A model generated the notes under the pieces. The model was not told where the DNA came from and did no database searches. It worked only from the letters and a program-made list of their open reading frames with translations. The translations under genes were made by a program, and so were the position numbers. Source: Chamaesiphon minutus PCC 6605 (GTDB taxonomy: Bacteria > Cyanobacteriota > Cyanobacteriia > Cyanobacteriales > Chamaesiphonaceae). Taken from it: 64,000 nucleotides of DNA. Positions within the stretch are counted from its first letter, which is position 1. The number at the start of each line of letters is the position of its first letter. The stretch is taken from contig NC_019697.1 of the NCBI RefSeq assembly GCF_000317145.1, positions 620,001 to 684,000 of the forward strand. Direction: 5' to 3'. Below are positions 1 through 64,000 of the stretch, piece after piece.

Positions 1-742
1 GACAGAGGCAATCTTGACGACCGAAGACCCAGTGGCGGTATTGACGGCGGGTTTGGCCGTTTTGTTTGAGTCGATCGACGATCGCCAAGCTGTTTGTAAT
101 ACCCTTGGTGGCGTAGGATTGACGTGGGAGTTCGAGGAGGGCGGTGGCTAGTTTCTGGAGCTTGTCGATCGAACAATCGACTGGTCTTAAGGTGGGATGA
201 ATTCTAGCTACAAATAAAACTTCGCTGCGTAAGTAGTTGCCCAAGCCGCCCAAAAAATGCTGATTTAGCAGCAGCGAGGGAAATCCTTTGCGATGAAAGG
301 CTTTACTTTGGAGCCGAGCTAACACTATTTCAACTGTTGTGGTGGCTTCTAAAACATCAGGGCCGAGTTTTTGCAAGAAAGGATGGGCGGCAATTCGATC
401 GTCATCAAATACATCGATATCTGAAGCACTATAGAGGAGTGCCGATCGCTTTTCGGTATGAATGGCCAGCCGCAACTGTCGATTGGTCTCTGGATAATCG
501 TAGGCGCGCCGAGTGTACCAAACGCCATAGAGCTGATTGTGACTGTAAATAGTGAGCTGGTTGCTAAAGCGAGTCAGTAGAGCTTTGCCTTTGGGAGTAA
601 CAGAGACAATGCGAGCGGCGGTGAGTTCGGCTTCAAAAGATTTAAGACGATCGAAGGCAAAGAAGACTTCTGTGAGGGGTCGATCGACAATATCTTTAGC
701 AATCTTATCGGCGGCTAACTTAATTTCTGGGCCTTCAGGCAT
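1..742 (-). CDS. nei: Endonuclease VIII (Nei)-type DNA glycosylase/AP lyase, 3' end cut by window
   Basis: I translated this by hand because the gene runs off the left edge. It starts at an ATG (742-740) and reads MPEGPEIKLAADKI, the catalytic N-terminus of the Fpg/Nei family: Pro2 forms the Schiff base and Glu3 is catalytic. The PEIKLAAD continuation and the long linker resemble Nei rather than MutM. About 247 residues are visible, including the helix-two-turn-helix segment with FLGGLGNYLRSE. The first Cys of the C-terminal zinc finger appears near the edge (FGRQDCLC). The family excises oxidised pyrimidines and nicks the abasic site. The gene is divergent from aroC. The Nei versus Fpg assignment is moderately sure. 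Confidence 0.85.
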   Translation of the reverse strand, partial: MPEGPEIKLAADKIAKDIVDRPLTEVFFAFDRLKSFEAELTAARIVSVTPKGKALLTRFSNQLTIYSHNQLYGVWYTRRAYDYPETNRQLRLAIHTEKRSALLYSASDIDVFDDDRIAAHPFLQKLGPDVLEATTTVEIVLARLQSKAFHRKGFPSLLLNQHFLGGLGNYLRSEVLFVARIHPTLRPVDCSIDKLQKLATALLELPRQSYATKGITNSLAIVDRLKQNGQTRRQYRHWVFGRQDCLC

Positions 743-879
743 GGTGTTGTTGCACTCTAGTTTTACTCCAAGGCACTATGCCGATCTTAGCATTCCGCAC
801 TATCTTGAGGTACAGGCTCGAATCTCATCTGCTATGCCTGATAAACTGGTAACTAACAACATCAGATCGATCGAGTAAG

Positions 880-1968
880 ATGGGAAACACCTTTGGGCAT
901 TTATTTAGAATTACGACCTATGGCGAATCCCATGGGGGTGGGGTAGGTGTCGTCATCGATGGTTGTCCCCCATTAGTCGAAATTAGCGAAGCCGAAATTC
1001 AAGTCGAACTCGACAGGCGGCGTCCCGGACAGAGTAAAATTACCACACCCCGCAAGGAGACTGATACTTGCGAAATCCTATCTGGGGTGTTTGAAGGCAA
1101 AACTACGGGCACACCGATTAGTATTTTGGTGCGAAATAAAGATGCCAGGTCTCAAGATTATAGCGAGATGGTGCAGACTTATCGCCCGTCTCATGCCGAT
1201 GCGACTTACGATGCCAAATATGGAATTCGGAATTGGCAAGGCGGTGGCAGATCTTCAGCGCGGGAAACAATTGGGAGAGTAGCCGCAGGTGCGATCGCCA
1301 AAAAAATTCTGCACATAGTTAATCATGTCGAAGTCATCGGCTATGTCAAGAAGATTCAGGATATCGAAGCGACTGTCGATCCTGATGCGGTGACGATGGA
1401 GCAGGTAGAAAGTAATATCGTGCGCTGTCCCGATCTGACATGTGCGGATCGAATGATCGATCGCATTGAAGCGATCGGTAGAGAGGGCGACTCGATCGGG
1501 GGCGTGGTAGAATGCGTCGTGCGTAACGTGCCTAAAGGTTTGGGCGTTCCGGTATTCGACAGGTTGGAAGCCGATATCGCCAAGGGTGTGATGTCTCTCC
1601 CCGCAACTAAGGGTTTTGAAATCGGTTCGGGATTTGCTGGCACCCTGATGACTGGCAGCGAGCATAATGACGAATTTTACACCGACGAGGACGGCGAAAT
1701 TCGGACGCGCACCAATCGATCTGGCGGTACTCAAGGTGGGATATCTAATGGTGAAAACATTATCATTCGGGTAGCCTTCAAACCCACGGCGACGATTCGC
1801 AAGGAACAGAATACTGTCACCCAAGACGGTGAAGAAACAACGCTAGCCGCTAAAGGCAGACACGATCCTTGCGTTCTACCCCGCGCGGTACCTATGGTTG
1901 AGGCGATGGTAGCGTTGGTATTGTGCGACCATTTGCTGCGGTATTACGGTCAGTGTAAGGTGGTTTAG
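880..1968 (+). CDS. aroC: Chorismate synthase
   Basis: The 362-residue product opens [20 protein letters not shown] and contains GRSSARET, the family signatures for binding FMN and EPSP. It converts 5-enolpyruvylshikimate-3-phosphate to chorismate, the last shared step to aromatic amino acids, folate, and plastoquinone/tocopherol precursors. Length and ends match the family. It reads as a single gene: upstream is the divergent nei-like gene, and downstream a hairpin-rich convergent gap before purM. Nothing in the sequence is unusual. Confidence 0.97.
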
Positions 1969-2073
1969 AGGGTAGAGGCTAGAAAGTTCGAGCGCAAGCA
2001 TTCTTATCTAATTCTTTCCCACATCTGCTCATCTCTCCTGTGCGATCTCTTCTGGTGCTAGTAGAACCCGGAT

Positions 2074-2127
2074 CTGGGGGAGGCTTCCCCCAGACCCCCC
2101 GTTGAGGGGCGGGACGCCGCCCCTCAA
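2074..2127. repeat. Two adjacent perfect GC-rich hairpins between convergent aroC and purM
   Basis: Positions 2074-2093 form an 8-bp perfect stem with a 4-nt loop (CTGGGGGA/TCCCCCAG). Positions 2102-2127 form an 11-bp perfect stem (TTGAGGGGCGG/CCGCCCCTCAA) around a GACG tetraloop. They lie between the 3' ends of two convergent genes, so they may act as a bidirectional transcription stop. There is no T tract, and the composition also suits a REP-like dispersed element. The rest of 1969-2321 shows no gene. Confidence 0.6.
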
Positions 2128-2270
2128 ACTCCCCTGCGTATGTAGGTTATTGGTACTAAGTGTTGTATGGGGTCGGTTCGGACTTAGTGGTTACGGGGTA
2201 GGGTTTAACTGGTAATAAGTTTGGTGGACTGGGCACCAAGCCCTCCCCTACACATAGTCTATTGTGTTAA

Positions 2271-2321
2271 CCTCTCCCCGCCTCCCAGTCTCCCCCTCTC
2301 CCCCTCTCCCCCTCTCCCCTA
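2271..2321. repeat. CTCCCC-type low-complexity tandem tract
   Basis: A pyrimidine-only tract built from CTCCCCCT-like units lies immediately downstream of the purM stop codon. It resembles the slippage-prone short tandem repeats common between cyanobacterial genes. No function is visible. Confidence 0.7.
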
Positions 2322-3350
2322 CTACTCTGGTATCCCAATCAAGGATCGATCGCCTGCAACGACGCTACCGATTGCGTAAGCTGGGATTTGTTGTGACTTA
2401 AAAAAGGCGATCGAGTCGCTAACGGCTGTGGCGGGGACGATGATGACGTAGCCGATGCCCATATTAAAGGTATTAAACATATCCACTGGTGCCACATTTC
2501 CGGCTTCCGCTAACCATTGAAAGGCGGGGGGAATTTGCCAACTTTGGAGATCGATTTCGATCGAATGACTGGCACCCAGACAGCGGGGTAAATTTTCGGG
2601 CAACCCGCCGCCAGTAATATGTGCCATGCCATGAATGATTAATTGTTGCTCGATCGCCGCTAAAATCGGCTTTACATAGATTTGAGTGGGTGTGAGGTAA
2701 ACTTCACCGAGATTTTGCCCTAGCAAGCTGCTGGGGGTATCCTTCCACCGATAGCCACCATCGCTGACAATTTTCCGTACCAGGCTATAACCATTACTAT
2801 GTATACCGCTACTGGCTAACCCGATCGCCACATCGCCGATCTGAATTTTGGAACCATCGATCAGTTTGCTCTTTTCGGCAATTCCAACGGCAAAGCCAGC
2901 CAAATCGTATTCGCCCGCTTGATAAAATCCGGGCATCTCTGCTGTTTCGCCACCTAATAACGCACAACCAGCTTGACGACAGCCATCGGCAATTCCGGCA
3001 ACTACCTGAGTTAATTGTGTCGAATTCAGTTTGCCAGTTGCTAAATAATCGAGGAAATAGAGCGGCTCGGCACCGCAGGTGAGAATATCATTGACGCACA
3101 TGGCGACTAAATCGATGCCGATGGAAGCATGATTGTCTAATTCTTGAGCGATTTTGAGCTTGGTACCCACGCCATCGGTACCCGACACCAATACTGGCTG
3201 CTGATATCCCGCTGGTAGTTCAAACCAGCCGCTAAAGCCGCCTAAACCACCTAAAACTCCCTGACGGTGAGTGCTGTGGACGAGGTTTTTGATGTTTTCG
3301 ACAAACGCTCTCCCCGCCACAACATCTACACCTGCTTGTTGATAATCCAT
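2322..3350 (-). CDS. purM: Phosphoribosylformylglycinamidine cyclo-ligase (AIR synthetase)
   Basis: The 342-residue product starts [20 protein letters not shown], the usual PurM opening. It contains [11 protein letters not shown] (metal/ATP-binding loop), [14 protein letters not shown] (signature motif) and [13 protein letters not shown]. It makes 5-aminoimidazole ribonucleotide from FGAM using ATP in purine synthesis. Length is normal. It is convergent with aroC and has no obvious operon partner. Confidence 0.96.
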
Positions 3351-3486
3351 AGCTCACCCATTCACGATCGGCACGGGTATTTTACCGCGATCGCTTTACA
3401 CGGGGCAAATTTACTAGGTTGGGAACTAGTGGGGAGTTGGGAGTTGTGGCTCGCGCACGCCTCTGTTTCCCGACGGTTTAGCGGCA

Positions 3487-3516
3487 TTTTTAGTCGGGGG
3501 TCCCCCCGATTAAAAA
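3487..3516. repeat. Hairpin repeat in the gap upstream of purM
   Basis: TTTTTAGTCGGGGG pairs with CCCCGATTAAAAA across a very short loop with one mismatch. The gap 3351-4133 (783 nt, divergent between purM and the first rlpA-like gene) has no convincing gene. It holds this hairpin and the structured leader listed next. Confidence 0.5.
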
Positions 3517-3965
3517 CGACAAGACAGCGAGACAAGCCAGGGAGTAGGGAGTGTAGGGTATGCCCAAAGACTAATCTTGCCAATTTTTTCATCCGGTAAA
3601 TCCTGATGGGAGTTGGGAGTAAAAGTTGCGCTCGTATATTGGTGATGCCTATTAATATTATTAGCTAAAGTTATGTCTGTGACTGATTTAGGAACTCAGA
3701 TCTAGTTTTTTGATTTACAGTTCGATCGAGACAAATATCTCTTTAACAAATTTTTAATAAAAAGCCGCCGATTTTTGAAACCTGTCAACCCAATTTGGAC
3801 TGAACAAACATTTAAATAATGGATGCAAAGAAATGTAACATATTACTTTTCCTGATTGAAAAATCCTGGGGATCGTAATAGTCAAAGCTTTGTAGGGTGG
3901 GGATCGCTCCAGTTTTTGGTACTAAAAAGTCATTTTCTATGAGCACAGAAAAGCGCGTTTGTCAA

Positions 3966-4133
3966 GGATTTGGAGCAGCCAATTTAAAAAAAACTTCGTG
4001 TTATGGTAGACCCAACGTTCCTCACACCGAGGTGAATACGGAACAAGTATGAGCTAGCAACTGGTAAATTCTTCCCCCATTTATGAAGAATTCACGCTAA
4101 ATCTCAAAGATAAAAACGTTTCACAATAGGCTT
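3966..4133 (+). promoter_or_regulatory. Structured 5' leader ahead of the first RlpA-type gene; candidate riboswitch
   Basis: The leader contains a GTTCC/GGAAC stem (4017-4021 with 4040-4044) enclosing a CACC/GGTG hairpin (4025-4034). A perfect 8-bp AATTCTTC/GAAGAATT stem follows (4067-4074 with 4085-4092). Short stretches (GAGGTGAATACGG and CACGCTAA) faintly resemble pieces of the ydaO/c-di-AMP riboswitch, a class known to sit before cell-wall hydrolase genes. The full consensus is not met by eye. The call rests on structure and context. Confidence 0.3.
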
Positions 4134-4592
4134 ATGAATTACCAAACTTTGACTGGATTAACTGCTCTCGTAGCAACGCTGAGTTTATCTACAGCAGTCT
4201 CTGCTACACCATCAGTCAACTCCACTCAACCCAATGTTTCTGTCGAGTCCAAACAGCTAATCGCTCAATCCGTCGGACAAGCTTCTTTCTATGGCAATAA
4301 ACCGGGCGAAGGTGGTCCATTAACTGCAAACGGTGAAAGATACAATCCAGGTGGTTATACTGCCGCTCACCGCTCGTTACCTTTTGGTACCAGAGTTCGC
4401 GTCACTAGTAACAACGGACGTTCGGTAGTAGTTCGCATCAACGATCGCGGCCCCTTCATCGGTGGTAGAATCATCGACCTTTCCGTTGCCGCAGCTCGTG
4501 CGATCGGTTTAACCAACACTGGCGTTGGTAAAGTCCGCATGGAAGTTTTAAGTGTTGGTGATGGTCGTCGTCAAGGTCGTCGCAATCGCTAA
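4134..4592 (+). CDS. RlpA-type double-psi beta-barrel exported protein, short form
   Basis: The protein has 152 residues. An N-terminal signal peptide (about residues 1-24, ending near AVSA) is followed by a DPBB domain. That domain has the RlpA hallmarks GQASFYGNK, LTANGERYNPGGYTAAHRSLPFGTRVRVT, RINDRGPF and IDLSVAAARAIGL, including the catalytic-type E and D residues. RlpA proteins act on peptidoglycan in the envelope, some as lytic transglycosylases on denuded glycan strands. There is no SPOR domain, as is common in cyanobacteria. A larger paralogue follows at 5020, and a structured leader precedes this gene. Confidence 0.9.
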   Translation: MNYQTLTGLTALVATLSLSTAVSATPSVNSTQPNVSVESKQLIAQSVGQASFYGNKPGEGGPLTANGERYNPGGYTAAHRSLPFGTRVRVTSNNGRSVVVRINDRGPFIGGRIIDLSVAAARAIGLTNTGVGKVRMEVLSVGDGRRQGRRNR

Positions 4593-4688
4593 GTATTTGC
4601 CAATTGGCAATAGTTAATCCGATCGAGTCCTTGACCTGAAGTCACATTTCCGTGGTATTATTCCTAGGTCAAAACTCGATCTCGAACT

Positions 4689-4952
4689 TCACCCCCACAA
4701 GCGAACTCCAGCAGCATCGACAACGTGCGAGTCAATTAGATTAGCTTCCTGACTGAATTTGATGCCACTTATAGAGACTAAGGGCGATTCTGGGGGTAAA
4801 CTATTAACATACAAAGTGGTTAAATTTAGTAACAGAAGCCGTAACGCTTGCCCACTGTCAAAGTAGGGAAAGTAGAGAGGTTGGAATACTGCGCCACTAA
4901 TGTCCGATTCTCGCCAACTGGATAGATTAGCCTCAATGAGGCTGATGGCCAA
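4689..4952 (-). pseudogene. Possible 3' remnant of an unrecognised gene
   Basis: An open frame of about 87 residues reads from a TTG and ends AAGVRLWG. Its composition is protein-like (AVFQPLYFPYFDSGQALRLL, LVSISGIKFSQEANLIDSH), but there is no ATG, and a stop lies three codons upstream of the TTG. I do not recognise the family. It may be the tail of a decayed gene or a chance frame. It lies between two RlpA-type genes on the other strand. Confidence 0.35.
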
Positions 4953-5019
4953 CTGCTGAAATTAGACTTGTATAACTTAATATCGCTTTGCCCCGAATAT
5001 TGTTTCTCCTTGAAAGACT

Positions 5020-6324
5020 ATGAATCAACATCGTTGGACTTGTCTGACTACGCTCGTTCTGACTGCGGTAATAGCACCTGTTGCTAATGTTTGTGCCAAA
5101 ACTCTCTCAGCCCCTTCTGGAGAATCTGGAGAAAACTACTCGCCACTGTCACCGCAATCGCTACCGATAATTACCCCACTGACAGTCACCGAACTGGAAA
5201 CAGAGACAGCAGTTCCCGCCAAAATTCGAGTGGTACCCCAGGTAAGTAAGTTACCAACCGTTAAGTCACCATCTGCTAAGAAGTCAAAAATTTCGACTCG
5301 CGCTCGACAGTCTGACATCAACAAGCTCATCAGCCTTCCGACCAAAACTCTGGCGACAGAGCCAGTAATAAACCAAAACTCCGCTCTAGCTCCACTTTTT
5401 AACCCGAATTATCGATCTACTGCGGCGATCTTTTCAAGTCCAGACCTCAGCGATTCATCAACTTCTCGGGTAAATGCGGTAGCTCCCCTCCCACAGGTGA
5501 AGTGGCCGACATTCAAGCATCAAGCAGTTAAATCTTTTACCACTCGTGCAGTCAGCGAGCCGATCGAGGTCGTGCGCAGCGATAAATCGCAGCCGACGGT
5601 AATTAATAATTCGATCGCCGCTCAGGCTGATGTGGCAGATACTCCACGGGCGAGAGACTCGTGGGAAGCCCTAAATCCTGTTGCCGACGATCGCACTAAG
5701 GTTATCCCCACACCACAAGTAGCACCAATCGTTAGCACTACCGATTTGGTACGTTCCGAGCGACTGCACCAATCGCAGGAAATTCCGAGCTTTGAAGCTG
5801 GATTACCTGTATTTATTTTTGAAAAAGACCATCCCAAACAGATTGTCGCCACTGCGATCGCGCAAATAGATGACACGATCGTCGCGCCAGAGCCGAGTAT
5901 CGCCATTCCGGTCGATCGGCCCAAACAGGCAATTGTTCCTATTCAGTCGCCATCGACTGCGGCTCCAACTCCAATTATCGTTAAAATCGAACCACCCGTA
6001 GTCCAACCCGCACTAGAAAAAATTGTCTCTACCCAAATTGGCAAAGCTTCTTGGTATGGCAGTGAAGCTGGTTCTAAAACAGCAAATGGCGAGCGATACA
6101 ATCCTCAAGGCTTGACAGCAGCACACCGGACATTGCCTTTTGGTACCAAAGTACGAGTTACTAACCTCACAACTGGTAAAGCAGTTATCGTGCGAATCAA
6201 CGATCGCGGTCCATTTCATCGCAGTCGGGCGATCGATATCTCTGCTGGTGCGGCTGAAGTAATCGGACTTAAAAGCCAAGGAGTCGGTCGAGTGAAAATG
6301 GAAATTTTAGAATCAGAAGGCTAG
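5020..6324 (+). CDS. RlpA-type double-psi beta-barrel protein with long low-complexity N-terminal region
   Basis: The 434-residue protein has a signal peptide (about 1-26). About 300 residues of Pro/Ser/Thr/Val-rich, probably disordered sequence follow. The C-terminal DPBB domain (about 340-430) reads GKASWYGSEAG, TANGERYNPQGLTAAHRTLPFGTKVRVT, RINDRGPFHRSRAIDIS. It is a clear paralogue of the protein at 4134, which lacks the linker. The linker probably spans periplasm or cell wall to position the domain at peptidoglycan. The start ATG is preceded by TTTCTCCTTG, a weak ribosome site. The gene is well supported, but enzymatic activity is inferred from the family. Confidence 0.9.
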   Translation: MNQHRWTCLTTLVLTAVIAPVANVCAKTLSAPSGESGENYSPLSPQSLPIITPLTVTELETETAVPAKIRVVPQVSKLPTVKSPSAKKSKISTRARQSDINKLISLPTKTLATEPVINQNSALAPLFNPNYRSTAAIFSSPDLSDSSTSRVNAVAPLPQVKWPTFKHQAVKSFTTRAVSEPIEVVRSDKSQPTVINNSIAAQADVADTPRARDSWEALNPVADDRTKVIPTPQVAPIVSTTDLVRSERLHQSQEIPSFEAGLPVFIFEKDHPKQIVATAIAQIDDTIVAPEPSIAIPVDRPKQAIVPIQSPSTAAPTPIIVKIEPPVVQPALEKIVSTQIGKASWYGSEAGSKTANGERYNPQGLTAAHRTLPFGTKVRVTNLTTGKAVIVRINDRGPFHRSRAIDISAGAAEVIGLKSQGVGRVKMEILESEG

Positions 6325-6425
6325 TCGATCTTTCGACAGATCGGCAACAAAGAGATCGAGTCGGAATTAGTGTGTAAACATAGATATGTATCGCCAATTC
6401 CGATTTTCCCCGATCTTCAATTTAT

Positions 6426-7643
6426 ATGCTACAACTACCTCGACAGATTTGGATCCTCGCGCTGGGTCGATTGCTGTCAGAAATCGGGAGCGGATTTACA
6501 ATCTTTTACGCCCCGATTTTTTTCGTACAACAGGTGGGACTTTCGGCCACATCGGTTGGTTTGGCTTTGGGTAGTGCCTCGATTTCAGGGGTAGCGGGAC
6601 GGCTAATTAGCGGGACTTATGCCGATCGCTGGGGTCGCAAACCAGTTTTATTATTATCTACGCTAGTTTTGGCACTAGCCTGCTTTATCTTTGCCGCGAC
6701 TAGCAATCTGTCTGCGTTAGTTGTAGGCTGTCTGGTACAAGGTTTAGGTTTGGGTTTATATTGGCCTGCTAATGAAGCGATCGTCGCCGATCTTACCGAT
6801 GGCGAGGGGCGAAGATTTGCTTATGCGATTACCCGGTTGGCCGATAATATCGGCATGGGATTAGGGATTATTGCTGGGGGATTGTTGATTAGCTCGACTG
6901 GCGCGTATCGAGTTCTATTTATTATCGATGGAGTGTCGTTTTGCTGCTTTTTCTTGACGCTCGTTCTGGGGATTAAAGAAACATTACAAGCCCCAAAAAC
7001 AGCGGTACGATTTTTCAGCGGTTACACTAGCGCATTGCGCGATCGAAGGTTGTTAGTATATGTCACTGTCAATATTATTTTGACTATTTATATTTCTCAA
7101 ACTCAATCGACACTGCCGCTCTATTTTAGTCAATTTGTGCCTCAAGCTGATGCCCGTGGCTTCAGTCCGCAAGTAATTAGTACGCTATTTACAGGTCATT
7201 TGCTAATGACGATCGCGTCTCAACTCCCGATGCTCAAATTACTTGGAAAATTCAGCCAAGTTCGAGCGTTAATGATTTCGGGCGGCTTTTGGATATTAGG
7301 TTTTGCTTGTATGACGATGACTGGTACGAGTGCAAATTACCAATTGGTATGGGCGAGTTTGGGGTTGGGATTATTTGCCTTAGCGATTGTTGCTTATACG
7401 CCAACTGCCTCCGCACTGATTGCCGATTTGGCTCCTTCTTCCCTACGCGGTGTTTATACCTCGATTAATTCGCTCTGTTGGGCAGCAGGCTATGCCATCG
7501 GCCCACCATTAGGCGGCTGGGCACTCGATCGATCGCCCCAATTTGCCCACAATTTCTGGCTGGGTTTAGCGGCTACGGTGCCTGTAGTGTGGTTAATTTT
7601 GGCGTGGTTAGAAAGATTAGTTGCGGGGAGCGATTCGCCATAG
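6426..7643 (+). CDS. Major facilitator superfamily transporter (12 TM)
   Basis: The 405-residue polytopic protein has about 12 hydrophobic segments. The MFS motif A-like loop GTYADRWGRKPVLLLST lies between TM2 and TM3, and a second half ends with GPPLGGWALDRSP. It belongs to the drug/multi-solute efflux type (DHA1-like), but the substrate cannot be told. It stands alone. The 3' flank carries a small dispersed repeat, and an IS4-family element is inserted 36 bp after the stop. Confidence 0.88.
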   Translation: MLQLPRQIWILALGRLLSEIGSGFTIFYAPIFFVQQVGLSATSVGLALGSASISGVAGRLISGTYADRWGRKPVLLLSTLVLALACFIFAATSNLSALVVGCLVQGLGLGLYWPANEAIVADLTDGEGRRFAYAITRLADNIGMGLGIIAGGLLISSTGAYRVLFIIDGVSFCCFFLTLVLGIKETLQAPKTAVRFFSGYTSALRDRRLLVYVTVNIILTIYISQTQSTLPLYFSQFVPQADARGFSPQVISTLFTGHLLMTIASQLPMLKLLGKFSQVRALMISGGFWILGFACMTMTGTSANYQLVWASLGLGLFALAIVAYTPTASALIADLAPSSLRGVYTSINSLCWAAGYAIGPPLGGWALDRSPQFAHNFWLGLAATVPVVWLILAWLERLVAGSDSP

Positions 7644-7645
7644 GC

Positions 7646-7660
7646 GACGCTACGCGAACG
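7646..7660. repeat. Small dispersed repeat copy (GACGCTACGCGAACG)
   Basis: This 15-mer occurs identically at 17379-17393 and is related to the GGCTACGCCAACG words at 17365, 19906, 21193 (reverse), 23200 (reverse) and 26550. It lies just after the MFS stop codon. Confidence 0.6.
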
Positions 7661-7679
7661 GTATGAGTGAGCTGGGAGC

Positions 7680-9163
7680 CATTCGTGACAAGTTAAGAAA
7701 ATCAGAGATTTGTCAAAAAGGTAATAAAAAGATGCCAAACTGTTTCTAGTCAAGAGTTTGAGGGAATAGAGGCCTGATGACCAGCCGCCGAAGAAGTAAC
7801 CGCGACCACGCCAAAAAGAACCACCAACCAGGTGTGGAAGATGAGATCATCGCCGCTCAAGTAGAGGCTTTATTGACACCAGCAATTTTCAATCAAAGTC
7901 ATTACTACCGACAATTAGGGCTGAGAAATCGGCTGTTAAATTTACCCTTGATGATGGCAGCAGTGCTGACGCTACTGTGGCGGAATGTGCCAGGAGTCAG
8001 AGAACTAAGCCGAATGTTAGGGCGAGAAGGATTTTTGTGGTGTGAGCCAACACAAGTAAGTCAACAGGCGATTGCACAAAGATTTCTGACCTTTCCATCT
8101 GAGTTATTTGAGAGAGTGTTTAAGGAATTACTGCCAGAATTTAGAGTGAAGTGGCACCAGAGAAAACAGCGATTGTTGCCACAAAGCATTGAATTTGCTC
8201 AAGCAAAATTTGAGCGGATTTGGGCATGTGATGGCTCCACATTGGAAGCGATATTCAAGAAATTAGATAGCTTATCTGATGTGCCAATCGGACAACTAGC
8301 GGGAAAAATGGGAGTAGTCATAGATTTGGTGACGAGATTGCCGATTGAAATCTGGTTTAGAGAAAATCCCAAAGCTTCAGATGTTAATTTTGAGAAAGAT
8401 ATCCTGAATTTAGTAACATCGGGCACTTTATTGCTCTTGGATCGAGGCTTCTATCATTTCCAATTTTGGCAAGAATTAATTAACAGAGATATTCATTTTA
8501 TTACTCGATTAAAAAAAGGTGCATCGCTACAGATAGAGCGAGTATTTAGCAATAGTTATAGTATCCGTGACCGAATAGTGCGGATGGGGTCTGGCACCAA
8601 AAAGACTCCATATATAACTGTAAGATTAGTCGAAATTAAAGTGGGTAAAGTCTGGTATTCTTATCTAACTAGTGTACTCGACCCATTGAATCTTCCTCCC
8701 TATGTAGTCGCCGATTTGTACGGAAGACGGTGGCGAATTGAAGAGGCTTTTAATACTGTTAAACGATTGCTCGGGTTGAGTTATTTATGGACTGGTTCAG
8801 TTAATGGAATTAAATTACAGATGTGGGGGACTTGGCTGTTTTATGCAGTTCTAGTCGATTTAGGTGATGCTGTAGCTGATGAATTATCTCTCCCATTCGA
8901 CCGCATTTCTTTAGAGATGATTTATCGAGGTCTTTATCACTTTCATGTAGCTCATCATAAAGGTTTAGCTGCCAATCCAGTCACCTATTTTGCTGCCCCA
9001 GAGAATCAAGATTTAGGTATTGTTAAAACTGTTCGTAAACCTAATGTTAAGTTAATTATTGCACCTTTTCCTGATTCTATGAGTCGAACAGACAATTTTT
9101 TCTTCGACTCATCGCCTCAAGCCCGCTTGACAAGTGCGATCGCTTCTTAACTTGTCACTAATG
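7680..9163 (+). mobile_element. Complete IS4-family insertion sequence, 1484 bp
   Basis: The ends are 20-bp inverted repeats differing at one position. The left end reads CATTCGTGACAAGTTAAGAA, and the right end, read inward, CATTAGTGACAAGTTAAGAA. The element is flanked by a perfect 9-bp direct repeat, GCTGGGAGC, at 7671-7679 and 9164-9172, which I take as the target duplication. It contains one intact transposase gene. Intact ends, intact frame and exact duplication suggest a recent and possibly active insertion. Confidence 0.93.
7777..9150 (+). CDS. IS4-family DDE transposase
   Basis: The protein has 457 residues. The first catalytic Asp is in IWACDGSTLEAIF and the second in LLLLDRGFYHF. 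The IS4 signature Y-(2)-R-(3)-E-(6)-K is exact in YGRRWRIEEAFNTVK, which supplies the catalytic Glu. The N-terminal region carries the IS4 helical domain. The stop codon overlaps the start of the right terminal repeat. The frame is unbroken, so the enzyme is probably functional. Confidence 0.95.
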   Translation: MTSRRRSNRDHAKKNHQPGVEDEIIAAQVEALLTPAIFNQSHYYRQLGLRNRLLNLPLMMAAVLTLLWRNVPGVRELSRMLGREGFLWCEPTQVSQQAIAQRFLTFPSELFERVFKELLPEFRVKWHQRKQRLLPQSIEFAQAKFERIWACDGSTLEAIFKKLDSLSDVPIGQLAGKMGVVIDLVTRLPIEIWFRENPKASDVNFEKDILNLVTSGTLLLLDRGFYHFQFWQELINRDIHFITRLKKGASLQIERVFSNSYSIRDRIVRMGSGTKKTPYITVRLVEIKVGKVWYSYLTSVLDPLNLPPYVVADLYGRRWRIEEAFNTVKRLLGLSYLWTGSVNGIKLQMWGTWLFYAVLVDLGDAVADELSLPFDRISLEMIYRGLYHFHVAHHKGLAANPVTYFAAPENQDLGIVKTVRKPNVKLIIAPFPDSMSRTDNFFFDSSPQARLTSAIAS

Positions 9164-9298
9164 GCTGGGAGCTGGTAGTTGGTATCCTAACTTGTGAAGC
9201 ACAGTCATAGTTACGCGCGATCGATCGGTGTTATTTTGAGATGATGAGTTTCCCCCGCTCCAGAAATCTACTACGCGCTCAAAATATTCGACAGCTTT

Positions 9299-10111
9299 AT
9301 GAACGGTTTATTAGGCAAAATTCTCACGGGGATCTGTGCGATCGTCATTTTGTGGTGTGGCTCTCAGAGCGCGCTAGCTGGGATGTTAAGCGATAGATTG
9401 GCTCAATACCCTAATTGGGATGCTCGATCGATTCTCGGACGCTCAGAAGGCGAATTGACCTATCCTGAGTGGTTTCGGGGACGTTGGATTGCGACGAGTA
9501 CTCTTGTGGAACAAATCGCACCGCTGGCACCAGCAATAGTCACGCCTGGATTTGAAAGTAATCGGCAATATATCGATAAACCGATCGAGTTCACCGTCCA
9601 ATTTGTCCCTAGAGATCCCACTAAAGACGTTAAATTCTCGCCGCTTAACTTGCCCAAATTGCAATCTAATTTACCTGCGCCTCAAATTATTGCCGATCGC
9701 GCATTTAATGGTTTAAATATTGCCGCTGCTTATCTAGGTGCCGCTAATGTCAAATCGGTAAAAATCGATCCGCAAAATCCGACCAAACAGATTACCCAAC
9801 TCACTCAAGACCGCCAATTGGAAGCATTTGTGACGGGATTCGACCTCGAAATTCCCGCACCCGATAGATTTATCTCTACCGAACTTTCGCAGCAAGTTTT
9901 TCGGACGAGCGCGACTATTTATCTAAATACCGTCGAAACGACAACTAGTTACCAATATTCAGCAACGCCGATACCCAAAATTACCGCCACCCAGATCTCG
10001 GCAATTTATCTTTCGCCCCAAGATCCCGATTATTTCGGCACGCGCGGGCGCGCAGTAGCTTTGTATAAGTATCGACTGAATTTGCTGCCAGCGAGCGACG
10101 AACGCCGATAG
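9299..10111 (+). CDS. Exported protein of unknown function conserved in cyanobacteria
   Basis: The 270-residue protein has a clear signal peptide (about 1-27, ...GSQSALA). The mature part begins MLSDRLAQYPNWD and contains YPEWFRGRWIATSTL. I think this is the family called DUF6816, found in cyanobacteria and in plastid lumen proteins, but I cannot confirm that. The remainder looks like an all-beta, lipocalin-sized domain. It is probably periplasmic or thylakoid-lumenal. It is single, with the IS4 element upstream and a methyltransferase downstream. Function unknown. Confidence 0.75.
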   Translation: MNGLLGKILTGICAIVILWCGSQSALAGMLSDRLAQYPNWDARSILGRSEGELTYPEWFRGRWIATSTLVEQIAPLAPAIVTPGFESNRQYIDKPIEFTVQFVPRDPTKDVKFSPLNLPKLQSNLPAPQIIADRAFNGLNIAAAYLGAANVKSVKIDPQNPTKQITQLTQDRQLEAFVTGFDLEIPAPDRFISTELSQQVFRTSATIYLNTVETTTSYQYSATPIPKITATQISAIYLSPQDPDYFGTRGRAVALYKYRLNLLPASDERR

Positions 10112-10372
10112 TACTGTGTCGTAACAAAGATTTATGTTTTAAATCTTAAACTCACAAGTTCCTCACATCGATTTGCTTTAATGTCAATCGATAACTAGCC
10201 AAACTTTTTACATATAGCGATCTTAAATGAGAAGTTTAATCTCAATAGAGCGGACATGAAGCACCGCACCTACAGGTTAACGTTACTGTGAGTAGATCGA
10301 ATAGGATTGCTATAGAAAAGATATTTGACTAGCTGTCGATCGAGTACTCTTCGATAAATTGGAGCGATCGTC

Positions 10373-11506
10373 ATGACTTCTCAACATCTATTGCCAGTAA
10401 CTTTAAGGGATCTTCCGAACGCGGGAAATCCAGAGAAACATTCGATCGGATATAAGACGACACGAGTGCTAGCGGAAGCTTTGAATGCGACACAGATGGG
10501 ATTGGCGGAAGCTTATATTCGTGGTTTAGAAATTCCCGATTCGGTATTTCGATCGATGATGCACGCATCGATGCCAATTTTGCTCAAACATGCACCTGGA
10601 TTGCTGGCTCCATATGAATGGGTATTGGATGAATCGGATCGATTGGCGGAATCTGCGCGCGAACTGATGCAAGTGCAGTACGATTTACCCCAAGCGATGC
10701 TCAATCAAATGTTGGGAGATTGGCCGACAATTTATCCTAAGTACAGTATGGGCTTGTGGGAAAATGGAGCCACAGATTTACAATCGGCTCAAATCCAGAT
10801 GCTCGATCGCGTTATCGAACAGCTAGAAATCGTTGATGGCGATCGGATTTTAGATTTTGGTTGCGGTTGGGGTTGCGTGCCAAACTATATTATGTCCAAA
10901 TTTCCCCATGTTCGCTTTACGGGGGTGAATTTGAGTCACCAGCAGTGCGAGTATATGCGACACAAAATGCAAGATCCTCAGAGCCATTTGAGCGGGGGGA
11001 GATTTACCCTCATTGAGGGCGATCTCAATGAGGTGCAATTTACCGAGAAGTTTGACAAAATTCTCTCGATCGGCGTTTTTTGTCATATTGGCAATCTTAC
11101 CAATGCGTTGCAAAAGCTTGCATCTTTACTCGAAAGCAATGGTAAAGTATTCATCCATCTAATTACCGCACGCATCCCCAACCACATGTCATCTGGATTT
11201 ACTCACAAGTATATTTTCCCCCACGGTCGCTACTGGAATTATGATGCGATTCCCACTCACAATCGGGATCTCCAAACGATCGATCGCTGGTACGTTAATG
11301 GCATGAATTACCATCAGACTTTTACTGCCTGGTTGCAGCGATTTGATGACGCGCAAGCTAGTGTCAAGCTCCTCGACTATGGGATGGACTATGCCAAATT
11401 TCGGCGGATCTGGCGGTTCTATCTTCTGTTGATGGGTACTGCTTTTGCGACTTGTGATGGGGAGTACAATGGCAATGGCCAATATCTTTTGACTCACTCA
11501 TCGTAA
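10373..11506 (+). CDS. SAM-dependent methyltransferase of the cyclopropane-fatty-acyl synthase/NMT-like family
   Basis: The protein has 377 residues. SAM-binding motif I is ILDFGCGWGCVPNYI (about residue 160), and the following VRFTGVNLSHQQCEYM segment is typical of CFA synthase-like enzymes, including coclaurine N-methyltransferase-like proteins. Upstream residues (YDLPQAMLNQMLG, YPKYSMGLWENG) match the family's substrate-side lead. The substrate is unknown: lipid and small-amine methylation are both possible. An ATG at 10373 gives the family length. The gap 10112-10372 shows no gene. Confidence 0.82.
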   Translation: MTSQHLLPVTLRDLPNAGNPEKHSIGYKTTRVLAEALNATQMGLAEAYIRGLEIPDSVFRSMMHASMPILLKHAPGLLAPYEWVLDESDRLAESARELMQVQYDLPQAMLNQMLGDWPTIYPKYSMGLWENGATDLQSAQIQMLDRVIEQLEIVDGDRILDFGCGWGCVPNYIMSKFPHVRFTGVNLSHQQCEYMRHKMQDPQSHLSGGRFTLIEGDLNEVQFTEKFDKILSIGVFCHIGNLTNALQKLASLLESNGKVFIHLITARIPNHMSSGFTHKYIFPHGRYWNYDAIPTHNRDLQTIDRWYVNGMNYHQTFTAWLQRFDDAQASVKLLDYGMDYAKFRRIWRFYLLLMGTAFATCDGEYNGNGQYLLTHSS

Positions 11507-11874
11507 AAACATAGACTACCTTAATTATTTATAGATAAGTTTTAGCCGAGCGCAAGTTTAGCTTTGCCGAGCCGATGCAACAAGCCAGAATGCGTCAAAA
11601 AAGTCCGTGCCTAAGATATTTAACTTGTGCTCGCTATGACTCATCTTTTGGGATTCTGATTAGGAGCTGTAGCGAGCGTCGCTTCATGAATTGCCGCTTG
11701 TATCCTAAATTTTGGCAACAATTTAGGCTTTTTTTGAGTAGTGCCGAATCTAAGCCGATCGTCTTGTTTTACGCCAAGACATCTTGTAACTAGTAAATCT
11801 AAGAATTATAATCTTCGGGAATCCGATCGATTCAAATTGAAGATTACTAATATCGTCACGACGAAAAACACAAT
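11507..11874. other. Intergenic stretch without a recognisable gene
   Basis: About 370 nt lie between the methyltransferase and the small Cys-rich protein. A 72-codon open frame at 11575-11793 has no protein-like pattern or ribosome site, and I do not accept it. No terminator or strong promoter is obvious. Confidence 0.5.
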
Positions 11875-12111
11875 ATGAAAAATCAACCTTCCGGTCGCTT
11901 TTTAACTGCGCTCAGCGTCGGTGCTGGACTCTTTTGCGCCCTCAATCTATCTGTATTGGTACCTGCTGCCGATGCTGGCTGTCGTCCTACTGGTCGTAGA
12001 ATCGGCGGTCAAGTAGTATTAAAATGCTCTGGCCCCACTAGATGTCGTCCCACTGGTCGCTATAAGACTGTCAGAGGCGTTCGTTATCAGGTTTTACGCT
12101 GTCCTCGATAG
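11875..12111 (+). CDS. Small secreted basic protein with two CRPTGR...C repeats
   Basis: The 78-residue protein has a signal peptide ending near ADAG (about residue 35). The mature part is about 43 residues and very basic, built from two copies of one motif: CRPTGRRIGGQVVLKC and CRPTGRYKTVRGVRYQVLRC. Each copy has a cysteine pair that could form a disulfide loop. I do not know the family. The pattern suggests a small periplasmic or extracellular binding peptide. It stands alone. The exact domain duplication makes a real gene likely. Confidence 0.7.
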   Translation: MKNQPSGRFLTALSVGAGLFCALNLSVLVPAADAGCRPTGRRIGGQVVLKCSGPTRCRPTGRYKTVRGVRYQVLRCPR

Positions 12112-12270
12112 GGAATAGGGAATATGCTGTAGGTGTTAGGCTTGAGGCTTTAGGCGTGGAGTGTTTTTGACTCTCATCGACCCTGAAGCTTTAGCGAAGT
12201 CGTTCAGCTTCGCGTCTGCCTCGTGCCGAGGCATCCATCCATCCACCCATCTACTCTCCATCCCAAAAAA

Positions 12271-12912
12271 CTAGAGCCAAGCGGCAACTTCAGACCAGCC
12301 TAGACCCTCTCGAATGACATCGGGAGGGTCTATTGTCATATCCAAGATTGTTGAGCCTTCCATGCCGGGTTCGGAACCATCATCGATGATGAGATCGACC
12401 ATTTTTTCGAGTCGATCGAATAATACGGCTTTCTCCACGATCTCGATCGATTCATCCCCATCGTCATCTTGCAGGTGTGCGGAGGCGGAAATGACCGGAT
12501 TGCCCAAGTTTTCTAACAGGCTTTGACACAGTACCTGCTTCGGTACGCGAATTCCTGTCGTTTTGCGTTTGGGATCTTGAACTATTTTGGGGACGAGTTT
12601 GGTTGCTGGTAAAATAAATGTATAAGTACCAGGGATGAGATGTTTCATCAATCGATATGCCGGATCGGAGACGATCGCGTATTCAGAGATATTCGATAAA
12701 GACTGACACAAAAAAGTCAAAGGTTTGTCGTTAGACATCCGTTTGATCTGACGGACGCGATCGACTGCCGCCTTGGAGTTGATATCGCACCCGATCGCGT
12801 AAACTGTATCTGTGGGATAGAGCATCACCGCGCCATTTTTCAACGCCGCCACAATTTCATCGATTTTTCTAAGCTGCGGTGTCTGAGGATGCACTTCGTA
12901 GATAGTAGCCAT
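12271..12912 (-). CDS. YciO/YrdC/Sua5-family protein (threonylcarbamoyl-AMP synthase fold)
   Basis: The 213-residue protein starts at the ATG at 12912, giving MATIYEVHPQTPQLRKIDEI. It has GAVMLYPTDTVYAIGCD, IKRMSNDKPLTFLC (the K-R-N set around the ATP/carbamoyl site) and TTGIRVPKQVLCQSLLE. It matches the YciO subtype best. Relatives make threonylcarbamoyl-AMP for tRNA t6A, but the YciO role is less certain. The frame stays open 29 codons further upstream only because a heptamer repeat is translated there, so I reject that longer start. Confidence 0.88.
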   Translation of the reverse strand: MATIYEVHPQTPQLRKIDEIVAALKNGAVMLYPTDTVYAIGCDINSKAAVDRVRQIKRMSNDKPLTFLCQSLSNISEYAIVSDPAYRLMKHLIPGTYTFILPATKLVPKIVQDPKRKTTGIRVPKQVLCQSLLENLGNPVISASAHLQDDDGDESIEIVEKAVLFDRLEKMVDLIIDDGSEPGMEGSTILDMTIDPPDVIREGLGWSEVAAWL

Positions 12913-12920
12913 ATAAGTTA

Positions 12921-12981
12921 TTTGATAGTTGATAATTGATAGTTGATAGTTGATAGTTGATAGTTGATAGTTGATAGTTGA
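12921..12981. repeat. Heptanucleotide tandem repeat (TTGATAG)n
   Basis: Eight or so head-to-tail TTGATAG units, one degenerate, start 9 bp upstream of the YciO-type gene. This is the short tandemly repeated repetitive type well known in cyanobacteria. It replaces what should be that gene's promoter/leader and keeps the frame open. Confidence 0.9.
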
Positions 12982-13069
12982 GTGCTTTATAGTGGGCATT
13001 GTCCACTATCTATAGTTTCGACTAACGGTAATGTTATAAAATTTGGACGAACTTATTTAAGCTATATTT

Positions 13070-13090
13070 GTAGGGTGGGCACTGGCCACC
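13070..13090. repeat. GTAGGGTGGGCACTG dispersed repeat, copy 1
   Basis: The core GTAGGGTGGGCACTG is followed by GCCACC, making a short hairpin. Related copies are at 22536-22555, 23491-23511 (reverse), 26507-26516 and 58516-58526. The rest of 12982-13269 shows no gene. Confidence 0.7.
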
Positions 13091-13269
13091 ATCTAAATTT
13101 TAGACGTTATAAATAGTTAGCTAATTTATTTAGTAAATTGAGTAAGGTAAGTTCTGAAACCTCGATCGTTGACCTATGCGGTACATAATTCAATTATTAA
13201 CTCAGATCCTTTCCAACAGCCTCGATCGCAATTAATCGTTAAGTCAGTCACTCAATTTTTAATTTTCAA

Positions 13270-14817
13270 ATGATTAAAATCGCCTATTTAGAATGCCAAA
13301 CTGGAATCGCTGGTGATATGTGTTTGGGTGCATTAGTCGATGCTGGCGTACCGATCGAATATCTCAATACCCAGCTTGCGCGCTTGGGAATTGCATCTGA
13401 GTATCACCTCTGGGCGAATAAAGTTCATCACAACGGGCAAATTGCCACCAAAGTACATGTCGATTTAACCGCTATGGCGTCAGCAGTTCCTTCATCGGCT
13501 GCACATCGCGGACATTCCCATCCCCCTCACGAACATCATCATCCCCATCCCGCACCAGCGCATATCGACGACGCCGCGCCCAGAGAGAGTCACGAGCATC
13601 CCCACCATCATCCTCACGAGCATCCACATCCCCATCCCGCTCCCCTCGGACACCATCCCCACCCCCACGAACATGCTCACTCGCACCCCACGCAGCCAGC
13701 TAGCGGCACCAGAAATTTTCAGCCGCAGCATTACACTCACATCGTCGCCGCCGAGCCGATAGAGAATGACGAACATCATCACCACCACCATTACGACACC
13801 CCCCAGCGCAACCTCCCCCAAATCGAAAAGCTAATAGTGGCGGCAAATTTACCCGCTAGAGCGACGCAGTGGAGTTTGGACATCTTTCGCCAATTAGCGA
13901 TCGCCGAGGGTGCCGTCCACGGAATAGAACCCTCTGAAGTGCATTTTCATGAAGTCGGGGCTGTCGATGCGATCGTCGATATCGTCGGGACTTGCTTGGG
14001 CTTAGACTATCTCGATGTTGCCAAAATTTACTGTTCGCCACTCCCCATAGGCGGTGGTACCGTTCGCGCCGCACATGGGATTTTACCCGTACCAGTTCCC
14101 GCCGTCCTCAAGTTATTTTCAGCTCGAAATGTCCCCGTCTATAGCAACAAGATCGATCGCGAATTAGTCACTCCCACAGGTGCGGCAATTGCCGTCACTC
14201 TCGCCACCGAGTTTGGCGCACCACTAGCGATGCAGCTCCATCAAATCGGCTTGGGTGCAGGCACGATCGAGTTACCGATTCCGAATATTTTACGCATCTG
14301 GCTGGGTACGGAAGCAACATCAACGGCGGCAACAACTACCGCAGTTCGTCCCGAATATCTCGAAACGATCGAAGTATTATCCACCCAAATTGACGACCTC
14401 AATCCCCAAGCGATCGGGTATATATTCGATCGGTTATTCCAAGCTGGAGCTGTCGATGTTTTCACCCAACCGATCGGTATGAAAAAATCTCGATCGGGGA
14501 TTTTACTAACAGTTATTTGTCCATTAGATAAAGCCCAAGATTGCGAACGAATTATCTTCACAGAGACGAGTACACTAGGCATCCGCCGCGATCGCCAAAC
14601 TCGATCGATCCTCCCCAGAGAAATTCAATCTGTCGTCACTAAATATGGAAAGGTGCGGATAAAAGTTGCGCGAAATAATTTAGTAAGTGATGATTCGATC
14701 GTCAACGTGCAGCCAGAGTATGACGACTGTGCATCGATCGCGCAAGCGCATCAGATCGCATGGCGCGAAGTTCATCAATTAGCACTGATGGCTTGGCATG
14801 ATTTGAACGTTCAATAA
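13270..14817 (+). CDS. larC: LarC-type nickel-pincer cofactor biosynthesis protein with large His-rich insert
   Basis: The 515-residue protein opens MIKIAYLECQTGIAGDMCLGAL, the LarC signature. Its C-terminal part (IDDLNPQAIGYIFDRLFQAGA, SRSGILLTVIC) is also typical. LarC inserts nickel into the pyridinium dithiocarboxylate cofactor. Residues 79-174 are an insert with about 33 histidines, likely a nickel store or chaperone segment. It is one frame, unlike the programmed frameshift of Lactobacillus larC. No larA, larB or larE is in the window. A strong palindrome overlaps the stop codon. Confidence 0.92.
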   Translation: MIKIAYLECQTGIAGDMCLGALVDAGVPIEYLNTQLARLGIASEYHLWANKVHHNGQIATKVHVDLTAMASAVPSSAAHRGHSHPPHEHHHPHPAPAHIDDAAPRESHEHPHHHPHEHPHPHPAPLGHHPHPHEHAHSHPTQPASGTRNFQPQHYTHIVAAEPIENDEHHHHHHYDTPQRNLPQIEKLIVAANLPARATQWSLDIFRQLAIAEGAVHGIEPSEVHFHEVGAVDAIVDIVGTCLGLDYLDVAKIYCSPLPIGGGTVRAAHGILPVPVPAVLKLFSARNVPVYSNKIDRELVTPTGAAIAVTLATEFGAPLAMQLHQIGLGAGTIELPIPNILRIWLGTEATSTAATTTAVRPEYLETIEVLSTQIDDLNPQAIGYIFDRLFQAGAVDVFTQPIGMKKSRSGILLTVICPLDKAQDCERIIFTETSTLGIRRDRQTRSILPREIQSVVTKYGKVRIKVARNNLVSDDSIVNVQPEYDDCASIAQAHQIAWREVHQLALMAWHDLNVQ

Positions 14818-14831
14818 TATTGAACGTTCAA
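14803..14831. repeat. 29-bp perfect palindrome over the larC stop codon
   Basis: Two copies of the self-complementary 12-mer TTGAACGTTCAA (14803-14814 and 14820-14831) flank TAATA. The whole forms a 14-bp perfect stem around one base. The larC TAA lies in the centre. There is no T tract, so it is not a standard terminator. It could be a double binding site or an mRNA-stabilising hairpin. Confidence 0.75.
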
Positions 14832-15032
14832 CTACGGACTATAGAAAAATTATTTGGGATGAAGAGCTTCTCAGCCTCTACGATAATGGAATTCGAGACT
14901 TTACCTCGTATGTTGTTAACCTTGGTGAACCTGAGCGGTGTAGATTTTAGTGGTCAAGATTTGTCTGAATGTTTCATGCCTGGAATTAATTTGAGCGGTT
15001 CTAAGTCGGTGGGCGGGATAGTAATAAACTAG
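14820..15032 (+). pseudogene. Truncated pentapeptide-repeat gene
   Basis: A frame of about 70 codons, opening only at a TTG inside the palindrome, ends in pentapeptide units (LVNLSGVDFSGQDLSECFMPGINLSGSK). It then stops just before IS630 debris. Pentapeptide proteins usually carry many more units. The 3' part was probably lost when the IS630 element arrived. A second IS630 fragment of nearly identical sequence also abuts a pentapeptide gene at 43891. Confidence 0.5.
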
Positions 15033-15057
15033 ATGAATATAGTTTAAGCATTTCTCA

Positions 15058-15520
15058 AGAGGTAGGTAAAACCGAAGATGGGTAAGCGTTTAAGGATATT
15101 TCTACCTCCAGAACAAGAGCAGACACTATTTGAGATCCGAACCGCAAACACAGTGTCGCAAAGAGTCAAAGATCGCGCCACAGTACTGCGATTGAATGCG
15201 CAAGGATTGTGGGCCGATTCACACCAGTGATGCGGTCAAAGCCAAACTCTCAGAATGGGAAGCACAAGGACTCTATATTTTCTATTTTGCTAAATATTGC
15301 TCCGAAATGAACCCGATCGAGTTGAAGTGGCAACGACTCAAAGACGACGAAATTGCTGGCCGCAGTTTGAGCATGAAATAGATCTGGCTTATGCGGTCAT
15401 GGATGCTGTCACCGCCAGATCTCAATTAGCTGGTCAGACCGTCGAACGCTTTAAATTTTGCAACTCCCCAGTTCCTTGACCAAACTTTATACAGTTGATT
15501 CTTTCCGCACTTACCTACTT
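15058..15520 (+). mobile_element. Internally deleted IS630-family element (transposase pseudogene)
   Basis: Translation from ATG 15078 gives MGKRLRIFLPPEQEQTLFEI and a helix-turn-helix start, then a stop. A second segment follows (about 15196-15381: IHTSDAVKAKL, YCSEMNPIELKWQRLK), which is the C-terminal DDE region (MNPIE motif). A frameshift leads to FEHEIDLAYAVMDAV, ending at 15479. The middle of the gene, with the first catalytic Asp, is missing. The ends show an imperfect inverted repeat (AGGTAGGTAA near 15060, TTACCTACTT near 15520). Confidence 0.75.
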
Positions 15521-15548
15521 ATTGCGATCGAATGAATAAGTTCGACAA

Positions 15549-16238
15549 CTAGACTAGAATCGATCGCAATAAGCTGTGTTCTTCCCTTTTAAGGTGAAAG
15601 CGACCGTTTTCAATATCTAAGGCTAACTTCGCTTGAGGATTGCCCAATTCAATCGCTTTATCGATCTCCCGCAGATCGTTAGATACTCCCGAAACACCCA
15701 ATAATCCCGACTCATAATTTAAGACTCGATCGAGTTCTGTCACTGTATATTCCCCTTCCCTTAATAGATGGAGAATGATACCTGGATCGATCGATCGATC
15801 CACAACGCGTACCCATCATCAAACCATCAAGCGGTGTAAACCCCATCGTCGTATCGATACATCGCCCAAATTTAATCGCTGCCAGCGAACAACCATTACC
15901 CAAATGACAACTAATTAAGCGTAATTCTGATAGATCTCTCCCTAATAATTGCGCCGCCCGTTGGGCACAATATCCGCCAATCGAGTAGTTCCAGATCGTT
16001 CCTCTCTCACCGATATTGTACTTGATAAGGATCTAAAGGATCTATCCGCCGTAGGGGATATTAGCTCGGCTGAATCACCTAACTTTTGTATTTTTAATAC
16101 GGTTGCCTGATTAGAATTCCAATCGATTTGCCCCGTCCATAATGGTGGTTTTAAATTTAGGATCGAAACTTCTTCATTTAATTGATATAAGCTCGATTTG
16201 AAACTATTCGATCCAGCATTTAAAACTAAGATATTCAT
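15549..16238 (-). pseudogene. ackA: Acetate kinase remnant
   Basis: Three out-of-frame pieces read in order on the minus strand: MNILVLNAGSNSFKSSLYQL (N-terminal phosphate-binding motif), then [20 protein letters not shown] and [14 protein letters not shown] (family core), then VSNDLREIDKAIELGNPQAK. An intact AckA has about 400 residues. This remnant spans about 690 bp with frameshifts, an internal deletion after about residue 70, and no C-terminal part. It lies downstream of the D-lactate dehydrogenase and phosphoketolase genes on the same strand, the right place for an acetyl-phosphate consumer. It is clearly non-functional. Confidence 0.88.
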
Positions 16239-16285
16239 TAAAGCGACTGACGATTATGTGGACAAGTCTTTCGATCGCATTAAAA

Positions 16286-17287
16286 TTATTTATTTATGTG
16301 GCTAACGATATTAGCGCAGAGCTGATTCGTTGCTATTTCGGTAATATTAGTCAGCGTTGTTTCGGCAATATCTTGCATGGCTTCTGTTGTAAAAAAAGCT
16401 TGATGTGCCGTAATAAGAACGTTAGGAAATGTCACCAGGCGTTCAAAAATATCATCTTGAATAATTCGATCTGATAAATCTTCAAAAAACAGTTCTGATT
16501 CTTGTTCGTAAACATCTAATCCTAGTGCGCCAATCTTGCGAGACTTGAGCGATTCAATCACAACTGCTGTATCAATTAGGGCACCACGACTAGTGTTGAT
16601 GAGCATTACACCAGACTTCATTCGATCGATTGCTGTTCGATCGATTAGATGATGAGTCTCTGGAGTAAGCGGACAATGTAGCGTAATAATATCTGCATGG
16701 CTGAGGAGTTTTGGTAAATCCACATAATTCACACCCATCTCGATACAAGCTGGACTAGGAAACATATCGTAAGCCATAATTTGGCAACCAAACCCTTTCA
16801 AAATCTGGGCCACAATTTGACCGATTTTTCCAGTACCAATAATCCCCACCGTGCGATTGTGCAGATCGAATCCAATTAACCCATCTAATGAGAAATTACC
16901 TTCTCGCACTCGGTTATATGCACGATGAATTTTGCGGTTTAGGGTTAACATCAAGCCAATTGTATGCTCGGCTACTGCATAAGGTGAATAAGCTGGCACC
17001 CTGACTACCTGAATATTTAAACGCGCAGCAGCTTTGAGATCTACCTGATTGAACCCCGCACAACGTAGGGCAATTAGCCGAGTACCTTGGAGAGCTAAAA
17101 TTTCTAAAGTAACGTCATCTAATTTGTCATTGACAAAGGTACAGATGGCTGGATATCCTTTAGCCAAACGAACGGTGTGATGGTCGAGACGAGGCTCGAA
17201 AAATACCAAATCGTGTTCTCGATCGTAGTTAGCGACAGTAAAGAAATCGCGGTCGTAAGATTTGGTGCTGAAGAAAGCTACTTTCAT
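16286..17287 (-). CDS. ldhA: D-lactate dehydrogenase (NAD-dependent 2-hydroxyacid dehydrogenase)
   Basis: The 333-residue protein has N-terminal [15 protein letters not shown], substrate-binding [16 protein letters not shown]-binding [18 protein letters not shown], catalytic Arg in [11 protein letters not shown], and HQAFFT with the catalytic His. This matches fermentative LdhA/Ddh, which reduces pyruvate to D-lactate. It sits about 150 bp downstream of the phosphoketolase gene on the same strand, with a nested repeat hairpin between, so co-transcription is uncertain. Length is normal. Confidence 0.94.
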
Positions 17288-17333
17288 TAATTGATACTTG
17301 ATAATTGATAATTAAGATCGGGTTAGGAGTTAT

Positions 17334-17408
17334 AGAAACCCAACTTCTTCTCTTCTCTTCGAGAGGCTACGCCAACGAGACGCTACGCGAACGAGAAGTC
17401 GGGTTTCT
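17334..17408. repeat. Inverted repeat with small dispersed repeats nested in its loop
   Basis: AGAAACCCAACTTCTTC (17334-17350) faces GAGAAGTCGGGTTTCT (17393-17408), a hairpin repeat type. Its right arm recurs near 37585 (GAAGTCGGGTTTCTGAAC). The loop holds GGCTACGCCAACGAGA (17365-17380) and GACGCTACGCGAACG (17379-17393), both small dispersed repeats found elsewhere in the window. One repeat has apparently inserted inside another. Confidence 0.75.
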
Positions 17409-17434
17409 GAACACATAAAATGGTGTACCTCACG

Positions 17435-19801
17435 TTAATCTAGATTTTTCCACCGCCAATTCACAACTTCCGGTAAATCGGTACCGTGTGCATAGGCATA
17501 TTGACGACATTCAATCTGCCGATTTTTTAGTTGTTCTTTAGTATGTGCCCCAGCTACTTGCAATTTAGGTACTCGATCGATCGCGTCGATAGCCAGTGTA
17601 AATCGATCGATCTGATTATTCATCGCTAATTCTAGGGGCGTATTAATATTCCCTTTTTCTTTATAACCTCGAACGTGAAGATTAACATGATTTGTCCGGC
17701 GATAGGCTAAACGGTGAATCAGCCAGGGATAACCATGAAAATTGAAAATAATCGGCTTATCGATCGTAAATAAACTATCAAAATCTCGATCGCTTAAACC
17801 ATTGGGATATTCTAGCGGTGGTTGGAGTGCAAGCAGATCGACGACGTTAATAAACCGAATCTTCAGATCGGGAAATGCCTGATGTAAAATGGCGGTAGCT
17901 GCCAAAGCTTCTTGGGTGGGCACATCACCAGCACAAGTAATTACCAGATCCGGTTCGACCCCGAGATCGGTACTCGCCCACTCCCACATGCCGATCCCTT
18001 TGTTGCAATGGGCGATCGCCGCATCCATAGTTAAATATTGAAGATGAGGTTGTTTATCCGAAACAATCACATTAATCCGATCGGTACGTCGAAAACATCG
18101 ATCGGCGATCGTCAGCAAACAATTTACATCGGGCGGTAAATAAATCCGCACCACCTCCATACTTTTATTCGCAACTAGATCCAGAAAGCCCGGATCTTGA
18201 TGGGTAAAACCATTATGATCCTGTCGCCAGACCGTCGAAGTAATTAATAGATTAAGGGACGCAACTTCTGCCCGCCATGACAATTTACGCGATATTTCCA
18301 ACCATTTAGCATGTTGGTTAAACATTGAATCGATGACGTGGACAAATGCCTCGTAAGTCGATAATAATCCATGTCTACCAGTTAATAAATAACCCTCTAA
18401 CCAGCCCTCTAGAGTATGCTCGCTCAACATCTCCATCACTCGCCCATCCAAAGCCATCTCGCTCCCATCCGCATCTGCTGGTAAGTATGAACCCCACCAC
18501 ACCTTTTTGGTGGCTTCATACACCGCCTGAAGTTGATTAGAAGCTGTCTCATCTGGACCAAATAAGCGAAAATTATGGGGATTAGCTTTGATGATATCCC
18601 GCATCAATACGCCCAAGGGGTAAGTATTCGATACCTCGATCGTTCCTGGTACCTGTACATCTACCCCATACTGCCGAAAATCGGGGAGGTGGAGGGACTT
18701 TCGCAGTAAGCCACCATTAGCATGGGGATTGCTACCCATGCGCTTAGTTCCCTGGGGTGCCAGCGATCGAAATTCCGATCGCAATTTACCCTCTTCATCG
18801 AATAACTCCTCTGGGTAATAACTTTTCAACCAGTCCACTAACATGTGCAGTTGGTCGGGATCGTGTTTGACTGCCTTGAGCGGGACTTGATGCGATCGCC
18901 AGGAACCCTCAATTTGATGACCATCGAGTGATTTTGGCCCCGTCCAGCCCTTGGGAGAGCGAAACACGATCGCCGGATACATCGGGCGATCGAGATTGCC
19001 TTCTAGGCGGGCACGAGCTTGGAGGGCATGAATATCCTCGATACATCGATCTAGCGTCGTCGCCATTGCCTCGTGCATGGTGTCATAGTCATCCCCTTCC
19101 ACAAAGTAGGGGGTGTAACCATAACCTTCCAACAAGCTCTCTAATTCCTGATGACCGATCCGAGCTAAGATTGTTGGATTATTAATCTTATAACCATTCA
19201 GGTGGAGAATCGGTAAGACCACCCCATCTCGACGCGGATCGAGAAACTTATTGGAATGCCAAGCGGTTGCTAGTGGCCCAGTTTCGGCTTCGCCATCGCC
19301 GACTACAACGACGCTAATGAGATCTGGGGTGTCTAATACCGTACCGTAGGCGTGGGAGATACTATAACCGAGTTCGCCGCCTTCATGAATCGAGCCAGGG
19401 GTTTCGGGGGTACAGTGGCTGCCAATCCCCCCAGGAAAGGAAAACTGGCGGAAAAAAGCCCGCATTCCCTCCAGATCTTCGGATTTATCTGTATAAATTT
19501 CCGAGTAGCTGCCTTCTAAATATACCGGAGCCAGGACTCCCGGCGCACCATGTCCCGGCCCAGCCAGATAGATGGCATTGAGATCGAACTTATTAATGAC
19601 GCGGTTGAGATGGGTGTAAATGAAGCTCAATCCGGGGCTAGTACCCCAGTGCCCTAAGAGGCGATTTTTGATATGTTCTGGTTTAAGCGGTTCGCGCAAT
19701 AGGGGATTATCTTGCAAATAAATCATCCCAGCCGCGAGGTAGTTACACGCCCGCCAAAAACCGTGAATTTGATGCAATTCTGTGGGGGTGAGAGTAGTCA
19801 T
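17435..19801 (-). CDS. xfp: Phosphoketolase (xylulose-5-P/fructose-6-P)
   Basis: The 788-residue thiamine-diphosphate enzyme has [41 protein letters not shown] and [14 protein letters not shown]. The ThDP-binding [15 protein letters not shown] and the C-terminal [16 protein letters not shown] fit full-length bacterial phosphoketolases (about 790-800 residues). It splits xylulose-5-P or fructose-6-P with phosphate into acetyl-phosphate plus a sugar phosphate. The partner acetate kinase gene next to it is a pseudogene, so acetyl-phosphate must be used by another enzyme (phosphotransacetylase, or an ackA elsewhere). Confidence 0.97.
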
Positions 19802-19905
19802 GTTGATGTTTTAAACTCAGAGGACTTGAAGGGTTCTGGGTCATTAGTGTTTCCTGTTCGGGAAACTGTTGTTTTCACTTATGAACACGATTCTCCCAAC
19901 GGAGA

Positions 19906-19920
19906 GGCTACGCCAACGAG
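19906..19920. repeat. Small dispersed repeat copy (GGCTACGCCAACGAG)
   Basis: This 15-mer matches 17365-17379 exactly. It lies in the gap upstream of the phosphoketolase start, where no gene is seen between 19802 and 20086. Confidence 0.65.
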
Positions 19921-20086
19921 AAGATTCCGTAGCAGATTATTTCCAGCGTCCTGAAACACAGACTTGCGTTTCTATGTTTTTAAATTACAATAGTTTCAAG
20001 CTATATAGCTGTAAAGTTGTATACATATGCAATGATTTAACAAAAACAAGGAGGCTAAAAGCACCCAACGCGCCAAATTTGTACAT

Positions 20087-20194
20087 TTAGCTAGTGCCCA
20101 GCCACGTCTGACGGAAGACAAATTCTTGAATTTGAGTTAATACCTTGGGTTTGAGTAGCTCGTCTAGGATTTCTAGGGCATCATCGGGTGTCAT
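20087..20194 (-). pseudogene. N-terminal fragment of a STAND/WD-type regulator
   Basis: A 35-codon frame (MTPDDALEILDELLKPKVLTQ..., ending FVFRQTWLGTS) resembles the small helical N-terminal domain found before AAA/NB-ARC modules in cyanobacterial regulators. It stops at once, with nothing of the downstream domains left. I take it as a 5' gene remnant. The evidence is pattern-level only. Confidence 0.4.
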
Positions 20195-20248
20195 CGGCGA
20201 TCTCGGCACTGGTCTGTTAAAGAGAGACAGATGAAAAACCACGATGTG

Positions 20249-20608
20249 TCAATAGTTCGACGATCGAAAATGGGCTATTCTATAGCCCATAGCCATTGCG
20301 GGGGTGAAACATTTACCTAAACCCCAATGAGGTTTAACCCAATTATGAATTAATCTTTGTACATCCAACACTCGTTGCAGCCCTTCTACCAGCTTGGCAT
20401 ATAAATTCTGCCGTCGTCTGTAAGCACTGGCGCGTCGCCGCAGAGCGGCATTTTGGGCTTCATTGTGATTAGATAGTTTGGCATTCTTTATCCCTGCTTG
20501 TGCGCCGCTCCAGTAACGAGTTTCACGTTCGATATAACCATCTCTCTTTACTAGTCCAGTACCCTGACCGTAGCCAATTAAATCCCGTGGGTATTCGATC
20601 GAGGTCAT
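20249..20608 (-). pseudogene. Transposase-like C-terminal fragment
   Basis: A 119-residue frame contains RRRASAYRRRQNLYAKLVEGLQR and RLIHNWVKPHWGLGKCFTPAMAMG. This is the tail pattern of a transposase family common in cyanobacteria (IS1-like or unclassified). The catalytic N-terminal part is absent and nothing similar lies upstream. It is probably an IS remnant, and I cannot name the family with certainty. Confidence 0.55.
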
Positions 20609-20639
20609 ATTTTACAAATCAGCATAACGCATTTCGTTG

Positions 20640-20652
20640 TATACTGTACACG
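20640..20652. promoter_or_regulatory. Possible GntR-type operator (GTATAC-T-GTACAC)
   Basis: This matches the GTATAC-N-GTATAC palindrome at 27692 and 32711 in all but one position. It lies 79 bp upstream of the 20731 gene. It is 8 kb from the other sites, so chance is possible. Confidence 0.35.
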
Positions 20653-20730
20653 TAAACTTCGATCGAGCATTGCCTGTTTTATAAGATGCTAATCGAGTCA
20701 AAACTATCGTAATTTTCTGGAGAAAAAAGC

Positions 20731-21144
20731 ATGGATCGGGGAGCAACATCGAATCGTCGTGTTTTCATTTGTGGTTCGGCATTGAGAGGGCAACCAGACC
20801 ATCAAAATCTCGGTAATGCCGAATTTATTCGCTCGGTTAGCACCGAACCAATTTATCGACTACATGCGGCTGAAAACGGCTGGCATCCAGCAATTTATCA
20901 AGTAGATGAAGGGGGAATTTCCATTCCTGGCGAAATCTACGAGATGACTGCCGCCGATTTTGAGTATTTAGCGACCAATGAACCACCACGCATGTACCCA
21001 GCCGAGGTCAAATTAATCGACGGCGAAGTCGCCACGGCTTTTCTCTACCCGCGTGAGTCGATCGAGCAGTATAACTGGCCAGATATCTCCGATCTTGGCG
21101 GTTGGGCTGTCTACAAACAGGCTCAATTGGAGACAGCTTCCTAA
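20731..21144 (+). CDS. Gamma-glutamylcyclotransferase-like fold, allophanate hydrolase C-domain-related protein
   Basis: The 137-residue protein has VFICGSALRGQPDHQNLG near the N-terminus, then HPAIYQVDEGGISIPGEIYE and YPAEVKLIDGEVATAFLYPR. This pattern is that of stand-alone proteins related to the C-terminal domain of allophanate hydrolase, which has a gamma-glutamylcyclotransferase-like fold. The enzymatic role of the stand-alone family is not settled. RBS GGAGAA lies about 9 nt before the ATG. A possible GTATAC-type operator lies upstream. Confidence 0.75.
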   Translation: MDRGATSNRRVFICGSALRGQPDHQNLGNAEFIRSVSTEPIYRLHAAENGWHPAIYQVDEGGISIPGEIYEMTAADFEYLATNEPPRMYPAEVKLIDGEVATAFLYPRESIEQYNWPDISDLGGWAVYKQAQLETAS

Positions 21145-21192
21145 CTTGAGACAGTATGTGCTGCTGTGTCAATACTGGGAGAAAATATCTGT

Positions 21193-21205
21193 CGTTGGCG
21201 TAGCC
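21193..21205. repeat. Small dispersed repeat copy, reverse orientation (CGTTGGCGTAGCC)
   Basis: Reverse complement of GGCTACGCCAACG seen at 17365, 19906 and 26550. It lies between the 20731 and 21373 genes. Confidence 0.6.
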
Positions 21206-21372
21206 TCCGCCTTGCGGAATTGAGATCTTGACGATCGCCGTCCCGGATGTTATAGTAGAAAAGTATCGTAGGGCACAGAAAAAGATTCGGACATACGCTC
21301 TAAATCTCAAGTGAGTGTGTGGTGACAGGTTTGGAAGTGCCTCCTGCAATTAAACAATTGAGGAGGTTCACA

Positions 21373-21660
21373 ATGAAATTCTTAGACCAGCAAAAAAATA
21401 ACATCGAATTGGGTCGGTGGGAAACATACAAGCAACTAGAACTAGTTCCAGATGCTGTCGATCGCCCAAAAAGTCATCCTATTCTATCTAAATTTGGGGT
21501 CGAGCGAGCTTGGCGATCGACGATCGCATTATTGCTCAATGAATTAGTTACCGAGCAAAAGGTTGATTATCTCAATCGCTGCTGGGCATCGCAAGACCTA
21601 TATGAGGGCAATCGATCGCCATTTCAAACACTTCAAAGACTGTTGACACTGATGAGCTAG
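21373..21660 (+). CDS. Small hypothetical protein
   Basis: A strong ribosome site AGGAGG (21361-21366) lies 6 nt before the ATG at 21373, which decides this start over the longer GTG frame. The 95-residue product begins MKFLDQQKNNIELGRWETYKQLEL. It is polar, alpha-helical in character, and has no signal peptide or membrane segment. I do not recognise the family. The ribosome site and composition argue that it is real. Confidence 0.65.
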   Translation: MKFLDQQKNNIELGRWETYKQLELVPDAVDRPKSHPILSKFGVERAWRSTIALLLNELVTEQKVDYLNRCWASQDLYEGNRSPFQTLQRLLTLMS

Positions 21661-21830
21661 CACTAACACTGGGGTAGAGCGGTTGCAAAAAATCAACCTC
21701 ACCCCAGATTTATCATTACTCAAAGATTTTCTGGATCGTTGGATGGAAAGGATGTTTAAGTAACCGATCGCGAGTAGTTATACTTTAAACGGTCATAATC
21801 TGAGCTTGCTAGAATCAGGAAAATCTAGGG

Positions 21831-21873
21831 TATCCCCTACCCTATTCCCTATTCCCTATTCCCTATCCCCTAT
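21831..21873. repeat. ATTCCCT heptamer tandem repeat
   Basis: Head-to-tail ATTCCCT/ATCCCCT units lie 16 bp before the HAD phosphatase start. This is the same class of short tandem repeat as at 12921 and 61592. Nothing else is seen in 21661-21888. Confidence 0.8.
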
Positions 21874-21888
21874 AATTGACCCGATCCT

Positions 21889-22539
21889 ATGTTCCAAAAT
21901 CACGATCTCATTCTCTTCGATCTGGACGGAACAATTAGCGACCCGTTAGAAGGTATTGGTCGATCGATTAACTACGCTCTAGAACATTTTGGCTATGAGC
22001 CACTCAAACTTTCTGAACTTGCTCAGTATGTTGGCCCACCACTTGATGAAACTTTCACTAAAATCACGGGCAATGAAGCAGAATCCAAACAGCTTGTGGC
22101 AAAATATCGCGAACGCTATCGAGATATCGGATATAGGGAAAACAAACTATATCCGGGGATGACTGAGGTACTGATCGAACTTCATCAGGCTAATGTGCCA
22201 ATAGGCTTATGTACCGCAAAACGTCAGGATTTTGCGGAGTTAATCCTCGATCTGTTTGGACTTACCCACTACTTTCAATTTATCAGTGGTGGAGAAATTG
22301 GCTTACCAAAATCCCAGCAAATAGAGTCTTTGTTATCGCAAGGACAAGTGAGTAAAGCTACACTTATGATTGGCGATCGCGCAGTTGACACGATCGCCGC
22401 GCACAAAAATGGTTTGCAAGCAGGTGGTGTTCTTTGGGGTTACGGTTCTCATGCGGAGCTTTTGAATGAGGCACCGCTATACTTATTTAAATCGCCAAGC
22501 GAATTAATTCAGATTGCTAGAACCTTTGGTAACCAGTAG
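21889..22539 (+). CDS. HAD-superfamily phosphatase, phosphoglycolate phosphatase-like
   Basis: The 216-residue protein has motif I LILFDLDGTISDPLEGI (nucleophile Asp), motif II in GLCTAKRQ, motif III Lys in GGEIGLPKSQ and motif IV LMIGDRAVDTIAAHKNGL. The cap domain (GRSINYALEHFGY, YVGPPLDETF) is of the Gph/PGP type (HAD-IA). The likely reaction is hydrolysis of 2-phosphoglycolate or a similar small phosphoester. In a cyanobacterium that would serve photorespiratory salvage, but specificity cannot be read. It stands alone. Confidence 0.9.
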   Translation: MFQNHDLILFDLDGTISDPLEGIGRSINYALEHFGYEPLKLSELAQYVGPPLDETFTKITGNEAESKQLVAKYRERYRDIGYRENKLYPGMTEVLIELHQANVPIGLCTAKRQDFAELILDLFGLTHYFQFISGGEIGLPKSQQIESLLSQGQVSKATLMIGDRAVDTIAAHKNGLQAGGVLWGYGSHAELLNEAPLYLFKSPSELIQIARTFGNQ

Positions 22540-22555
22540 GGTGGGCACTGTCCAC
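22536..22555. repeat. GTAGGGTGGGCACTG dispersed repeat, copy 2
   Basis: GTAGGGTGGGCACTGTCCAC begins within the TAG stop codon of the HAD phosphatase gene. It shares 15 bp with 13070-13084. The repeat arrived at or forms the very end of the coding region. Confidence 0.7.
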
Positions 22556-22770
22556 AGACCATTATTAAGTTAGTAATACAAATTTTTGGAGTGGTTACGA
22601 TCGATTGCCAATAGCACGCTTTGCGATTACCTACGGTACGTTACTCGATCGATTTGAATTTATTTAAGTGAGGGGTAAGTCAGATGACTCGATCTTTCGC
22701 TCCACTGCTCATTTGCTCATTATTTTGGTAGGATAATGTTATTACTATTAGTAATAACACAAACTCGATT

Positions 22771-23103
22771 ATGACTAATCCAACCTATCCACTCGCACCT
22801 GCTAAAATCGGTAATGCGTCTGGTTTCCGCTTACCAGCTAGTTTCTACCGCGATCATCCTCAGTTTGTGAATGCCACCGGATGGGTGGAGGTGTTGAGCG
22901 ATAATACTGTGCTAGTTAAGTTAGAACCACAGCCAGTCGAGCTAGATTCAGATTCAGACGATCTGATGCTGAGTCTATTTTTAGACTTAGTTACTAAAGA
23001 CGCGCTGACTAATCCCGAACATCTTGAAGCCTATACCGAGGAGATGGCGGATGAAGATGATGAACTCTTACGTTGTGAAAATATATCAGAGAGGGATAAA
23101 TAA
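22771..23103 (+). CDS. AbrB/MazE-like small protein, first gene of a translationally coupled pair
   Basis: The 110-residue protein has AKIGNASGFRLPASFYRDHP near the N-terminus, which resembles the swapped-hairpin MazE/AbrB DNA-binding fold. An acidic tail follows (SDSDDLM, EEMADEDDELL). Its TAA stop overlaps the ATG of the next gene (TAATG at 23101-23105). That arrangement is typical of antitoxin-first gene pairs, but the partner is broken here. The antitoxin role is inferred. Confidence 0.6.
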   Translation: MTNPTYPLAPAKIGNASGFRLPASFYRDHPQFVNATGWVEVLSDNTVLVKLEPQPVELDSDSDDLMLSLFLDLVTKDALTNPEHLEAYTEEMADEDDELLRCENISERDK

Positions 23104-23438
23104 TGGATCTAAATGAATTGCCAGGATCGGAGTTAATTCTACCAGGATTGGAAGATCTTTACGAAGGCAGAAATAATACGATCGGATCGCTATTAATCTC
23201 GTTGGCGTAGTCTCTCTGAAAGAGAATCGCATCCATCCGCTTAACCGCAGCGGGATTGGACATTCCGCAGGTGTCTCTAGCATCAGAGCCAGAACTGGCT
23301 TTGTATAATTATCTTCAGATCGATCGTCGTTAGACGACGCGCAAGCTTCGCGATGATGCTTATCCTTACTACAATGCTTTATTAAATAGCCTCAACAGTT
23401 TTTGTGCTGCACTTGAACTGAAATCTAAATATCAATGA
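23103..23438 (+). pseudogene. Second gene of the pair, disrupted by two small repeat insertions
   Basis: Reading from ATG 23103 gives MDLNELPGSELILPGLEDLY...GSLLISLA and then a stop. Coding-like sequence resumes as RLTAAGLDIPQVSLASEPEL and ALYNYLQIDRR, meets another stop, and resumes as DDAYPYYNALLNSLNSF, ending ALELKSKYQ. The first break is repeat-like sequence beginning CGTTGGCGTAG (23200-23210), a known dispersed repeat here. The second is about 24 bp (near 23329-23353). Removing both would restore one protein of about 95 residues. Family not recognised. Confidence 0.65.
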
Positions 23439-23490
23439 ATAGGAGTTTGGGCAAGTAAAATCAGTAGGGTATGCTTCGTGTAAGTTTGCT

Positions 23491-23511
23491 CGTGGGCAGT
23501 ACCCACCCTAC
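23491..23511. repeat. GTAGGGTGGG dispersed repeat, reverse copy
   Basis: CGTGGGCAGTACCCACCCTAC is a short hairpin whose right arm is the reverse complement of GTAGGGTGGG. It lies in the gap before the Z1 module. Confidence 0.65.
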
Positions 23512-23723
23512 ATTTTTACTACTAAAATGTCAGAATTGCTAATGGCGGCTTGATTTTGACTCTCGACCAGATCCTTATTTTCCGTATGGGATTGTCTGGG
23601 TGGAGGCTGATGAGTTCCGAATATACCTTTGCTCGAATGTGTAAATAGTCAAGTTTATTTCCTGATGGGTTGAACAAGTAAATGTAAATAGTTATTGAAG
23701 CTATAGCCAAACTAGACATCGTA

Positions 23724-24203
23724 ATGATTAGCGATCAAGAATTTCTCTACGGGGCTGCATTTTCTCGTTTAGTTCACTATGGAGGTCAAATTTCACTTAC
23801 TCATTTATCAGATGTACATCCAGCAATTTATCTAGTTGAAACAAATAGCAGTAAATCAGCTATTCTTTTCAAGCTATCGAAAAAGCCAAAATCTACATGG
23901 TCTTTTACATTGAGTCATCAGGAGCAGTTAGCAATAGCTACTGTATCTGAAAAATATTCACACACGAAAATATTTTTCTCGCTCATTTGTCATAAAGACG
24001 GCATTTGCTGTATCTCTAAGGAGCGACTTTACGATCTCTTAGATCCAAGTGAAGATATTAGCGCACAGCATATATCAGTATCTCGCAAAATACATGGTAG
24101 TTATCATGTCAGTGGGCCAGGTAGACAACAAATGAATCGGTCAATACCTCAGAATGACTGGCCTTATATAATTTTACAAAATGGAGATAATAGTCATGAG
24201 TAA
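23724..24203 (+). CDS. Unknown 159-residue partner protein of a Z1 ATPase
   Basis: The soluble protein has no signal peptide. Features are EFLYGAAFSRLVHYG at the start, a central IYLVETNSSKSAILFKLSKK with KSTWSFTLSHQEQ, then FFSLICHKDGICCISKERLY and a basic tail (SVSRKIHGSYHVSGPGR). The E-then-K beta pattern followed by PW/TW-F-F could be a nuclease-like core, but that is weak inference. Its end overlaps the Z1 gene by 8 bp, so the two are translationally coupled. Base composition is AT-rich with few HIP1 words, unlike neighbours, which suggests transfer. Confidence 0.75.
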   Translation: MISDQEFLYGAAFSRLVHYGGQISLTHLSDVHPAIYLVETNSSKSAILFKLSKKPKSTWSFTLSHQEQLAIATVSEKYSHTKIFFSLICHKDGICCISKERLYDLLDPSEDISAQHISVSRKIHGSYHVSGPGRQQMNRSIPQNDWPYIILQNGDNSHE

Positions 24204-26373
24204 ACTTCCTATTAAAACTGACGGATATTGCATCGATCACTTCACTAATACTATCAAAGCTAAAATTGGTGATTTAGAAGCAGAAAAGTTGAAAAATACT
24301 GCTTGCGAAATCGTTCAAAATTGTGTTGATATATACTTAAACACATTTGGAGATGATGATGTTGGTGCTAATGGTAAAGGTATCGTCACGAACCATTACA
24401 AAGGCAAAGGAATACCCGATGGCACTACTGGCTTAATCTATGGCAAAGTTCAAAGTGGTAAAACTAATATTACAGTCGCAACATTAGCACTAGCTGAAGC
24501 TAACAATTTTCGTTGTTTTATTGTTCTAACTTCCGACAATACATCACTTGGAAAGCAAACAGCCGAACGTTTTAAGAGTCAGCTTGATGGTGGCCCGATT
24601 GTCTGTCACTGGGAAGAGTGGAAAAGAGATCCAGTAGATTTCGCTCGCAGCAGAGTAATACCATATATTAAAGATGATGGAGTTGTTCTCATATCAACTA
24701 AGAATGTTCACCATCTAGATAATTTACTAACTGTTCTCAAAAATTCTGGAGCTAAAAATGTACCGACTATTATTTTTGATGATGAAGCTGATAATGCTAG
24801 TCTAAACACAAACGAAGCAAGGAAATCGAAACAAGGAAATCCAAATATTTCAGATAGTACTATTTTTGAAAAAATAGGTAGTATTCGGAAGGAGGTAATT
24901 AATCACATATATTTACAAATTACAGCAACGCCTCAAAGTTTACTATTACAAAATCTCGATCATCCCTGTAAACCAGCTTTTTGTGCTGCACTTCCACAAC
25001 CAGGAGATAGTTATATGGGCGGAGATTTATTCTTTGATGAGGAAAGCCCCTATTGCTCGATCGTTAGAGGTGAAGAGATAGAAGAACTTAAAACTCAAAA
25101 TGGTTATATTAATCCTGGGGATACATGGAATATTCCTAGTGGTCTAAAGCTAGCTTTGTGTTGCTTCTTTTTAGGTGCTGTCTATAAGATGGAATCCAAT
25201 CAAGATAATGATATGAAATATTCTTTTTTGGCACATATATGTCACAAAAAAGTTAATCATAGTAATTTGGGGAGAATTATTAGTGAATTTATTTTGCAAC
25301 TAGACAAAGCTTTAAGAGATAACTCGGAGACAATCAACAAGAAAGAAGCTAATAAATTATTAGAGCAAGCTTATAAAAAATTACAGAAAACATCGTCCGA
25401 TCTACCACCGTTAGAGAATTTGACAGAAAAATTAAGATACAAGTTAAGAAATGCAATTCCACAAGTCGTCAATGCTGACAATGTTAACAAAGAATTGAAA
25501 TACAATCCAGGAATGAATATCCTAATCGGAGGTAATCGACTCGCCCGTGGTGTTACTATTGAAGGTCTAATGGTAACTTACTATGGACGAGATGCTAGAC
25601 AAAAAACGATGGACACAGTTCATCAACATGCGCGGATGTTCGGCTATCGACAAGGATTAAAAGATGTTACTCGTTTATTCTTACCTCAAGAAATTTTGGA
25701 AGATTTTCGGGCAATACACGAAGCTGACGAAGGAATGCGTCAAGCTATTGGAGACGATCTTAGTCAAATAAAAATTCAGCCAGTTTGGATCGGTCGGCAA
25801 CTTCGGGCAACTCGATCTAATGTTTTAAATCCAGCCGCAATTGGTGTTTTAACCCCAGGATCAGCTATTTTTCCTCGCGATCCATTATGGAAAAATTCGG
25901 ATGTAGAACAACATACTGAAGCTTTAGATGAACTTCTATCTGAGTATGGAGGAGATGATATATATCATAATATTAATATCAAATTTTTATTAAAAGTTCT
26001 CACGCACATGCCAAGTCATTACTGTTCTGGATATCAGTGGGATGATACAAGAATTCAATCAGTATTGAAGGCTATGAATGCAGAAGGTGTCAATGAAGGA
26101 ATACTAAATGTTCGCCGTGGCAATAAAGGTGACGGATTAGAATTGAAAAACCAGGTAATAAGACCTTGGAAAGGTTCCGGCTATGCCTTTAGTAAATGGA
26201 TTAGTAAACCTAGAGAACTATATCCCGATTGTCCAATTCTTGTTGTCATGTATCAGAAGGGTGAAAAGATAAATGGCTGGGAATGCCCACTTTATTTACC
26301 CACACTGATTCTACCTAAAAGTAAGTTTGCTTTTATGTTTAACAATATGAATGAAGGGGAAGAATCAGAATAG
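24196..26373 (+). CDS. Z1-domain P-loop ATPase (putative nucleic-acid helicase/endonuclease)
   Basis: The protein has 725 residues from ATG 24196 (MSKLPIKTDG, ribosome site GGAG at 24183-24186). Walker A is GKVQSGKT (83-90), Walker B-like DDEADNAS 195-202, the SF2 motif III-like ITATPQ 242-247, GGNRLARGVTIEGL 445-458, and a motif VI-like HQHARMFGYR 476-485. This order is that of the Z1 family, found with helicase-type ATPases in restriction and other defence loci. No methyltransferase, Vsr, MutL-like or AIPR gene is beside it. Its only companion is the coupled 159-residue gene upstream. AT-rich and HIP1-poor, it is probably acquired. Function is not established. Confidence 0.9.
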   Translation: MSKLPIKTDGYCIDHFTNTIKAKIGDLEAEKLKNTACEIVQNCVDIYLNTFGDDDVGANGKGIVTNHYKGKGIPDGTTGLIYGKVQSGKTNITVATLALAEANNFRCFIVLTSDNTSLGKQTAERFKSQLDGGPIVCHWEEWKRDPVDFARSRVIPYIKDDGVVLISTKNVHHLDNLLTVLKNSGAKNVPTIIFDDEADNASLNTNEARKSKQGNPNISDSTIFEKIGSIRKEVINHIYLQITATPQSLLLQNLDHPCKPAFCAALPQPGDSYMGGDLFFDEESPYCSIVRGEEIEELKTQNGYINPGDTWNIPSGLKLALCCFFLGAVYKMESNQDNDMKYSFLAHICHKKVNHSNLGRIISEFILQLDKALRDNSETINKKEANKLLEQAYKKLQKTSSDLPPLENLTEKLRYKLRNAIPQVVNADNVNKELKYNPGMNILIGGNRLARGVTIEGLMVTYYGRDARQKTMDTVHQHARMFGYRQGLKDVTRLFLPQEILEDFRAIHEADEGMRQAIGDDLSQIKIQPVWIGRQLRATRSNVLNPAAIGVLTPGSAIFPRDPLWKNSDVEQHTEALDELLSEYGGDDIYHNINIKFLLKVLTHMPSHYCSGYQWDDTRIQSVLKAMNAEGVNEGILNVRRGNKGDGLELKNQVIRPWKGSGYAFSKWISKPRELYPDCPILVVMYQKGEKINGWECPLYLPTLILPKSKFAFMFNNMNEGEESE

Positions 26374-26506
26374 TAATCAAAAAGACTTCTATGATGGGCA
26401 AGTTATGGTATCAAATTCTGAATAGATAGAATACTATGACTTGCCCCTTGGATTACCAATGTGAGAATTTTCAAAACGATCCTACTTTTGATGACTTTCT
26501 AGTTTT

Positions 26507-26562
26507 GTAGGGTGGGATAAATTATTACTAGAGACGATTACCTCCGGTAGGCTACGCCAACG
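26507..26562. repeat. Two dispersed repeats downstream of the Z1 gene
   Basis: GTAGGGTGGG (26507-26516) is followed by GGCTACGCCAACG (26550-26562). Both belong to families seen elsewhere in this window. They mark the boundary between the AT-rich Z1 module and the Rieske oxygenase gene. Confidence 0.65.
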
Positions 26563-26607
26563 ATCTATTGGCTGGGTTACGCTTAGATGAGCAACACTGC
26601 TGTTTTA

Positions 26608-27609
26608 TTATTGCTCAGTTTCGCCATGCGCCTTTAATAGCTCCGCAATCTTTTTGCGGATCGTCAATCCGGGCTTATCGGTAAACATGTGCTGTTCGCG
26701 ATTGGGGGCGAGCGGTACATCACAGTCAGTAGATTCTAAGATGCGCTTATCCTCAAGGGTGACAGCGCGATCGAAAGCGATCGCATCAGCACTTGGGGTG
26801 TCCTGTTCTGTGTCGTTGCGGATGCAAAACTGAACCATTTGCGAAGTAAGATCGTCGATCGGTGTCATCGTATTGACGATGATATGTACCAATCCATTGG
26901 CATAGGCAATGCTTAATTTGATGGTGAAGGGCATAAACCACAGCATGTCCAACGTGCGATAAGTTTGAGCCGATTCCATTTTGAGGTTTTGCTGTTGGAG
27001 TTCGGGGTTGACTACTCCTAGAACGCCGTGGGCGCGCAGTCCTGATGGAGTTTCAGTAATCTCTAATCGATCGGGCGTGGGATGGTCTTCACTGCCAAAA
27101 GTTGTGGTATGCACGAAAGTCGGATGAGCTAAATCGAGTTCATTTTCCATCACCCGCAATCCCGCGCATTTCCAAGTTTCATAAAATTCCGGGATCAGGC
27201 GAAAGTCTGACTCAAATGCTTCAGCAATGTGGGGGATCTCGGCGATCGGCTCATCCAAGCAAACCCAAGCATAGCCGTATTTTTCGGTGCAGCGATAAGT
27301 TTCGATCCGCGCAGCCGCCGGAATGCCCACATCTTTTAGCTGGGGTACACAGACGCAGCGACCTGAACTATCGAATTGCCAACCGTGATAGGGGCAAGCG
27401 ATCGCCCCATTTACTACCTTCCCTAAAGATAATTGGGCAGAACGATGGCAGCAGCGATCTTTCGCCGCCGCAGGTTTTCCCTCAGCATCCAGCCACAGTA
27501 CGATTTTTTGCCCAAGCAGCGTAAATGGTTGGGGGCTTCCGAGCAAATCGGCTGTCGGAATCACGGGATACCAAAATTTACGAAATACAGGTTGCTTTGT
27601 AACTAGCAT
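26608..27609 (-). CDS. Rieske [2Fe-2S] oxygenase (VanA/PaO-like, ring-hydroxylating alpha type)
   Basis: The 333-residue protein has the Rieske cluster motif C-x-H (RCCHRSAQLS) and C-x2-H (CPYHGWQF). The mononuclear iron motif is NELDLAHPTFVH, with D and two H. The length fits vanillate demethylase or pheophorbide oxygenase-like single-component oxygenases, which take electrons from a ferredoxin or reductase encoded elsewhere. It starts at ATG 27609 with GGAGG 10 nt upstream. A GTATAC palindrome lies 83 bp upstream. A catabolic role controlled by the nearby GntR regulator is inferred. Substrate unknown. Confidence 0.88.
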   Translation of the reverse strand: MLVTKQPVFRKFWYPVIPTADLLGSPQPFTLLGQKIVLWLDAEGKPAAAKDRCCHRSAQLSLGKVVNGAIACPYHGWQFDSSGRCVCVPQLKDVGIPAAARIETYRCTEKYGYAWVCLDEPIAEIPHIAEAFESDFRLIPEFYETWKCAGLRVMENELDLAHPTFVHTTTFGSEDHPTPDRLEITETPSGLRAHGVLGVVNPELQQQNLKMESAQTYRTLDMLWFMPFTIKLSIAYANGLVHIIVNTMTPIDDLTSQMVQFCIRNDTEQDTPSADAIAFDRAVTLEDKRILESTDCDVPLAPNREQHMFTDKPGLTIRKKIAELLKAHGETEQ

Positions 27610-27691
27610 CAGGATAGATCCTCCAATTTAACTAGGTCGATCGCCTCAGCTAATTAGTTTATCGATCTATCGATAAATAGAAAGTATGTTC

Positions 27692-27704
27692 GTATACAGT
27701 ATAC
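27692..27704. promoter_or_regulatory. Perfect GTATAC-A-GTATAC palindrome in a divergent promoter
   Basis: The palindrome lies between the Rieske oxygenase (minus) and the monooxygenase-domain gene (plus). The same 13-bp palindrome, with a different centre base, is 24 bp before the ABC transporter gene at 32747, and a near copy is before the porin at 29434. It is likely the operator of the FCD-type GntR regulator encoded at 28541-29239. Confidence 0.65.
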
Positions 27705-27839
27705 TGACAACCCAAATTGCTAATCATAACCCCAGCGGCTAGAAATGGCTGTTTATGGTAAAAAGTCCGCATAACTATCCGAGGGTTTCATACATCAATT
27801 TAGCAACGCCAAATTATCAATTAATTTAATGTCCACTGT

Positions 27840-28505
27840 ATGCAAGCAGACCAAACATTTTATTCAAGTCTGGTAACAGAATATATCATCCCTAAAGGAA
27901 ACGATTTTGCCTTCAAGTCATGGCATACTCACCTAGTGAATCAGGCGAAATGTGCTCCTGGGTTTATTCGAGCAGATCTTACTCCACCGCTCAGGTGCCA
28001 AGATGCAGTGGTCAAGTGGTACTCAATTATCCACTTTGACTCACAAGTAAATTTAGATAACTGGGTCGGATCGATCGAACGTCAAAAACTAGTGGAATCA
28101 GGACAGGAAATTTTTCGGGCTTACCGATTTAAGTCCTTCACAAGTGGTTTAGAAGGCTGGTTTTCTCAGCAATGGGGTGGCTTAGAACGATCGAGTTTAG
28201 GCTCTTCGACTTGGAAGCAAATCCTGGCTGTGGTGCTTGGATTGTACCCAACTGTGATGTTGCAATCCAAGTTATTTTCGGCATTGGGTATTTTAAACTC
28301 TTTACCACCCGCAAGTAAAATGCTAGTTAATAACCTCATCACATCCTCAATTTTGAGTCTAGTGGTTATGCCATTTGTTTCTCATCAACTTAATTTTTGG
28401 TTACAACCAGAATATCTAATCTCAGCTAGAAAAAATGATGCGGTCGGTTTAATTGTTGTCTTAACTTTACTAGCAATTATGGCGATTTTATTCGAGCTAT
28501 TTTAG
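27840..28505 (+). CDS. Antibiotic-biosynthesis-monooxygenase (ABM) domain protein with C-terminal membrane segments
   Basis: The protein has 221 residues. Residues 1-105 fit the ABM ferredoxin-like fold (VTEYIIPKGNDFAFKSWHTHLVNQAKCAPGFIRADL, VVKWYSIIHFDS). The rest has three hydrophobic helices (ILAVVLGLYPTVML, LITSSILSLVVMPFV, GLIVVLTLLAIMAILF). This fusion is known for membrane-anchored ABM proteins of unknown substrate. It is divergent from the Rieske gene and shares the palindromic operator region. Confidence 0.82.
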   Translation: MQADQTFYSSLVTEYIIPKGNDFAFKSWHTHLVNQAKCAPGFIRADLTPPLRCQDAVVKWYSIIHFDSQVNLDNWVGSIERQKLVESGQEIFRAYRFKSFTSGLEGWFSQQWGGLERSSLGSSTWKQILAVVLGLYPTVMLQSKLFSALGILNSLPPASKMLVNNLITSSILSLVVMPFVSHQLNFWLQPEYLISARKNDAVGLIVVLTLLAIMAILFELF

Positions 28506-28540
28506 GAAATGTAGTCGATTGAAATAAGAACTATTATCGA

Positions 28541-29239
28541 CTAAATTGCGGTTTGAGCTTGCTGAATTTGCTCTAATTCAAGCACAACTCGTGCTTGACT
28601 AGCGATCAGATGATCCTGAATCGCTTTGACAGCTAGTTCTGAATTGCGGGATAAGATTGCATCATAAATTTGCCGATGCTCCCAGCGAACTTCTAGAACA
28701 GCAGGGTTACTGAGCATCGTTTGGATTCGCACTAAAATCATTTTATCAAACAATCGATCGAGCAATGAAACTAACCATTCATTATTCGATGCTTGGGCAA
28801 TTTCTCGATGAAATCGATAGTCTAAATCCAATAATTGAAAACTGGTTAATTTGGTCGGTTTAGTATTAAGTAGTTTTTCAGCTTTCTCAATTAAATTTTC
28901 GATTTGTTTGAGTTGTCGATCGCTAGCATTCAGACAGGCTTCTTTGACCGAAACATTTTCTAATGCTAGTCGGCACTCATATAACTTTCTGGCATCTTCG
29001 CTGGTAAATTTGGCGACGCTGAGAACACCGCGATCTTCAACGACTAAATCTGCTTGCTTGAGTTGCTGCAAAGCTTCGCGAATCGGCGTTCGACTCACTT
29101 GGAGTTTTTGGGCGAGTTGTGTTTCGATCAGCCGTTGACCAGGGACTAGTTCGCCAGAGAGAATGGCAGTACGCAAGGCTTGATATGCCTGGTCTTGCAG
29201 CGACTGAGGTCGTTGTAGAGAACGTGGAGATAACGACAA
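28541..29239 (-). CDS. GntR-family transcriptional regulator, FCD (FadR/VanR) subfamily
   Basis: The 232-residue protein has a winged helix at 10-75 (AILSGELVPGQRLIETQLAQKL, SRTPIREALQQL). An FCD helical domain follows, with the usual His/Asp metal or ligand residues (LDYRFHREIA, EHRQIYDAI, IQDHLIAS). The start is a TTG at 29239. Such regulators usually repress catabolic genes until an organic acid binds. A GTATAC half site (29262-29267) lies 23 bp upstream of the start, and full palindromes occur at three neighbouring promoters. This is the likely local regulator. Confidence 0.9.
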   Translation of the reverse strand: MSLSPRSLQRPQSLQDQAYQALRTAILSGELVPGQRLIETQLAQKLQVSRTPIREALQQLKQADLVVEDRGVLSVAKFTSEDARKLYECRLALENVSVKEACLNASDRQLKQIENLIEKAEKLLNTKPTKLTSFQLLDLDYRFHREIAQASNNEWLVSLLDRLFDKMILVRIQTMLSNPAVLEVRWEHRQIYDAILSRNSELAVKAIQDHLIASQARVVLELEQIQQAQTAI

Positions 29240-29343
29240 AACAAGTGTTCCTCAAGATGATGTATACGGCTAGATCCAACGTAGCTGAAAACAGTCCACT
29301 TCGCAATTGTAGCAACCCGTACAATTTACCGAAAAAAAATCAT

Positions 29344-29356
29344 GTATACAGGATAC
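29344..29356. promoter_or_regulatory. GTATAC-type operator before the porin gene
   Basis: GTATACAGGATAC differs from the perfect palindrome at 27692 by one base. It lies 78 bp upstream of the porin ATG. A GTATAC half site at 29262-29267 faces the GntR gene, so regulator and porin may be controlled together from this divergent region. Confidence 0.5.
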
Positions 29357-29433
29357 ATTGAGGCTCATTCAATCTTAACAACTCGATCGAACTTTGTCTC
29401 ACATTAGCCGCAAAAAATTATTCTCAGTGGATC

Positions 29434-31263
29434 ATGTTCAATCTAAATGTTATCAAAAGTTTAATTCTGACAGCTTCCATTTTTGTGGTCATGGGGGTGC
29501 TGGGATCGGAGGCTCGTGGGGCAGAAAAGTTAGCGGATCGGGAGCTTGTACCCATGCCAAAGGTATTATCATCGGATATGCCGCTTAGGGACAGAATTAC
29601 CGATCCAACCCCCGCAACAATCCTACCGCCATCTTCGACCACCATCGGCCAATCTATTCCCTCATCTGAGGATGTTAAACCGCCTGATTGGGCGGTGACA
29701 GCCTTAGAGACACTGAGCGATCGATATGACTGTCAGACAGAAGATCCCGATCGAAATCGAGCATCATTAACACGGGCAGAATTTGTCACCAGTTTGAATA
29801 TCTGTTTAAGTCAGGTGAATGAATCGTTGGCGGTAGCCGCTTCCGATCGAAAAATCGCCGCAGAACCTTCAGATCCAGTTACCAAAGCAGATCTAGAGAC
29901 GATCGAAAAACTTCAGGCTGAATTTGCCACCGAACTAACAGCTCTGCGCGGGCAAGTTGAGGCAATTGAAGCCAAAACCGCAAGGATCGAAAAGCAACAA
30001 TTTTCGGCCACGACTAAGCTCAGTGGGACAGTTTGGGTGAATTTTACTGGGGCACTTACTGGGGGTGATATTACTACCGAGAGATCCCTCGCTCAAGGTG
30101 GGAATAGTCCTTTTATCGCGCCAACTCGCGTTAATGGAGTGCCGACTCGCGTTCAACGTCGGGATGCTAATCCGACAGTAAGTAACTATGTGTTCCTAAC
30201 ACTCAACTCCTCTTTTACAGGTAAAGACATGTTGGTTACTCAACTCGTGGCGGGAAATGCGAACTCTCCAGCTAACCAATTGGTGTCATCAGGATTCTTT
30301 AATACTTGGGGTACACCACTTGCCGATCAAACAGGTACTCCACAAGCCGGATCGAATGCGGTCTATTTGCGTGAGTTATCCTACACTTTTCCAGTCAACG
30401 ACCAAGTGCGAGTCGCCGTCGGCCCACGTCTGAATGCTTATCGTTACTTCGATCAAAACCGATTTACGTCCTTCCTGACTGGTTCGGGTAGTTTTAATTC
30501 CAGCGGTAGTACCTTGTTTGCGGCGATCGATCGAGGTTCGGGTGCCGTTGTTTCCTGGAATATCAATCCACAGTTGCGGTTCAATGTTGGCTATTTGGGC
30601 GAGAATACCGAGTTTTTGAGTTCTGCGGCTGGATTTAATACCTCTAGTAATCCCGCTGCTGGTTTGTTTGGAAGTACTAATCAAACGATCGGGGAGTTAA
30701 CCTATTCTCCTAATAAAGATGTGAATCTGCGCTTGCTATACTCACGCTCCCTGATCCGTGCTTACAATGGCTTTATTGGCGGAGCCGTCGGCGAGCCATT
30801 GCCTTATGGCTATGCTGATGATGGTTTCGGTGGTAGATTAAATGATGCACCAGCAGATACGGTAGTGGCTAATTTTGACTGGCTGCTCACTCCACAGGTG
30901 GGGATATTTGGGCGATATTCCTATGGTAAGACACAGATTAATCCCGTTAATACAGCTCGTGCTGGTGGTAGTACCAGCGTTCAATCCATTCAAATAGGAT
31001 TAGGATTTCCCGACTTGGGCAAAAAAGGCGCATTGGGCGTGATTTCATATCTGATTCCCCACTCCTATCTGAGTGGGCGTGAATTTCTCCTCTCTGGTGG
31101 GGGTGATGGTGGGAAACAGCAAGAGTTAGAGATTTCTTACTACTATCCAGCTACTCCCAATCTGGCGATCGTCCCCGCAGTCTACGCGATCTTCAGCCCC
31201 AACAACTTTCAGAGTAACCCCCCAGTTTTCATAGGAAATTTACGGATGCAGTTTACCTTCTAA
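29434..31263 (+). CDS. SLH-OprB-type outer-membrane porin (cyanobacterial iron-uptake porin family)
   Basis: The 609-residue protein has a signal peptide (about 1-29, ...GSEARGA). An S-layer-homology segment (DWAVTALETLSDRYDC, ASLTRAEFVTSLNICL) follows. A coiled coil comes next (LETIEKLQAEFATELTALRGQVEAIEAK region), then an OprB beta-barrel ending in the outer-membrane signature FIGNLRMQFTF. The SLH part binds peptidoglycan and the barrel admits solutes. Some members carry inorganic ions including iron. Its place among regulated uptake genes suggests it serves the same substrate. A strong hairpin follows the stop. Confidence 0.92.
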   Translation: MFNLNVIKSLILTASIFVVMGVLGSEARGAEKLADRELVPMPKVLSSDMPLRDRITDPTPATILPPSSTTIGQSIPSSEDVKPPDWAVTALETLSDRYDCQTEDPDRNRASLTRAEFVTSLNICLSQVNESLAVAASDRKIAAEPSDPVTKADLETIEKLQAEFATELTALRGQVEAIEAKTARIEKQQFSATTKLSGTVWVNFTGALTGGDITTERSLAQGGNSPFIAPTRVNGVPTRVQRRDANPTVSNYVFLTLNSSFTGKDMLVTQLVAGNANSPANQLVSSGFFNTWGTPLADQTGTPQAGSNAVYLRELSYTFPVNDQVRVAVGPRLNAYRYFDQNRFTSFLTGSGSFNSSGSTLFAAIDRGSGAVVSWNINPQLRFNVGYLGENTEFLSSAAGFNTSSNPAAGLFGSTNQTIGELTYSPNKDVNLRLLYSRSLIRAYNGFIGGAVGEPLPYGYADDGFGGRLNDAPADTVVANFDWLLTPQVGIFGRYSYGKTQINPVNTARAGGSTSVQSIQIGLGFPDLGKKGALGVISYLIPHSYLSGREFLLSGGGDGGKQQELEISYYYPATPNLAIVPAVYAIFSPNNFQSNPPVFIGNLRMQFTF

Positions 31264-31264
31264 C

Positions 31265-31299
31265 CTGAGTTCGATGAGGCTATGCCTCATCGAACTCAG
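31265..31299. terminator. 16-bp perfect hairpin directly after the porin stop
   Basis: CTGAGTTCGATGAGGC pairs perfectly with GCCTCATCGAACTCAG around a TAT loop, one base after the stop. The position suggests transcription termination, though the T tract is lacking. A partial copy of the same hairpin lies at 32573-32601 on the far side of the IS982 transposase. Confidence 0.6.
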
Positions 31300-31417
31300 A
31301 TGTGACAACATGTTCAGCTTAATAGCAAATTTTATGTAAATTTTGGCACGATAAAACCCATCATTAAGATGATTAATGATTGAAAATATTGAGTTAAGTT
31401 AATAAATAAATAATCGG

Positions 31418-32308
31418 CTAAATAGGAACAATACTAAAGAAGTTTTGAGCAGGCTCATCTAGCTTCAAACTCGGCTTTTTAGGTTGATGAGTATAAGCAA
31501 TTAATGCTGTAATCAGATTTAGCATGAAATTATGCAAGCTCCGATGGCGAGAATGGACTAAATAACAAATATTTTTTAACTGGTCATTTACCGTTTCAAT
31601 CAGCGAGCGTTTCCGAAGTGATATTTTGTCATCCATCAAGATGAGCTTGTTTTTCATATTAGATTTTAGTGGCGTAATTAGCTGCAATCCTTTATTTAAT
31701 AATTCTTCAAATAGTTCTTTCTTAATATATCCTTTGTCTCCAAATATTTTTCCTGATATTCCCTGTGTCATTGATGGCAAATGTGTGCGGTCATCGACAT
31801 TGCCAGGTGTGATTTTGCAGCTTAATATCTCTCCGCAATCATTAATAATTAAATGAAGCTTGAATCCAAAGTACCATCCCATAGAACTCTTACTCAGCTT
31901 GGCAGTTTCTTTGAAAACCTTATTTCTTTTAATTCTTTTTGGGTGACAAACTGGAATAGCCGTGCTATCCACGAAACTAATTCCAGTCACCTTACCTTGA
32001 CGAGAGTTGAGATAATAAAGGCAAGCTATTAAAACATTTGGCATCAACTCCACCATTCTATTGTAACTAACCAACTTTGGAAAATAATCAGTTAAGTTTT
32101 GACAAACATTTTTGAGGTAATAATCCTTAAATGTTCGATAGCTTGACTGATGGAAATGAATAGAAATAGTCATGACCTCGCTCAGTGATAGGCCGCAGCG
32201 TTTTGGTAAGCTATTACCGTTGGCAGGGAAAGATATTGATGAAAAAGTTGCTAGCCAATCTTGGCAGAAATCATCTATTTCACAAAATAGTTCGGTTAAG
32301 TCCATCAT
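31418..32308 (-). CDS. IS982-family transposase
   Basis: The protein has 296 residues. Catalytic acidic residues are in GISFVDSTAIPVCHPKRIKRN, KIFGDKGYIKK and the ETVNDQLKNICYLVHSRHRS segment. The N-terminal LTELFCEIDDFCQ is typical of IS982. The frame is intact. Element ends are not certain. Candidate ends beginning ACCC at 31356 and (reverse) 32370 share only a weak inverted repeat, and I see no target duplication. It splits the porin from the ABC transporter of the same putative regulon. Confidence 0.9.
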   Translation of the reverse strand: MMDLTELFCEIDDFCQDWLATFSSISFPANGNSLPKRCGLSLSEVMTISIHFHQSSYRTFKDYYLKNVCQNLTDYFPKLVSYNRMVELMPNVLIACLYYLNSRQGKVTGISFVDSTAIPVCHPKRIKRNKVFKETAKLSKSSMGWYFGFKLHLIINDCGEILSCKITPGNVDDRTHLPSMTQGISGKIFGDKGYIKKELFEELLNKGLQLITPLKSNMKNKLILMDDKISLRKRSLIETVNDQLKNICYLVHSRHRSLHNFMLNLITALIAYTHQPKKPSLKLDEPAQNFFSIVPI

Positions 32309-32467
32309 CTAAGTGTGGTTTTCTAATATATATATTAATTTAACCAGAATCAGAGATTATACATAAGGGTTGCAATGCTATTTGTACTTTTATTTGCCGA
32401 CCGCTCCTCAGAACTTTTAATAACTTATTAATTGTTAATTATTTGTAATTATCGATCGACGTTTTAC

Positions 32468-32514
32468 TTCCAAGTCATTATCAATAATCAAAGCTTATTG
32501 ATAATGACTTGGAA
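32468..32514. repeat. 20-bp perfect AT-rich inverted repeat
   Basis: TTCCAAGTCATTATCAATAA (32468-32487) pairs perfectly with 32495-32514 around a 7-nt loop. It lies in the 438-nt gap before the ABC transporter. Each arm holds ATTATCAATAA/TTATTGATAAT, which loosely recalls Fur-box halves. A cruciform or an old element end is also possible. There is no T tract. Confidence 0.65.
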
Positions 32515-32572
32515 ATATCTCATTTTAATAATTGATGTTTATGACTCAAGCACAGTCAGAGACTTGATTTGA

Positions 32573-32601
32573 TGATGAGGCACAGCCTCATCGAACTCAG
32601 G
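32573..32601. repeat. Second copy of the post-porin hairpin
   Basis: TGATGAGGC, ACA, GCCTCATCGAACTCAGG: inverted relative to 31265-31299, with the left arm incomplete. The two copies bracket the IS982 transposase region. Confidence 0.6.
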
Positions 32602-32710
32602 TTTCTAGTGCCAGACAGCACAAATCAAGCTACCAACTCTAACTCCCAACTCAGGTGTACTTGATGATACAGAAACTTCCGCGCCACTCAACTTAAATGA
32701 TGCTAGCTTT

Positions 32711-32723
32711 GTATACCGTATAC
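32711..32723. promoter_or_regulatory. Perfect GTATAC-C-GTATAC palindrome before the ABC transporter operon
   Basis: It lies 23 bp before the ATG of the substrate-binding protein, where a bound repressor would block transcription. It is the same operator as at 27692. Confidence 0.65.
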
Positions 32724-32746
32724 GTATTGAATTTTGCAGGCTAATA

Positions 32747-33877
32747 ATGCTTCATACTTTCCAGAAACAATTACATAGAATCCTCCTGATTGCAGCTTCC
32801 ACAGCGGTGCTTGCTGGTTGTAACTCAGCACCGCCGACTACTGGAGATAAGCCTTCTACGACAGCCGCGACAACGACTGCCGCGAGTACTGACAAAAAGG
32901 AAGGTCAAAAGATTCGTGTCCAATTACCTTTTTTGAAGCAAAGCCTTGATGCGCCGTTAATTTGGGCGATCGAAAAGGGGTACTTTGCCGAACAAGGTTT
33001 GGATGTTAGTTATGAGCGTGGTTTCGGAAATTCTGACACCATTAGTAAGCTGGGGACTGGTAAGTATGACATTGCCTTTAGTGATATCTACAATGCGATG
33101 GAATTCAATGACAAAAATCCTAGTGACAAGATTATGGCGGTAGCCTTTTACCAAAGCAAGGCACCTTTTTCCATTATTACTTTTAAACAAAGTGGAATTA
33201 AAACTCCTGCTGATTTAGTTGGCAAGAAACTTGGAGCACCAGCAGGTGATGGACCAAGAAAATTGTTCCCACTTTTTGCTAAGGAAGTAAAAATTGCGCC
33301 TGATTCAGTCACTTGGGACACAATGGAACCCAAGTTGCGAGAGACTTTCTTGTTACAAGGTAAAGTTGATGCCGTCAGTGGATTCTATACTTCGGTGATT
33401 CCATCTTTGATCGAGGGTGGGAAGACGATGGACGATATCAAAATCTTTGCCTATGACGAGTTTGGTTTAGACTTTTACGGCAATGGAATTTTGGTCAAGC
33501 AAGACTTTATGAACAAAAATCCGGAAGTAATTAAGTCTTTTCTCAAGGCATATTTCAAAGGAATGCAGGAGGTTGTCAAAGATCCTAGTGCGGCTCTCGA
33601 TTTGGTTGTTTCCACAGATCAAAGTAAATTAATGGATCGCGATGCCGAAAAGCTCCGCTTGAAGTTGGCGATCGAACGGATGTATGTAACGCCAGAAGTC
33701 GAGTCTGCCGGCTTTGGTGGTGCAGACATGAAACGTCTAGAAAAAAGTATTACTCAGACAGTTACGGGCTTTAATTTAAAGCCCGTAAAGGCGGCTGATG
33801 TATTTACAGATAAGTTTTTACCAGCCAAAGAACAACGGATGGTTCCACCATCAGCCGATCGCAAACCCCTAATTTAA
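32747..33877 (+). CDS. ABC transporter substrate-binding lipoprotein, NitT/TauT (SsuA/NMT1-like) family
   Basis: The 376-residue protein has a lipoprotein signal with lipobox LAGC at residues 21-24. A Ser/Thr-rich linker follows, then the type II binding-protein fold (DAPLIWAIEKGYFAEQGLDVSYERG, AFSDIYNAMEF, TPADLVGKKLGAPAGDGPRKLFPLF). Relatives bind sulfonates, nitrate, pyrimidine precursors or aromatic acids, so the substrate is open. It is first gene of a three-gene transporter operon under a GTATAC operator. It is probably co-regulated with the porin and the Rieske oxygenase. Confidence 0.9.
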   Translation: MLHTFQKQLHRILLIAASTAVLAGCNSAPPTTGDKPSTTAATTTAASTDKKEGQKIRVQLPFLKQSLDAPLIWAIEKGYFAEQGLDVSYERGFGNSDTISKLGTGKYDIAFSDIYNAMEFNDKNPSDKIMAVAFYQSKAPFSIITFKQSGIKTPADLVGKKLGAPAGDGPRKLFPLFAKEVKIAPDSVTWDTMEPKLRETFLLQGKVDAVSGFYTSVIPSLIEGGKTMDDIKIFAYDEFGLDFYGNGILVKQDFMNKNPEVIKSFLKAYFKGMQEVVKDPSAALDLVVSTDQSKLMDRDAEKLRLKLAIERMYVTPEVESAGFGGADMKRLEKSITQTVTGFNLKPVKAADVFTDKFLPAKEQRMVPPSADRKPLI

Positions 33878-33960
33878 CTTAAATCAAATCAGCCAAGATT
33901 TTTGACTTATTTGGAACTTTACTGACCAAACTTTTTACTCAATCAAAAGGTATAGTTAAA

Positions 33961-34785
33961 ATGCTAAAGCCACAAATATCTTCTGCCACTGAAACCGTTG
34001 CTGCTTCTATGCCCTTGCTAGAATTCGATCGCATTGGTTTAGAATATCCCTTTGAAGAATCGATGCGGACGATCGTCCAGGAAATTACCCTGAGCGTTCA
34101 GCCCGGAGAATTTGTCACATTTGTAGGGCCGAGTGGCTGCGGGAAAACTTCAATTTTGCGGATGGTTTCGGGGTTGAGTCCGACCAAAATCGGTGAGTTG
34201 CGCTGCCATAACCAACCAGTAACTAGACCACTGAAAAATGTCGGCATTGCTTTCCAAAATCCAGTCTTAATGCCTTGGCGACGGACGATCGATAATGTTT
34301 TACTACCACTAGAAATTGTGTCTCCCTACAAAAGAGACTTTAAAACTAATCGACCTCACTATCTAGAGATGGCTCAAAAGCTGTTGAAAGCAGTAGGCTT
34401 AAATGATTTCCAGCAGCAGTTTCCTTGGCAATTATCCGGCGGAATGCGACAAAGAGCTTCCCTCTGTCGGGCACTGATTCACCAGCCAGAAATTTTGCTA
34501 TTAGATGAACCTTTTGGCGCGCTAGATGCCTTTACTCGCGAAGAAATGTGGGTGATGTTGCAAAACCTCTGGATGGAAGCAAAGTGCGTAGGAATGCTCA
34601 TTACCCACGATTTACGCGAGGCAGTTTTTCTGTCTGATACTGTCTACGTGATGAGTCCCAGACCGAGCGAAATTGCTTTCAAACTGAAAATCGATTTACC
34701 TCGTCCGAGAACGTTGGAAATGTGTCTCAGTGATGAATTTGCCCATCTTGCCGCTGAGTTACGCCGCCATATTCACAAAAGTTAG
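33961..34785 (+). CDS. ABC transporter ATP-binding protein, NitT/TauT (SsuB-like) family
   Basis: The 274-residue protein has Walker A GPSGCGKTS, Q-loop in AFQNPVLMPWRR, signature LSGGMRQRASLCRAL, Walker B ILLLDEPFGALDA and switch His in LITHDLREAVFLSD. It energises the permease encoded next. It is 83 bp downstream of the binding-protein gene and closely followed by the permease, forming one operon. Confidence 0.95.
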   Translation: MLKPQISSATETVAASMPLLEFDRIGLEYPFEESMRTIVQEITLSVQPGEFVTFVGPSGCGKTSILRMVSGLSPTKIGELRCHNQPVTRPLKNVGIAFQNPVLMPWRRTIDNVLLPLEIVSPYKRDFKTNRPHYLEMAQKLLKAVGLNDFQQQFPWQLSGGMRQRASLCRALIHQPEILLLDEPFGALDAFTREEMWVMLQNLWMEAKCVGMLITHDLREAVFLSDTVYVMSPRPSEIAFKLKIDLPRPRTLEMCLSDEFAHLAAELRRHIHKS

Positions 34786-34843
34786 GCAAAGGACAAACAG
34801 TGTTTTCCACTATCTTAATCGCAGTACTAACGAGGCAAAATAT

Positions 34844-35653
34844 ATGCAGATAAGTGTTAATAAGTCCAGAAGATCGACTAAAAAAGTTATGTTTGAGGCT
34901 TTCCTAAATACAAAAGCTGCGACGATTATTTTGCCATCGATCGCAACAGTTATGCTATTGATAATCTGGGAACTAGCAGTATTTGCATTTCAAATCAAAG
35001 CATTTAACTTACCTGCACCTTCTAAAATTATCGAAGCTGCCATCAAATTTGCGCCACAACTATTGGAAAACTCTTGGCGGACAGTCTGGACTACCTTTGC
35101 CGGTTTTGTGTTGGCTAGCGTAGTTGGTATTGCGTTGGGCTTCCTAATTGGTTACTCCAAATTCATTTATTTAACTTTCTATCCGTTACTAGTTGCCTTT
35201 AATACTATCCCCAAGTCTGCACTAGTCCCCCTCCTGGCTGTTTGGTTTGGCGCAAACGCAATTCCGGCGATCGTCACTGCCTTTGCGTTAGCATTTTTCC
35301 CGATCGCCGTTAACGTAGCATTAGGGTTAGAAACGATCGAGCCGGAAATGAAAGATGTGATGCGTGCCTTGGGTGCATCAGATTTTGAGATCTTCCAAAA
35401 AGTTGGCTGGCCCCACACATTACCCTATGTATTTGCTTCCCTCAAAATTGCCGTGTCTTTTTCCTTCATCGGAGCCGTAATCGCTGAGTCGATCGCGTCC
35501 AATGCTGGTTTAGGTTATCTAATCGTCCAGGCGGCATCAGACTTCAATGTCCCGCTTGCTTTTGCCGCGCTGATTACTCTAGCTATCTTAGGTGTGATAC
35601 TTTACACTTTATTTGTCGCCCTAGAAAAGAAAGTTATCTACTGGGCGCGATAA
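34844..35653 (+). CDS. ABC transporter permease, NitT/TauT (SsuC-like) family
   Basis: The protein has 269 residues from ATG 34844 (GAGG 8 nt upstream). I prefer this over a start at 34730, which would overlap the ATPase gene by 56 bp and add 38 non-conserved residues. It has about six membrane segments and the EAA cytoplasmic loop MKDVMRALGASDFEIFQKVGWPHTLPYVFASLKIAV, typical of the family. Third gene of the operon. Confidence 0.93.
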   Translation: MQISVNKSRRSTKKVMFEAFLNTKAATIILPSIATVMLLIIWELAVFAFQIKAFNLPAPSKIIEAAIKFAPQLLENSWRTVWTTFAGFVLASVVGIALGFLIGYSKFIYLTFYPLLVAFNTIPKSALVPLLAVWFGANAIPAIVTAFALAFFPIAVNVALGLETIEPEMKDVMRALGASDFEIFQKVGWPHTLPYVFASLKIAVSFSFIGAVIAESIASNAGLGYLIVQAASDFNVPLAFAALITLAILGVILYTLFVALEKKVIYWAR

Positions 35654-35701
35654 TTTACACCGACAGTGCAAGGTTCATAGATTGTAGGTTGGCTACAGCT
35701 T

Positions 35702-36229
35702 TTACTCCTTTAAATCTGCAAAGCCAGGATAGTGGTTTTCCACTAACTGAATCAGAGCTTGGGTGATTTGGGCTTTCAGTTCAGAATAATCTTCACCTCG
35801 TCGTCGCCAAGGTCGCTCCCGCCATTTCGAGAAGAAATCACAGTCAATGTGGGCAATAATTTCGGACGTATGCCCCTGAGCCAATGGATCTTTTAGTGAT
35901 GGAAACGAGAGATAACAAAATTTTGGTAAGCTATCTGAGGCTATGAGCGGATCTTGAGCAATTTCATCGTGGTCGTAGGTCGTGTAAATCCAGTGATTTT
36001 CACCTTGAAAACCCAATTGTTGCGCACTCTGTTTTAATCCTAAGTACACCGTCAACATACTGTTGCCTTTTGGAAAAGCTTGAATTTCTTGGCGTTCAGC
36101 CAGCGGATAGCTGGGTGGAATCAGCTTTAGATAAGTATTAAAGGCTCCGGCATCGGACACCACAATGGGCGCATAGTAGGTTTCCAGATCGGCATGGGGA
36201 TGTGCTGTGTTTTGGGCTTTCACGCCCAC
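35702..36229 (-). pseudogene. Central fragment of a CrtISO/retinol-saturase-like FAD oxidoreductase
   Basis: A frame of 175 codons reads YYAPIVVSDAGAFNTYLKLIP, YLGLKQSAQQLGFQGENHWIY and YLSFPSLKDPLAQGHTSEII, the middle of phytoene-desaturase-like enzymes. The N-terminal FAD-binding Rossmann motif and the C-terminal FAD segment are both missing. The frame opens only at a GTG inside homologous sequence. It is truncated at both ends and not functional as such. Confidence 0.8.
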
Positions 36230-36399
36230 TCTAAATTCTGATTCATGTCAATTTGTGATGGATCGGCAATTGGTGTTGGCTGTTAGTGAGTTTAGAAGTT
36301 TGACTAACAATTTGGCGGACCTCTGGCTACTAAATCGGCAGCAATTACAACTATATAACTTTTTAGCGATTAACTTTTACAAACTGTTTATAAATTTGC

Positions 36400-36415
36400 A
36401 TAACTATCTAGTTAT
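36400..36415. promoter_or_regulatory. Palindrome overlapping a TATAAT box before the ArsR-type gene
   Basis: ATAACTA-TC-TAGTTAT is a 7-2-7 palindrome whose right arm runs into TATAAT (36413-36418). It is 48 bp upstream of the ArsR-family start. The layout is that of an autoregulatory operator on the -10 box. Confidence 0.5.
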
Positions 36416-36462
36416 AATCAGTTACGGTTATTTATTAGTAAATGTGTTAGCAAAGAATTCCC

Positions 36463-36840
36463 ATGTCAGTTAACGAGTCAACCCAATTCGATCTCACCAC
36501 CCTGGCGTTTGTGGCTGACTATTTCAAAGTCTTCTCCGAGAGTAGTCGGTTGCACATCGTGCATTGTTTGCAATCTGGCCCTATGAATGTGATGGAACTG
36601 ACCGCCGCCACAGGTTTAGGTCAAGCCAATCTCTCCAAACATCTGAAAGTATTAACCCACGCCGGAATTCTCTCGCGGCAAACCAAAGGCACCAGTGCTT
36701 ATTACGAAATTATCGACCCGAGCGTCTTTGATTTCTGCGAATTAGCCTGTCATCGGATTGGCGATCGATTGCAGCAACAAGCCGAAAGTTTTCGGAACTT
36801 GCGAACGGCAGAATTAAATCCTACGCTAAAAAAAGAATAG
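36463..36840 (+). CDS. ArsR/SmtB-family winged-helix repressor
   Basis: The 125-residue protein has FKVFSESSRLHIVHCLQSGPMNVMELTAATGLGQANLSKHLKVLTHAGILSRQTKGTSAYYEI, the full ArsR fold with recognition helix ANLSKHLKVL. The C-terminal helix has FCELACHR, with two Cys and a His that might sense metal or thiol state. The classical alpha-3 CxC metal motif is absent. The TAG stop overlaps a GTG start of the pentapeptide gene. Autoregulation via the palindrome at 36400 is likely. Confidence 0.9.
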   Translation: MSVNESTQFDLTTLAFVADYFKVFSESSRLHIVHCLQSGPMNVMELTAATGLGQANLSKHLKVLTHAGILSRQTKGTSAYYEIIDPSVFDFCELACHRIGDRLQQQAESFRNLRTAELNPTLKKE

Positions 36841-36845
36841 TGATT

Positions 36846-37559
36846 ATGGACGGAGCATCACTTCTCAAGCAATATGCCCTGGGTCAGAGAAACTTTGCCA
36901 GTAGCAATTTGTTAGAAACAGATTTAATTGCTGCCGAACTCAGTGGGATCGATCTCAGTCACTCAGACCTGCGACAATGCCGCTTGGGGAGAGCTAACTT
37001 TAGTCATGCTGATTTTCGGGGCGCAGACCTGAGCGAAGCCTTATTATGGGGCACAGACCTCACTGAATCCCATCTCGATCGAGCGATCCTGCGGGAAACA
37101 GACCTCACTGGAGCCAAGTTAAATAGAGCGCAGTTGAGCGGCGCATATCTGGCCAAAGCTAGTCTCTGCGGCGTAAATTTAGCGGGAGCAAATCTAGCTG
37201 GAGCCATGCTGTTTGATGCCGATCTGAGTGCCAGTGACGATCGCCGCACCGATTTAGGCGGGGCTAATCTCCAACAAGCCGATCTAAGCTATATCAATCT
37301 GGGTGGAGCATGTCTCCATAACGCTAACCTCGATCGCGCCAAACTTACTCGCGCTCATCACGGTCATAGTATTCAAGATCTGCTATTTGTTACGGACTTC
37401 AGTGGTGCTAGTTTGCGAGAGTGCGATTTGAGTTATGCCGATCTTGGAGGGGTCAATTTCCAAAATGCAGATCTAACTGGCGCAGATTTAACAGGGACGT
37501 TGCTGACAGATGCGGATTTACGGGGGGCTACCATGCCTGATGGTAGCATTCATCGGTAA
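36846..37559 (+). CDS. Pentapeptide-repeat protein in operon with an ArsR-type regulator
   Basis: It has about 237 residues from ATG 36846. A GTG at 36840 overlapping the upstream stop is the alternative start. A short lead (GASLLKQYALGQRNFA) is followed by about 40 A(D/N)LXX units, with a break at about 165-185 (RAHHGHSIQDLLFVTD). It should fold as a right-handed quadrilateral beta helix. There is no signal peptide, so it is probably cytosolic. What the ArsR regulator senses and how this protein helps are unknown. Confidence 0.88.
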   Translation: MDGASLLKQYALGQRNFASSNLLETDLIAAELSGIDLSHSDLRQCRLGRANFSHADFRGADLSEALLWGTDLTESHLDRAILRETDLTGAKLNRAQLSGAYLAKASLCGVNLAGANLAGAMLFDADLSASDDRRTDLGGANLQQADLSYINLGGACLHNANLDRAKLTRAHHGHSIQDLLFVTDFSGASLRECDLSYADLGGVNFQNADLTGADLTGTLLTDADLRGATMPDGSIHR

Positions 37560-37709
37560 ATTTATCCTTGGCTACCAACTTTTGAAGTCGGGTTTCTGAA
37601 CCACACTAATCAAGCAGTAGTCGTTGTCAATTTAGCCTGTGTCCAAGATAATGGTTCTACCGAACCTAATATGCTAAATCAACATATGTGCGCCAATAGA
37701 AAGACAATC

Positions 37710-40226
37710 TTAATGTTTTAAACTAAGATTATCGGGCATTGATGTATTTAACTCCACCTTGACAGGTTTAATATGCCAAATATCTTCGCAATATTCCCGA
37801 ATCGATCGATCCGAAGAAAATTTACCCATTCGCGCCACATTTAAGATCGACATCCGCGTCCAGCGTTCGAGATCGCGATAAACTAGACTAGCTTGATGTT
37901 GACAATCAATATAGGCTTGATAATCAGCAAACAAGAAGTAAGGATCTCGATCGAAAAGTGTGTGTAGTAATGGCTTGAATAACTCTGGATCGCCATGAGA
38001 GAAGAAACCAGATGCAATCCGATCGATCGCCAGTTTTAGCTCTAGATTAGTGTGGTAATAGTCGATCGGCGAATATCCATCAGCACTCATCTTTTGAACT
38101 TCTTGCTCGGTTAAACCAAATAGGAAGAAGTTCTCTGCCCCAACCTCTTCGCGGATTTCAATATTAGCACCATCGAGGGTACCGATCGTCAATGCCCCAT
38201 TCATGGCAAATTTCATATTACCAGTCCCGGAGGCTTCTTTCCCAGCGGTCGAAATTTGCTCGGATAGATCGGCGGCTGGATAGACATGTTGGGCGAATTT
38301 GACGCTGTAATCTTTAAGGAACACAACTTTAATTCGATCGCGGACATCAGGATCGCGATTGACGACATCGGCAACGGAGTTAATCAACTTAATGATTAGC
38401 TTCGCCATAAAATAACCTGGCGCAGCCTTACCGCCAAATAGGAATGTCTGCGGCGTAATATCGATATCGGGATTGGCTTTAATCCGGTTGTAGAGCGTAA
38501 TAATATGGAGGACATTCAGATGTTGGCGTTTGTACTCATGAATCCGCTTGGCTTGAATATCAAACAGCGAGTGAGGATCGACATTAATCCCATAGTCTTT
38601 AACTATTTGATTAGCGAGATCGCGCTTGAGATTGTACTTAATATCTTGCCATTCCTGCTGAAACTCTATGTCATCAACATAGGCTTCGAGTTTTTTCAAC
38701 TCATCTAAATGTTTAATCCAACCATTGCCAATTTTACTAGAAATCAGATCGGTTAAACGCGGATTGCTCAACACTACAAAGCGGCGCGGGGTGACACCAT
38801 TAGTCTTATTGCTAAATTTGTGTGGATACAATGCGTAGAAGTCACTCAATACATCCTGTTGGAGTAATTCGGTGTGCAGTGCGGCTACTCCGTTAATCGC
38901 ATGACTGCCCACACAAGCTAAATGCGCCATCCGGACGTACTTTTCGCCACTTTCATCGATCAATGACATCCGCGCAATCCGATCGGGATCGTCAGGGAAT
39001 TTCATCCGTACATCATCGATGAAATGGTGGTTAATTTCATAGATAATTTCCATGTGTCGAGGTAACAGACTCGAAAACAGCGCGATCGGCCACCGTTCGA
39101 GGGCTTCTGGTAAGATCGTATGATTGGTATAAGCAAAAGTCCGTTGGGTAATCGCCCAAGCTTGGTCCCACTTCATATAATGCTCATCGACTAACAACCG
39201 CATCAATTCCGCGATCGAAATTGCGGGGTGAGTATCATTGAGTTGAATCACAAATTTTTCGTGGAATTTCGCCAAGGGGAGATCCTGAACTTGCATGATC
39301 CGGATCGTGTCTTGCAACGAACAAGAAACAAAGAAGATCTGCTGAGTTAGACGCAACCGTTTACCTCGATCGCTATCATCATTTGGGTACAACACCTTCG
39401 AGACATTTTCCGAAACCATCTTTTTATGTACGGCTCCGGCATAGTTACCAGAATTGAACGCCGCAAAATCAAACGACTCTGGAGCTTCAGCCGTCCATAA
39501 CCGTAAAGTATTGGCAGTATTGGTCTTGTATCCCAAAATCGGGTTATCGTAGGGCACACCCTTAACTACCTCATAGGGTATCCATCTCACCCGATACCGC
39601 CCTTGCTCGTCGGTATAATGGTCAACGTGGCCACCTAACTTAACTTCTACCGCCCACTCTGGACGCGAAATTTCCCAAGGATTGCCAAATCGCAACCATT
39701 TATCGGTGCGCTCCACCTGCCAACCATCGCGAATATCTTGCTCGAAGATGCCGAATTCATAGCGAATCCCATAGCCAATCGATGGAATTTCTAATGTTGC
39801 CATCGAATCCAAATAACAAGCCGCCAATCGCCCCAAGCCGCCATTGCCCAGTCCGGGTTCCTCTTCTTGTTCGAGCAGGGCATCGAGATCTAGTCCCAAT
39901 TCCTCAACCGCTTGTTGAGCTTGGTCATAAATACCCAAATTGATCAGATTATTGCCCAGTTGTGGCCCCATCAAAAATTCGGCAGAGAGGTAGCAAATCG
40001 TCCGCGCGCCTGAATCGGTATAGATTGCAGCAGTATTAATCCAACGTTCTAGCAATCGATCGCGCACAGTATAAGACAATGCCATGTAATAGTCATTCAG
40101 GCTTGCCAGTGCCGGAAACTTGCCTTGGACATAAAATAGCTTGTTCAGAAAGTCTCGCTTAAGATCTGCCACACTCGATCCATTGAGATCGTTTTCCGGC
40201 TGTTTGTGAGTATCTTGGGTTTGCAT
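37710..40226 (-). CDS. glgP: Glycogen phosphorylase
   Basis: The 838-residue family-35 glycosyltransferase has TICYLSAEFLMGPQLGNNL, ALGNGGLGR-type LGNGGLGRLAACYLDS, QLNDTHPAISIAEL, NKTNGVTPRRF and the pyridoxal-phosphate site EASGTGNMKFAMNGALTIGTLDGAN. It releases glucose-1-phosphate from glycogen in the dark. Length is normal. A 117-nt block upstream (40276-40392) is shared, ungapped, with the DUF2231 operon. Confidence 0.97.
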   Translation of the reverse strand: MQTQDTHKQPENDLNGSSVADLKRDFLNKLFYVQGKFPALASLNDYYMALSYTVRDRLLERWINTAAIYTDSGARTICYLSAEFLMGPQLGNNLINLGIYDQAQQAVEELGLDLDALLEQEEEPGLGNGGLGRLAACYLDSMATLEIPSIGYGIRYEFGIFEQDIRDGWQVERTDKWLRFGNPWEISRPEWAVEVKLGGHVDHYTDEQGRYRVRWIPYEVVKGVPYDNPILGYKTNTANTLRLWTAEAPESFDFAAFNSGNYAGAVHKKMVSENVSKVLYPNDDSDRGKRLRLTQQIFFVSCSLQDTIRIMQVQDLPLAKFHEKFVIQLNDTHPAISIAELMRLLVDEHYMKWDQAWAITQRTFAYTNHTILPEALERWPIALFSSLLPRHMEIIYEINHHFIDDVRMKFPDDPDRIARMSLIDESGEKYVRMAHLACVGSHAINGVAALHTELLQQDVLSDFYALYPHKFSNKTNGVTPRRFVVLSNPRLTDLISSKIGNGWIKHLDELKKLEAYVDDIEFQQEWQDIKYNLKRDLANQIVKDYGINVDPHSLFDIQAKRIHEYKRQHLNVLHIITLYNRIKANPDIDITPQTFLFGGKAAPGYFMAKLIIKLINSVADVVNRDPDVRDRIKVVFLKDYSVKFAQHVYPAADLSEQISTAGKEASGTGNMKFAMNGALTIGTLDGANIEIREEVGAENFFLFGLTEQEVQKMSADGYSPIDYYHTNLELKLAIDRIASGFFSHGDPELFKPLLHTLFDRDPYFLFADYQAYIDCQHQASLVYRDLERWTRMSILNVARMGKFSSDRSIREYCEDIWHIKPVKVELNTSMPDNLSLKH

Positions 40227-40275
40227 CAGTCAGCCTCTAACAGAATGGGATAGGTTAATCGCTGTTCGCTTGATT

Positions 40276-40392
40276 CAGTAACACTACTGAGGTGAACAGA
40301 AATCTTTAAAATTACTTGAAGGCAATTTTATCAAACCAATCTTTCATTCTAAGTATTTCTGGATTGATGAAAAGTTTTCTACACTACTATTT
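40276..40392 (-). promoter_or_regulatory. Upstream block A shared with the DUF2231 operon
   Basis: By hand, 86 of 117 positions match 43515-43631 without gaps. Best conserved are AAATCTTTA and GGATTNATGNAAAGTTTTCT. Block A lies 50 bp upstream of glgP and block B 42 bp upstream of the DUF2231 operon. It may be a common promoter/regulatory region. The 318-nt gap 40227-40544 otherwise shows nothing. Confidence 0.55.
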
Positions 40393-40544
40393 ATAAATCA
40401 CGATCGTTAGTGACAAGCTCAGAAAATTGACGATCGATGGTAAATTTATCCTTAGCCACCAAATTTTTTTAAGAATTGCGTAAACAACGAATGAGTTCGC
40501 GACGGTAGTGATAGGATTAATGCCTACTTCCACTCGATCGAATC

Positions 40545-41456
40545 GTGCGCTACCAAAACTTGCTTGTGACCTTAAGTGTATTATCTACCTTGCTGCTCTC
40601 AAAACCAGCAATCGCCCACTCTGTGCTGGAAAAGGTTGTTAATACAGGTGTTTTAACCGTGGGCACTAGTAAAGATGCGTTTCCCTTTGCCTACACAGAC
40701 AAAAATGGACGGCTGACTGGATACTCGATCGATATGTCCATCCTGATCCAGAAACAGGTCGAGAAAGAGCTAAAACGCCCCATCAAGCTCGATTTGATTC
40801 CCCTCGACCCCGGAGATCGAATTCCGAAGTTGAGAAGTGGTGCTGTGGATATGGTTTGTGATGCGGCTAGTTTTACCTGGGAGCGCGAACGAGATGTAGA
40901 TTTTACCGTTAGTTATGGCACCACGGGCACACAACTATTGACCCGACGGGGACAGCGGGGAAAACAGTCCTGGGATGCAGCCGCCTTATCCGGTAGGCGC
41001 ATTGGTGCTTTGGCTGGGACAACCAACGAACAATCGATTCGCCGCTTCCAGCCCAAAGCCCAAATTGTGTTAGTTAAAGATCGCGCAGCGGGCTACAAGT
41101 CTTTACGGGAAAATAAAATCGATGCTTTTGCCGATGATGGAATTTTACTAGAGGCATGGTTGCAACGCACCGCCAATACGCAGAAATTTGAGATTGTGAG
41201 TAAACTATTCTCTCAGGAAGGGATTGCTTGTATGGTGCCGGAAAACAACTCAACTTTTTTAGATGTTGCTAACTATGCCTTAATCCGGTTTATGCAGGGC
41301 TTTCTGAAAGGGAAGCAGCCCTACGTCCAAACATTCGATCGCTGGTTTGGTGCGCGGAGTGTCATTCCAGTGTCGAAAGATTTGCGTGAGTTAATTATTG
41401 AAAATATGCGACTAACGATCGATGCTAAACAGGAAGTGCCCGAAAATGAATTATGA
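40545..41456 (+). CDS. Family 3 extracellular solute-binding protein (amino-acid type)
   Basis: The 303-residue protein starts at a GTG, with a signal peptide (about 1-24, ...LLLSKPAIA). The SBP_bac_3 fold follows: GVLTVGTSKDAFPFAYTDKNGRLTGYSIDM, VDMVCDAASFTWERERDVDFT, RRIGALAGTTNEQSIRRF, KIDAFADDGILL. Such proteins deliver polar amino acids to ABC permeases. No permease is adjacent, so it may be an orphan receptor or serve a system elsewhere. A pentapeptide gene follows 54 bp downstream. Confidence 0.88.
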   Translation: MRYQNLLVTLSVLSTLLLSKPAIAHSVLEKVVNTGVLTVGTSKDAFPFAYTDKNGRLTGYSIDMSILIQKQVEKELKRPIKLDLIPLDPGDRIPKLRSGAVDMVCDAASFTWERERDVDFTVSYGTTGTQLLTRRGQRGKQSWDAAALSGRRIGALAGTTNEQSIRRFQPKAQIVLVKDRAAGYKSLRENKIDAFADDGILLEAWLQRTANTQKFEIVSKLFSQEGIACMVPENNSTFLDVANYALIRFMQGFLKGKQPYVQTFDRWFGARSVIPVSKDLRELIIENMRLTIDAKQEVPENEL

Positions 41457-41510
41457 CCGCACCCGTCTTTTAATAGACTAAATTTATGACCATCGAGGTT
41501 AATTAAACTT

Positions 41511-41900
41511 ATGTCTGAATCAAATTTCAAATCAGAGATCGTCACGGCTGAAGCACTCGTGCAAGCCTACAAAGCAGGTCGCCGCAATTTTACTGGCGCG
41601 AACTTAATGACTGTTAATTTGAGTCATGCGGACTTGAAGGGTGCCAATCTCAGCTATGCCGATCTGAATGCTGCCGATTTGAGTCATGCGAACTTGCGTG
41701 GTGCTGATTTGAGCTACGCTTACCTATCAAATGCCAATTTGTCAGGAGCGGATCTTCGAGGTGCGATGTTAATTGGTACCGATCTGCAAGCGGCAATTTT
41801 GGAGTCTACCATGCTTGATGCTGCAAATTACGACCCCAAAACAACCCAGTTCCCCGCTGGTTTCGACCCGCAACAAGCCCGATTAAAACCCGATCGTTGA
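41511..41900 (+). CDS. Pentapeptide-repeat protein, short
   Basis: The 129-residue protein has the lead SEIVTAEALVQAYKAGRRNFTGA, then about 15 A(D/N)LXX units from residue 28 (NLMTVNLSHADLKGANLSYADL...). A non-repeat tail follows (DPKTTQFPAGFDPQQARLKPDR). The lead resembles the one in the 36846 protein (LLKQYALGQRNFA), so these are paralogues. No signal peptide. Function unknown. Confidence 0.85.
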   Translation: MSESNFKSEIVTAEALVQAYKAGRRNFTGANLMTVNLSHADLKGANLSYADLNAADLSHANLRGADLSYAYLSNANLSGADLRGAMLIGTDLQAAILESTMLDAANYDPKTTQFPAGFDPQQARLKPDR

Positions 41901-42066
41901 CTGCTTTCGAGCGGTAATTTTTGATGCAAACTATCTGCATCAAAAAGTAGTGCCCACTCTAATAGCTGGAATCTCTGGCTAAAGTTAGGTACAGTTGACA
42001 GAGCTTGTTTACCCTTGCAGATAAAAATTCGTTCGATAGAGATCCAAGCAAATTTCTCTAAAAGTC

Positions 42067-42192
42067 ATGAAAAATATTTTAGTTATCGAAGAGGATCGTA
42101 ATTTCTCTCACTGATTATGTCAATTTCTTAGAGAACATGATTTTCAAACGATCGTAGCAATTAATCCGGCAATTTCCTTTAAATTGCGATGA
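42067..42192 (+). pseudogene. Response-regulator receiver-domain remnant
   Basis: From ATG 42067 the frame reads MKNILVIEEDRNFSH, an in-frame TGA, then LCQFLREHDFQTIVAINP. The first part is the N-terminal beta-alpha of a CheY-like receiver with its acidic pair. The phospho-acceptor region and output domain are gone. The remainder of 41901-42248 shows no gene. Confidence 0.55.
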
Positions 42193-42248
42193 TTGTGGTC
42201 TCAAGCGTTTAGTATTGTGGGTCGCTACAGCTAACTATCGATTTGGAC

Positions 42249-42596
42249 TTACTGTAGTCGATCGATTAGATGCTCTCCCACCCGCAGGGCATTAGCCATA
42301 ATCGTTAATGCTGGGCTGACACTAGCATTGGCTGGGAAGAAACTACCATCGACTACATAGAGATTATCTAGGTCATGAGTGCGACAATTACGGTCTAAAA
42401 CAGAGGTTTGAGGATCGTCGCCAAAACCACAAGTCCCGCACTGATGCGCCATCACCTGGATGGGGACTTCTCCCTTGGGGTGCAAGACACCACGCTGGAA
42501 ACCATCGAGAGATTTTTCGACCTCTTTTAAGATGTCGATCCACCGATAAATTAAGAGATCGTGTGCTTCGATAATTGAAATCATGCGGAAATTCAT
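42249..42596 (-). pseudogene. C-terminal fragment of a GMC-family FAD oxidoreductase
   Basis: The 115-codon frame includes HQCGTCGFGDDPQTSVLDRNC, NLYVVDGSFFPANASVSPALTIMANALRVGEHLI, the catalytic C-terminal segment of GMC oxidoreductases (normally about 500 residues or more). The N-terminal FAD-binding domain is absent. It lies 17 bp after the second DUF2231 gene on the same strand. GMC plus DUF2231 gene sets are a recurring cyanobacterial arrangement as I recall. The enzyme part has been lost here. Confidence 0.8.
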
Positions 42597-42613
42597 TGTG
42601 TTAACTCAACCTG

Positions 42614-42976
42614 CTATTTCAACACTAGATTCGGATCTTGACCCAGACGCAATAATCGATCGACGGTAATATGTACGCCAAAATCTGCTGCTAATTGTGC
42701 GCCCAAGGTGCCGTGAACGAAAAAGAAGGTAATTACGGCGGCAGCGAGCATATTGTACCAACCGACATCATAGAAATTCGATTGAGTGGCGGGGATCGCT
42801 AAAAACTTAAAAATTGGTTTCTCTAGGGGAAATAAGGTGCCGACAATATCGAACCCGATCGCGACGATAAATAAACCTAGAGTTAGATGTACTAGATTGG
42901 GATGAATGGGCACAATGTAGGGTAAACCATTCGCACCCAATTGGTTGCCAAGTTGGTCGATTAGTGGAGAATTCAT
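42614..42976 (-). CDS. DUF2231 membrane protein B
   Basis: The protein has 120 residues, with IVPIHPNLVHLTLGLFIVAIGFDIVGTLF (the HP-x-LVH membrane motif of the family) and a second hydrophobic stretch (MLAAAVITFFFVHGTLGAQLA). The tail VDRLLRLGQDPNLVLK looks short for the family, which often has four membrane segments, so it may be truncated together with the GMC gene that follows. Its ATG overlaps the stop of DUF2231 A at 42976. Confidence 0.75.
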   Translation of the reverse strand: MNSPLIDQLGNQLGANGLPYIVPIHPNLVHLTLGLFIVAIGFDIVGTLFPLEKPIFKFLAIPATQSNFYDVGWYNMLAAAVITFFFVHGTLGAQLAADFGVHITVDRLLRLGQDPNLVLK

Positions 42977-43473
42977 TATTGCAAAGTACCCTCCCGAAAT
43001 GCTTCAACTACGGTAACTGTATGCAGCCCATACACCCACACTAGCAAATCCCCCAAATAAGTTTGGAAACATACCAACCCCACTAAAACTACCCCCACAC
43101 CTAAAAAGGGTAAGGGTAAGGATTTGGGATCGCGCGATCTCAACACATAACGCCAAGCCGTCACCGCACAAATAACGCCAGAAAGCGACCAACCAAAGAT
43201 CGTGTGTAGGTTCAAGGTTGATTCGACTGCCGTATAAGCTTCGGCAAGTCCTGCTTCAATCTGCCCAAACACGATCGCTATAAAAATTGAAATTGTTGCA
43301 AAGAATAAATTCCACCAACTGACTTCATACAGACGATAATTATGGCTGAAATAACCAATTAAATCGCATAAAATTGCAAATAAAATCATCGCAATTACGA
43401 AATGGACGACGATCGGATGGATCGTATCTGGATATGGCAGATTGTGGTCGTTTAAAGGTGGTAAATATTTCAA
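42976..43473 (-). CDS. DUF2231 membrane protein A
   Basis: The 165-residue protein has four membrane helices. The first includes DTIHPIVVHFVIAMILFAILCDLIG, with the conserved HP...VH, and a histidine lies in NLHTIFGWSLSG. Such conserved His pairs could bind haem, but that is unproven. It is first gene of the small operon, coupled to DUF2231 B by overlapping stop/start. It is preceded by the regulatory block shared with glgP. Confidence 0.82.
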   Translation of the reverse strand: MKYLPPLNDHNLPYPDTIHPIVVHFVIAMILFAILCDLIGYFSHNYRLYEVSWWNLFFATISIFIAIVFGQIEAGLAEAYTAVESTLNLHTIFGWSLSGVICAVTAWRYVLRSRDPKSLPLPFLGVGVVLVGLVCFQTYLGDLLVWVYGLHTVTVVEAFREGTLQ

Positions 43474-43514
43474 AATCGTATTATTCTATACATTTGTGCT
43501 GACTTTGTTCGATC

Positions 43515-43631
43515 CAGTAAATCTACTGAAACTGACGAAAATCTTTACAATTAATGGAATGCACTTTTAGAAAATTAATTTCTCATTTTAGTCAGCTTTG
43601 GATTCATGTAAAGTTTTCTCCAATACTATTT
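43515..43631 (-). promoter_or_regulatory. Upstream block B shared with glgP
   Basis: Ungapped match to 40276-40392 (86 of 117 by hand count), starting 42 bp upstream of the first DUF2231 gene. Probably a promoter/regulatory element common to both transcription units, or a duplicated upstream region. Confidence 0.55.
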
Positions 43632-43797
43632 CCACATCGATCCCCCGATCGACAACGCTGGAGTCGTTGTCAGCTAAGATCCTCGATCTAATCCTGCTGA
43701 GATCGAGGTGAAGCTTCATAATTTTATGACTAAATCACTATTTAGTTATAGTACTATGATTCAGTTAGGTACTCACTAACAGATTAGTTAGCGGTAT

Positions 43798-43953
43798 GTT
43801 TGAGCATGAAATAGATCTGGCTTATGCGGTCATGGATACTATCACTGCCAGACCTCAATTAGCTGGTCAGACCGTCGAACGCTTTAAATTTTGCAACTCC
43901 CTAGTTCCTTGACCAAACTTTATACAGTTGATTCTTTCCCCACCTACCTACTT
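43798..43953 (+). mobile_element. IS630 3'-end remnant
   Basis: 149 of 156 positions are identical to 15365-15520 without gaps. It encodes the same transposase tail (FEHEIDLAYAVMD..., ERFKFCNSL) and the right terminal repeat TACCTACTT. Only this end of the element is present. The pentapeptide gene at 43891 starts inside it. Confidence 0.85.
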
Positions 43954-44235
43954 AAATTGAAAAATGTGGGACTAGCTCAGTCCAACTTGGATGGTGCCAA
44001 TCTGAGTGGTGTTGATTTGAGTGGGGCTAACCTGAGCGAAAATAGTTTGTGTGAGACTAATTTGACAAACGCTAAATTAATTGATGCTTTTTTCGATGGT
44101 TGTACTCGGATGCTGGGTTGCAACTTGACTGAAGCTGACTTTACTGGAGTCAACTTGGACGGAGTTTGGATGGAGAGAAACATTTACTACAACACAATTA
44201 TGCCTAACAGCACTATTAAAACTGGAAAAGACTGA
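43891..44235 (+). CDS. Pentapeptide-repeat protein whose N-terminus is IS630-derived
   Basis: The product has 114 residues. The first 21 or so (QLPSSLTKLYTVDSFPTYLL) are translated from the IS630 end. Pentapeptide units follow (NVGLAQSNLDGANLSGVDLSGANLSENSL..., ADFTGVNLDGVWMER). No good internal start is seen, so the element probably truncated an older gene and supplied a new start. It may be expressed or decaying. Confidence 0.6.
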   Translation: MQLPSSLTKLYTVDSFPTYLLKLKNVGLAQSNLDGANLSGVDLSGANLSENSLCETNLTNAKLIDAFFDGCTRMLGCNLTEADFTGVNLDGVWMERNIYYNTIMPNSTIKTGKD

Positions 44236-44337
44236 TTTAGAGGATAAAGGATCGAGATATTTGAGATGCTAAATTACTGAGGATATGTTGGCTCGATCGA
44301 GGTTCATTTAGAATCGGATTGAGATATTTGCTTTGTG

Positions 44338-44490
44338 CCAGCACCGCCCTAAACTACAAGTGTATCCTTCGGATCGGCTTCGCCAACGGGCTGATAGCGA
44401 AAGTCCATTTCAATGGACTAAATAAAATCCGGCAGTCCTCTTCAGAGGACTTTGACTATTAGCCTCGATTTCAATCGAGGGCGGTGCTGG
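44338..44490. repeat. Multi-hairpin intergenic repeat folding as a branched structure
   Basis: The outer 13-bp perfect stem is 44338-44350 with 44478-44490 (CCAGCACCGCCCT/AGGGCGGTGCTGG). A second stem pairs GGCTGATAG (44389-44397) with CTATTAGCC (44456-44464). It encloses two perfect hairpins at 44402-44419 and 44434-44451. A competing hairpin at 44463-44480 overlaps the outer stem. A degenerate partial copy starts near 58456. No gene lies between 44236 and 44661. Confidence 0.7.
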
Positions 44491-44661
44491 TGCGAAGCAA
44501 GTAAATCGCGAATGATGCGATCGAGTATTAACTAATACGACCTAATTCGATCGAATTGTACCGAAAGATTAAAAGTCATTAACAAACTATTTATCGGTAC
44601 CGAGTCTCGGATATAGATGGTAAGTTGCGCTGCAACAAACTCTCTCCTCACACTCTCGGAC

Positions 44662-45732
44662 ATGACTTCCCACAAACGGATCGGCATCCTCACCAGCGGC
44701 GGTGATTGTGCTGGATTGAATGCCGCAATTCGGGCTGTCGTCCATCGGGCGATCGATACTTATAATTGGGAACCAATTGGGATTTTTCGTGCCACTCAGG
44801 GCTTGATGGAACGCCCGATCGGTGCGGTAAAATTGACGATACCATTGGTCGATCGATTGCTGGTGATGGGCGGTACTTATTTGGGTACTACCAATAAGGG
44901 GAATCCTTTTGCCTTCCCGATGGAAAATGGCGAATTACTCGATCGCTCGCCAGAAATTATTGAAGGCTATCATCAGCTAGGGCTAGATGCGATCGTCGGG
45001 ATTGGTGGCGATGGTAGTCTGGCAATCTTACGAAAAATCTGCCAACAAGGTGGCATGAACTTTGTCGCGATCCCGAAGACGATCGATAATGATGTTGGCG
45101 TAACAGAACACTCGATCGGATTTGATACCGCCGTCAATATTGCGACAGAAGCTCTCGACAGATTACATTTCACCGCCGCCAGTCACTCGCGAGCGATGAT
45201 TTTGGAAGTAATGGGACGCGATGCGGGACATATCGCCATTAGTGCCGGAATTGCTGGCGGTGCGGATGTAATTTTAATTCCCGAAATTCCTTACACGATC
45301 GCTAATTTGTGCGAGCGGATTCGGCTGCGTCAACTTGAGGGTAAGAATTATTCGCTGATTATCGTCTCTGAAGCGGTGAAAACCGAATGCGGTGAAATCG
45401 TCCAGGTAGATACCAATCGCTATGGTGGGATCGGTCACTATTTAGCTACCAAAATTGCGGCGGCAAGTGGAGCAGAAACGCGCGTCACGACACTCGGACA
45501 CACCCAACGCGGGGGAATGCCTTCACCACTCGATCGACTGATTGCATCGGCGTTTGGGGTAGCTGCGGTAGATCTGATTGCTGAAGAGAAATTCGATCGG
45601 ATGGTAGCATGGCAACGTCGCGAAGTGATTAGTGTCCCGATCGAGGAAGCAATCTCTCAATACTGTGCCGTCAATCCGCAAAGTACCCTTGTCAAAACCG
45701 CACGCGGTTTGGGGATATATTTAGGCGATTGA
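44662..45732 (+). CDS. pfkA: ATP-dependent 6-phosphofructokinase
   Basis: The 356-residue protein starts MTSHKRIGILTSGGDCAGLNA. It has GGTYLGTTNKGNPF, GIGGDGSLAI (ATP/Mg), PKTIDNDVGVTEHSIGFDTAV (catalytic Asp), EVMGRDAGHIA and TTLGHTQRGGMPSPLDRL. It phosphorylates fructose-6-phosphate. Residues GGDG rather than GGDD at the ATP site and PKTIDND fit the ATP-using group. A start at 44617 would add 15 residues without a better ribosome site, so I use the family-matching ATG. Confidence 0.94.
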   Translation: MTSHKRIGILTSGGDCAGLNAAIRAVVHRAIDTYNWEPIGIFRATQGLMERPIGAVKLTIPLVDRLLVMGGTYLGTTNKGNPFAFPMENGELLDRSPEIIEGYHQLGLDAIVGIGGDGSLAILRKICQQGGMNFVAIPKTIDNDVGVTEHSIGFDTAVNIATEALDRLHFTAASHSRAMILEVMGRDAGHIAISAGIAGGADVILIPEIPYTIANLCERIRLRQLEGKNYSLIIVSEAVKTECGEIVQVDTNRYGGIGHYLATKIAAASGAETRVTTLGHTQRGGMPSPLDRLIASAFGVAAVDLIAEEKFDRMVAWQRREVISVPIEEAISQYCAVNPQSTLVKTARGLGIYLGD

Positions 45733-45943
45733 GCTGAGGCAAGTGGTGCGAACCTAGATCGCGCCACTTGTCGCCAAAACAGTTGCAAAAGAGATCGGCT
45801 GGTGAAGATTCGGGCGTTGCTGAGTGCAGGTATGATTCATTCACTTACGCAATCTCTGAAATTTAGAGTAGGGGCAATTCATACCCCAAATCAGCAATGC
45901 CAGATTCGCAAATGCACATTGGGGCAGTACTCTGCTGCTGTGT

Positions 45944-46186
45944 TTAAGAGAAAAGTTTACAGATTTTTATTGCCAATGTAGATAGATCCATTTGAATTGA
46001 ATTGCCCGAACTATAGATTTTGCCAACGATCGTCCCTGAGACGATCGCTCCCACAATTATTCCCGCCAAAAAAACTCGGAATGGAAATCTAAATTCTTGT
46101 GCGATGACATGCTCTGGCTCATCTGGATATTCATCAAAGTTTGGGCTGAACATTAGGGCATTGAGATCGATACCTTTTAGGAGCAT
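45944..46186 (-). CDS. Small one-pass membrane protein, hypothetical
   Basis: The frame has 80 residues. A polar acidic start (MLLKGIDLNALMFSPNFDEYPDEPEHV) is followed by one hydrophobic segment (FRVFLAGIIVGAIVSGTIVGKIY). The small-residue, Gly-rich helix resembles small membrane-associated proteins. I do not recognise it. The spacing and composition are plausible for a gene, but evidence is limited to the frame. Confidence 0.45.
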   Translation of the reverse strand: MLLKGIDLNALMFSPNFDEYPDEPEHVIAQEFRFPFRVFLAGIIVGAIVSGTIVGKIYSSGNSIQMDLSTLAIKICKLFS

Positions 46187-46533
46187 GACTATTTAAGTTG
46201 ATTAATTTCGAGTGTTGTTAAAGGTCGAGCGTACTTACGATACATAGCCGAGCGAAATGTCGTAAACGTATAAAAAATGCCAGGTGTGAGTTAAAAATCT
46301 TATCAGCCACTTGGTTTACTACTAATTATAAGCCAAAATGTAATCTTTTGACAATGGGCTGAGTGAATGCAAATATTAAATAAATCCAAATCATTGATTT
46401 AGTAAAATCCAAATTTGGCACTGAAAGCTCGCTATACGTAATTTAAATATTACTAACTTAAGCAAAATGGCTGAGTAAAAATCTAGGTTTTGTATAGCAA
46501 TTACCATTCAATCGCTCAATCAAATTAATTAGT
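46187..46533. other. Intergenic stretch with no recognisable feature
   Basis: About 350 nt of AT-rich sequence lie between the small membrane protein and the end of the usher-like gene. I see no frame, hairpin with T tract, or repeat that I can support. Confidence 0.5.
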
Positions 46534-49380
46534 TTAGTATCGATGAATACTCGTCGCGATCGAGCTACCAATCCGATCGGGGTTGGCAATGTAAGTGTAG
46601 TTATTAAATAGATTGGGGTTAGATCGAGATGTAGGTGGGTTGGTGGTTGGGGTGATTGGTGGGGTTGGTGGGGTTGGTGGTTGAGGATTTTCGGTGGGAA
46701 TATCGACGGTGAGGTTGAGTTCTTGCGAGGGTTGGGATGTAGCAGTGATATTGAGATGACCAGGGGTCGCGGGTAAGTCGCTGATAGTAAGTTTGTATTT
46801 GCCTTGTTCTAAACCTTCGAGGTAATAAACGCCTGCATCGTTGGTAATCGAACTAATTTTCGTTCCATTTTTCATGGCAGTCGCTTCGACTCTACCACCG
46901 ATTACAGGCTTACCAGCTTTGTCTTGAACTACGCCTGTATAGACGTAGGCAGGTACTAACGGAACTGAAATCTTTGTGATATTGCCAGCGGCTACATCTA
47001 AGCGCACAGCATCGATCGAGCTGCGATAATTGACTGGATGTCCTGCCGGATCGATATCTACACGATAACTGTCTGGTGGTAATTTAATCATGGCGAAGCT
47101 ATCGGTTGCGCTGGCAATCCGCACGGATTTGAGTGATTTGCCATTGATTTTAAATAATAAAGGATCGTAGTAAGTGGCTTCCCCTGGATCTTGGCGACTG
47201 TTGCCATTTGTATCGTAAAAGGCGGTGAGTTCCACTTGTCCGAGTGCGCGTAACTCATCAATTGCCGTATTTGTGCCTTGAATTCCCGTACTAGTGAGTA
47301 GGGTAGTCGTCAGTTCGATCGCATAACTATCTCGTCCATTTTCAGATGCGCCGCGATAACTCCCACGCAAGCGCAAGCCAGGAATTACATTGAGGTCTAA
47401 GCCAGCCACTACCCCGCTACTCAAATTATTCAATCCGTAGCCGAGTTCGGATTGCCAGACGGAACGACCATCGGCAGTTTTGTCGATCGATCGATATCGC
47501 CAGACGAGGCTGGAAAAATAGGGGCTGCTAGTGGCGGTAGCTTGACTATTGGTTTGATAAGTAGCGACGATATCATTACCAGTATCGGAATTTCCGCCTA
47601 AGTTGTAGGCAAGTTGCGTGGTTGTGGCTGATTCATTGATTTGACTGCTCAGTTGCCACCGCTCTAGGCGTTGACTGGCACCGAGTTTGAGTCGCGCTTG
47701 GCTGTCGATCTCAGCATTGAGCGAGGTCGAGCTATTGCTCCCAGTCGCACTGTATTGTCCGCCGACACTCAAGCCGCGCTGACTATCAAAGTTACTAGTC
47801 GCCGTAAAAGTGGGACTGAGTTTCCAGTTGGCATTGGCGCGAGAGGAAAACTGGTCGGTATTGGCGGTGAGAAAGAAATCATTAGAAGGACGATAATCGA
47901 GCCGCCCCAAAATATCCCATTGTTTGCCCGTCGTGGCTGAAAAGGCAACCTGGAGCGGTGTATTATTCGGTTGCCAAAAGACCTCGGCTACACCTAATAC
48001 TTCGCGATCGAACGCCGTCCCCACACCGACTGTCAGCGTCTCATTCAAACCGCGCCGATAGAGTACGCCACCCTGAACTGCATCAAAATCACCAAAATTT
48101 CCCGCTGCAATCCGATTGCCACCTGCGGACACCACCAATGCCGATCCACCTGTCGGTAGTTGTCCTGGTGTAGTAATAAATTGGGCGGGACGAATTTCGG
48201 GATTGGCGGTAAGTAGACCATTGGGATAGATCAGTACGCGATAATCTTGCCCGAAGATACTGTCGATTCCATTACCGACGATAATATTGTCAAAGCGATA
48301 AATCCCCGAACTATCGACGAGGATCTCTTGGAGTGGGGTAATTTGCGAACCGCGTACCAACTGTACTAGCGTCCCTGGGACAGCTTGCCCGACGATCGAT
48401 CTAGCTACTCGCGAAGATTGTAAACGATCGTTGACGGAGAAATCCGCACCAAATAATTGCACTGATGGGGTAAAGCCCTCACGCCAAATACTCGTACCGC
48501 CCCAATAAGTACCAGTCGCGCTGCTCTGTCGCCGCCAGAAGGGGATCTGGGAACCGAAGACTAGATCCGATTGGGGGCGTTGGCGAATGATGACCCCATC
48601 GGTAATATTCCAATTTCCAGGTCGATCGAGTTGAGGTTGGTCTACCTTGATATACCAGTTGGCATCAAAGATGTTCCCAACGGCTTTTAATTCGCCTTGG
48701 GCGGTGCCACCAGAACTAGATTGGCCGGAAACGTTCGTGCGCTGCTGGATCGCCCCTAAGCCCCAACCGATCGGTCTAGCAACAGGTAAACCATCGACAA
48801 CGATCGGCTGTTCTACGATACTCGTACCACCATCTCGATCGATCGTCGGTACTAATAAATCGATAGCGTATTTATTGATATCGAATTTGGCGGTCAGCCC
48901 TGGAATCGCGTTCAAATCTCTAATCGCGATCGTTCGACCCAATTGTCGATCTTTACCGATTTTATCTGGTGATAGTAGATATTTAAAGATCGGCGAACTA
49001 ATTTCAATCTGTCCGGTTGGTAGCTCTTTGACCTTAAACTTTAATGCTTCGATAACTTCATCAAATGGTACCAACCACCCCTCAAAGTTAACCGCCTTTT
49101 CACCATCTTCTTTACCTACGACATTAATGCTGGGCAGGACATTTTTCCCGTTAATATTTAAACCGACAGGTAATGTTCGATCGCCTTCAGGAATGACGGC
49201 GGGTGTGATGGGTTTATTTTGAACGATCTCTTCTTTGGGTCGATCGGGTGTTGATTGGGCGGCGACGATCGGAGCTAGGAGGATAACTAGCTGACTGGCG
49301 AGAATGAGTGTTTGTGATAAAAATCGACAGTGTTTAAAAAAATGGTGAAATGACGATTCACCATTGCAAAATTCAGACAT
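46534..49380 (-). CDS. Usher-like outer-membrane protein of a divergent chaperone-usher pathway
   Basis: The 948-residue protein has a signal peptide (about 18-42). An N-terminal periplasmic domain (80-190) and a long beta-rich barrel follow. A plug-like segment has IVGQAVPGTLVQLVRGSQITPLQEILVDSSGIYRFDNI and DYRVLIYPNGL, the pattern seen in FimD/PapC ushers. The C-terminus carries TAFYDTNGNSRQDPGEATYYD (SdrD-B-like) and VYTGVVQDKAGKPVIGGRVEATA (carboxypeptidase-regulatory-like), then a Pro/Thr-rich stretch. It lies downstream of a chaperone and three subunit genes on the same strand, as expected of an archaic-type pilus operon. Usher function is inferred. Confidence 0.8.
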   Translation of the reverse strand: MSEFCNGESSFHHFFKHCRFLSQTLILASQLVILLAPIVAAQSTPDRPKEEIVQNKPITPAVIPEGDRTLPVGLNINGKNVLPSINVVGKEDGEKAVNFEGWLVPFDEVIEALKFKVKELPTGQIEISSPIFKYLLSPDKIGKDRQLGRTIAIRDLNAIPGLTAKFDINKYAIDLLVPTIDRDGGTSIVEQPIVVDGLPVARPIGWGLGAIQQRTNVSGQSSSGGTAQGELKAVGNIFDANWYIKVDQPQLDRPGNWNITDGVIIRQRPQSDLVFGSQIPFWRRQSSATGTYWGGTSIWREGFTPSVQLFGADFSVNDRLQSSRVARSIVGQAVPGTLVQLVRGSQITPLQEILVDSSGIYRFDNIIVGNGIDSIFGQDYRVLIYPNGLLTANPEIRPAQFITTPGQLPTGGSALVVSAGGNRIAAGNFGDFDAVQGGVLYRRGLNETLTVGVGTAFDREVLGVAEVFWQPNNTPLQVAFSATTGKQWDILGRLDYRPSNDFFLTANTDQFSSRANANWKLSPTFTATSNFDSQRGLSVGGQYSATGSNSSTSLNAEIDSQARLKLGASQRLERWQLSSQINESATTTQLAYNLGGNSDTGNDIVATYQTNSQATATSSPYFSSLVWRYRSIDKTADGRSVWQSELGYGLNNLSSGVVAGLDLNVIPGLRLRGSYRGASENGRDSYAIELTTTLLTSTGIQGTNTAIDELRALGQVELTAFYDTNGNSRQDPGEATYYDPLLFKINGKSLKSVRIASATDSFAMIKLPPDSYRVDIDPAGHPVNYRSSIDAVRLDVAAGNITKISVPLVPAYVYTGVVQDKAGKPVIGGRVEATAMKNGTKISSITNDAGVYYLEGLEQGKYKLTISDLPATPGHLNITATSQPSQELNLTVDIPTENPQPPTPPTPPITPTTNPPTSRSNPNLFNNYTYIANPDRIGSSIATSIHRY

Positions 49381-49464
49381 TATCTTAAAGTTGGCATTTG
49401 ATATTATCTAGCAGTATTTATTTGTTTCAAAATGATTGGACATTGGTGGGCTGCGTTTGGAGAT

Positions 49465-49623
49465 CTGAATCCCCCTAAATCCCCCTTGGGAAGGGGGACT
49501 TCCGGAGCGCATTTAGCCCCCCTTCCCAAGGGGGGTTGGGGGGATTCAGGGATTACGCGCTCACAAATTGTGTGTGGATGCTGGATTGATGGAATCCCCC
49601 TAAATCCCCCTTGGGAAAGGGGG
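49465..49623. repeat. CCCCCTAAATCCCCCTTGGG inverted/direct repeat cluster
   Basis: Three arms: 49465-49497 (CTGAATCCCCCTAAATCCCC...), its approximate reverse complement at 49517-49549, and a direct copy at 49591-49623. The first two form a long hairpin. This is a dispersed element type, and the open frame reading through it (49432-49698) is not a gene. Nothing else is seen in 49381-49852. Confidence 0.8.
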
Positions 49624-49852
49624 CTTTCGGAGAAAGCGTGTCAAGACAGGGGAAAAAGATGGCGCGAATACCTTAACAAAAACGGTATTAGTTATTAGTC
49701 CCAATATTAAAAATTATGATATCAGAATGAGAATATCCACCGATGCTGCCAAATGACTAAAAATCCGAGTCAGAGATCGATATTATTGCTTAAATTCACT
49801 CTATGTTCGAGTGAAGATCGAGAATAAACTAAATCGCCCATCGACTAGACAA

Positions 49853-50653
49853 CTATTTAGTAGGTACTGTCAAAGGTAGAGAGAAAGGCACTTTTTTTCC
49901 ATCACTGTTACTAATTTCACCTATCAAATCATAGTTTCCAGGTGCTAATTTAGTTTCTGTGGGCATTTTGAGATCGATTGCCCGTTCTCTACCTGCTTGT
50001 AAAACTATCCCCTGAATTTTATAACTAGTAACCTCTACATTGCCCTGTTTCAATGACCAGGCAACTTCTGGATATGCCGATGCTTGACCTTCATTCTTGA
50101 GTAACAATCGCGGCTTCTGGGTTTCAGAATTCCAGTTTACACTTGCCCCACTTAATTTAGCCGTACCACTACCTTTCGAGATAAAAAAGATCGAACCAAT
50201 TTGCGGTCTGATGATAGTAATGTATTTTGTTTTGGGATCGGTAACTTTCCGTTCGGTCAGATCTTGGGTAAATACTGATACTCGATATTCTCCATCCGGT
50301 TTACTCGGTGGAATCGTGATATTTATTCGCACATCTCTAGTTACTCCAGGTGCGACTACTACTTCTTTAGGCGAGAATTGGAGATAGGGATTGGCACTAT
50401 TCGGATGAGTCGCAATTCTCTTGAATCCAGTCTCTCGATCGTAATCAAAATCCTCTGCATAAATTCGCGCACGTAAGGGCGTATTCCCTGAATTAGTTAC
50501 AGAGAAACTTGCTCTAGCTTGGGCACCTTTAAGTTGGGCTATCGTTACTAATGGGGATACAGTAATTGATATAGATTGAGCGATCGCCTTAGCGGATAAA
50601 GCAAAAACAGTCAAACCACTAACGATCGATACGATCTTATATATTTTATTCAT
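49853..50653 (-). CDS. Periplasmic pilus-assembly chaperone (PapD-like)
   Basis: The 266-residue protein has a signal peptide (about 1-25, ...SAKAIAQS). A PapD-like Ig domain follows: QLKGAQARASFSVTNSGNTPLRARIYAEDFDYD, YLQFSPKEVVVAPGVTRDVRINITIPPSKPDGEYRVSVF. It belongs to the fimbrial/molecular chaperone family, which donates a beta strand to subunits and delivers them to the usher. The gene stands between the subunit genes and the usher-like gene. Confidence 0.85.
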   Translation of the reverse strand: MNKIYKIVSIVSGLTVFALSAKAIAQSISITVSPLVTIAQLKGAQARASFSVTNSGNTPLRARIYAEDFDYDRETGFKRIATHPNSANPYLQFSPKEVVVAPGVTRDVRINITIPPSKPDGEYRVSVFTQDLTERKVTDPKTKYITIIRPQIGSIFFISKGSGTAKLSGASVNWNSETQKPRLLLKNEGQASAYPEVAWSLKQGNVEVTSYKIQGIVLQAGRERAIDLKMPTETKLAPGNYDLIGEISNSDGKKVPFSLPLTVPTK

Positions 50654-50829
50654 ATATTGGAAATTATATTATTTTGATTTTATCTTATTGTAAATAATAT
50701 AGTAATTACTAAGTTATTCAAAAACCATTTACTTTTTAGCTGATTGTCAAACAAGCACAGTCAAAACCATTTCTGGTATTCTGACTGTGCTTGATAGAGC
50801 TAATTAATTAGCCATCGAATTGAGTTCGA

Positions 50830-51336
50830 TTAGGGAGTTAAAGTAGGAGTAACTACTACTGAGTAAGCACCTGCTTTTAATAATTTAGTGGCTGGCGCGT
50901 TGACTTCAGATGCAATAAAAGCATCATCTCCAGCAGCTTTGGTAACATCTCCAGCACTAACAGTAGCTGTAACAGGAGTTGTTGAGTTGTAAGCAGCTAA
51001 ACCTGCATAAATACCATTACCACCACTGGTGAATCCAACTTTAGTAGTTGTACCAGTTTGAATAGTACCAGTACCTGTAAATGTAACGGTTGGAGCTACC
51101 GTGATAAGATTGAGAGTACTAGTGTCTGAATTACAAATAACGTTGATTTGACCTGGTGTTATAGTAGAGATAGATGTAACGGCACCAGTCGCATTAGTCA
51201 GTGAGCCATCAATTACCTTGGTAAAAGTACAAGATGGAGCTACACTACCACCAAAGCTAACAGTCTGAGCTTGAGCGGAACCAGCGAAAGTAGAAAGTAC
51301 ACCAGCAACAGCCGCGATAGTTAGAAACTTTTTCAT
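50830..51336 (-). CDS. Secreted pilus-subunit-like protein 1 (SCPU-like)
   Basis: The 168-residue protein has a signal peptide (1-23, ...GSAQA). The mature part begins QTVSFGGSVAPSCTF, with a donor-strand-like N-terminus and the first of two Cys (second in INVICNSD). The C-terminus reads NAPATKLLKAGAYSVVVTPTLTP, the same ending as the two genes upstream. Size, two-Cys layout and end pattern fit spore-coat-U/archaic pilin subunits. An internal ATG-poor, Thr/Val-rich beta composition agrees. Confidence 0.78.
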   Translation of the reverse strand: MKKFLTIAAVAGVLSTFAGSAQAQTVSFGGSVAPSCTFTKVIDGSLTNATGAVTSISTITPGQINVICNSDTSTLNLITVAPTVTFTGTGTIQTGTTTKVGFTSGGNGIYAGLAAYNSTTPVTATVSAGDVTKAAGDDAFIASEVNAPATKLLKAGAYSVVVTPTLTP

Positions 51337-51413
51337 GATGAGACTATTTCCTGTATGGATAATGTGTGAAAAAATCTAGAGTTATGAATGCAGATTTAAC
51401 GACAGATCGATTA

Positions 51414-51929
51414 CTAAGGAACGATCGTGGCATCAACTACAACAAGGTAGTCATTAGCCGTTTTCAAGAGCTTTCCTAATGGCGCATCAACTCGCACCTG
51501 AATTCGACCAATATCACCACTAGCGTTAGTAACAGTAGGTAAACTAACTACGATCGGATTTATTGATGGAACTGTAGCAGGCAGATTGGCTGTGCCAAAT
51601 ACGCCACCACCACCATTAAATCTAATCTTGGCAGTACCGTTATAAACTTTAGTGCTGCCACTATTAATTGCTAGGGTAAGAACACCAGTCGCAGTGTTGC
51701 ATTTGACTTGAACGATACCTCGATCGCCACCAGTAGCCACCAACGCAATAGCGGGGAAATTGCTAAGTTCTTCACTTAGACTTCCATCAGTAACGCTATC
51801 GATCGTGCAAGAAGCAGCAACCGAACCAGAGAAGTTAACAGGAGTAGGCGCAGCTTGAGCCACGTTCCCGTAACAAATCGTTGTTAAACCCACAACAGCA
51901 GACAAAGTTAATAATTTTGCTGGACGCAT
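51414..51929 (-). CDS. Secreted pilus-subunit-like protein 2 (SCPU-like)
   Basis: The 171-residue protein has a signal peptide (about 1-27, ...NVAQAA), then PVNFSGSVAASCTIDSV, a second Cys in VQVKCNTATG, and the end DAPLGKLLKTANDYLVVVDATIVP. A clear paralogue of the 50830 and 52076 products, spaced 77 bp from the former. Likely one of several pilin types in the fibre. Confidence 0.78.
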   Translation of the reverse strand: MRPAKLLTLSAVVGLTTICYGNVAQAAPTPVNFSGSVAASCTIDSVTDGSLSEELSNFPAIALVATGGDRGIVQVKCNTATGVLTLAINSGSTKVYNGTAKIRFNGGGGVFGTANLPATVPSINPIVVSLPTVTNASGDIGRIQVRVDAPLGKLLKTANDYLVVVDATIVP

Positions 51930-52075
51930 ATATTTGTTGCTCTCGTTCGGGTGAAACTCCCCATCGACAAGCGATAAGAGTCATTTTGCAACCAAGCCTC
52001 ACAGCTATAGTCGCAGGAATTTTCGTAACTACGAGAGTTACTACTAGCACCGAACTAGATGGCAATGCCTGGGAA

Positions 52076-52555
52076 CTAGTTAAATACAGCAGTTAAGACC
52101 AACTTGTAGTCCCTTGCTGCCTTCAACAACTTGCCGCTCGGTGCCACGATCGCCACTCGGATGCTACCATTACCTGACTGAATGCCTTGGGAGCTAATCG
52201 GTACAGAAATCGTACTCGTCGCGGGATTGGTAGTCGCACCTGCTAGCACCCCAGACTGACTCACAAACTGCATCTTCGCCCCACCGTTGTAAACGACGGA
52301 TGGATTCAGCGTCAGTAGCAAATTGCCAGAAGCATTGCCCCGACAACTGACAGCGATCGAAGCTAAACCCCTCAAACCCGTTGCCGGATTGGAATTAGGT
52401 AATAGTTCCTCAGCGATGAACCGATCGATTTGACAGGTGTTGTCATTGCCATTTTGGGCGATTAACCCAAACTGTTCGGATCGAGCGATATTTTCTTGAC
52501 TCATCCACAACCAACTAGCAACAGCAACAAATTGGATAAATTGCGACCGATACAT
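52076..52555 (-). CDS. Secreted pilus-subunit-like protein 3 (SCPU-like)
   Basis: It has 159 residues if started at ATG 52555 (MYRSQFIQFVAVASWLW..., a signal-peptide-like start). The frame is open 24 codons further up, but that part is not signal-like. Cys pair in NDNTCQIDRF and IAVSCRGNASG. The end VAPSGKLLKAARDYKLVLTAVFN is shared with subunits 1 and 2. First gene of the pilus operon as read. It is more divergent at the N-terminus and could be an adaptor or tip subunit (inference). Confidence 0.7.
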   Translation of the reverse strand: MYRSQFIQFVAVASWLWMSQENIARSEQFGLIAQNGNDNTCQIDRFIAEELLPNSNPATGLRGLASIAVSCRGNASGNLLLTLNPSVVYNGGAKMQFVSQSGVLAGATTNPATSTISVPISSQGIQSGNGSIRVAIVAPSGKLLKAARDYKLVLTAVFN

Positions 52556-52849
52556 AGCTGAGTGTGGGCGATGAAGCCAGAAAGAAGTTTTGTAACAATG
52601 CAACAAACCTATAGAGTTGTTACTCAAGGTGAGTTATTGATACAATAGAAATTCAATGTTTTTGAGATCGTGTGTCAGCGAGAGAATTGGCAACCATCGG
52701 AGTGCGAGACCGCCCTTCGATCGAAACCGCTTTTGTCGATCGCTGCCTCACCTTTGCTCCAAACAGGCTGAATACCTCTTGTATAGCTAGGTTGGACTCA
52801 GATCGACAACTGACATCCAACATAATACTTCTACGATCGAGAAAATGTC

Positions 52850-52865
52850 AGTACTGAAAAGTACT
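52850..52865. promoter_or_regulatory. AGTACT-GAAA-AGTACT palindrome, site 1
   Basis: A near copy of the perfect palindrome at 53109-53124, located between the pilus operon (minus) and the STAND gene (plus). The 670-nt gap 52556-53225 has no gene. These paired sites are its clearest content. Confidence 0.5.
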
Positions 52866-53108
52866 CTATGTAGCAAATTTCAGTATTTATTAAAGATTTG
52901 GCGGAGATTTCTGCCTTCTTCTCAGTACTTTGTATGAGCTTTGCAGTAGCTTTCGTTACAAAAGGTTTGTGTTTTCCTATTTAGATTGGCAAAATCTCGG
53001 CATTGCCGCCGATCGATTGCTAGCAGATAATAAATCGGGCGATCCCCTCAGTATCGGGAGATCGAGTGCATAATCGATGGCAATCTATCCGTAGCACTCT
53101 AAGAGTAT

Positions 53109-53124
53109 AGTACTTAAAAGTACT
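53109..53124. promoter_or_regulatory. AGTACTTAAAAGTACT palindrome, site 2
   Basis: Perfect 16-bp palindrome 102 bp upstream of the STAND-type gene. With site 1 (259 bp away) it could bind a dimeric regulator that controls both divergent units. Confidence 0.5.
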
Positions 53125-53225
53125 TTTGAGATGCAGAATTTTCAATTTGACTTACTCGATGTTGCTGAATCTGAGGTAGTTAGATCGATCCTACACTGTC
53201 TTAATTAAGTAGCTCGAACATCAAG

Positions 53226-54497
53226 GTGAAACTCGCCCAAGCATTTATCATTCTCGATCGGATTTCGATCGAGCAACGCGGTCGTAGACTAGATCCGATC
53301 GAAATAGAAATTTTGACTGTAGCCTGGGAAAACCAGCCATATCAGAGTATTCAAGCATACCAAGAGCAAACAGTCAAAAATCGAGCAGCACAACTGTGGC
53401 AAGATCTATCGCAACTGCTCGATCTCAGAGTTAGCAAACAAAATGTCCGTCAGATCCTCACCGCGCTAGATGCCGAGTCACTACTTGGGACGATCTCGCT
53501 AGCAGTCGAAACTGTTGGCAAGTCGCGATTCTTTGGGAGAACTGCCGAACTGTACCAGATCCAATCGACGATCGAACTAGGCACCCATCAATTTATCTGG
53601 TTGTATGGAATGAAAAGCATCGGTAAAACGGCGATCGTTCGACACTTTATCGCCCAATTTTTAGAAAATTTAGTCCCAAAATTCGATCGAGTGGTCTGGA
53701 TTTCGGTTGACAAAACTTCCTCATTGACCGATATTTTAGTAAGTGTTCTTCGATCGTTAGATAGTAGAGCGGCTAAAACATTGTCAGATTTGCATACAAT
53801 GTTTGAAAAAATATTGCTGATTTTACAGAATCAGCGATGTTTATTAGTATTAGATAACGCCGATTCGCTCTTGGAAGCTAACGACCTAAATGAGTCAAAA
53901 GATCGCCCAGCAAATCTCAACTTTCTAGAGCTATTCGATCGGGCAAAACATCAGAGCTGTTGCATTGCGATCGTCGATCGATCGCCACCACAGATCGAGT
54001 CTGGGAGCAGTATTAGAGCGATCGAAATTGCTGGACTCGATCGCCGATCTAGCCAAAGACTGCTCGAACATAGCGAACTCGTCGGTACGTCTACAGACTG
54101 GGATCTCCTGGTGAGTAAATATCGCGGCAATCCCCAGGCACTCAAGCTGATTGCCAATACGATTAGAGATATATTCGATCGCGATATTAGTAAATTTTTA
54201 GCTGCCAATATTTTGGTGTATTCTCGAATTGAGAGCATATTGTCAGAGCAACTAAATCATTTATTGCAGTCAGAGATTGCCTTTTTAGCATATTTATCTC
54301 GTCAACAAGAGCCGCGATCGCTCGATCGGATCGTCACGGATCTGGGATCGTCGATCGTCGAGACAGATATTATTAGGACTTTAGATAAATTAGTATGTCG
54401 ATATTTAATCGATGCTAAAGATGGTGAATTCTCTGTACCAGAATCGATCGGCGAGTATGTGAAGATGCGGTATCCAGAAATTAGTTCGAGCTGGTAA
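53226..54497 (+). CDS. STAND-type (NB-ARC-like) NTPase with N-terminal HTH-like domain
   Basis: The protein has 423 residues from a GTG. The N-terminal helical domain (about 1-85: LDPIEIEILTVAWENQPYQSI, NRAAQLWQDLSQLL) is the type found at the head of cyanobacterial WD/NB-ARC proteins. The P-loop is WLYGMKSIGKTAIVRHF (near 135), and the Walker B CLLVLDNADSLLE near 206. RGNPQALKLIA is the usual GxP-like motif. No sensor repeats follow: the protein ends after a winged-helix-like segment. It is probably a regulator, possibly of the divergent pilus operon. Confidence 0.82.
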   Translation: MKLAQAFIILDRISIEQRGRRLDPIEIEILTVAWENQPYQSIQAYQEQTVKNRAAQLWQDLSQLLDLRVSKQNVRQILTALDAESLLGTISLAVETVGKSRFFGRTAELYQIQSTIELGTHQFIWLYGMKSIGKTAIVRHFIAQFLENLVPKFDRVVWISVDKTSSLTDILVSVLRSLDSRAAKTLSDLHTMFEKILLILQNQRCLLVLDNADSLLEANDLNESKDRPANLNFLELFDRAKHQSCCIAIVDRSPPQIESGSSIRAIEIAGLDRRSSQRLLEHSELVGTSTDWDLLVSKYRGNPQALKLIANTIRDIFDRDISKFLAANILVYSRIESILSEQLNHLLQSEIAFLAYLSRQQEPRSLDRIVTDLGSSIVETDIIRTLDKLVCRYLIDAKDGEFSVPESIGEYVKMRYPEISSSW

Positions 54498-54509
54498 ATC
54501 GTAACAGCT

Positions 54510-55109
54510 TTAGCTCATTTCCAGTTTGCCCAATTGAATTAAGCTTTCTAGATCTTCAATACTGTTGCGATCGTAAGTCTTAATTATATCTCTGACTCGA
54601 GCTAAATCTGATTCGTCAGCCTGTCCTAGCATCCGACTGATATCACTAATGTCAGTCGTTCTACTGGCTGCTAGTTTCATCAAAATTAGGTAGGGTAGAT
54701 CGATGACTGGCTGACCGTCTGGGCTAAATTTAGGTTGCGAGAGAGCTAGTTCGACCCAAGGTCGATCGCTGGTGAGGATATCTAGGACTGTTTTGTCTGG
54801 CAATTCCCAAGATGTACCGCCAATGCTGAGTTCGCCGATTTGTGTAGCTTTGGTGGCGAGGTCGGTGTAGAGTTGGGTCGATCGATCGGTATGAATGAGG
54901 ATATCGAGATCTAGGGTAAATCTTTCTGGCATGTAGAGTCGAGTTGCCACGCCACCAACAATAACGTAAGGTACGGTAATTAGCTTGCTTAAATTAGTCA
55001 CTGGATGAGTCCAAGTTCGAGTCTTTAGGAATGCAACGGTACTGCCAGCACCTGGGGAAATCCGGCGACGGGTTATTTCGATAAATTTTTTTCTCATTTC
55101 AACATTCAT
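54510..55109 (-). CDS. Nucleotidyltransferase-fold protein (AbiEii/DUF6036-like)
   Basis: The 199-residue protein has VPYVIVGGVATRLYMPERFTLDLDILI, the GG...DxD core of minimal nucleotidyltransferases, and LPYLILMKLAASRTTDISDISRML, typical of AbiEii-like proteins. In such families one subunit modifies nucleic acid or protein and may be a toxin. No cognate antitoxin is adjacent. It is convergent with the STAND gene (12 bp apart). Role unknown. Confidence 0.78.
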   Translation of the reverse strand: MNVEMRKKFIEITRRRISPGAGSTVAFLKTRTWTHPVTNLSKLITVPYVIVGGVATRLYMPERFTLDLDILIHTDRSTQLYTDLATKATQIGELSIGGTSWELPDKTVLDILTSDRPWVELALSQPKFSPDGQPVIDLPYLILMKLAASRTTDISDISRMLGQADESDLARVRDIIKTYDRNSIEDLESLIQLGKLEMS

Positions 55110-55202
55110 CGATTGTCATCCCATTAACGTCATAAATGCTGGAGAGCCGTAAATCTCTAATTAGCAGGATCTATAATAGTTATAAATGCAATCAAGTGTA
55201 AA

Positions 55203-57734
55203 GTGACGATTCAGGCAGAGACGTTAGAGTTATTAGAGTGGTCGCGATTGTGTCAGCAGGTAGCGACATTTGCAGCCACGAAGTTGGGTACGATCGCCGC
55301 GAGAAATTTGGTAATTCCCCAAAGTCCGAGTGTCAGTCTGAATCTCCTCGCTCAAACCAAAGAGGTGTATGACTTAGAAACTCGCTTGACAGGTGGATTG
55401 TCGCTAGATGGGATCGAAGATTTTGGCGATGCTCTCGAACGCGCCGCCGTCCAGGGAATGCTGTCGGGGAAGGAGTTACACGAGATCGCGACAACTCTAG
55501 CAGGAATGCGGAAGTTACGCCGCACGATCGACAGTGAAGAGAATATCCCCGTGCTTCAGGGATTAGTCGCAGACGTGCGGACGTATCCAGAGTTAGAGCA
55601 AGATATTTATCACTGTATCGACGATCGTGGCGACGTCACCGATCGATCGAGTGAGAAATTAGCCCAAGTCCGCGTGCAGCTCAAAGGCTTGCGCGATCGC
55701 ATTTACAAGTTTCTCAATAGCCTGATTCAGCGTCAATCTAATGCCATTCAACAGCCACTAATCACCCAACGGGGCGATCGATTTGTCATCCCCGTTAAAG
55801 CGTCTCATAAAGATGCCATTCCTGGTGTAGTTCATGATAGCTCTGGCAGCGGCTCGACTCTATATGTCGAACCCCAGCAAATTATCAATCTCGGCAATCA
55901 ACTCCGCCAACTCCAACGCCAAGAACAGCGGGAGATCGAAGCCGTACTGATGGCTCTAACTGCCAAAGTCACTGAAGTCGTCGAAGATCTCGAACATTTG
56001 CTCGTAGTCGCCACCACGATCGATCTCGCTACAGCCAAAGCGAGATACAGCCTGTGGTTGGAAGCTAATCCGCCTAGATTTGTCGATCGCGCCGCCAGCG
56101 AATATATCACCCTGCGCCAACTCCGCCACCCCTTACTGATCTGGAAACACCGTCACGAAGAAGGCTCTCCCGTCGTGCCGATCGACTTATCGATCCGTCC
56201 AGACATCCGTGTAGTCACCATTACAGGACCCAACACGGGCGGTAAAACCGTTACCCTCAAAACCCTCGCGATCGTCGCCTTAATGGCCAAGGTGGGGCTA
56301 TTTATCCCCGCCCGCGAGCCAGTCGAGATCCCTTGGTTCGACCTCATTCTCGCCGACATCGGCGACGAACAATCTCTGCAACAAAGTCTCTCTACTTTTT
56401 CGGGACATATTCGCCGGATCGGGCGGATTCTGGATGCGATTGGGGAAGAGGGCGGGGAGCGGGGAGCGGGGAGCACTTCGACTACGCTCAGTGTAAGCGG
56501 GGGAGACGAGGAGATGGGGAGCGTGAGGGACGACGAGGAGACTATCGATCTCCAAGTTAGCCACTCTCCCATCCACCCATCCACCCCTTCTTCCCTGATT
56601 CTCCTCGATGAAGTCGGAGCCGGAACCGATCCCGCTGAGGGGAGTGCGCTGGCGATCGCCTTGTTGCAATATTTAGCCGATCGAGCGATGCTGACGATCG
56701 CGAGTACGCACTATGGCGAGTTAAAAGCTCTCAAATATCAAGACAGTCGCTTTGAAAATGCCTCTGTCGAATTTGATGATGTCAATCTCGCGCCAACTTA
56801 TCGCTTATTATGGGGTATCCCCGGTCGATCGAACGCACTGTCGATCGCCCAAAGATTGGGCTTGAATCCCGAAGTAATTGAGAATGCCAAATCTCAGGTA
56901 ATTTTGGGCGCGACGCAAGAAGTAAACGAAGTGATTGCTGGACTCGAAGCACAACGGCGCACTCAAGAAACCAAAGCCAGTGAAGCAGCTAATGTCTTAA
57001 AACAAGCCGAAGCATTCTATCTTGAAGTTTCCCAAAAAGCCGCGCAATTGCAAGCACGAGAACAAGAACTCAAGGTAAATCAAGAACGCGCCGTTCAAGC
57101 CGCCATTGCCGAAGCCAAAGGCGAAATCGCCCAAGTAATTCGCCAACTCCAACAAGGCCCCCAAACTGCCCAGGCTGCCCAGCAAGCCACCTCAGAACTC
57201 GATGGCGTCTCCAGCCGTCGCCTGCCAGCCAAATCGACCCCCAAGCCGCCTGTAGGCTTTAATCCCAAGGTTGGCGATCGCATCCGCATCCCCAAAATCG
57301 GGCAAAAAGCCGAAGTCCTGAGCGAAGTAGACGATAACGGCAATCTCAATGTCAAATTCGGCATCATGAAAATGAATGTCGCTCTAGCTGACATCGAATC
57401 TTTGACGGGTGAAAAAGCCACCCCACCACCAAAAAAATCTGGAGCTAAAGTTCCCGGTACGGCGGCTCCCGCCGCCCCACCAGTGGCAATTCGCACATCG
57501 ACAAATACAGTAGATGTGCGCGGACAAAGAGTGATGAATGCCGAGACTGAAATCGAACGCGCGATCGGTCGAGCGTATCAATCGGGTATTATGTGGGTGA
57601 TTCACGGTAAAGGTACGGGCAAACTCCGCGAAGGAGTCCATGAATTCTTATCTCATCATCCGCAAGTCTTGCGTTTTGAATTAGCAGGCGAAAAAGATGG
57701 CGGCGGCGGTGTCACGATCGCTTATCTTAAGTAA
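55203..57734 (+). CDS. mutS2: MutS2-type ATPase/endonuclease with Smr domain and a repeat-derived insertion
   Basis: The 843-residue protein starts at a GTG. MutS core: TITGPNTGGKTVTLKTLAI (Walker A), LILADIGDEQSLQQSLSTFSGHI, LILLDEVGAGTDPAEGSALA (Walker B). A coiled coil (590-640) and a C-terminal Smr nuclease domain (DVRGQRVMNAETEIERAI, WVIHGKGTGKLREGV) follow. Residues 414-464 (56442-56594) are an insertion between the two ATPase motifs. It is rich in G, E, S and T and coded by GGGGAGC repeats and ACTTCGACTACGCTCAGTG. Relatives act on recombination intermediates or collided ribosomes. The insertion keeps frame, so the enzyme may still work. Confidence 0.93.
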   Translation: MTIQAETLELLEWSRLCQQVATFAATKLGTIAARNLVIPQSPSVSLNLLAQTKEVYDLETRLTGGLSLDGIEDFGDALERAAVQGMLSGKELHEIATTLAGMRKLRRTIDSEENIPVLQGLVADVRTYPELEQDIYHCIDDRGDVTDRSSEKLAQVRVQLKGLRDRIYKFLNSLIQRQSNAIQQPLITQRGDRFVIPVKASHKDAIPGVVHDSSGSGSTLYVEPQQIINLGNQLRQLQRQEQREIEAVLMALTAKVTEVVEDLEHLLVVATTIDLATAKARYSLWLEANPPRFVDRAASEYITLRQLRHPLLIWKHRHEEGSPVVPIDLSIRPDIRVVTITGPNTGGKTVTLKTLAIVALMAKVGLFIPAREPVEIPWFDLILADIGDEQSLQQSLSTFSGHIRRIGRILDAIGEEGGERGAGSTSTTLSVSGGDEEMGSVRDDEETIDLQVSHSPIHPSTPSSLILLDEVGAGTDPAEGSALAIALLQYLADRAMLTIASTHYGELKALKYQDSRFENASVEFDDVNLAPTYRLLWGIPGRSNALSIAQRLGLNPEVIENAKSQVILGATQEVNEVIAGLEAQRRTQETKASEAANVLKQAEAFYLEVSQKAAQLQAREQELKVNQERAVQAAIAEAKGEIAQVIRQLQQGPQTAQAAQQATSELDGVSSRRLPAKSTPKPPVGFNPKVGDRIRIPKIGQKAEVLSEVDDNGNLNVKFGIMKMNVALADIESLTGEKATPPPKKSGAKVPGTAAPAAPPVAIRTSTNTVDVRGQRVMNAETEIERAIGRAYQSGIMWVIHGKGTGKLREGVHEFLSHHPQVLRFELAGEKDGGGGVTIAYLK

Positions 57735-57770
57735 CCAGAATTGTGCGCTAAAAGTAGAGGAGGAAAATCG

Positions 57771-58415
57771 ATGGTTGCTTTTATACCCACTGTCGCACCA
57801 CAACTCGTAGGCGAACGCCGAGTGGTTTTTAAAAATATTACCTGGCAAGGTTATCAACAACTGCTAGGTATTTTGGGCGAACGACGCTCTGCTAAGCTGA
57901 CATTCGATCGGGGAATTCTAGAAATTACGATGCCATTAGAAGAGCATGAATTTTCCGGTCGTTTAATCGAACGAATGATTCTCATTTTAGTAGTAGAACT
58001 GGGATTAAAAGTTAAGACAATGGGTTCGACAACACTCGATCGATCGGATTTAGATCGCGGTGCTGAGCCAGATAACGCTTACTACATTCAAAATCAATCT
58101 CTTGTCGCTGGGCGTAAAGTAGATCTAGCCACCGATCCGCCGCCCGACTTAGTTGTGGAAGTCGATATCACCCATACCGATATTAATAAGCCAACTCTCT
58201 ATGCAGCAATAGGAGTACCAGAATTTTGGCGATATAACGGGCAGGAATGGCGAATATATCAACTTCAAGGCGATCGATATTTAGAACTATCTTATAGCCC
58301 AACTTTCCCGATGGTATCGAAAGAAAAGCTCTATGAATTCTTAGAAGTTGCTCAAACAGACGAAGTAGCGGCTGAGGTCGATTTACGTCAATGGGTAAGG
58401 ATCGATCGAACCTAA
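57771..58415 (+). CDS. Uma2-family (PD-(D/E)XK-like) protein
   Basis: The protein has 214 residues from ATG 57771, chosen because AGAGGAGG (57756-57763) is 7 nt upstream. Features are LGERRSAKLTFDRGILEITMPLEEHEF, LDRGAEPDNAYYI and PPDLVVEVDITHTDINKPTLYAAIGVPEFWRY, the D...ExD core of Uma2 proteins. These are very numerous in cyanobacteria. Nuclease activity is presumed, not shown. It begins 37 bp after mutS2 and may be co-transcribed. Confidence 0.88.
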   Translation: MVAFIPTVAPQLVGERRVVFKNITWQGYQQLLGILGERRSAKLTFDRGILEITMPLEEHEFSGRLIERMILILVVELGLKVKTMGSTTLDRSDLDRGAEPDNAYYIQNQSLVAGRKVDLATDPPPDLVVEVDITHTDINKPTLYAAIGVPEFWRYNGQEWRIYQLQGDRYLELSYSPTFPMVSKEKLYEFLEVAQTDEVAAEVDLRQWVRIDRT

Positions 58416-58455
58416 ATCTTAAATTTATATCATCGATTTGCTCAGTTTCCAAAAC

Positions 58456-58526
58456 GCCCTGAACTATAAGTTCGGGCTAAGAGCAAAAGTTCGTTAAAAC
58501 AAACTGATTAATTTGGTAGGGTGGGC
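58456..58526. repeat. Degenerate dispersed repeats after the Uma2 gene
   Basis: CGCCCTGAACTATAAGTTCGGGCTAAGAGC resembles the left part of the branched repeat at 44341-44397 (positions only partly matched). GTAGGGTGGGC (58516-58526), a member of the family at 13070, follows. No gene lies between 58416 and 58589. Confidence 0.5.
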
Positions 58527-58589
58527 AAATTGTAGGGTGTGTTATCCCGGAGAGTAACGCACCAAAGATAATATCTTTAATCCAGTCTA

Positions 58590-58937
58590 TTATTTAATTA
58601 AGAATACATCTACCAAGACTCGATCGACATTTTCAATTAATTGCAAACCCAAGCTGCCCAGTTTTCTTTTAATTAATTGTTTTTCTAATGTTACAATCCG
58701 ACTAACTCGTACTTTAGATTTAGATTTTAATCCCGTTTGTGCGAACTCTGGATGCTCTGGATCGATGATTAGTTCGTCTCTACTCACTCGCTCCAGATTT
58801 TGAGAGGAAATAAAGCAGAGAGTAATGTCTTCCCCTTCTGGCTGCACGTATAGAACGATTGCTGGGCGGAGTTTTGTTTGGCTTAGATCTGTAAATGGAA
58901 AAGGAACCAATACCACATCGCCTTTGGCTAAATTCAT
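58590..58937 (-). CDS. PemK/MazF-family toxin
   Basis: The 115-residue protein has MNLAKGDVVLVPFPFTDLSQTKLRPAIVLY, the characteristic start of MazF/PemK endoribonucleases, and SKVRVSRIVTLEKQLIKRKLGSL. It probably cleaves mRNA and is neutralised by the upstream gene product. The toxin ATG overlaps the antitoxin stop (58934-58937), the usual type II arrangement. Confidence 0.9.
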   Translation of the reverse strand: MNLAKGDVVLVPFPFTDLSQTKLRPAIVLYVQPEGEDITLCFISSQNLERVSRDELIIDPEHPEFAQTGLKSKSKVRVSRIVTLEKQLIKRKLGSLGLQLIENVDRVLVDVFLIK

Positions 58938-59197
58938 GATACTGGTTCCCCATCTTCTATCGTATATAGATCGGGTTCGTTCTCCAGAAAATCAAAAGAT
59001 CCACCCATCTGTGCTAGATTGGCAATCTCTCGAACTGAAGGATAGTTCAGATTTTCTGTCGCTTTTTCTTCACCAGATAGTTGCGTCGTCACCGCAGAAT
59101 CAAAAAATAATCGCTGCGTGAGTAAATTCTGCTCTGCTTGGGGCAAGGATTCAATTAACTCAATTATCGAATTTACCAGTTGAGTATTTGTTGCCAT
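58934..59197 (-). CDS. Antitoxin partner of the PemK/MazF toxin
   Basis: The 87-residue acidic protein (helical start NTQLVNSIIELIESLPQAEQNLLTQRLF, acidic end FLENEPDLYTIEDGEPVS) overlaps the toxin gene by 4 bp. No classical AbrB or RHH signature is visible. The assignment rests on order, size and overlap. The acidic tail is the likely toxin-binding part. Confidence 0.8.
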   Translation of the reverse strand: MATNTQLVNSIIELIESLPQAEQNLLTQRLFFDSAVTTQLSGEEKATENLNYPSVREIANLAQMGGSFDFLENEPDLYTIEDGEPVS

Positions 59198-59302
59198 AAA
59201 TTATTTTTTTCAGAGTGTTGTACCGAAAAATCCGTGTTAAAATCTGGACAAGGCATTTTCATGACAAACTCCCCCTCAGTCATGGCCAAGGAGGTGAGTT
59301 TT

Positions 59303-59383
59303 ATGTATTTTGATATTACAGGACACGTTTTCCTATTTCTAGGCTACGCGTTCTTGGTTCTCGCATACTTCCACGGTATGTAG
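59303..59383 (+). CDS. 26-residue membrane microprotein
   Basis: MYFDITGHVFLFLGYAFLVL plus AYFHGM: one transmembrane helix. An almost ideal ribosome site AAGGAGGTGAG (59288-59298) lies at the right distance. A rho-independent terminator follows 34 bp after the stop. Longer starts exist in frame (ATG 59282, 59261) but lack this ribosome site. The size resembles single-helix subunits of photosynthetic, NDH or cytochrome complexes, but I do not recognise it as a known one. Confidence 0.65.
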   Translation: MYFDITGHVFLFLGYAFLVLAYFHGM

Positions 59384-59416
59384 AGCCATAAACAATCTAT
59401 ATTTTTCTTACTTAAG

Positions 59417-59444
59417 CCGTATTCTGGCAGGAATGCGGTTTTTT
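59417..59444 (+). terminator. Rho-independent terminator after the microprotein gene
   Basis: An 8-bp stem CCGTATTC/GAATGCGG (one G-T pair) with a TGGCAG loop is followed by six T residues. Confidence 0.85.
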
Positions 59445-59475
59445 GTGAAATCCTAAATCTCTTTGTGATTTCACA

Positions 59476-59516
59476 AACTTATATTGTCAACAGGTGTTTA
59501 CAACTTATATTGACAA
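59476..59516. promoter_or_regulatory. Direct repeat AACTTATATTG(T/A)CAA, possible operator
   Basis: Two 15-bp copies with one mismatch (59476-59490 and 59502-59516) are spaced 26 bp apart. They lie about 240 bp before the PadR-type gene. TTGTCAA and TTGACAA also face each other. The rest of 59445-59755 shows no gene. Confidence 0.4.
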
Positions 59517-59755
59517 TAGTATCAGAGAAATAATAGATAGTCGAGCATGACTATATTATTTAATTAATATATATTTACCATCGAACAAACACTTTCAAGA
59601 GTAGAGCAAATTAAATCGAGCTTTAAAAGCCTTATTTAGTGACACTTTCCTGTTATGGCTCTCTAAATAACCCCATCTCACCCAGACTAAATCATTAAAT
59701 ACTCGATATTTATAATCTTTGATATAATTATTGAGAATCTAATATAACTTACGCA

Positions 59756-60889
59756 ATGGAAGGCGCGGACTTTCTCAAACTAGAGGAACTGATTTTACTA
59801 GCGATTGCGGGTAAGTCGGAAATTTATGGACTAGAAATAGCTACCAGCATCGCCAAAGCTAGCGAAGACAAGGTTCAACTAAACTATGGATCTCTCTACC
59901 CATATTTAAACCGCTTAGAGAAAAAGGGCTATATTACCTCCCGTTGGGAAGAGGAGAACGAGCGTAAAGGAGCGCGCCGGAAATATTATCAAACTACCGA
60001 TAAGGGAACGCATAGCCTAGACGAAGCCATACTCATCCGTCAGCGATTGCGGCAACCAAACGATGTACCTGTGGCAATCGCTAGCCAGATTCAGTCAGAA
60101 AGAGATGTAGATAAATTGCTCAAAATCTTGCAGCATCCTGAAGAAAAAGAGAGAATTTGGGCAATATATGAGTTACAAAGTGCAATTGAAGTCAATCCAG
60201 AGCTTCATTGGGAAATTATGCAAGCTCTAGCTACTTTTATTCGTACTAATTCTCCTGAAGATAAGCAGGGCGAGATCGAGTCTGACATACAGGAGGCTTT
60301 AAATGTTATTGGTAACCGAAATATAGATCGAGATATTCCCTTGAGCTTGATAGATCTAGCTCAAACTAACCTTATACGAGCCAACCTCAAAAGAGCTAAC
60401 CTCCAAGGAGCCAACCTTGAAGGAGCAGATCTCGAAGGAGCCAACCTCCAAGGAGCCAACCTTAAAAAAGCTAACCTCAAAAGAGCTAACCTCCAAGGAG
60501 CCAACCTTATGATAGCCAACCTTGAAGGAATCAACCTTGTAAGAGCCAACCTCGAAGGAGCTATCCTCATAAGAGCAAACCTCGAAGGAGCAAACCTTGA
60601 AGGAGCAAACCTCGAAGGAGCTATCCTTTTACTAGCAAACTTCAAAGGAGCCTATCTCTCAAAAGCCAACCTCCAAGCCTGCCATGGACACGCTAACTTT
60701 GCAGGAGCATACCTCTCAAAAGCCAACTTTGAAGGAGCAGATCTCGAAGGAGCAAATCTCGAAGGAGCAAACCTCCAAAGAGCCAACTTCTATGAAGTTA
60801 GAAATCTAACGATTGAGCAATTACATTCTGCTAACAACTGGCAACAGACGTTGAACATACCCAATGATATAGACCAAATACCTTTTTAA
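59756..60889 (+). CDS. PadR-type winged-helix fused to helical and pentapeptide-repeat domains
   Basis: The protein has 377 residues. Residues 1-95 are a PadR w[62 protein letters not shown]. Residues 115-190 are a helical linker like those before pentapeptide tracts ([38 protein letters not shown]). Residues about 198-365 are nearly 30 pentapeptide units ([10 protein letters not shown] type). The coding DNA of the last part is itself a 15-nt periodic repeat. It is a DNA-binding domain attached to a DNA-like beta helix. No neighbour operon. Function unknown. Confidence 0.88.
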
Positions 60890-60987
60890 CTGCACAATTT
60901 TTGGGGTGTCGATCGCCAATTCGATCTCATCCCTAGATTGGTATAGTAAAGAAGACGATCTCCCCTCGACACTATTAGTATTCGCTG

Positions 60988-61587
60988 ATGACTGCTACTG
61001 CCAACCCGACGATTAATGCTTTGTGCGAACCTACTTCAGCAGCTTGGCTCGAACAGGCTCTAGGTAATATCGATACCATCTTGCTCGATCATTCGCATTG
61101 CGAGCGCAAAGCAGCCAGCACCGCCGTCAACATGATGTTCCGGTATCCATCCAATCATAAACTCGTTCGGCAGCTCACCGCGATCGCGCAAGAAGAATTG
61201 GAGCATTTCGAGCAAGTCAATCAAATTCTCGAACGGCGAGGTATTCCGCTAGCTCCCCTCAATGCACCGCCTTATGGCAAAGGCTTAATGAGTCAAATTC
61301 GCCACCAAGAACCACACCGATTGCTAGATTCATTACTAATCTCTGGCTTGATCGAAGCGCGCTCTCACGAACGATTGGGATTGCTCGGTACACATCTCCC
61401 CGATCCAAAATTAGCTGCATTTTACCGCAGCCTGATGGCATCGGAAGCGCGTCATTTTGGGATTTATTGGTTATTAGCAGATACTTATTTCGATCGCGAA
61501 ATCGTCCAATCCCGTCTTGCCGAACTTGCCATCTTTGAAAGTCAGTTACTTTCTACTCTCTATCACGAACCAAGAATTCATAGTTAA
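60988..61587 (+). CDS. miaE: tRNA-(ms2io6A)-hydroxylase-like diiron enzyme
   Basis: The 199-residue ferritin-like four-helix protein has diiron ligands in HSHCERKAAS, AQEELEHFEQVNQIL, LIEARSHERLGLL and ASEARHFGIYW, the two E..ExxH pairs of MiaE. It hydroxylates the isopentenyl group of ms2i6A37 in tRNA. Full length, ATG start. In cyanobacteria the same fold is sometimes used on other substrates, so the exact role is probable rather than certain. Confidence 0.9.
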   Translation: MTATANPTINALCEPTSAAWLEQALGNIDTILLDHSHCERKAASTAVNMMFRYPSNHKLVRQLTAIAQEELEHFEQVNQILERRGIPLAPLNAPPYGKGLMSQIRHQEPHRLLDSLLISGLIEARSHERLGLLGTHLPDPKLAAFYRSLMASEARHFGIYWLLADTYFDREIVQSRLAELAIFESQLLSTLYHEPRIHS

Positions 61588-61591
61588 TTTA

Positions 61592-61646
61592 GGGGATAGG
61601 GGATAGTTAATTTAGTGAATAGTGGATAGTGAATAGTGAATAGTAG
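61592..61646. repeat. GATAGTG heptamer-type repeat running into the GNAT start
   Basis: GGGGATA, then GTGGATA/GTGAATA units, run up to and across the GTG start codon at 61636. A stop codon in frame lies 6 nt before that GTG. Confidence 0.7.
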
Positions 61647-62160
61647 ATCGAGGATCGATCGATATCAAAATTACATTATTAGAGACTGGCAATCGGACGA
61701 TCGCATTGCGGCGGCAGAAGTTATTAAAAATGCGTTAGCGGAATATGGATTGGGTTGGGAGCCAGATGGCGCAGATCGGGATGTCATAGATGTAGAAAAA
61801 TATTATCTGGATCGCGGTGGAGAATTTTGGGTAATTGAAGACAACGGCATTATTATCGGGACGAGTGCTTATTATCCCTGTCTTTTTCAATCTTCTGAGC
61901 CAGAAAACCTGGGCGAGCAGGCGGTAGAAATTAGAAAAATGTATCTACATTCCAAAGTCAGAGGACAGGGTTTAGGCAAGTATTTGTTATGCAAATTAGA
62001 ACGAACGATATTCGATCGCGGATATCGAGAGATTCGGATCGAAACGGCAAGTGTTTTAACCGCAGCAGTCAAATTATACGAATCGAATGGCTATGTGCCA
62101 GTTACGGATGTAGAGACATCTCGATGCGATCGAGCCTATGTAAAATTTATCGATAAATAA
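61636..62160 (+). CDS. GNAT-family N-acetyltransferase
   Basis: The protein has 174 residues from GTG 61636, the only usable start after an in-frame stop. IIRDWQSDDRIAAAEVIKNAL is the first helix region. EIRKMYLHSKVRGQGLGKYLLCKLE is the acetyl-CoA pyrophosphate loop (RxxGxG/A), and RIETASVLTAAVKLYESNGYVPV is the C-terminal motif B. Substrate unknown. The first few codons are part of a heptamer repeat tract, so the original start may have been lost or moved. Confidence 0.85.
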   Translation: MNSRSRIDRYQNYIIRDWQSDDRIAAAEVIKNALAEYGLGWEPDGADRDVIDVEKYYLDRGGEFWVIEDNGIIIGTSAYYPCLFQSSEPENLGEQAVEIRKMYLHSKVRGQGLGKYLLCKLERTIFDRGYREIRIETASVLTAAVKLYESNGYVPVTDVETSRCDRAYVKFIDK

Positions 62161-62371
62161 TATCAAATCTGGTTGATAAAACCGATCGATCTTGCCCCCA
62201 CATCCAGTCTAGGCTGTCGATTTTACGATCCTGGTGCGAGCTAGTAGTCTACGGCATATTTGGCGGGGAGCGGGGAGTTGGCAAAAAATAGTAGCTTCAT
62301 TTCTGCCGTCTCGTCCTAGATATCTCCTCACAAGAGAGCCTATAGGTTTCGACGATCGATTACCGAGCTAA

Positions 62372-63241
62372 TTACTTCTTTTTTATAACTGCAACCGCTC
62401 GATCTTCGCGTGATTTAGCTAATAAGCCATGTTTGGGTGCAAATATCATCGCAATGATAAATAATAAGGTTTGCAAAACGACGATGCAGCCGCCTGTCGA
62501 GCCGTCGATATGGTAACTAATATACGTTCCCATCACGCTCGAAAATATGCCCGATGCCATCGCAATTAACATCATCATATCGAACCTGTCGGTCAATAGA
62601 TATGCCGTCGCTCCAGGCGTTACTAACATCGCTACGACGAGAATAATCCCTACAGTTTGCAGTGCCGCGACGGCGGTGAGGGAAAGTAAAGATAATAAAA
62701 CGTAGTAAAGGAAAGTGGTATTTAAGCCGATCGATCGAGCGTGAGTAGAATCGAAGCAAAATAGCATCAAGTCTTTGCGCAAAATTGCCAGTACTACTAA
62801 AGTAATGCCACTAATAATTACGGTCTGGACGATATCAGCATCGGCAATTCCCAAGACATTTCCAAAGAGAATATGCGTCAGATCGATCGAGCTGCGCACT
62901 TTAGAAATTAAGACTAAACCTAATGCAAAAAATCCGGTAAATACTAACCCAATGACCGTATCTTCTTTAATTCTAGTTTGAGCTTTAATAAACCCGATCG
63001 CAATGACCGAGCCGACGCCAAATACAAACGCACCAATGGCTAGGGGGATGTTGAGCATATAGGCAACAGCCACCCCTGGTAACACCGCATGAGAGACAGC
63101 ATCGCCCATTAGCGACCATCCTTTGAGGGTCATATAACAAGAAAGTGCCGCACACACCATTCCGACTAAGGCACTGACAAAAATTGCCTTCACCATAAAC
63201 TCATATTGCAATGGTGCGGCAAACCAGCTAATTAAATCCAT
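62372..63241 (-). CDS. mntB: Manganese-type metal ABC transporter permease
   Basis: The 289-residue protein has about eight membrane helices, belonging to the ABC-3 family: SALVGMVCAALSCYMTLKGWSLMGDAVSHAVLPGVAVAYML and VGIILVVAMLVTPGATAYLL. It is of the MntB/ZnuB type and best fits the cyanobacterial Mn transporter. Its ATG overlaps the TAA of the ATPase gene (63241). The binding-protein gene mntC would be expected beyond the right edge. Confidence 0.9.
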   Translation of the reverse strand: MDLISWFAAPLQYEFMVKAIFVSALVGMVCAALSCYMTLKGWSLMGDAVSHAVLPGVAVAYMLNIPLAIGAFVFGVGSVIAIGFIKAQTRIKEDTVIGLVFTGFFALGLVLISKVRSSIDLTHILFGNVLGIADADIVQTVIISGITLVVLAILRKDLMLFCFDSTHARSIGLNTTFLYYVLLSLLSLTAVAALQTVGIILVVAMLVTPGATAYLLTDRFDMMMLIAMASGIFSSVMGTYISYHIDGSTGGCIVVLQTLLFIIAMIFAPKHGLLAKSREDRAVAVIKKK

Positions 63242-64000
63242 TATTCTAGCTCCCGATTTGTGCTATTTAACTGGCTGGTAAGGTTCGATAAATCTCCAAG
63301 TGAATTATCGAAGGCACGGGCAATATTTTCTGGAGTAAATACATCTGAGGTATTACCATATGCCAGAATACTGCGATTGATGAGAACCACTCGATCGCAA
63401 AATGTTTTAATTGAGGCTAAATCGTGAGTTGAAATTAGAATTGTATGTCCGCGTTCTCGCAATTGGAGGAGTAAGTCAATTAACATTTTTTCGGTCTTGA
63501 CATCTACACCTGCAAATGGTTCGTCTAATAATAAAACTTGGGCTTGCTGCGCTAGTGCCCTAGCAAAAAATGTCCGTTTCTTTTGCCCGCCAGATAATTC
63601 GCCAATTTGTCGATCGCGTAAAGCCCACATCTGCACGCGTTCTAAGCTTTCTCTAACTGCTTGCTTATCTCTAGATCCAGGAATTCGCAAGATATTCATA
63701 TATCCATATCGCCCCATCATCACTACGTCGGCAACGCTAACGGGGAAGTTCCAGTCTACTTCTTCGGACTGGGGTACGTAGGCGACGAGATTATTTTTCT
63801 GCGCTTTATGAATCGGTAACCCGTTAACTAAAATTCTACCAGTAGCGGGTTTGACAAACCCCATAATTGCTTTAAATAGAGTCGATTTTCCCGCTCCATT
63901 CATCCCCACTAGCCCACAAATCGAACCGCTCTGAAGTTGCAGCGATGCACTATGAAGGGCGACTTTACCGTGATAAGCAACAGTTACATTTTTGATGTCA
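63241..64000 (-). CDS. mntA: Manganese-type metal ABC transporter ATPase, 5' end cut by window
   Basis: The visible 253 residues, translated to the window edge, begin [20 protein letters not shown], so the gene continues to the right. An internal Met at 63909 is not the start. Walker [11 protein letters not shown]-loop [20 protein letters not shown], signature [15 protein letters not shown], Walker [13 protein letters not shown], His switch STHDLASI. Works with the permease encoded next. The Zn/Mn distinction rests on overall similarity. Confidence 0.9.

Follow-up and report, generated by a model that had tools for sequence, protein, structure and literature searches.

Beside a Z1-type ATPase gene in the chromosome of Chamaesiphon minutus PCC 6605 stands one small gene, and the pair raises the question of whether a Z1 system can be built from two genes and, if so, what its small partner contributes. 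A first-pass annotation of the 64,000-nucleotide stretch of DNA analysed here (the window) had described the pair as a minimal, self-contained module in which the small protein, which it could not place, is the effector or the sensor.

A two-gene Z1 module in the C. minutus chromosome

Both reading frames, their overlap and the four motifs named for the ATPase lie where the first-pass annotation had put them, as judged from ORF coordinates and translations (Table 1). The two genes are likely to be translationally coupled through the 8-bp overlap, and an in-frame ATG further upstream of the Z1 gene, at 24181, would yield a protein of 730 aa. The Z1 identity of the ATPase (P0002) was borne out by profile search, and P0002 was the only Z1 match in the 6.76-Mb genome. 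No methyltransferase, Vsr, MutL-like or AIPR gene adjoins the module in the window, as the annotation had also reported.

Table 1 Features of the module and its surroundings, in window coordinates
Feature	Position	Strand	Description or basis
Small partner gene, 159 aa	23724..24203	+	Predicted PD-(D/E)XK fold, non-canonical active-site region; AlphaFold2 and structural match
KxSxK motif (K50, S52, K54) of small protein	23871..23885	+	Occupies the (D/E)xK place of PD-(D/E)XK enzymes
Glu67 of small protein, helix after core sheet	23922..23924	+	Invariant in 16 relatives; Asn in G114
Overlap of both reading frames, 8 bp	24196..24203	+	ORF coordinates
Z1 ATPase gene (P0002), 725 aa	24196..26373	+	H-subunit-like DEAD-Z1 motor, CglI-type C-terminal domain; PF10593, PADLOC and 6f1s
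Walker A GKVQSGKT, residues 83-90	24442..24465	+	Q86-S87-G88-K89-T90 invariant in Z1 alignment
Walker B DDEAD, residues 195-199	24778..24792	+	Invariant in Z1 alignment
ITATPQ motif, residues 242-247	24919..24936	+	TATP invariant in Z1 alignment
Z1 domain (Pfam PF10593)	25144..25821	+	Pfam E 9.8e-57
HQHARMFGYR motif, residues 476-485, within Z1 domain	25621-25650	+	
C-terminal domain, CglI H-subunit type	25849..26319	+	6f1s match, residues 552-708
Interval with differing gene content in a flank-sharing genome of the same genus (G386 = L079)	21661..27849	.	

The pair had also been called AT-rich and poor in HIP1 words, and the composition agrees: GC is 36.1% compared to 44.4% for the window, in which no other 2650-bp stretch is as low, GC3 is about 0.25 compared to 0.35-0.53 in 15 other genes, and CGATCG occurs once, against a mean of 12.5 per 2650 bp. 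The lack of any GCGATCGC in the module means little by itself, because only about 0.7 copies are expected per 2.65 kb. At 14 loci of other cyanobacteria, CGATCG is likewise scarce in the module, and GC is usually below that of the flanks. The dispersed repeats noted behind the pair could be traced as well, since the repeat at about 26534-26565, 3′ of the module, recurs many times in the genome; this short repeat and another at 21831-21873 have dozens of copies across the genome and its sister genomes.

Two further observations concern the surroundings. The antitoxin-like gene just upstream of the module (22771-23103) is an orphan, its YhaV toxin gene missing here; in two genomes of the same genus (L081, L082), DNA 94-95% identical to it is followed by an intact YhaV gene (PF11663). 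By eye, the translations of the region 46534-52627 of the window suggest a large usher-like protein, a chaperone like PapD and three small, pilin-like secreted proteins; these may form a cyanobacterial chaperone-usher pilus cluster.

The small gene and the Z1 gene recur together

The small protein was present in 8 of 386 cyanobacterial genomes, and all eight carry a Z1 relative, which answers the concern that the small gene might mostly occur without Z1. A wide scan of 84,980 species' genomes with a pattern for the small gene retrieved 17 loci, every one of them cyanobacterial; the small gene lies directly 5′ of Z1 in 16 of these, the 17th being a 63-residue fragment. The two frames at the scan loci overlap by 8 or 20 bp or are separated by a gap of up to about 31 bp, with the 8-bp overlap also found in L054, L056, L061, L062 and the Nostoc C057 plasmid and the 20-bp overlap in L050/L051. 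In a Prochlorococcus-like genome (G114), a small protein with 29-34% identity adjoins a diverged Z1 gene in divergent orientation, with 37 bp between them. Since this pair is divergent yet adjacent, a single operon structure is not what keeps the small gene with Z1.

To delimit the module, shared genes were compared at 20 cyanobacterial loci, taking all genes within about 8 kb on each side. Z1 occurs at every one of the 20 loci, and gene calling recovered the small gene at 19; at the remaining locus (L038) a copy is present that overlaps a longer Z1 frame. The next most common family, which includes an integrase-family gene, reached 5 loci. The small gene and Z1 are the sole two genes common to these loci, as a minimal module would have it, and with a third gene in no more than 5 of 20 loci the pair does not look like a fragment of a multi-gene Z1 system. 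This two-gene form recurs across many genera and families.

Distribution outside cyanobacteria was assessed by the pattern scan of the 84,980 species' genomes and by a plasmid search. Viral contigs, queried with both proteins or with alignments, yielded no relatives, nor did phage records, in which one chance match (E 3) was obtained. The phage/prophage family PHROG 28860 is homologous to residues 2-148 of the small protein (E 2e-12), and, given this family, Z1-free relatives of the small protein may exist outside cyanobacteria. A full-text search of the open-licence literature on Z1 systems found no description of the two-gene form.

The ATPase is a CglI-type motor

The PADLOC Helicase_II profile covers almost the full length of P0002 (residues 76-713, E 5.6e-89), and the match to MzaC is partial, with a score of 86.7 bits against an equivalog cut-off of 1500. 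A model of the full Z1 protein was poor (pLDDT 57.5) and weak outside the C-terminal domain, so the better parts were used alone. The C-terminal domain (residues 552-708) matched 6f1s, the C-terminal domain of the CglI H subunit, with Z 13.6, rmsd 2.6 over 137 residues and 19% identity; type I and type ISP restriction motors were the next structural matches to P0002, whose DEAD part resembles those translocases. Far from being an isolated oddity, the ATPase is related over its full length to the H (N) subunit of CglI/NgoAVII, and it has a clade of its own.

The module can be compared directly with CglI, NgoAVII and BceSIV, which consist of M, R (PLD-B3) and H or N (DEAD-Z1-CTD) subunits. Its motor is homologous to theirs over the whole length, with the same three domains, a DEAD-Z1 ATPase followed by a CglI-type C-terminal domain, and in the module as in those systems the partner gene lies directly upstream with frames that overlap or nearly touch. 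The plasmid search returned full-length P0002 relatives in M-PLD-Z1 operons of Mucilaginibacter, Psychrobacter and Latilactobacillus and in a gonococcal NgoAVII-like locus, and there too the nuclease gene precedes Z1 with overlapping or nearly touching frames. (Two gonococcal records filed as plasmids, NZ_CP119142.1 and NZ_CP119140.1, of 2.17 Mb, look like chromosomes.) Unlike CglI and NgoAVII, which have an adjacent 5mC methyltransferase, the module has none beside it nor among the genes common to the 20 loci. In the tree, moreover, small-partnered Z1 proteins form a clade (100/100) apart from the PLD-partnered clade (99/97) and from DUF4420-partnered Z1; the Z1 of G114 was too diverged for placement. 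The CglI and NgoAVII motors hydrolyse ATP in a dsDNA-dependent manner and are themselves required for cleavage, and translocation has been proposed for CglI (PMC4267653, PMC5737866).

Two other kinds of Z1 locus resemble the module in part. The MZA and DUF4420 (PF14390) operons encode Z1 together with a MutL/MORC-type ATPase, Vsr, a methyltransferase and a restriction-endonuclease-fold protein (PMC2292703). They share with the module the pairing of a Z1 helicase with a protein of this fold, but their other genes are absent from it and its Z1 scores below the MzaC cut-off. DUF4420 partners are about 300 aa long and keep D and ExK, in a catalytic pattern E-D-ExK (PMC2292703), whereas the module's partner has 159 aa and lacks these residues; a shortened DUF4420 was rejected as its origin, with a probability of 0.1% by profile comparison and no PF14390 match. 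Closer to home, two cyanobacterial loci (G251 = L040, G008 = L041) are also two-gene loci, with Z1 proteins 31-35% identical to that of the module, but the partner is a C5 cytosine methyltransferase (PF00145) and no small restriction-endonuclease-fold gene is adjacent. These methyltransferase and Z1 genes (L040 7219-10688, L041 7713-11172) have no nuclease gene adjacent.

The partner has a predicted restriction-endonuclease fold

An AlphaFold2 model of the small protein, made with 16 relatives (pLDDT 82.6, pTM 0.81), was placed in the restriction-endonuclease fold by Foldseek and VIA-align. The best match was Hjc of A. fulgidus (Z 11.0, rmsd 2.8 over 121 residues), followed by I-Ssp6803I (Z 9.7), RecU (9.0) and SPARDA (8.7), with EcoRV and PvuII lower; viral structural matches were Hjc, RecU and PD-(D/E)XK proteins. 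The predicted core fold is thus that of the PD-(D/E)XK superfamily, shared with several unrelated nucleases, at about 8-13% identity to Hjc/RecU, I-Ssp6803I and the SPARDA nuclease domain. By sequence, the small protein has no Pfam match and no match in a search of solved structures, and PHROGs alone among the profile libraries searched matches it. A B3 or PLD domain, as in the CglI R subunit with its PLD (HxK) nuclease and B3 parts, is ruled out by the predicted fold; the profiles hit by a true R protein are RE_NgoFVII and RE_NgoFVII_C. The model places the protein that the first-pass annotation could not place, and it corrects the claim that PD-(D/E)XK genes are absent. The small gene is tied to Z1, but with this predicted fold its product is not a wholly unknown effector or sensor.

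The catalytic signature that goes with this fold is not there. Judged from sequence and secondary structure, D ... (D/E)xK is absent from the core strands in all 17 relatives, and the catalytic D and ExK of Hjc/RecU, I-Ssp6803I and SPARDA are missing from the small protein. The strands expected to bear these residues hold Ser/Ala and an invariant K50-x-S52-x-K54, and this KxSxK is found in 16/16 relatives as well as in the distant G114 protein. Acidic residues conserved in 80% or more of the proteins lie outside the catalytic places, at positions 4, 6, 39, 41, 67, 68, 92, 107 and 145, and include E6 in the first helix (alpha-1) and E67 in the helix after the sheet. In nucleases of the Cfr10I/NgoMIV kind the Glu has moved to the helix, and S-x-K with a Glu 12 residues on is reminiscent of that arrangement, with the partner Asp not conserved. 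Because the canonical acids are missing, cleavage by the small protein is uncertain.

One possible reading, to which we give only tentative credence, makes the small protein a DNA-binding loader or sensor that is dead as a nuclease, and has invaders stopped by the motor alone, through protein stripping, replication block or DNA condensing, or by a host nuclease. The core strands without a conserved D or (D/E)xK are what this predicts, and in a crude probe, Glu substituted at position 48, 49 or 50 lowered the score against PHROG 28860, which suggests that this family too is without ExK there. Against it, the invariance or near-invariance of S52, K54, E67 and the alpha-1 residue E6 goes beyond the needs of a scaffold, and the CglI-type motors described so far partner with a nuclease (PMC4267653).

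The fold matches could also point to a metal-independent RNase or a structure-specific nuclease, akin to the splicing endonuclease or Holliday-junction enzymes, that acts by abortive infection or by cutting branched replication DNA. The fold is matched best by Hjc and the tRNA splicing endonuclease, and H32, Y36 and K50/K54 do not vary within the main clade of small proteins. We consider this unlikely, however: a common fold is no proof of function, the EndA match spans only 87-93 residues, and H32 and Y36 are not kept in the distant G114 relative, where Tyr and Phe/Ile-like residues replace them.

Transfer, selection and exchange of parts

The two-gene system at this locus has moved horizontally. 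The module was absent from 8/8 other genomes of the genus that were searched, and one of these, G386, retains the outer flanks (genes for an AIG2-like and a 113-aa protein on the left and a 221-aa protein on the right), which there enclose an entirely different set of genes. Copies of the module sit on mobilizable plasmids in Nostoc sp. C057 and Calothrix brevissima. Neighbours elsewhere include, on one plasmid, an SNF2 helicase scoring as DrmD with an integrase nearby and, on another, a helicase scoring as PbeA/type IV restriction together with an integrase, VapC and a NACHT protein; other copies have an Abi_alpha protein, a PLD-helicase or a PemK toxin as neighbour, and at many loci the neighbours are ordinary.

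The Hjc/RecU-like fold, and the chromosomal position of the module in several genomes, would suit a cyanobacterial accessory factor for DNA repair or recombination with no part in defence. Such a role is quite improbable for a module with so patchy a distribution (8/386 genomes), carried on mobilizable plasmids, low in GC and missing from sister genomes. The family of the motor, the neighbours, the mobility of the module and its decay suggest instead a role in defence.

Intact copies of both genes are under purifying selection, with dN/dS mostly 0.06-0.33 in both. Decayed copies, with frameshifts, truncations or internal deletions, are frequent (L061-L063, L065, L066, G385, G376, G030), as would be expected if the module were a degenerate CglI-type or DUF4420-type system that had lost its methyltransferase and nuclease and was kept by chance. 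This is very unlikely indeed, and largely refuted, because copies with the same two genes turn up across many genera and families, purifying selection acts on the intact genes, the Z1 clade is separate from PLD- and DUF4420-partnered Z1, and the partner is not recognisable as a DUF4420 fragment.

Two altered forms of Z1 were also seen. In L065 (8001-9200) and in L045 with L044 (G376), Z1 residues 1 to about 130-153 are joined to residue 686 onward, so that the whole ATPase core is gone, with the small gene intact in L065; these could be decay or a reduced form. The Z1 proteins of L060 and L065 end in an additional tail, ...NPxFDFLxxPEEDIYTLADGKPF.D, behind which lies one more small gene (PemK-like in L060), and look as if fused to an antitoxin.

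Divergence is uneven along the module. Between L053 and L054, pS stays at 0.04-0.06 across the small gene and the first 95 residues of Z1 and is 0.47-0.73 beyond, and between L050 and L051 it is 0.09-0.10 at both module ends and 0.38-0.69 in the motor. Within Z1, variation is greatest in the C-terminal domain, where mean identity is 53-63% compared to 71-93% in most other parts. The uneven synonymous divergence indicates three exchanged blocks, namely the small gene with the Z1 N-terminus, the motor, and the C-terminal domain; blocks with different recombination histories were noted within the module in L050-L059 and L088. As the gene pair recombines in blocks, the pairing of its subunits is not rigid, and block exchange would fit a system pressed to change its target or to escape inhibitors.

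A model for a proposed two-protein complex

We propose, with about even confidence, that the module encodes a methyltransferase-free, CglI-like motor complex that acts on foreign DNA, with the small protein as its DNA-engaging and perhaps nuclease subunit. The small protein would replace the CglI R subunit, as its gene lies directly upstream in overlapping or near-touching frames and its product has the predicted restriction-endonuclease fold. In CglI, binding of the R subunit is reportedly assigned, in a 2018 paper on the H subunit, to the Z1 and C-terminal domains. In the module, the small protein would touch Z1 at its first 95 residues, at its C-terminal domain or at both. Docked on the motor, the small subunit would engage foreign DNA, ATP hydrolysis would move the complex along it, and stalling or collision would set off an attack. 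This attack could be made by the small subunit, through a non-canonical site formed by S52-x-K54 and the helix Glu67, or could be a mechanical disruption by the motor. A cut by the small subunit is slightly favoured over motor action alone or an attack on RNA or branched DNA.

Since there is no methyltransferase, self recognition must rely on another cue, and host DNA might be spared through its modification, ends, branches or active replication state. Type IV restriction likewise has no cognate methyltransferase, and the cue could be read by a type IV-like, modification-dependent action or by detecting DNA ends or branches; it is also conceivable that a methyltransferase acts in trans. In its most specific form, the model would have a pseudo-nuclease or alternative-site subunit of the restriction-endonuclease fold steer a CglI-type translocase by a non-methylation cue, giving a two-gene Z1 defence with neither methyltransferase nor canonical nuclease, and this we regard as a possibility short of probable.

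Conclusions

To our knowledge, all CglI-motor systems described so far come with a self-marking methyltransferase and a nuclease of recognisable site. The C. minutus module is a CglI-type motor with a novel minimal partner; the motor class is known, and its two-gene form was not found in the open-licence literature. A conserved two-gene form that has neither of those components would be the smallest working version of the CglI motor class, and it raises the direct question of how host DNA is spared, which is testable because less than 3 kb of DNA has to be moved into a laboratory host. Specificity, or escape from inhibitors, may lie in the C-terminal domain of the motor, the part that varies and is exchanged.
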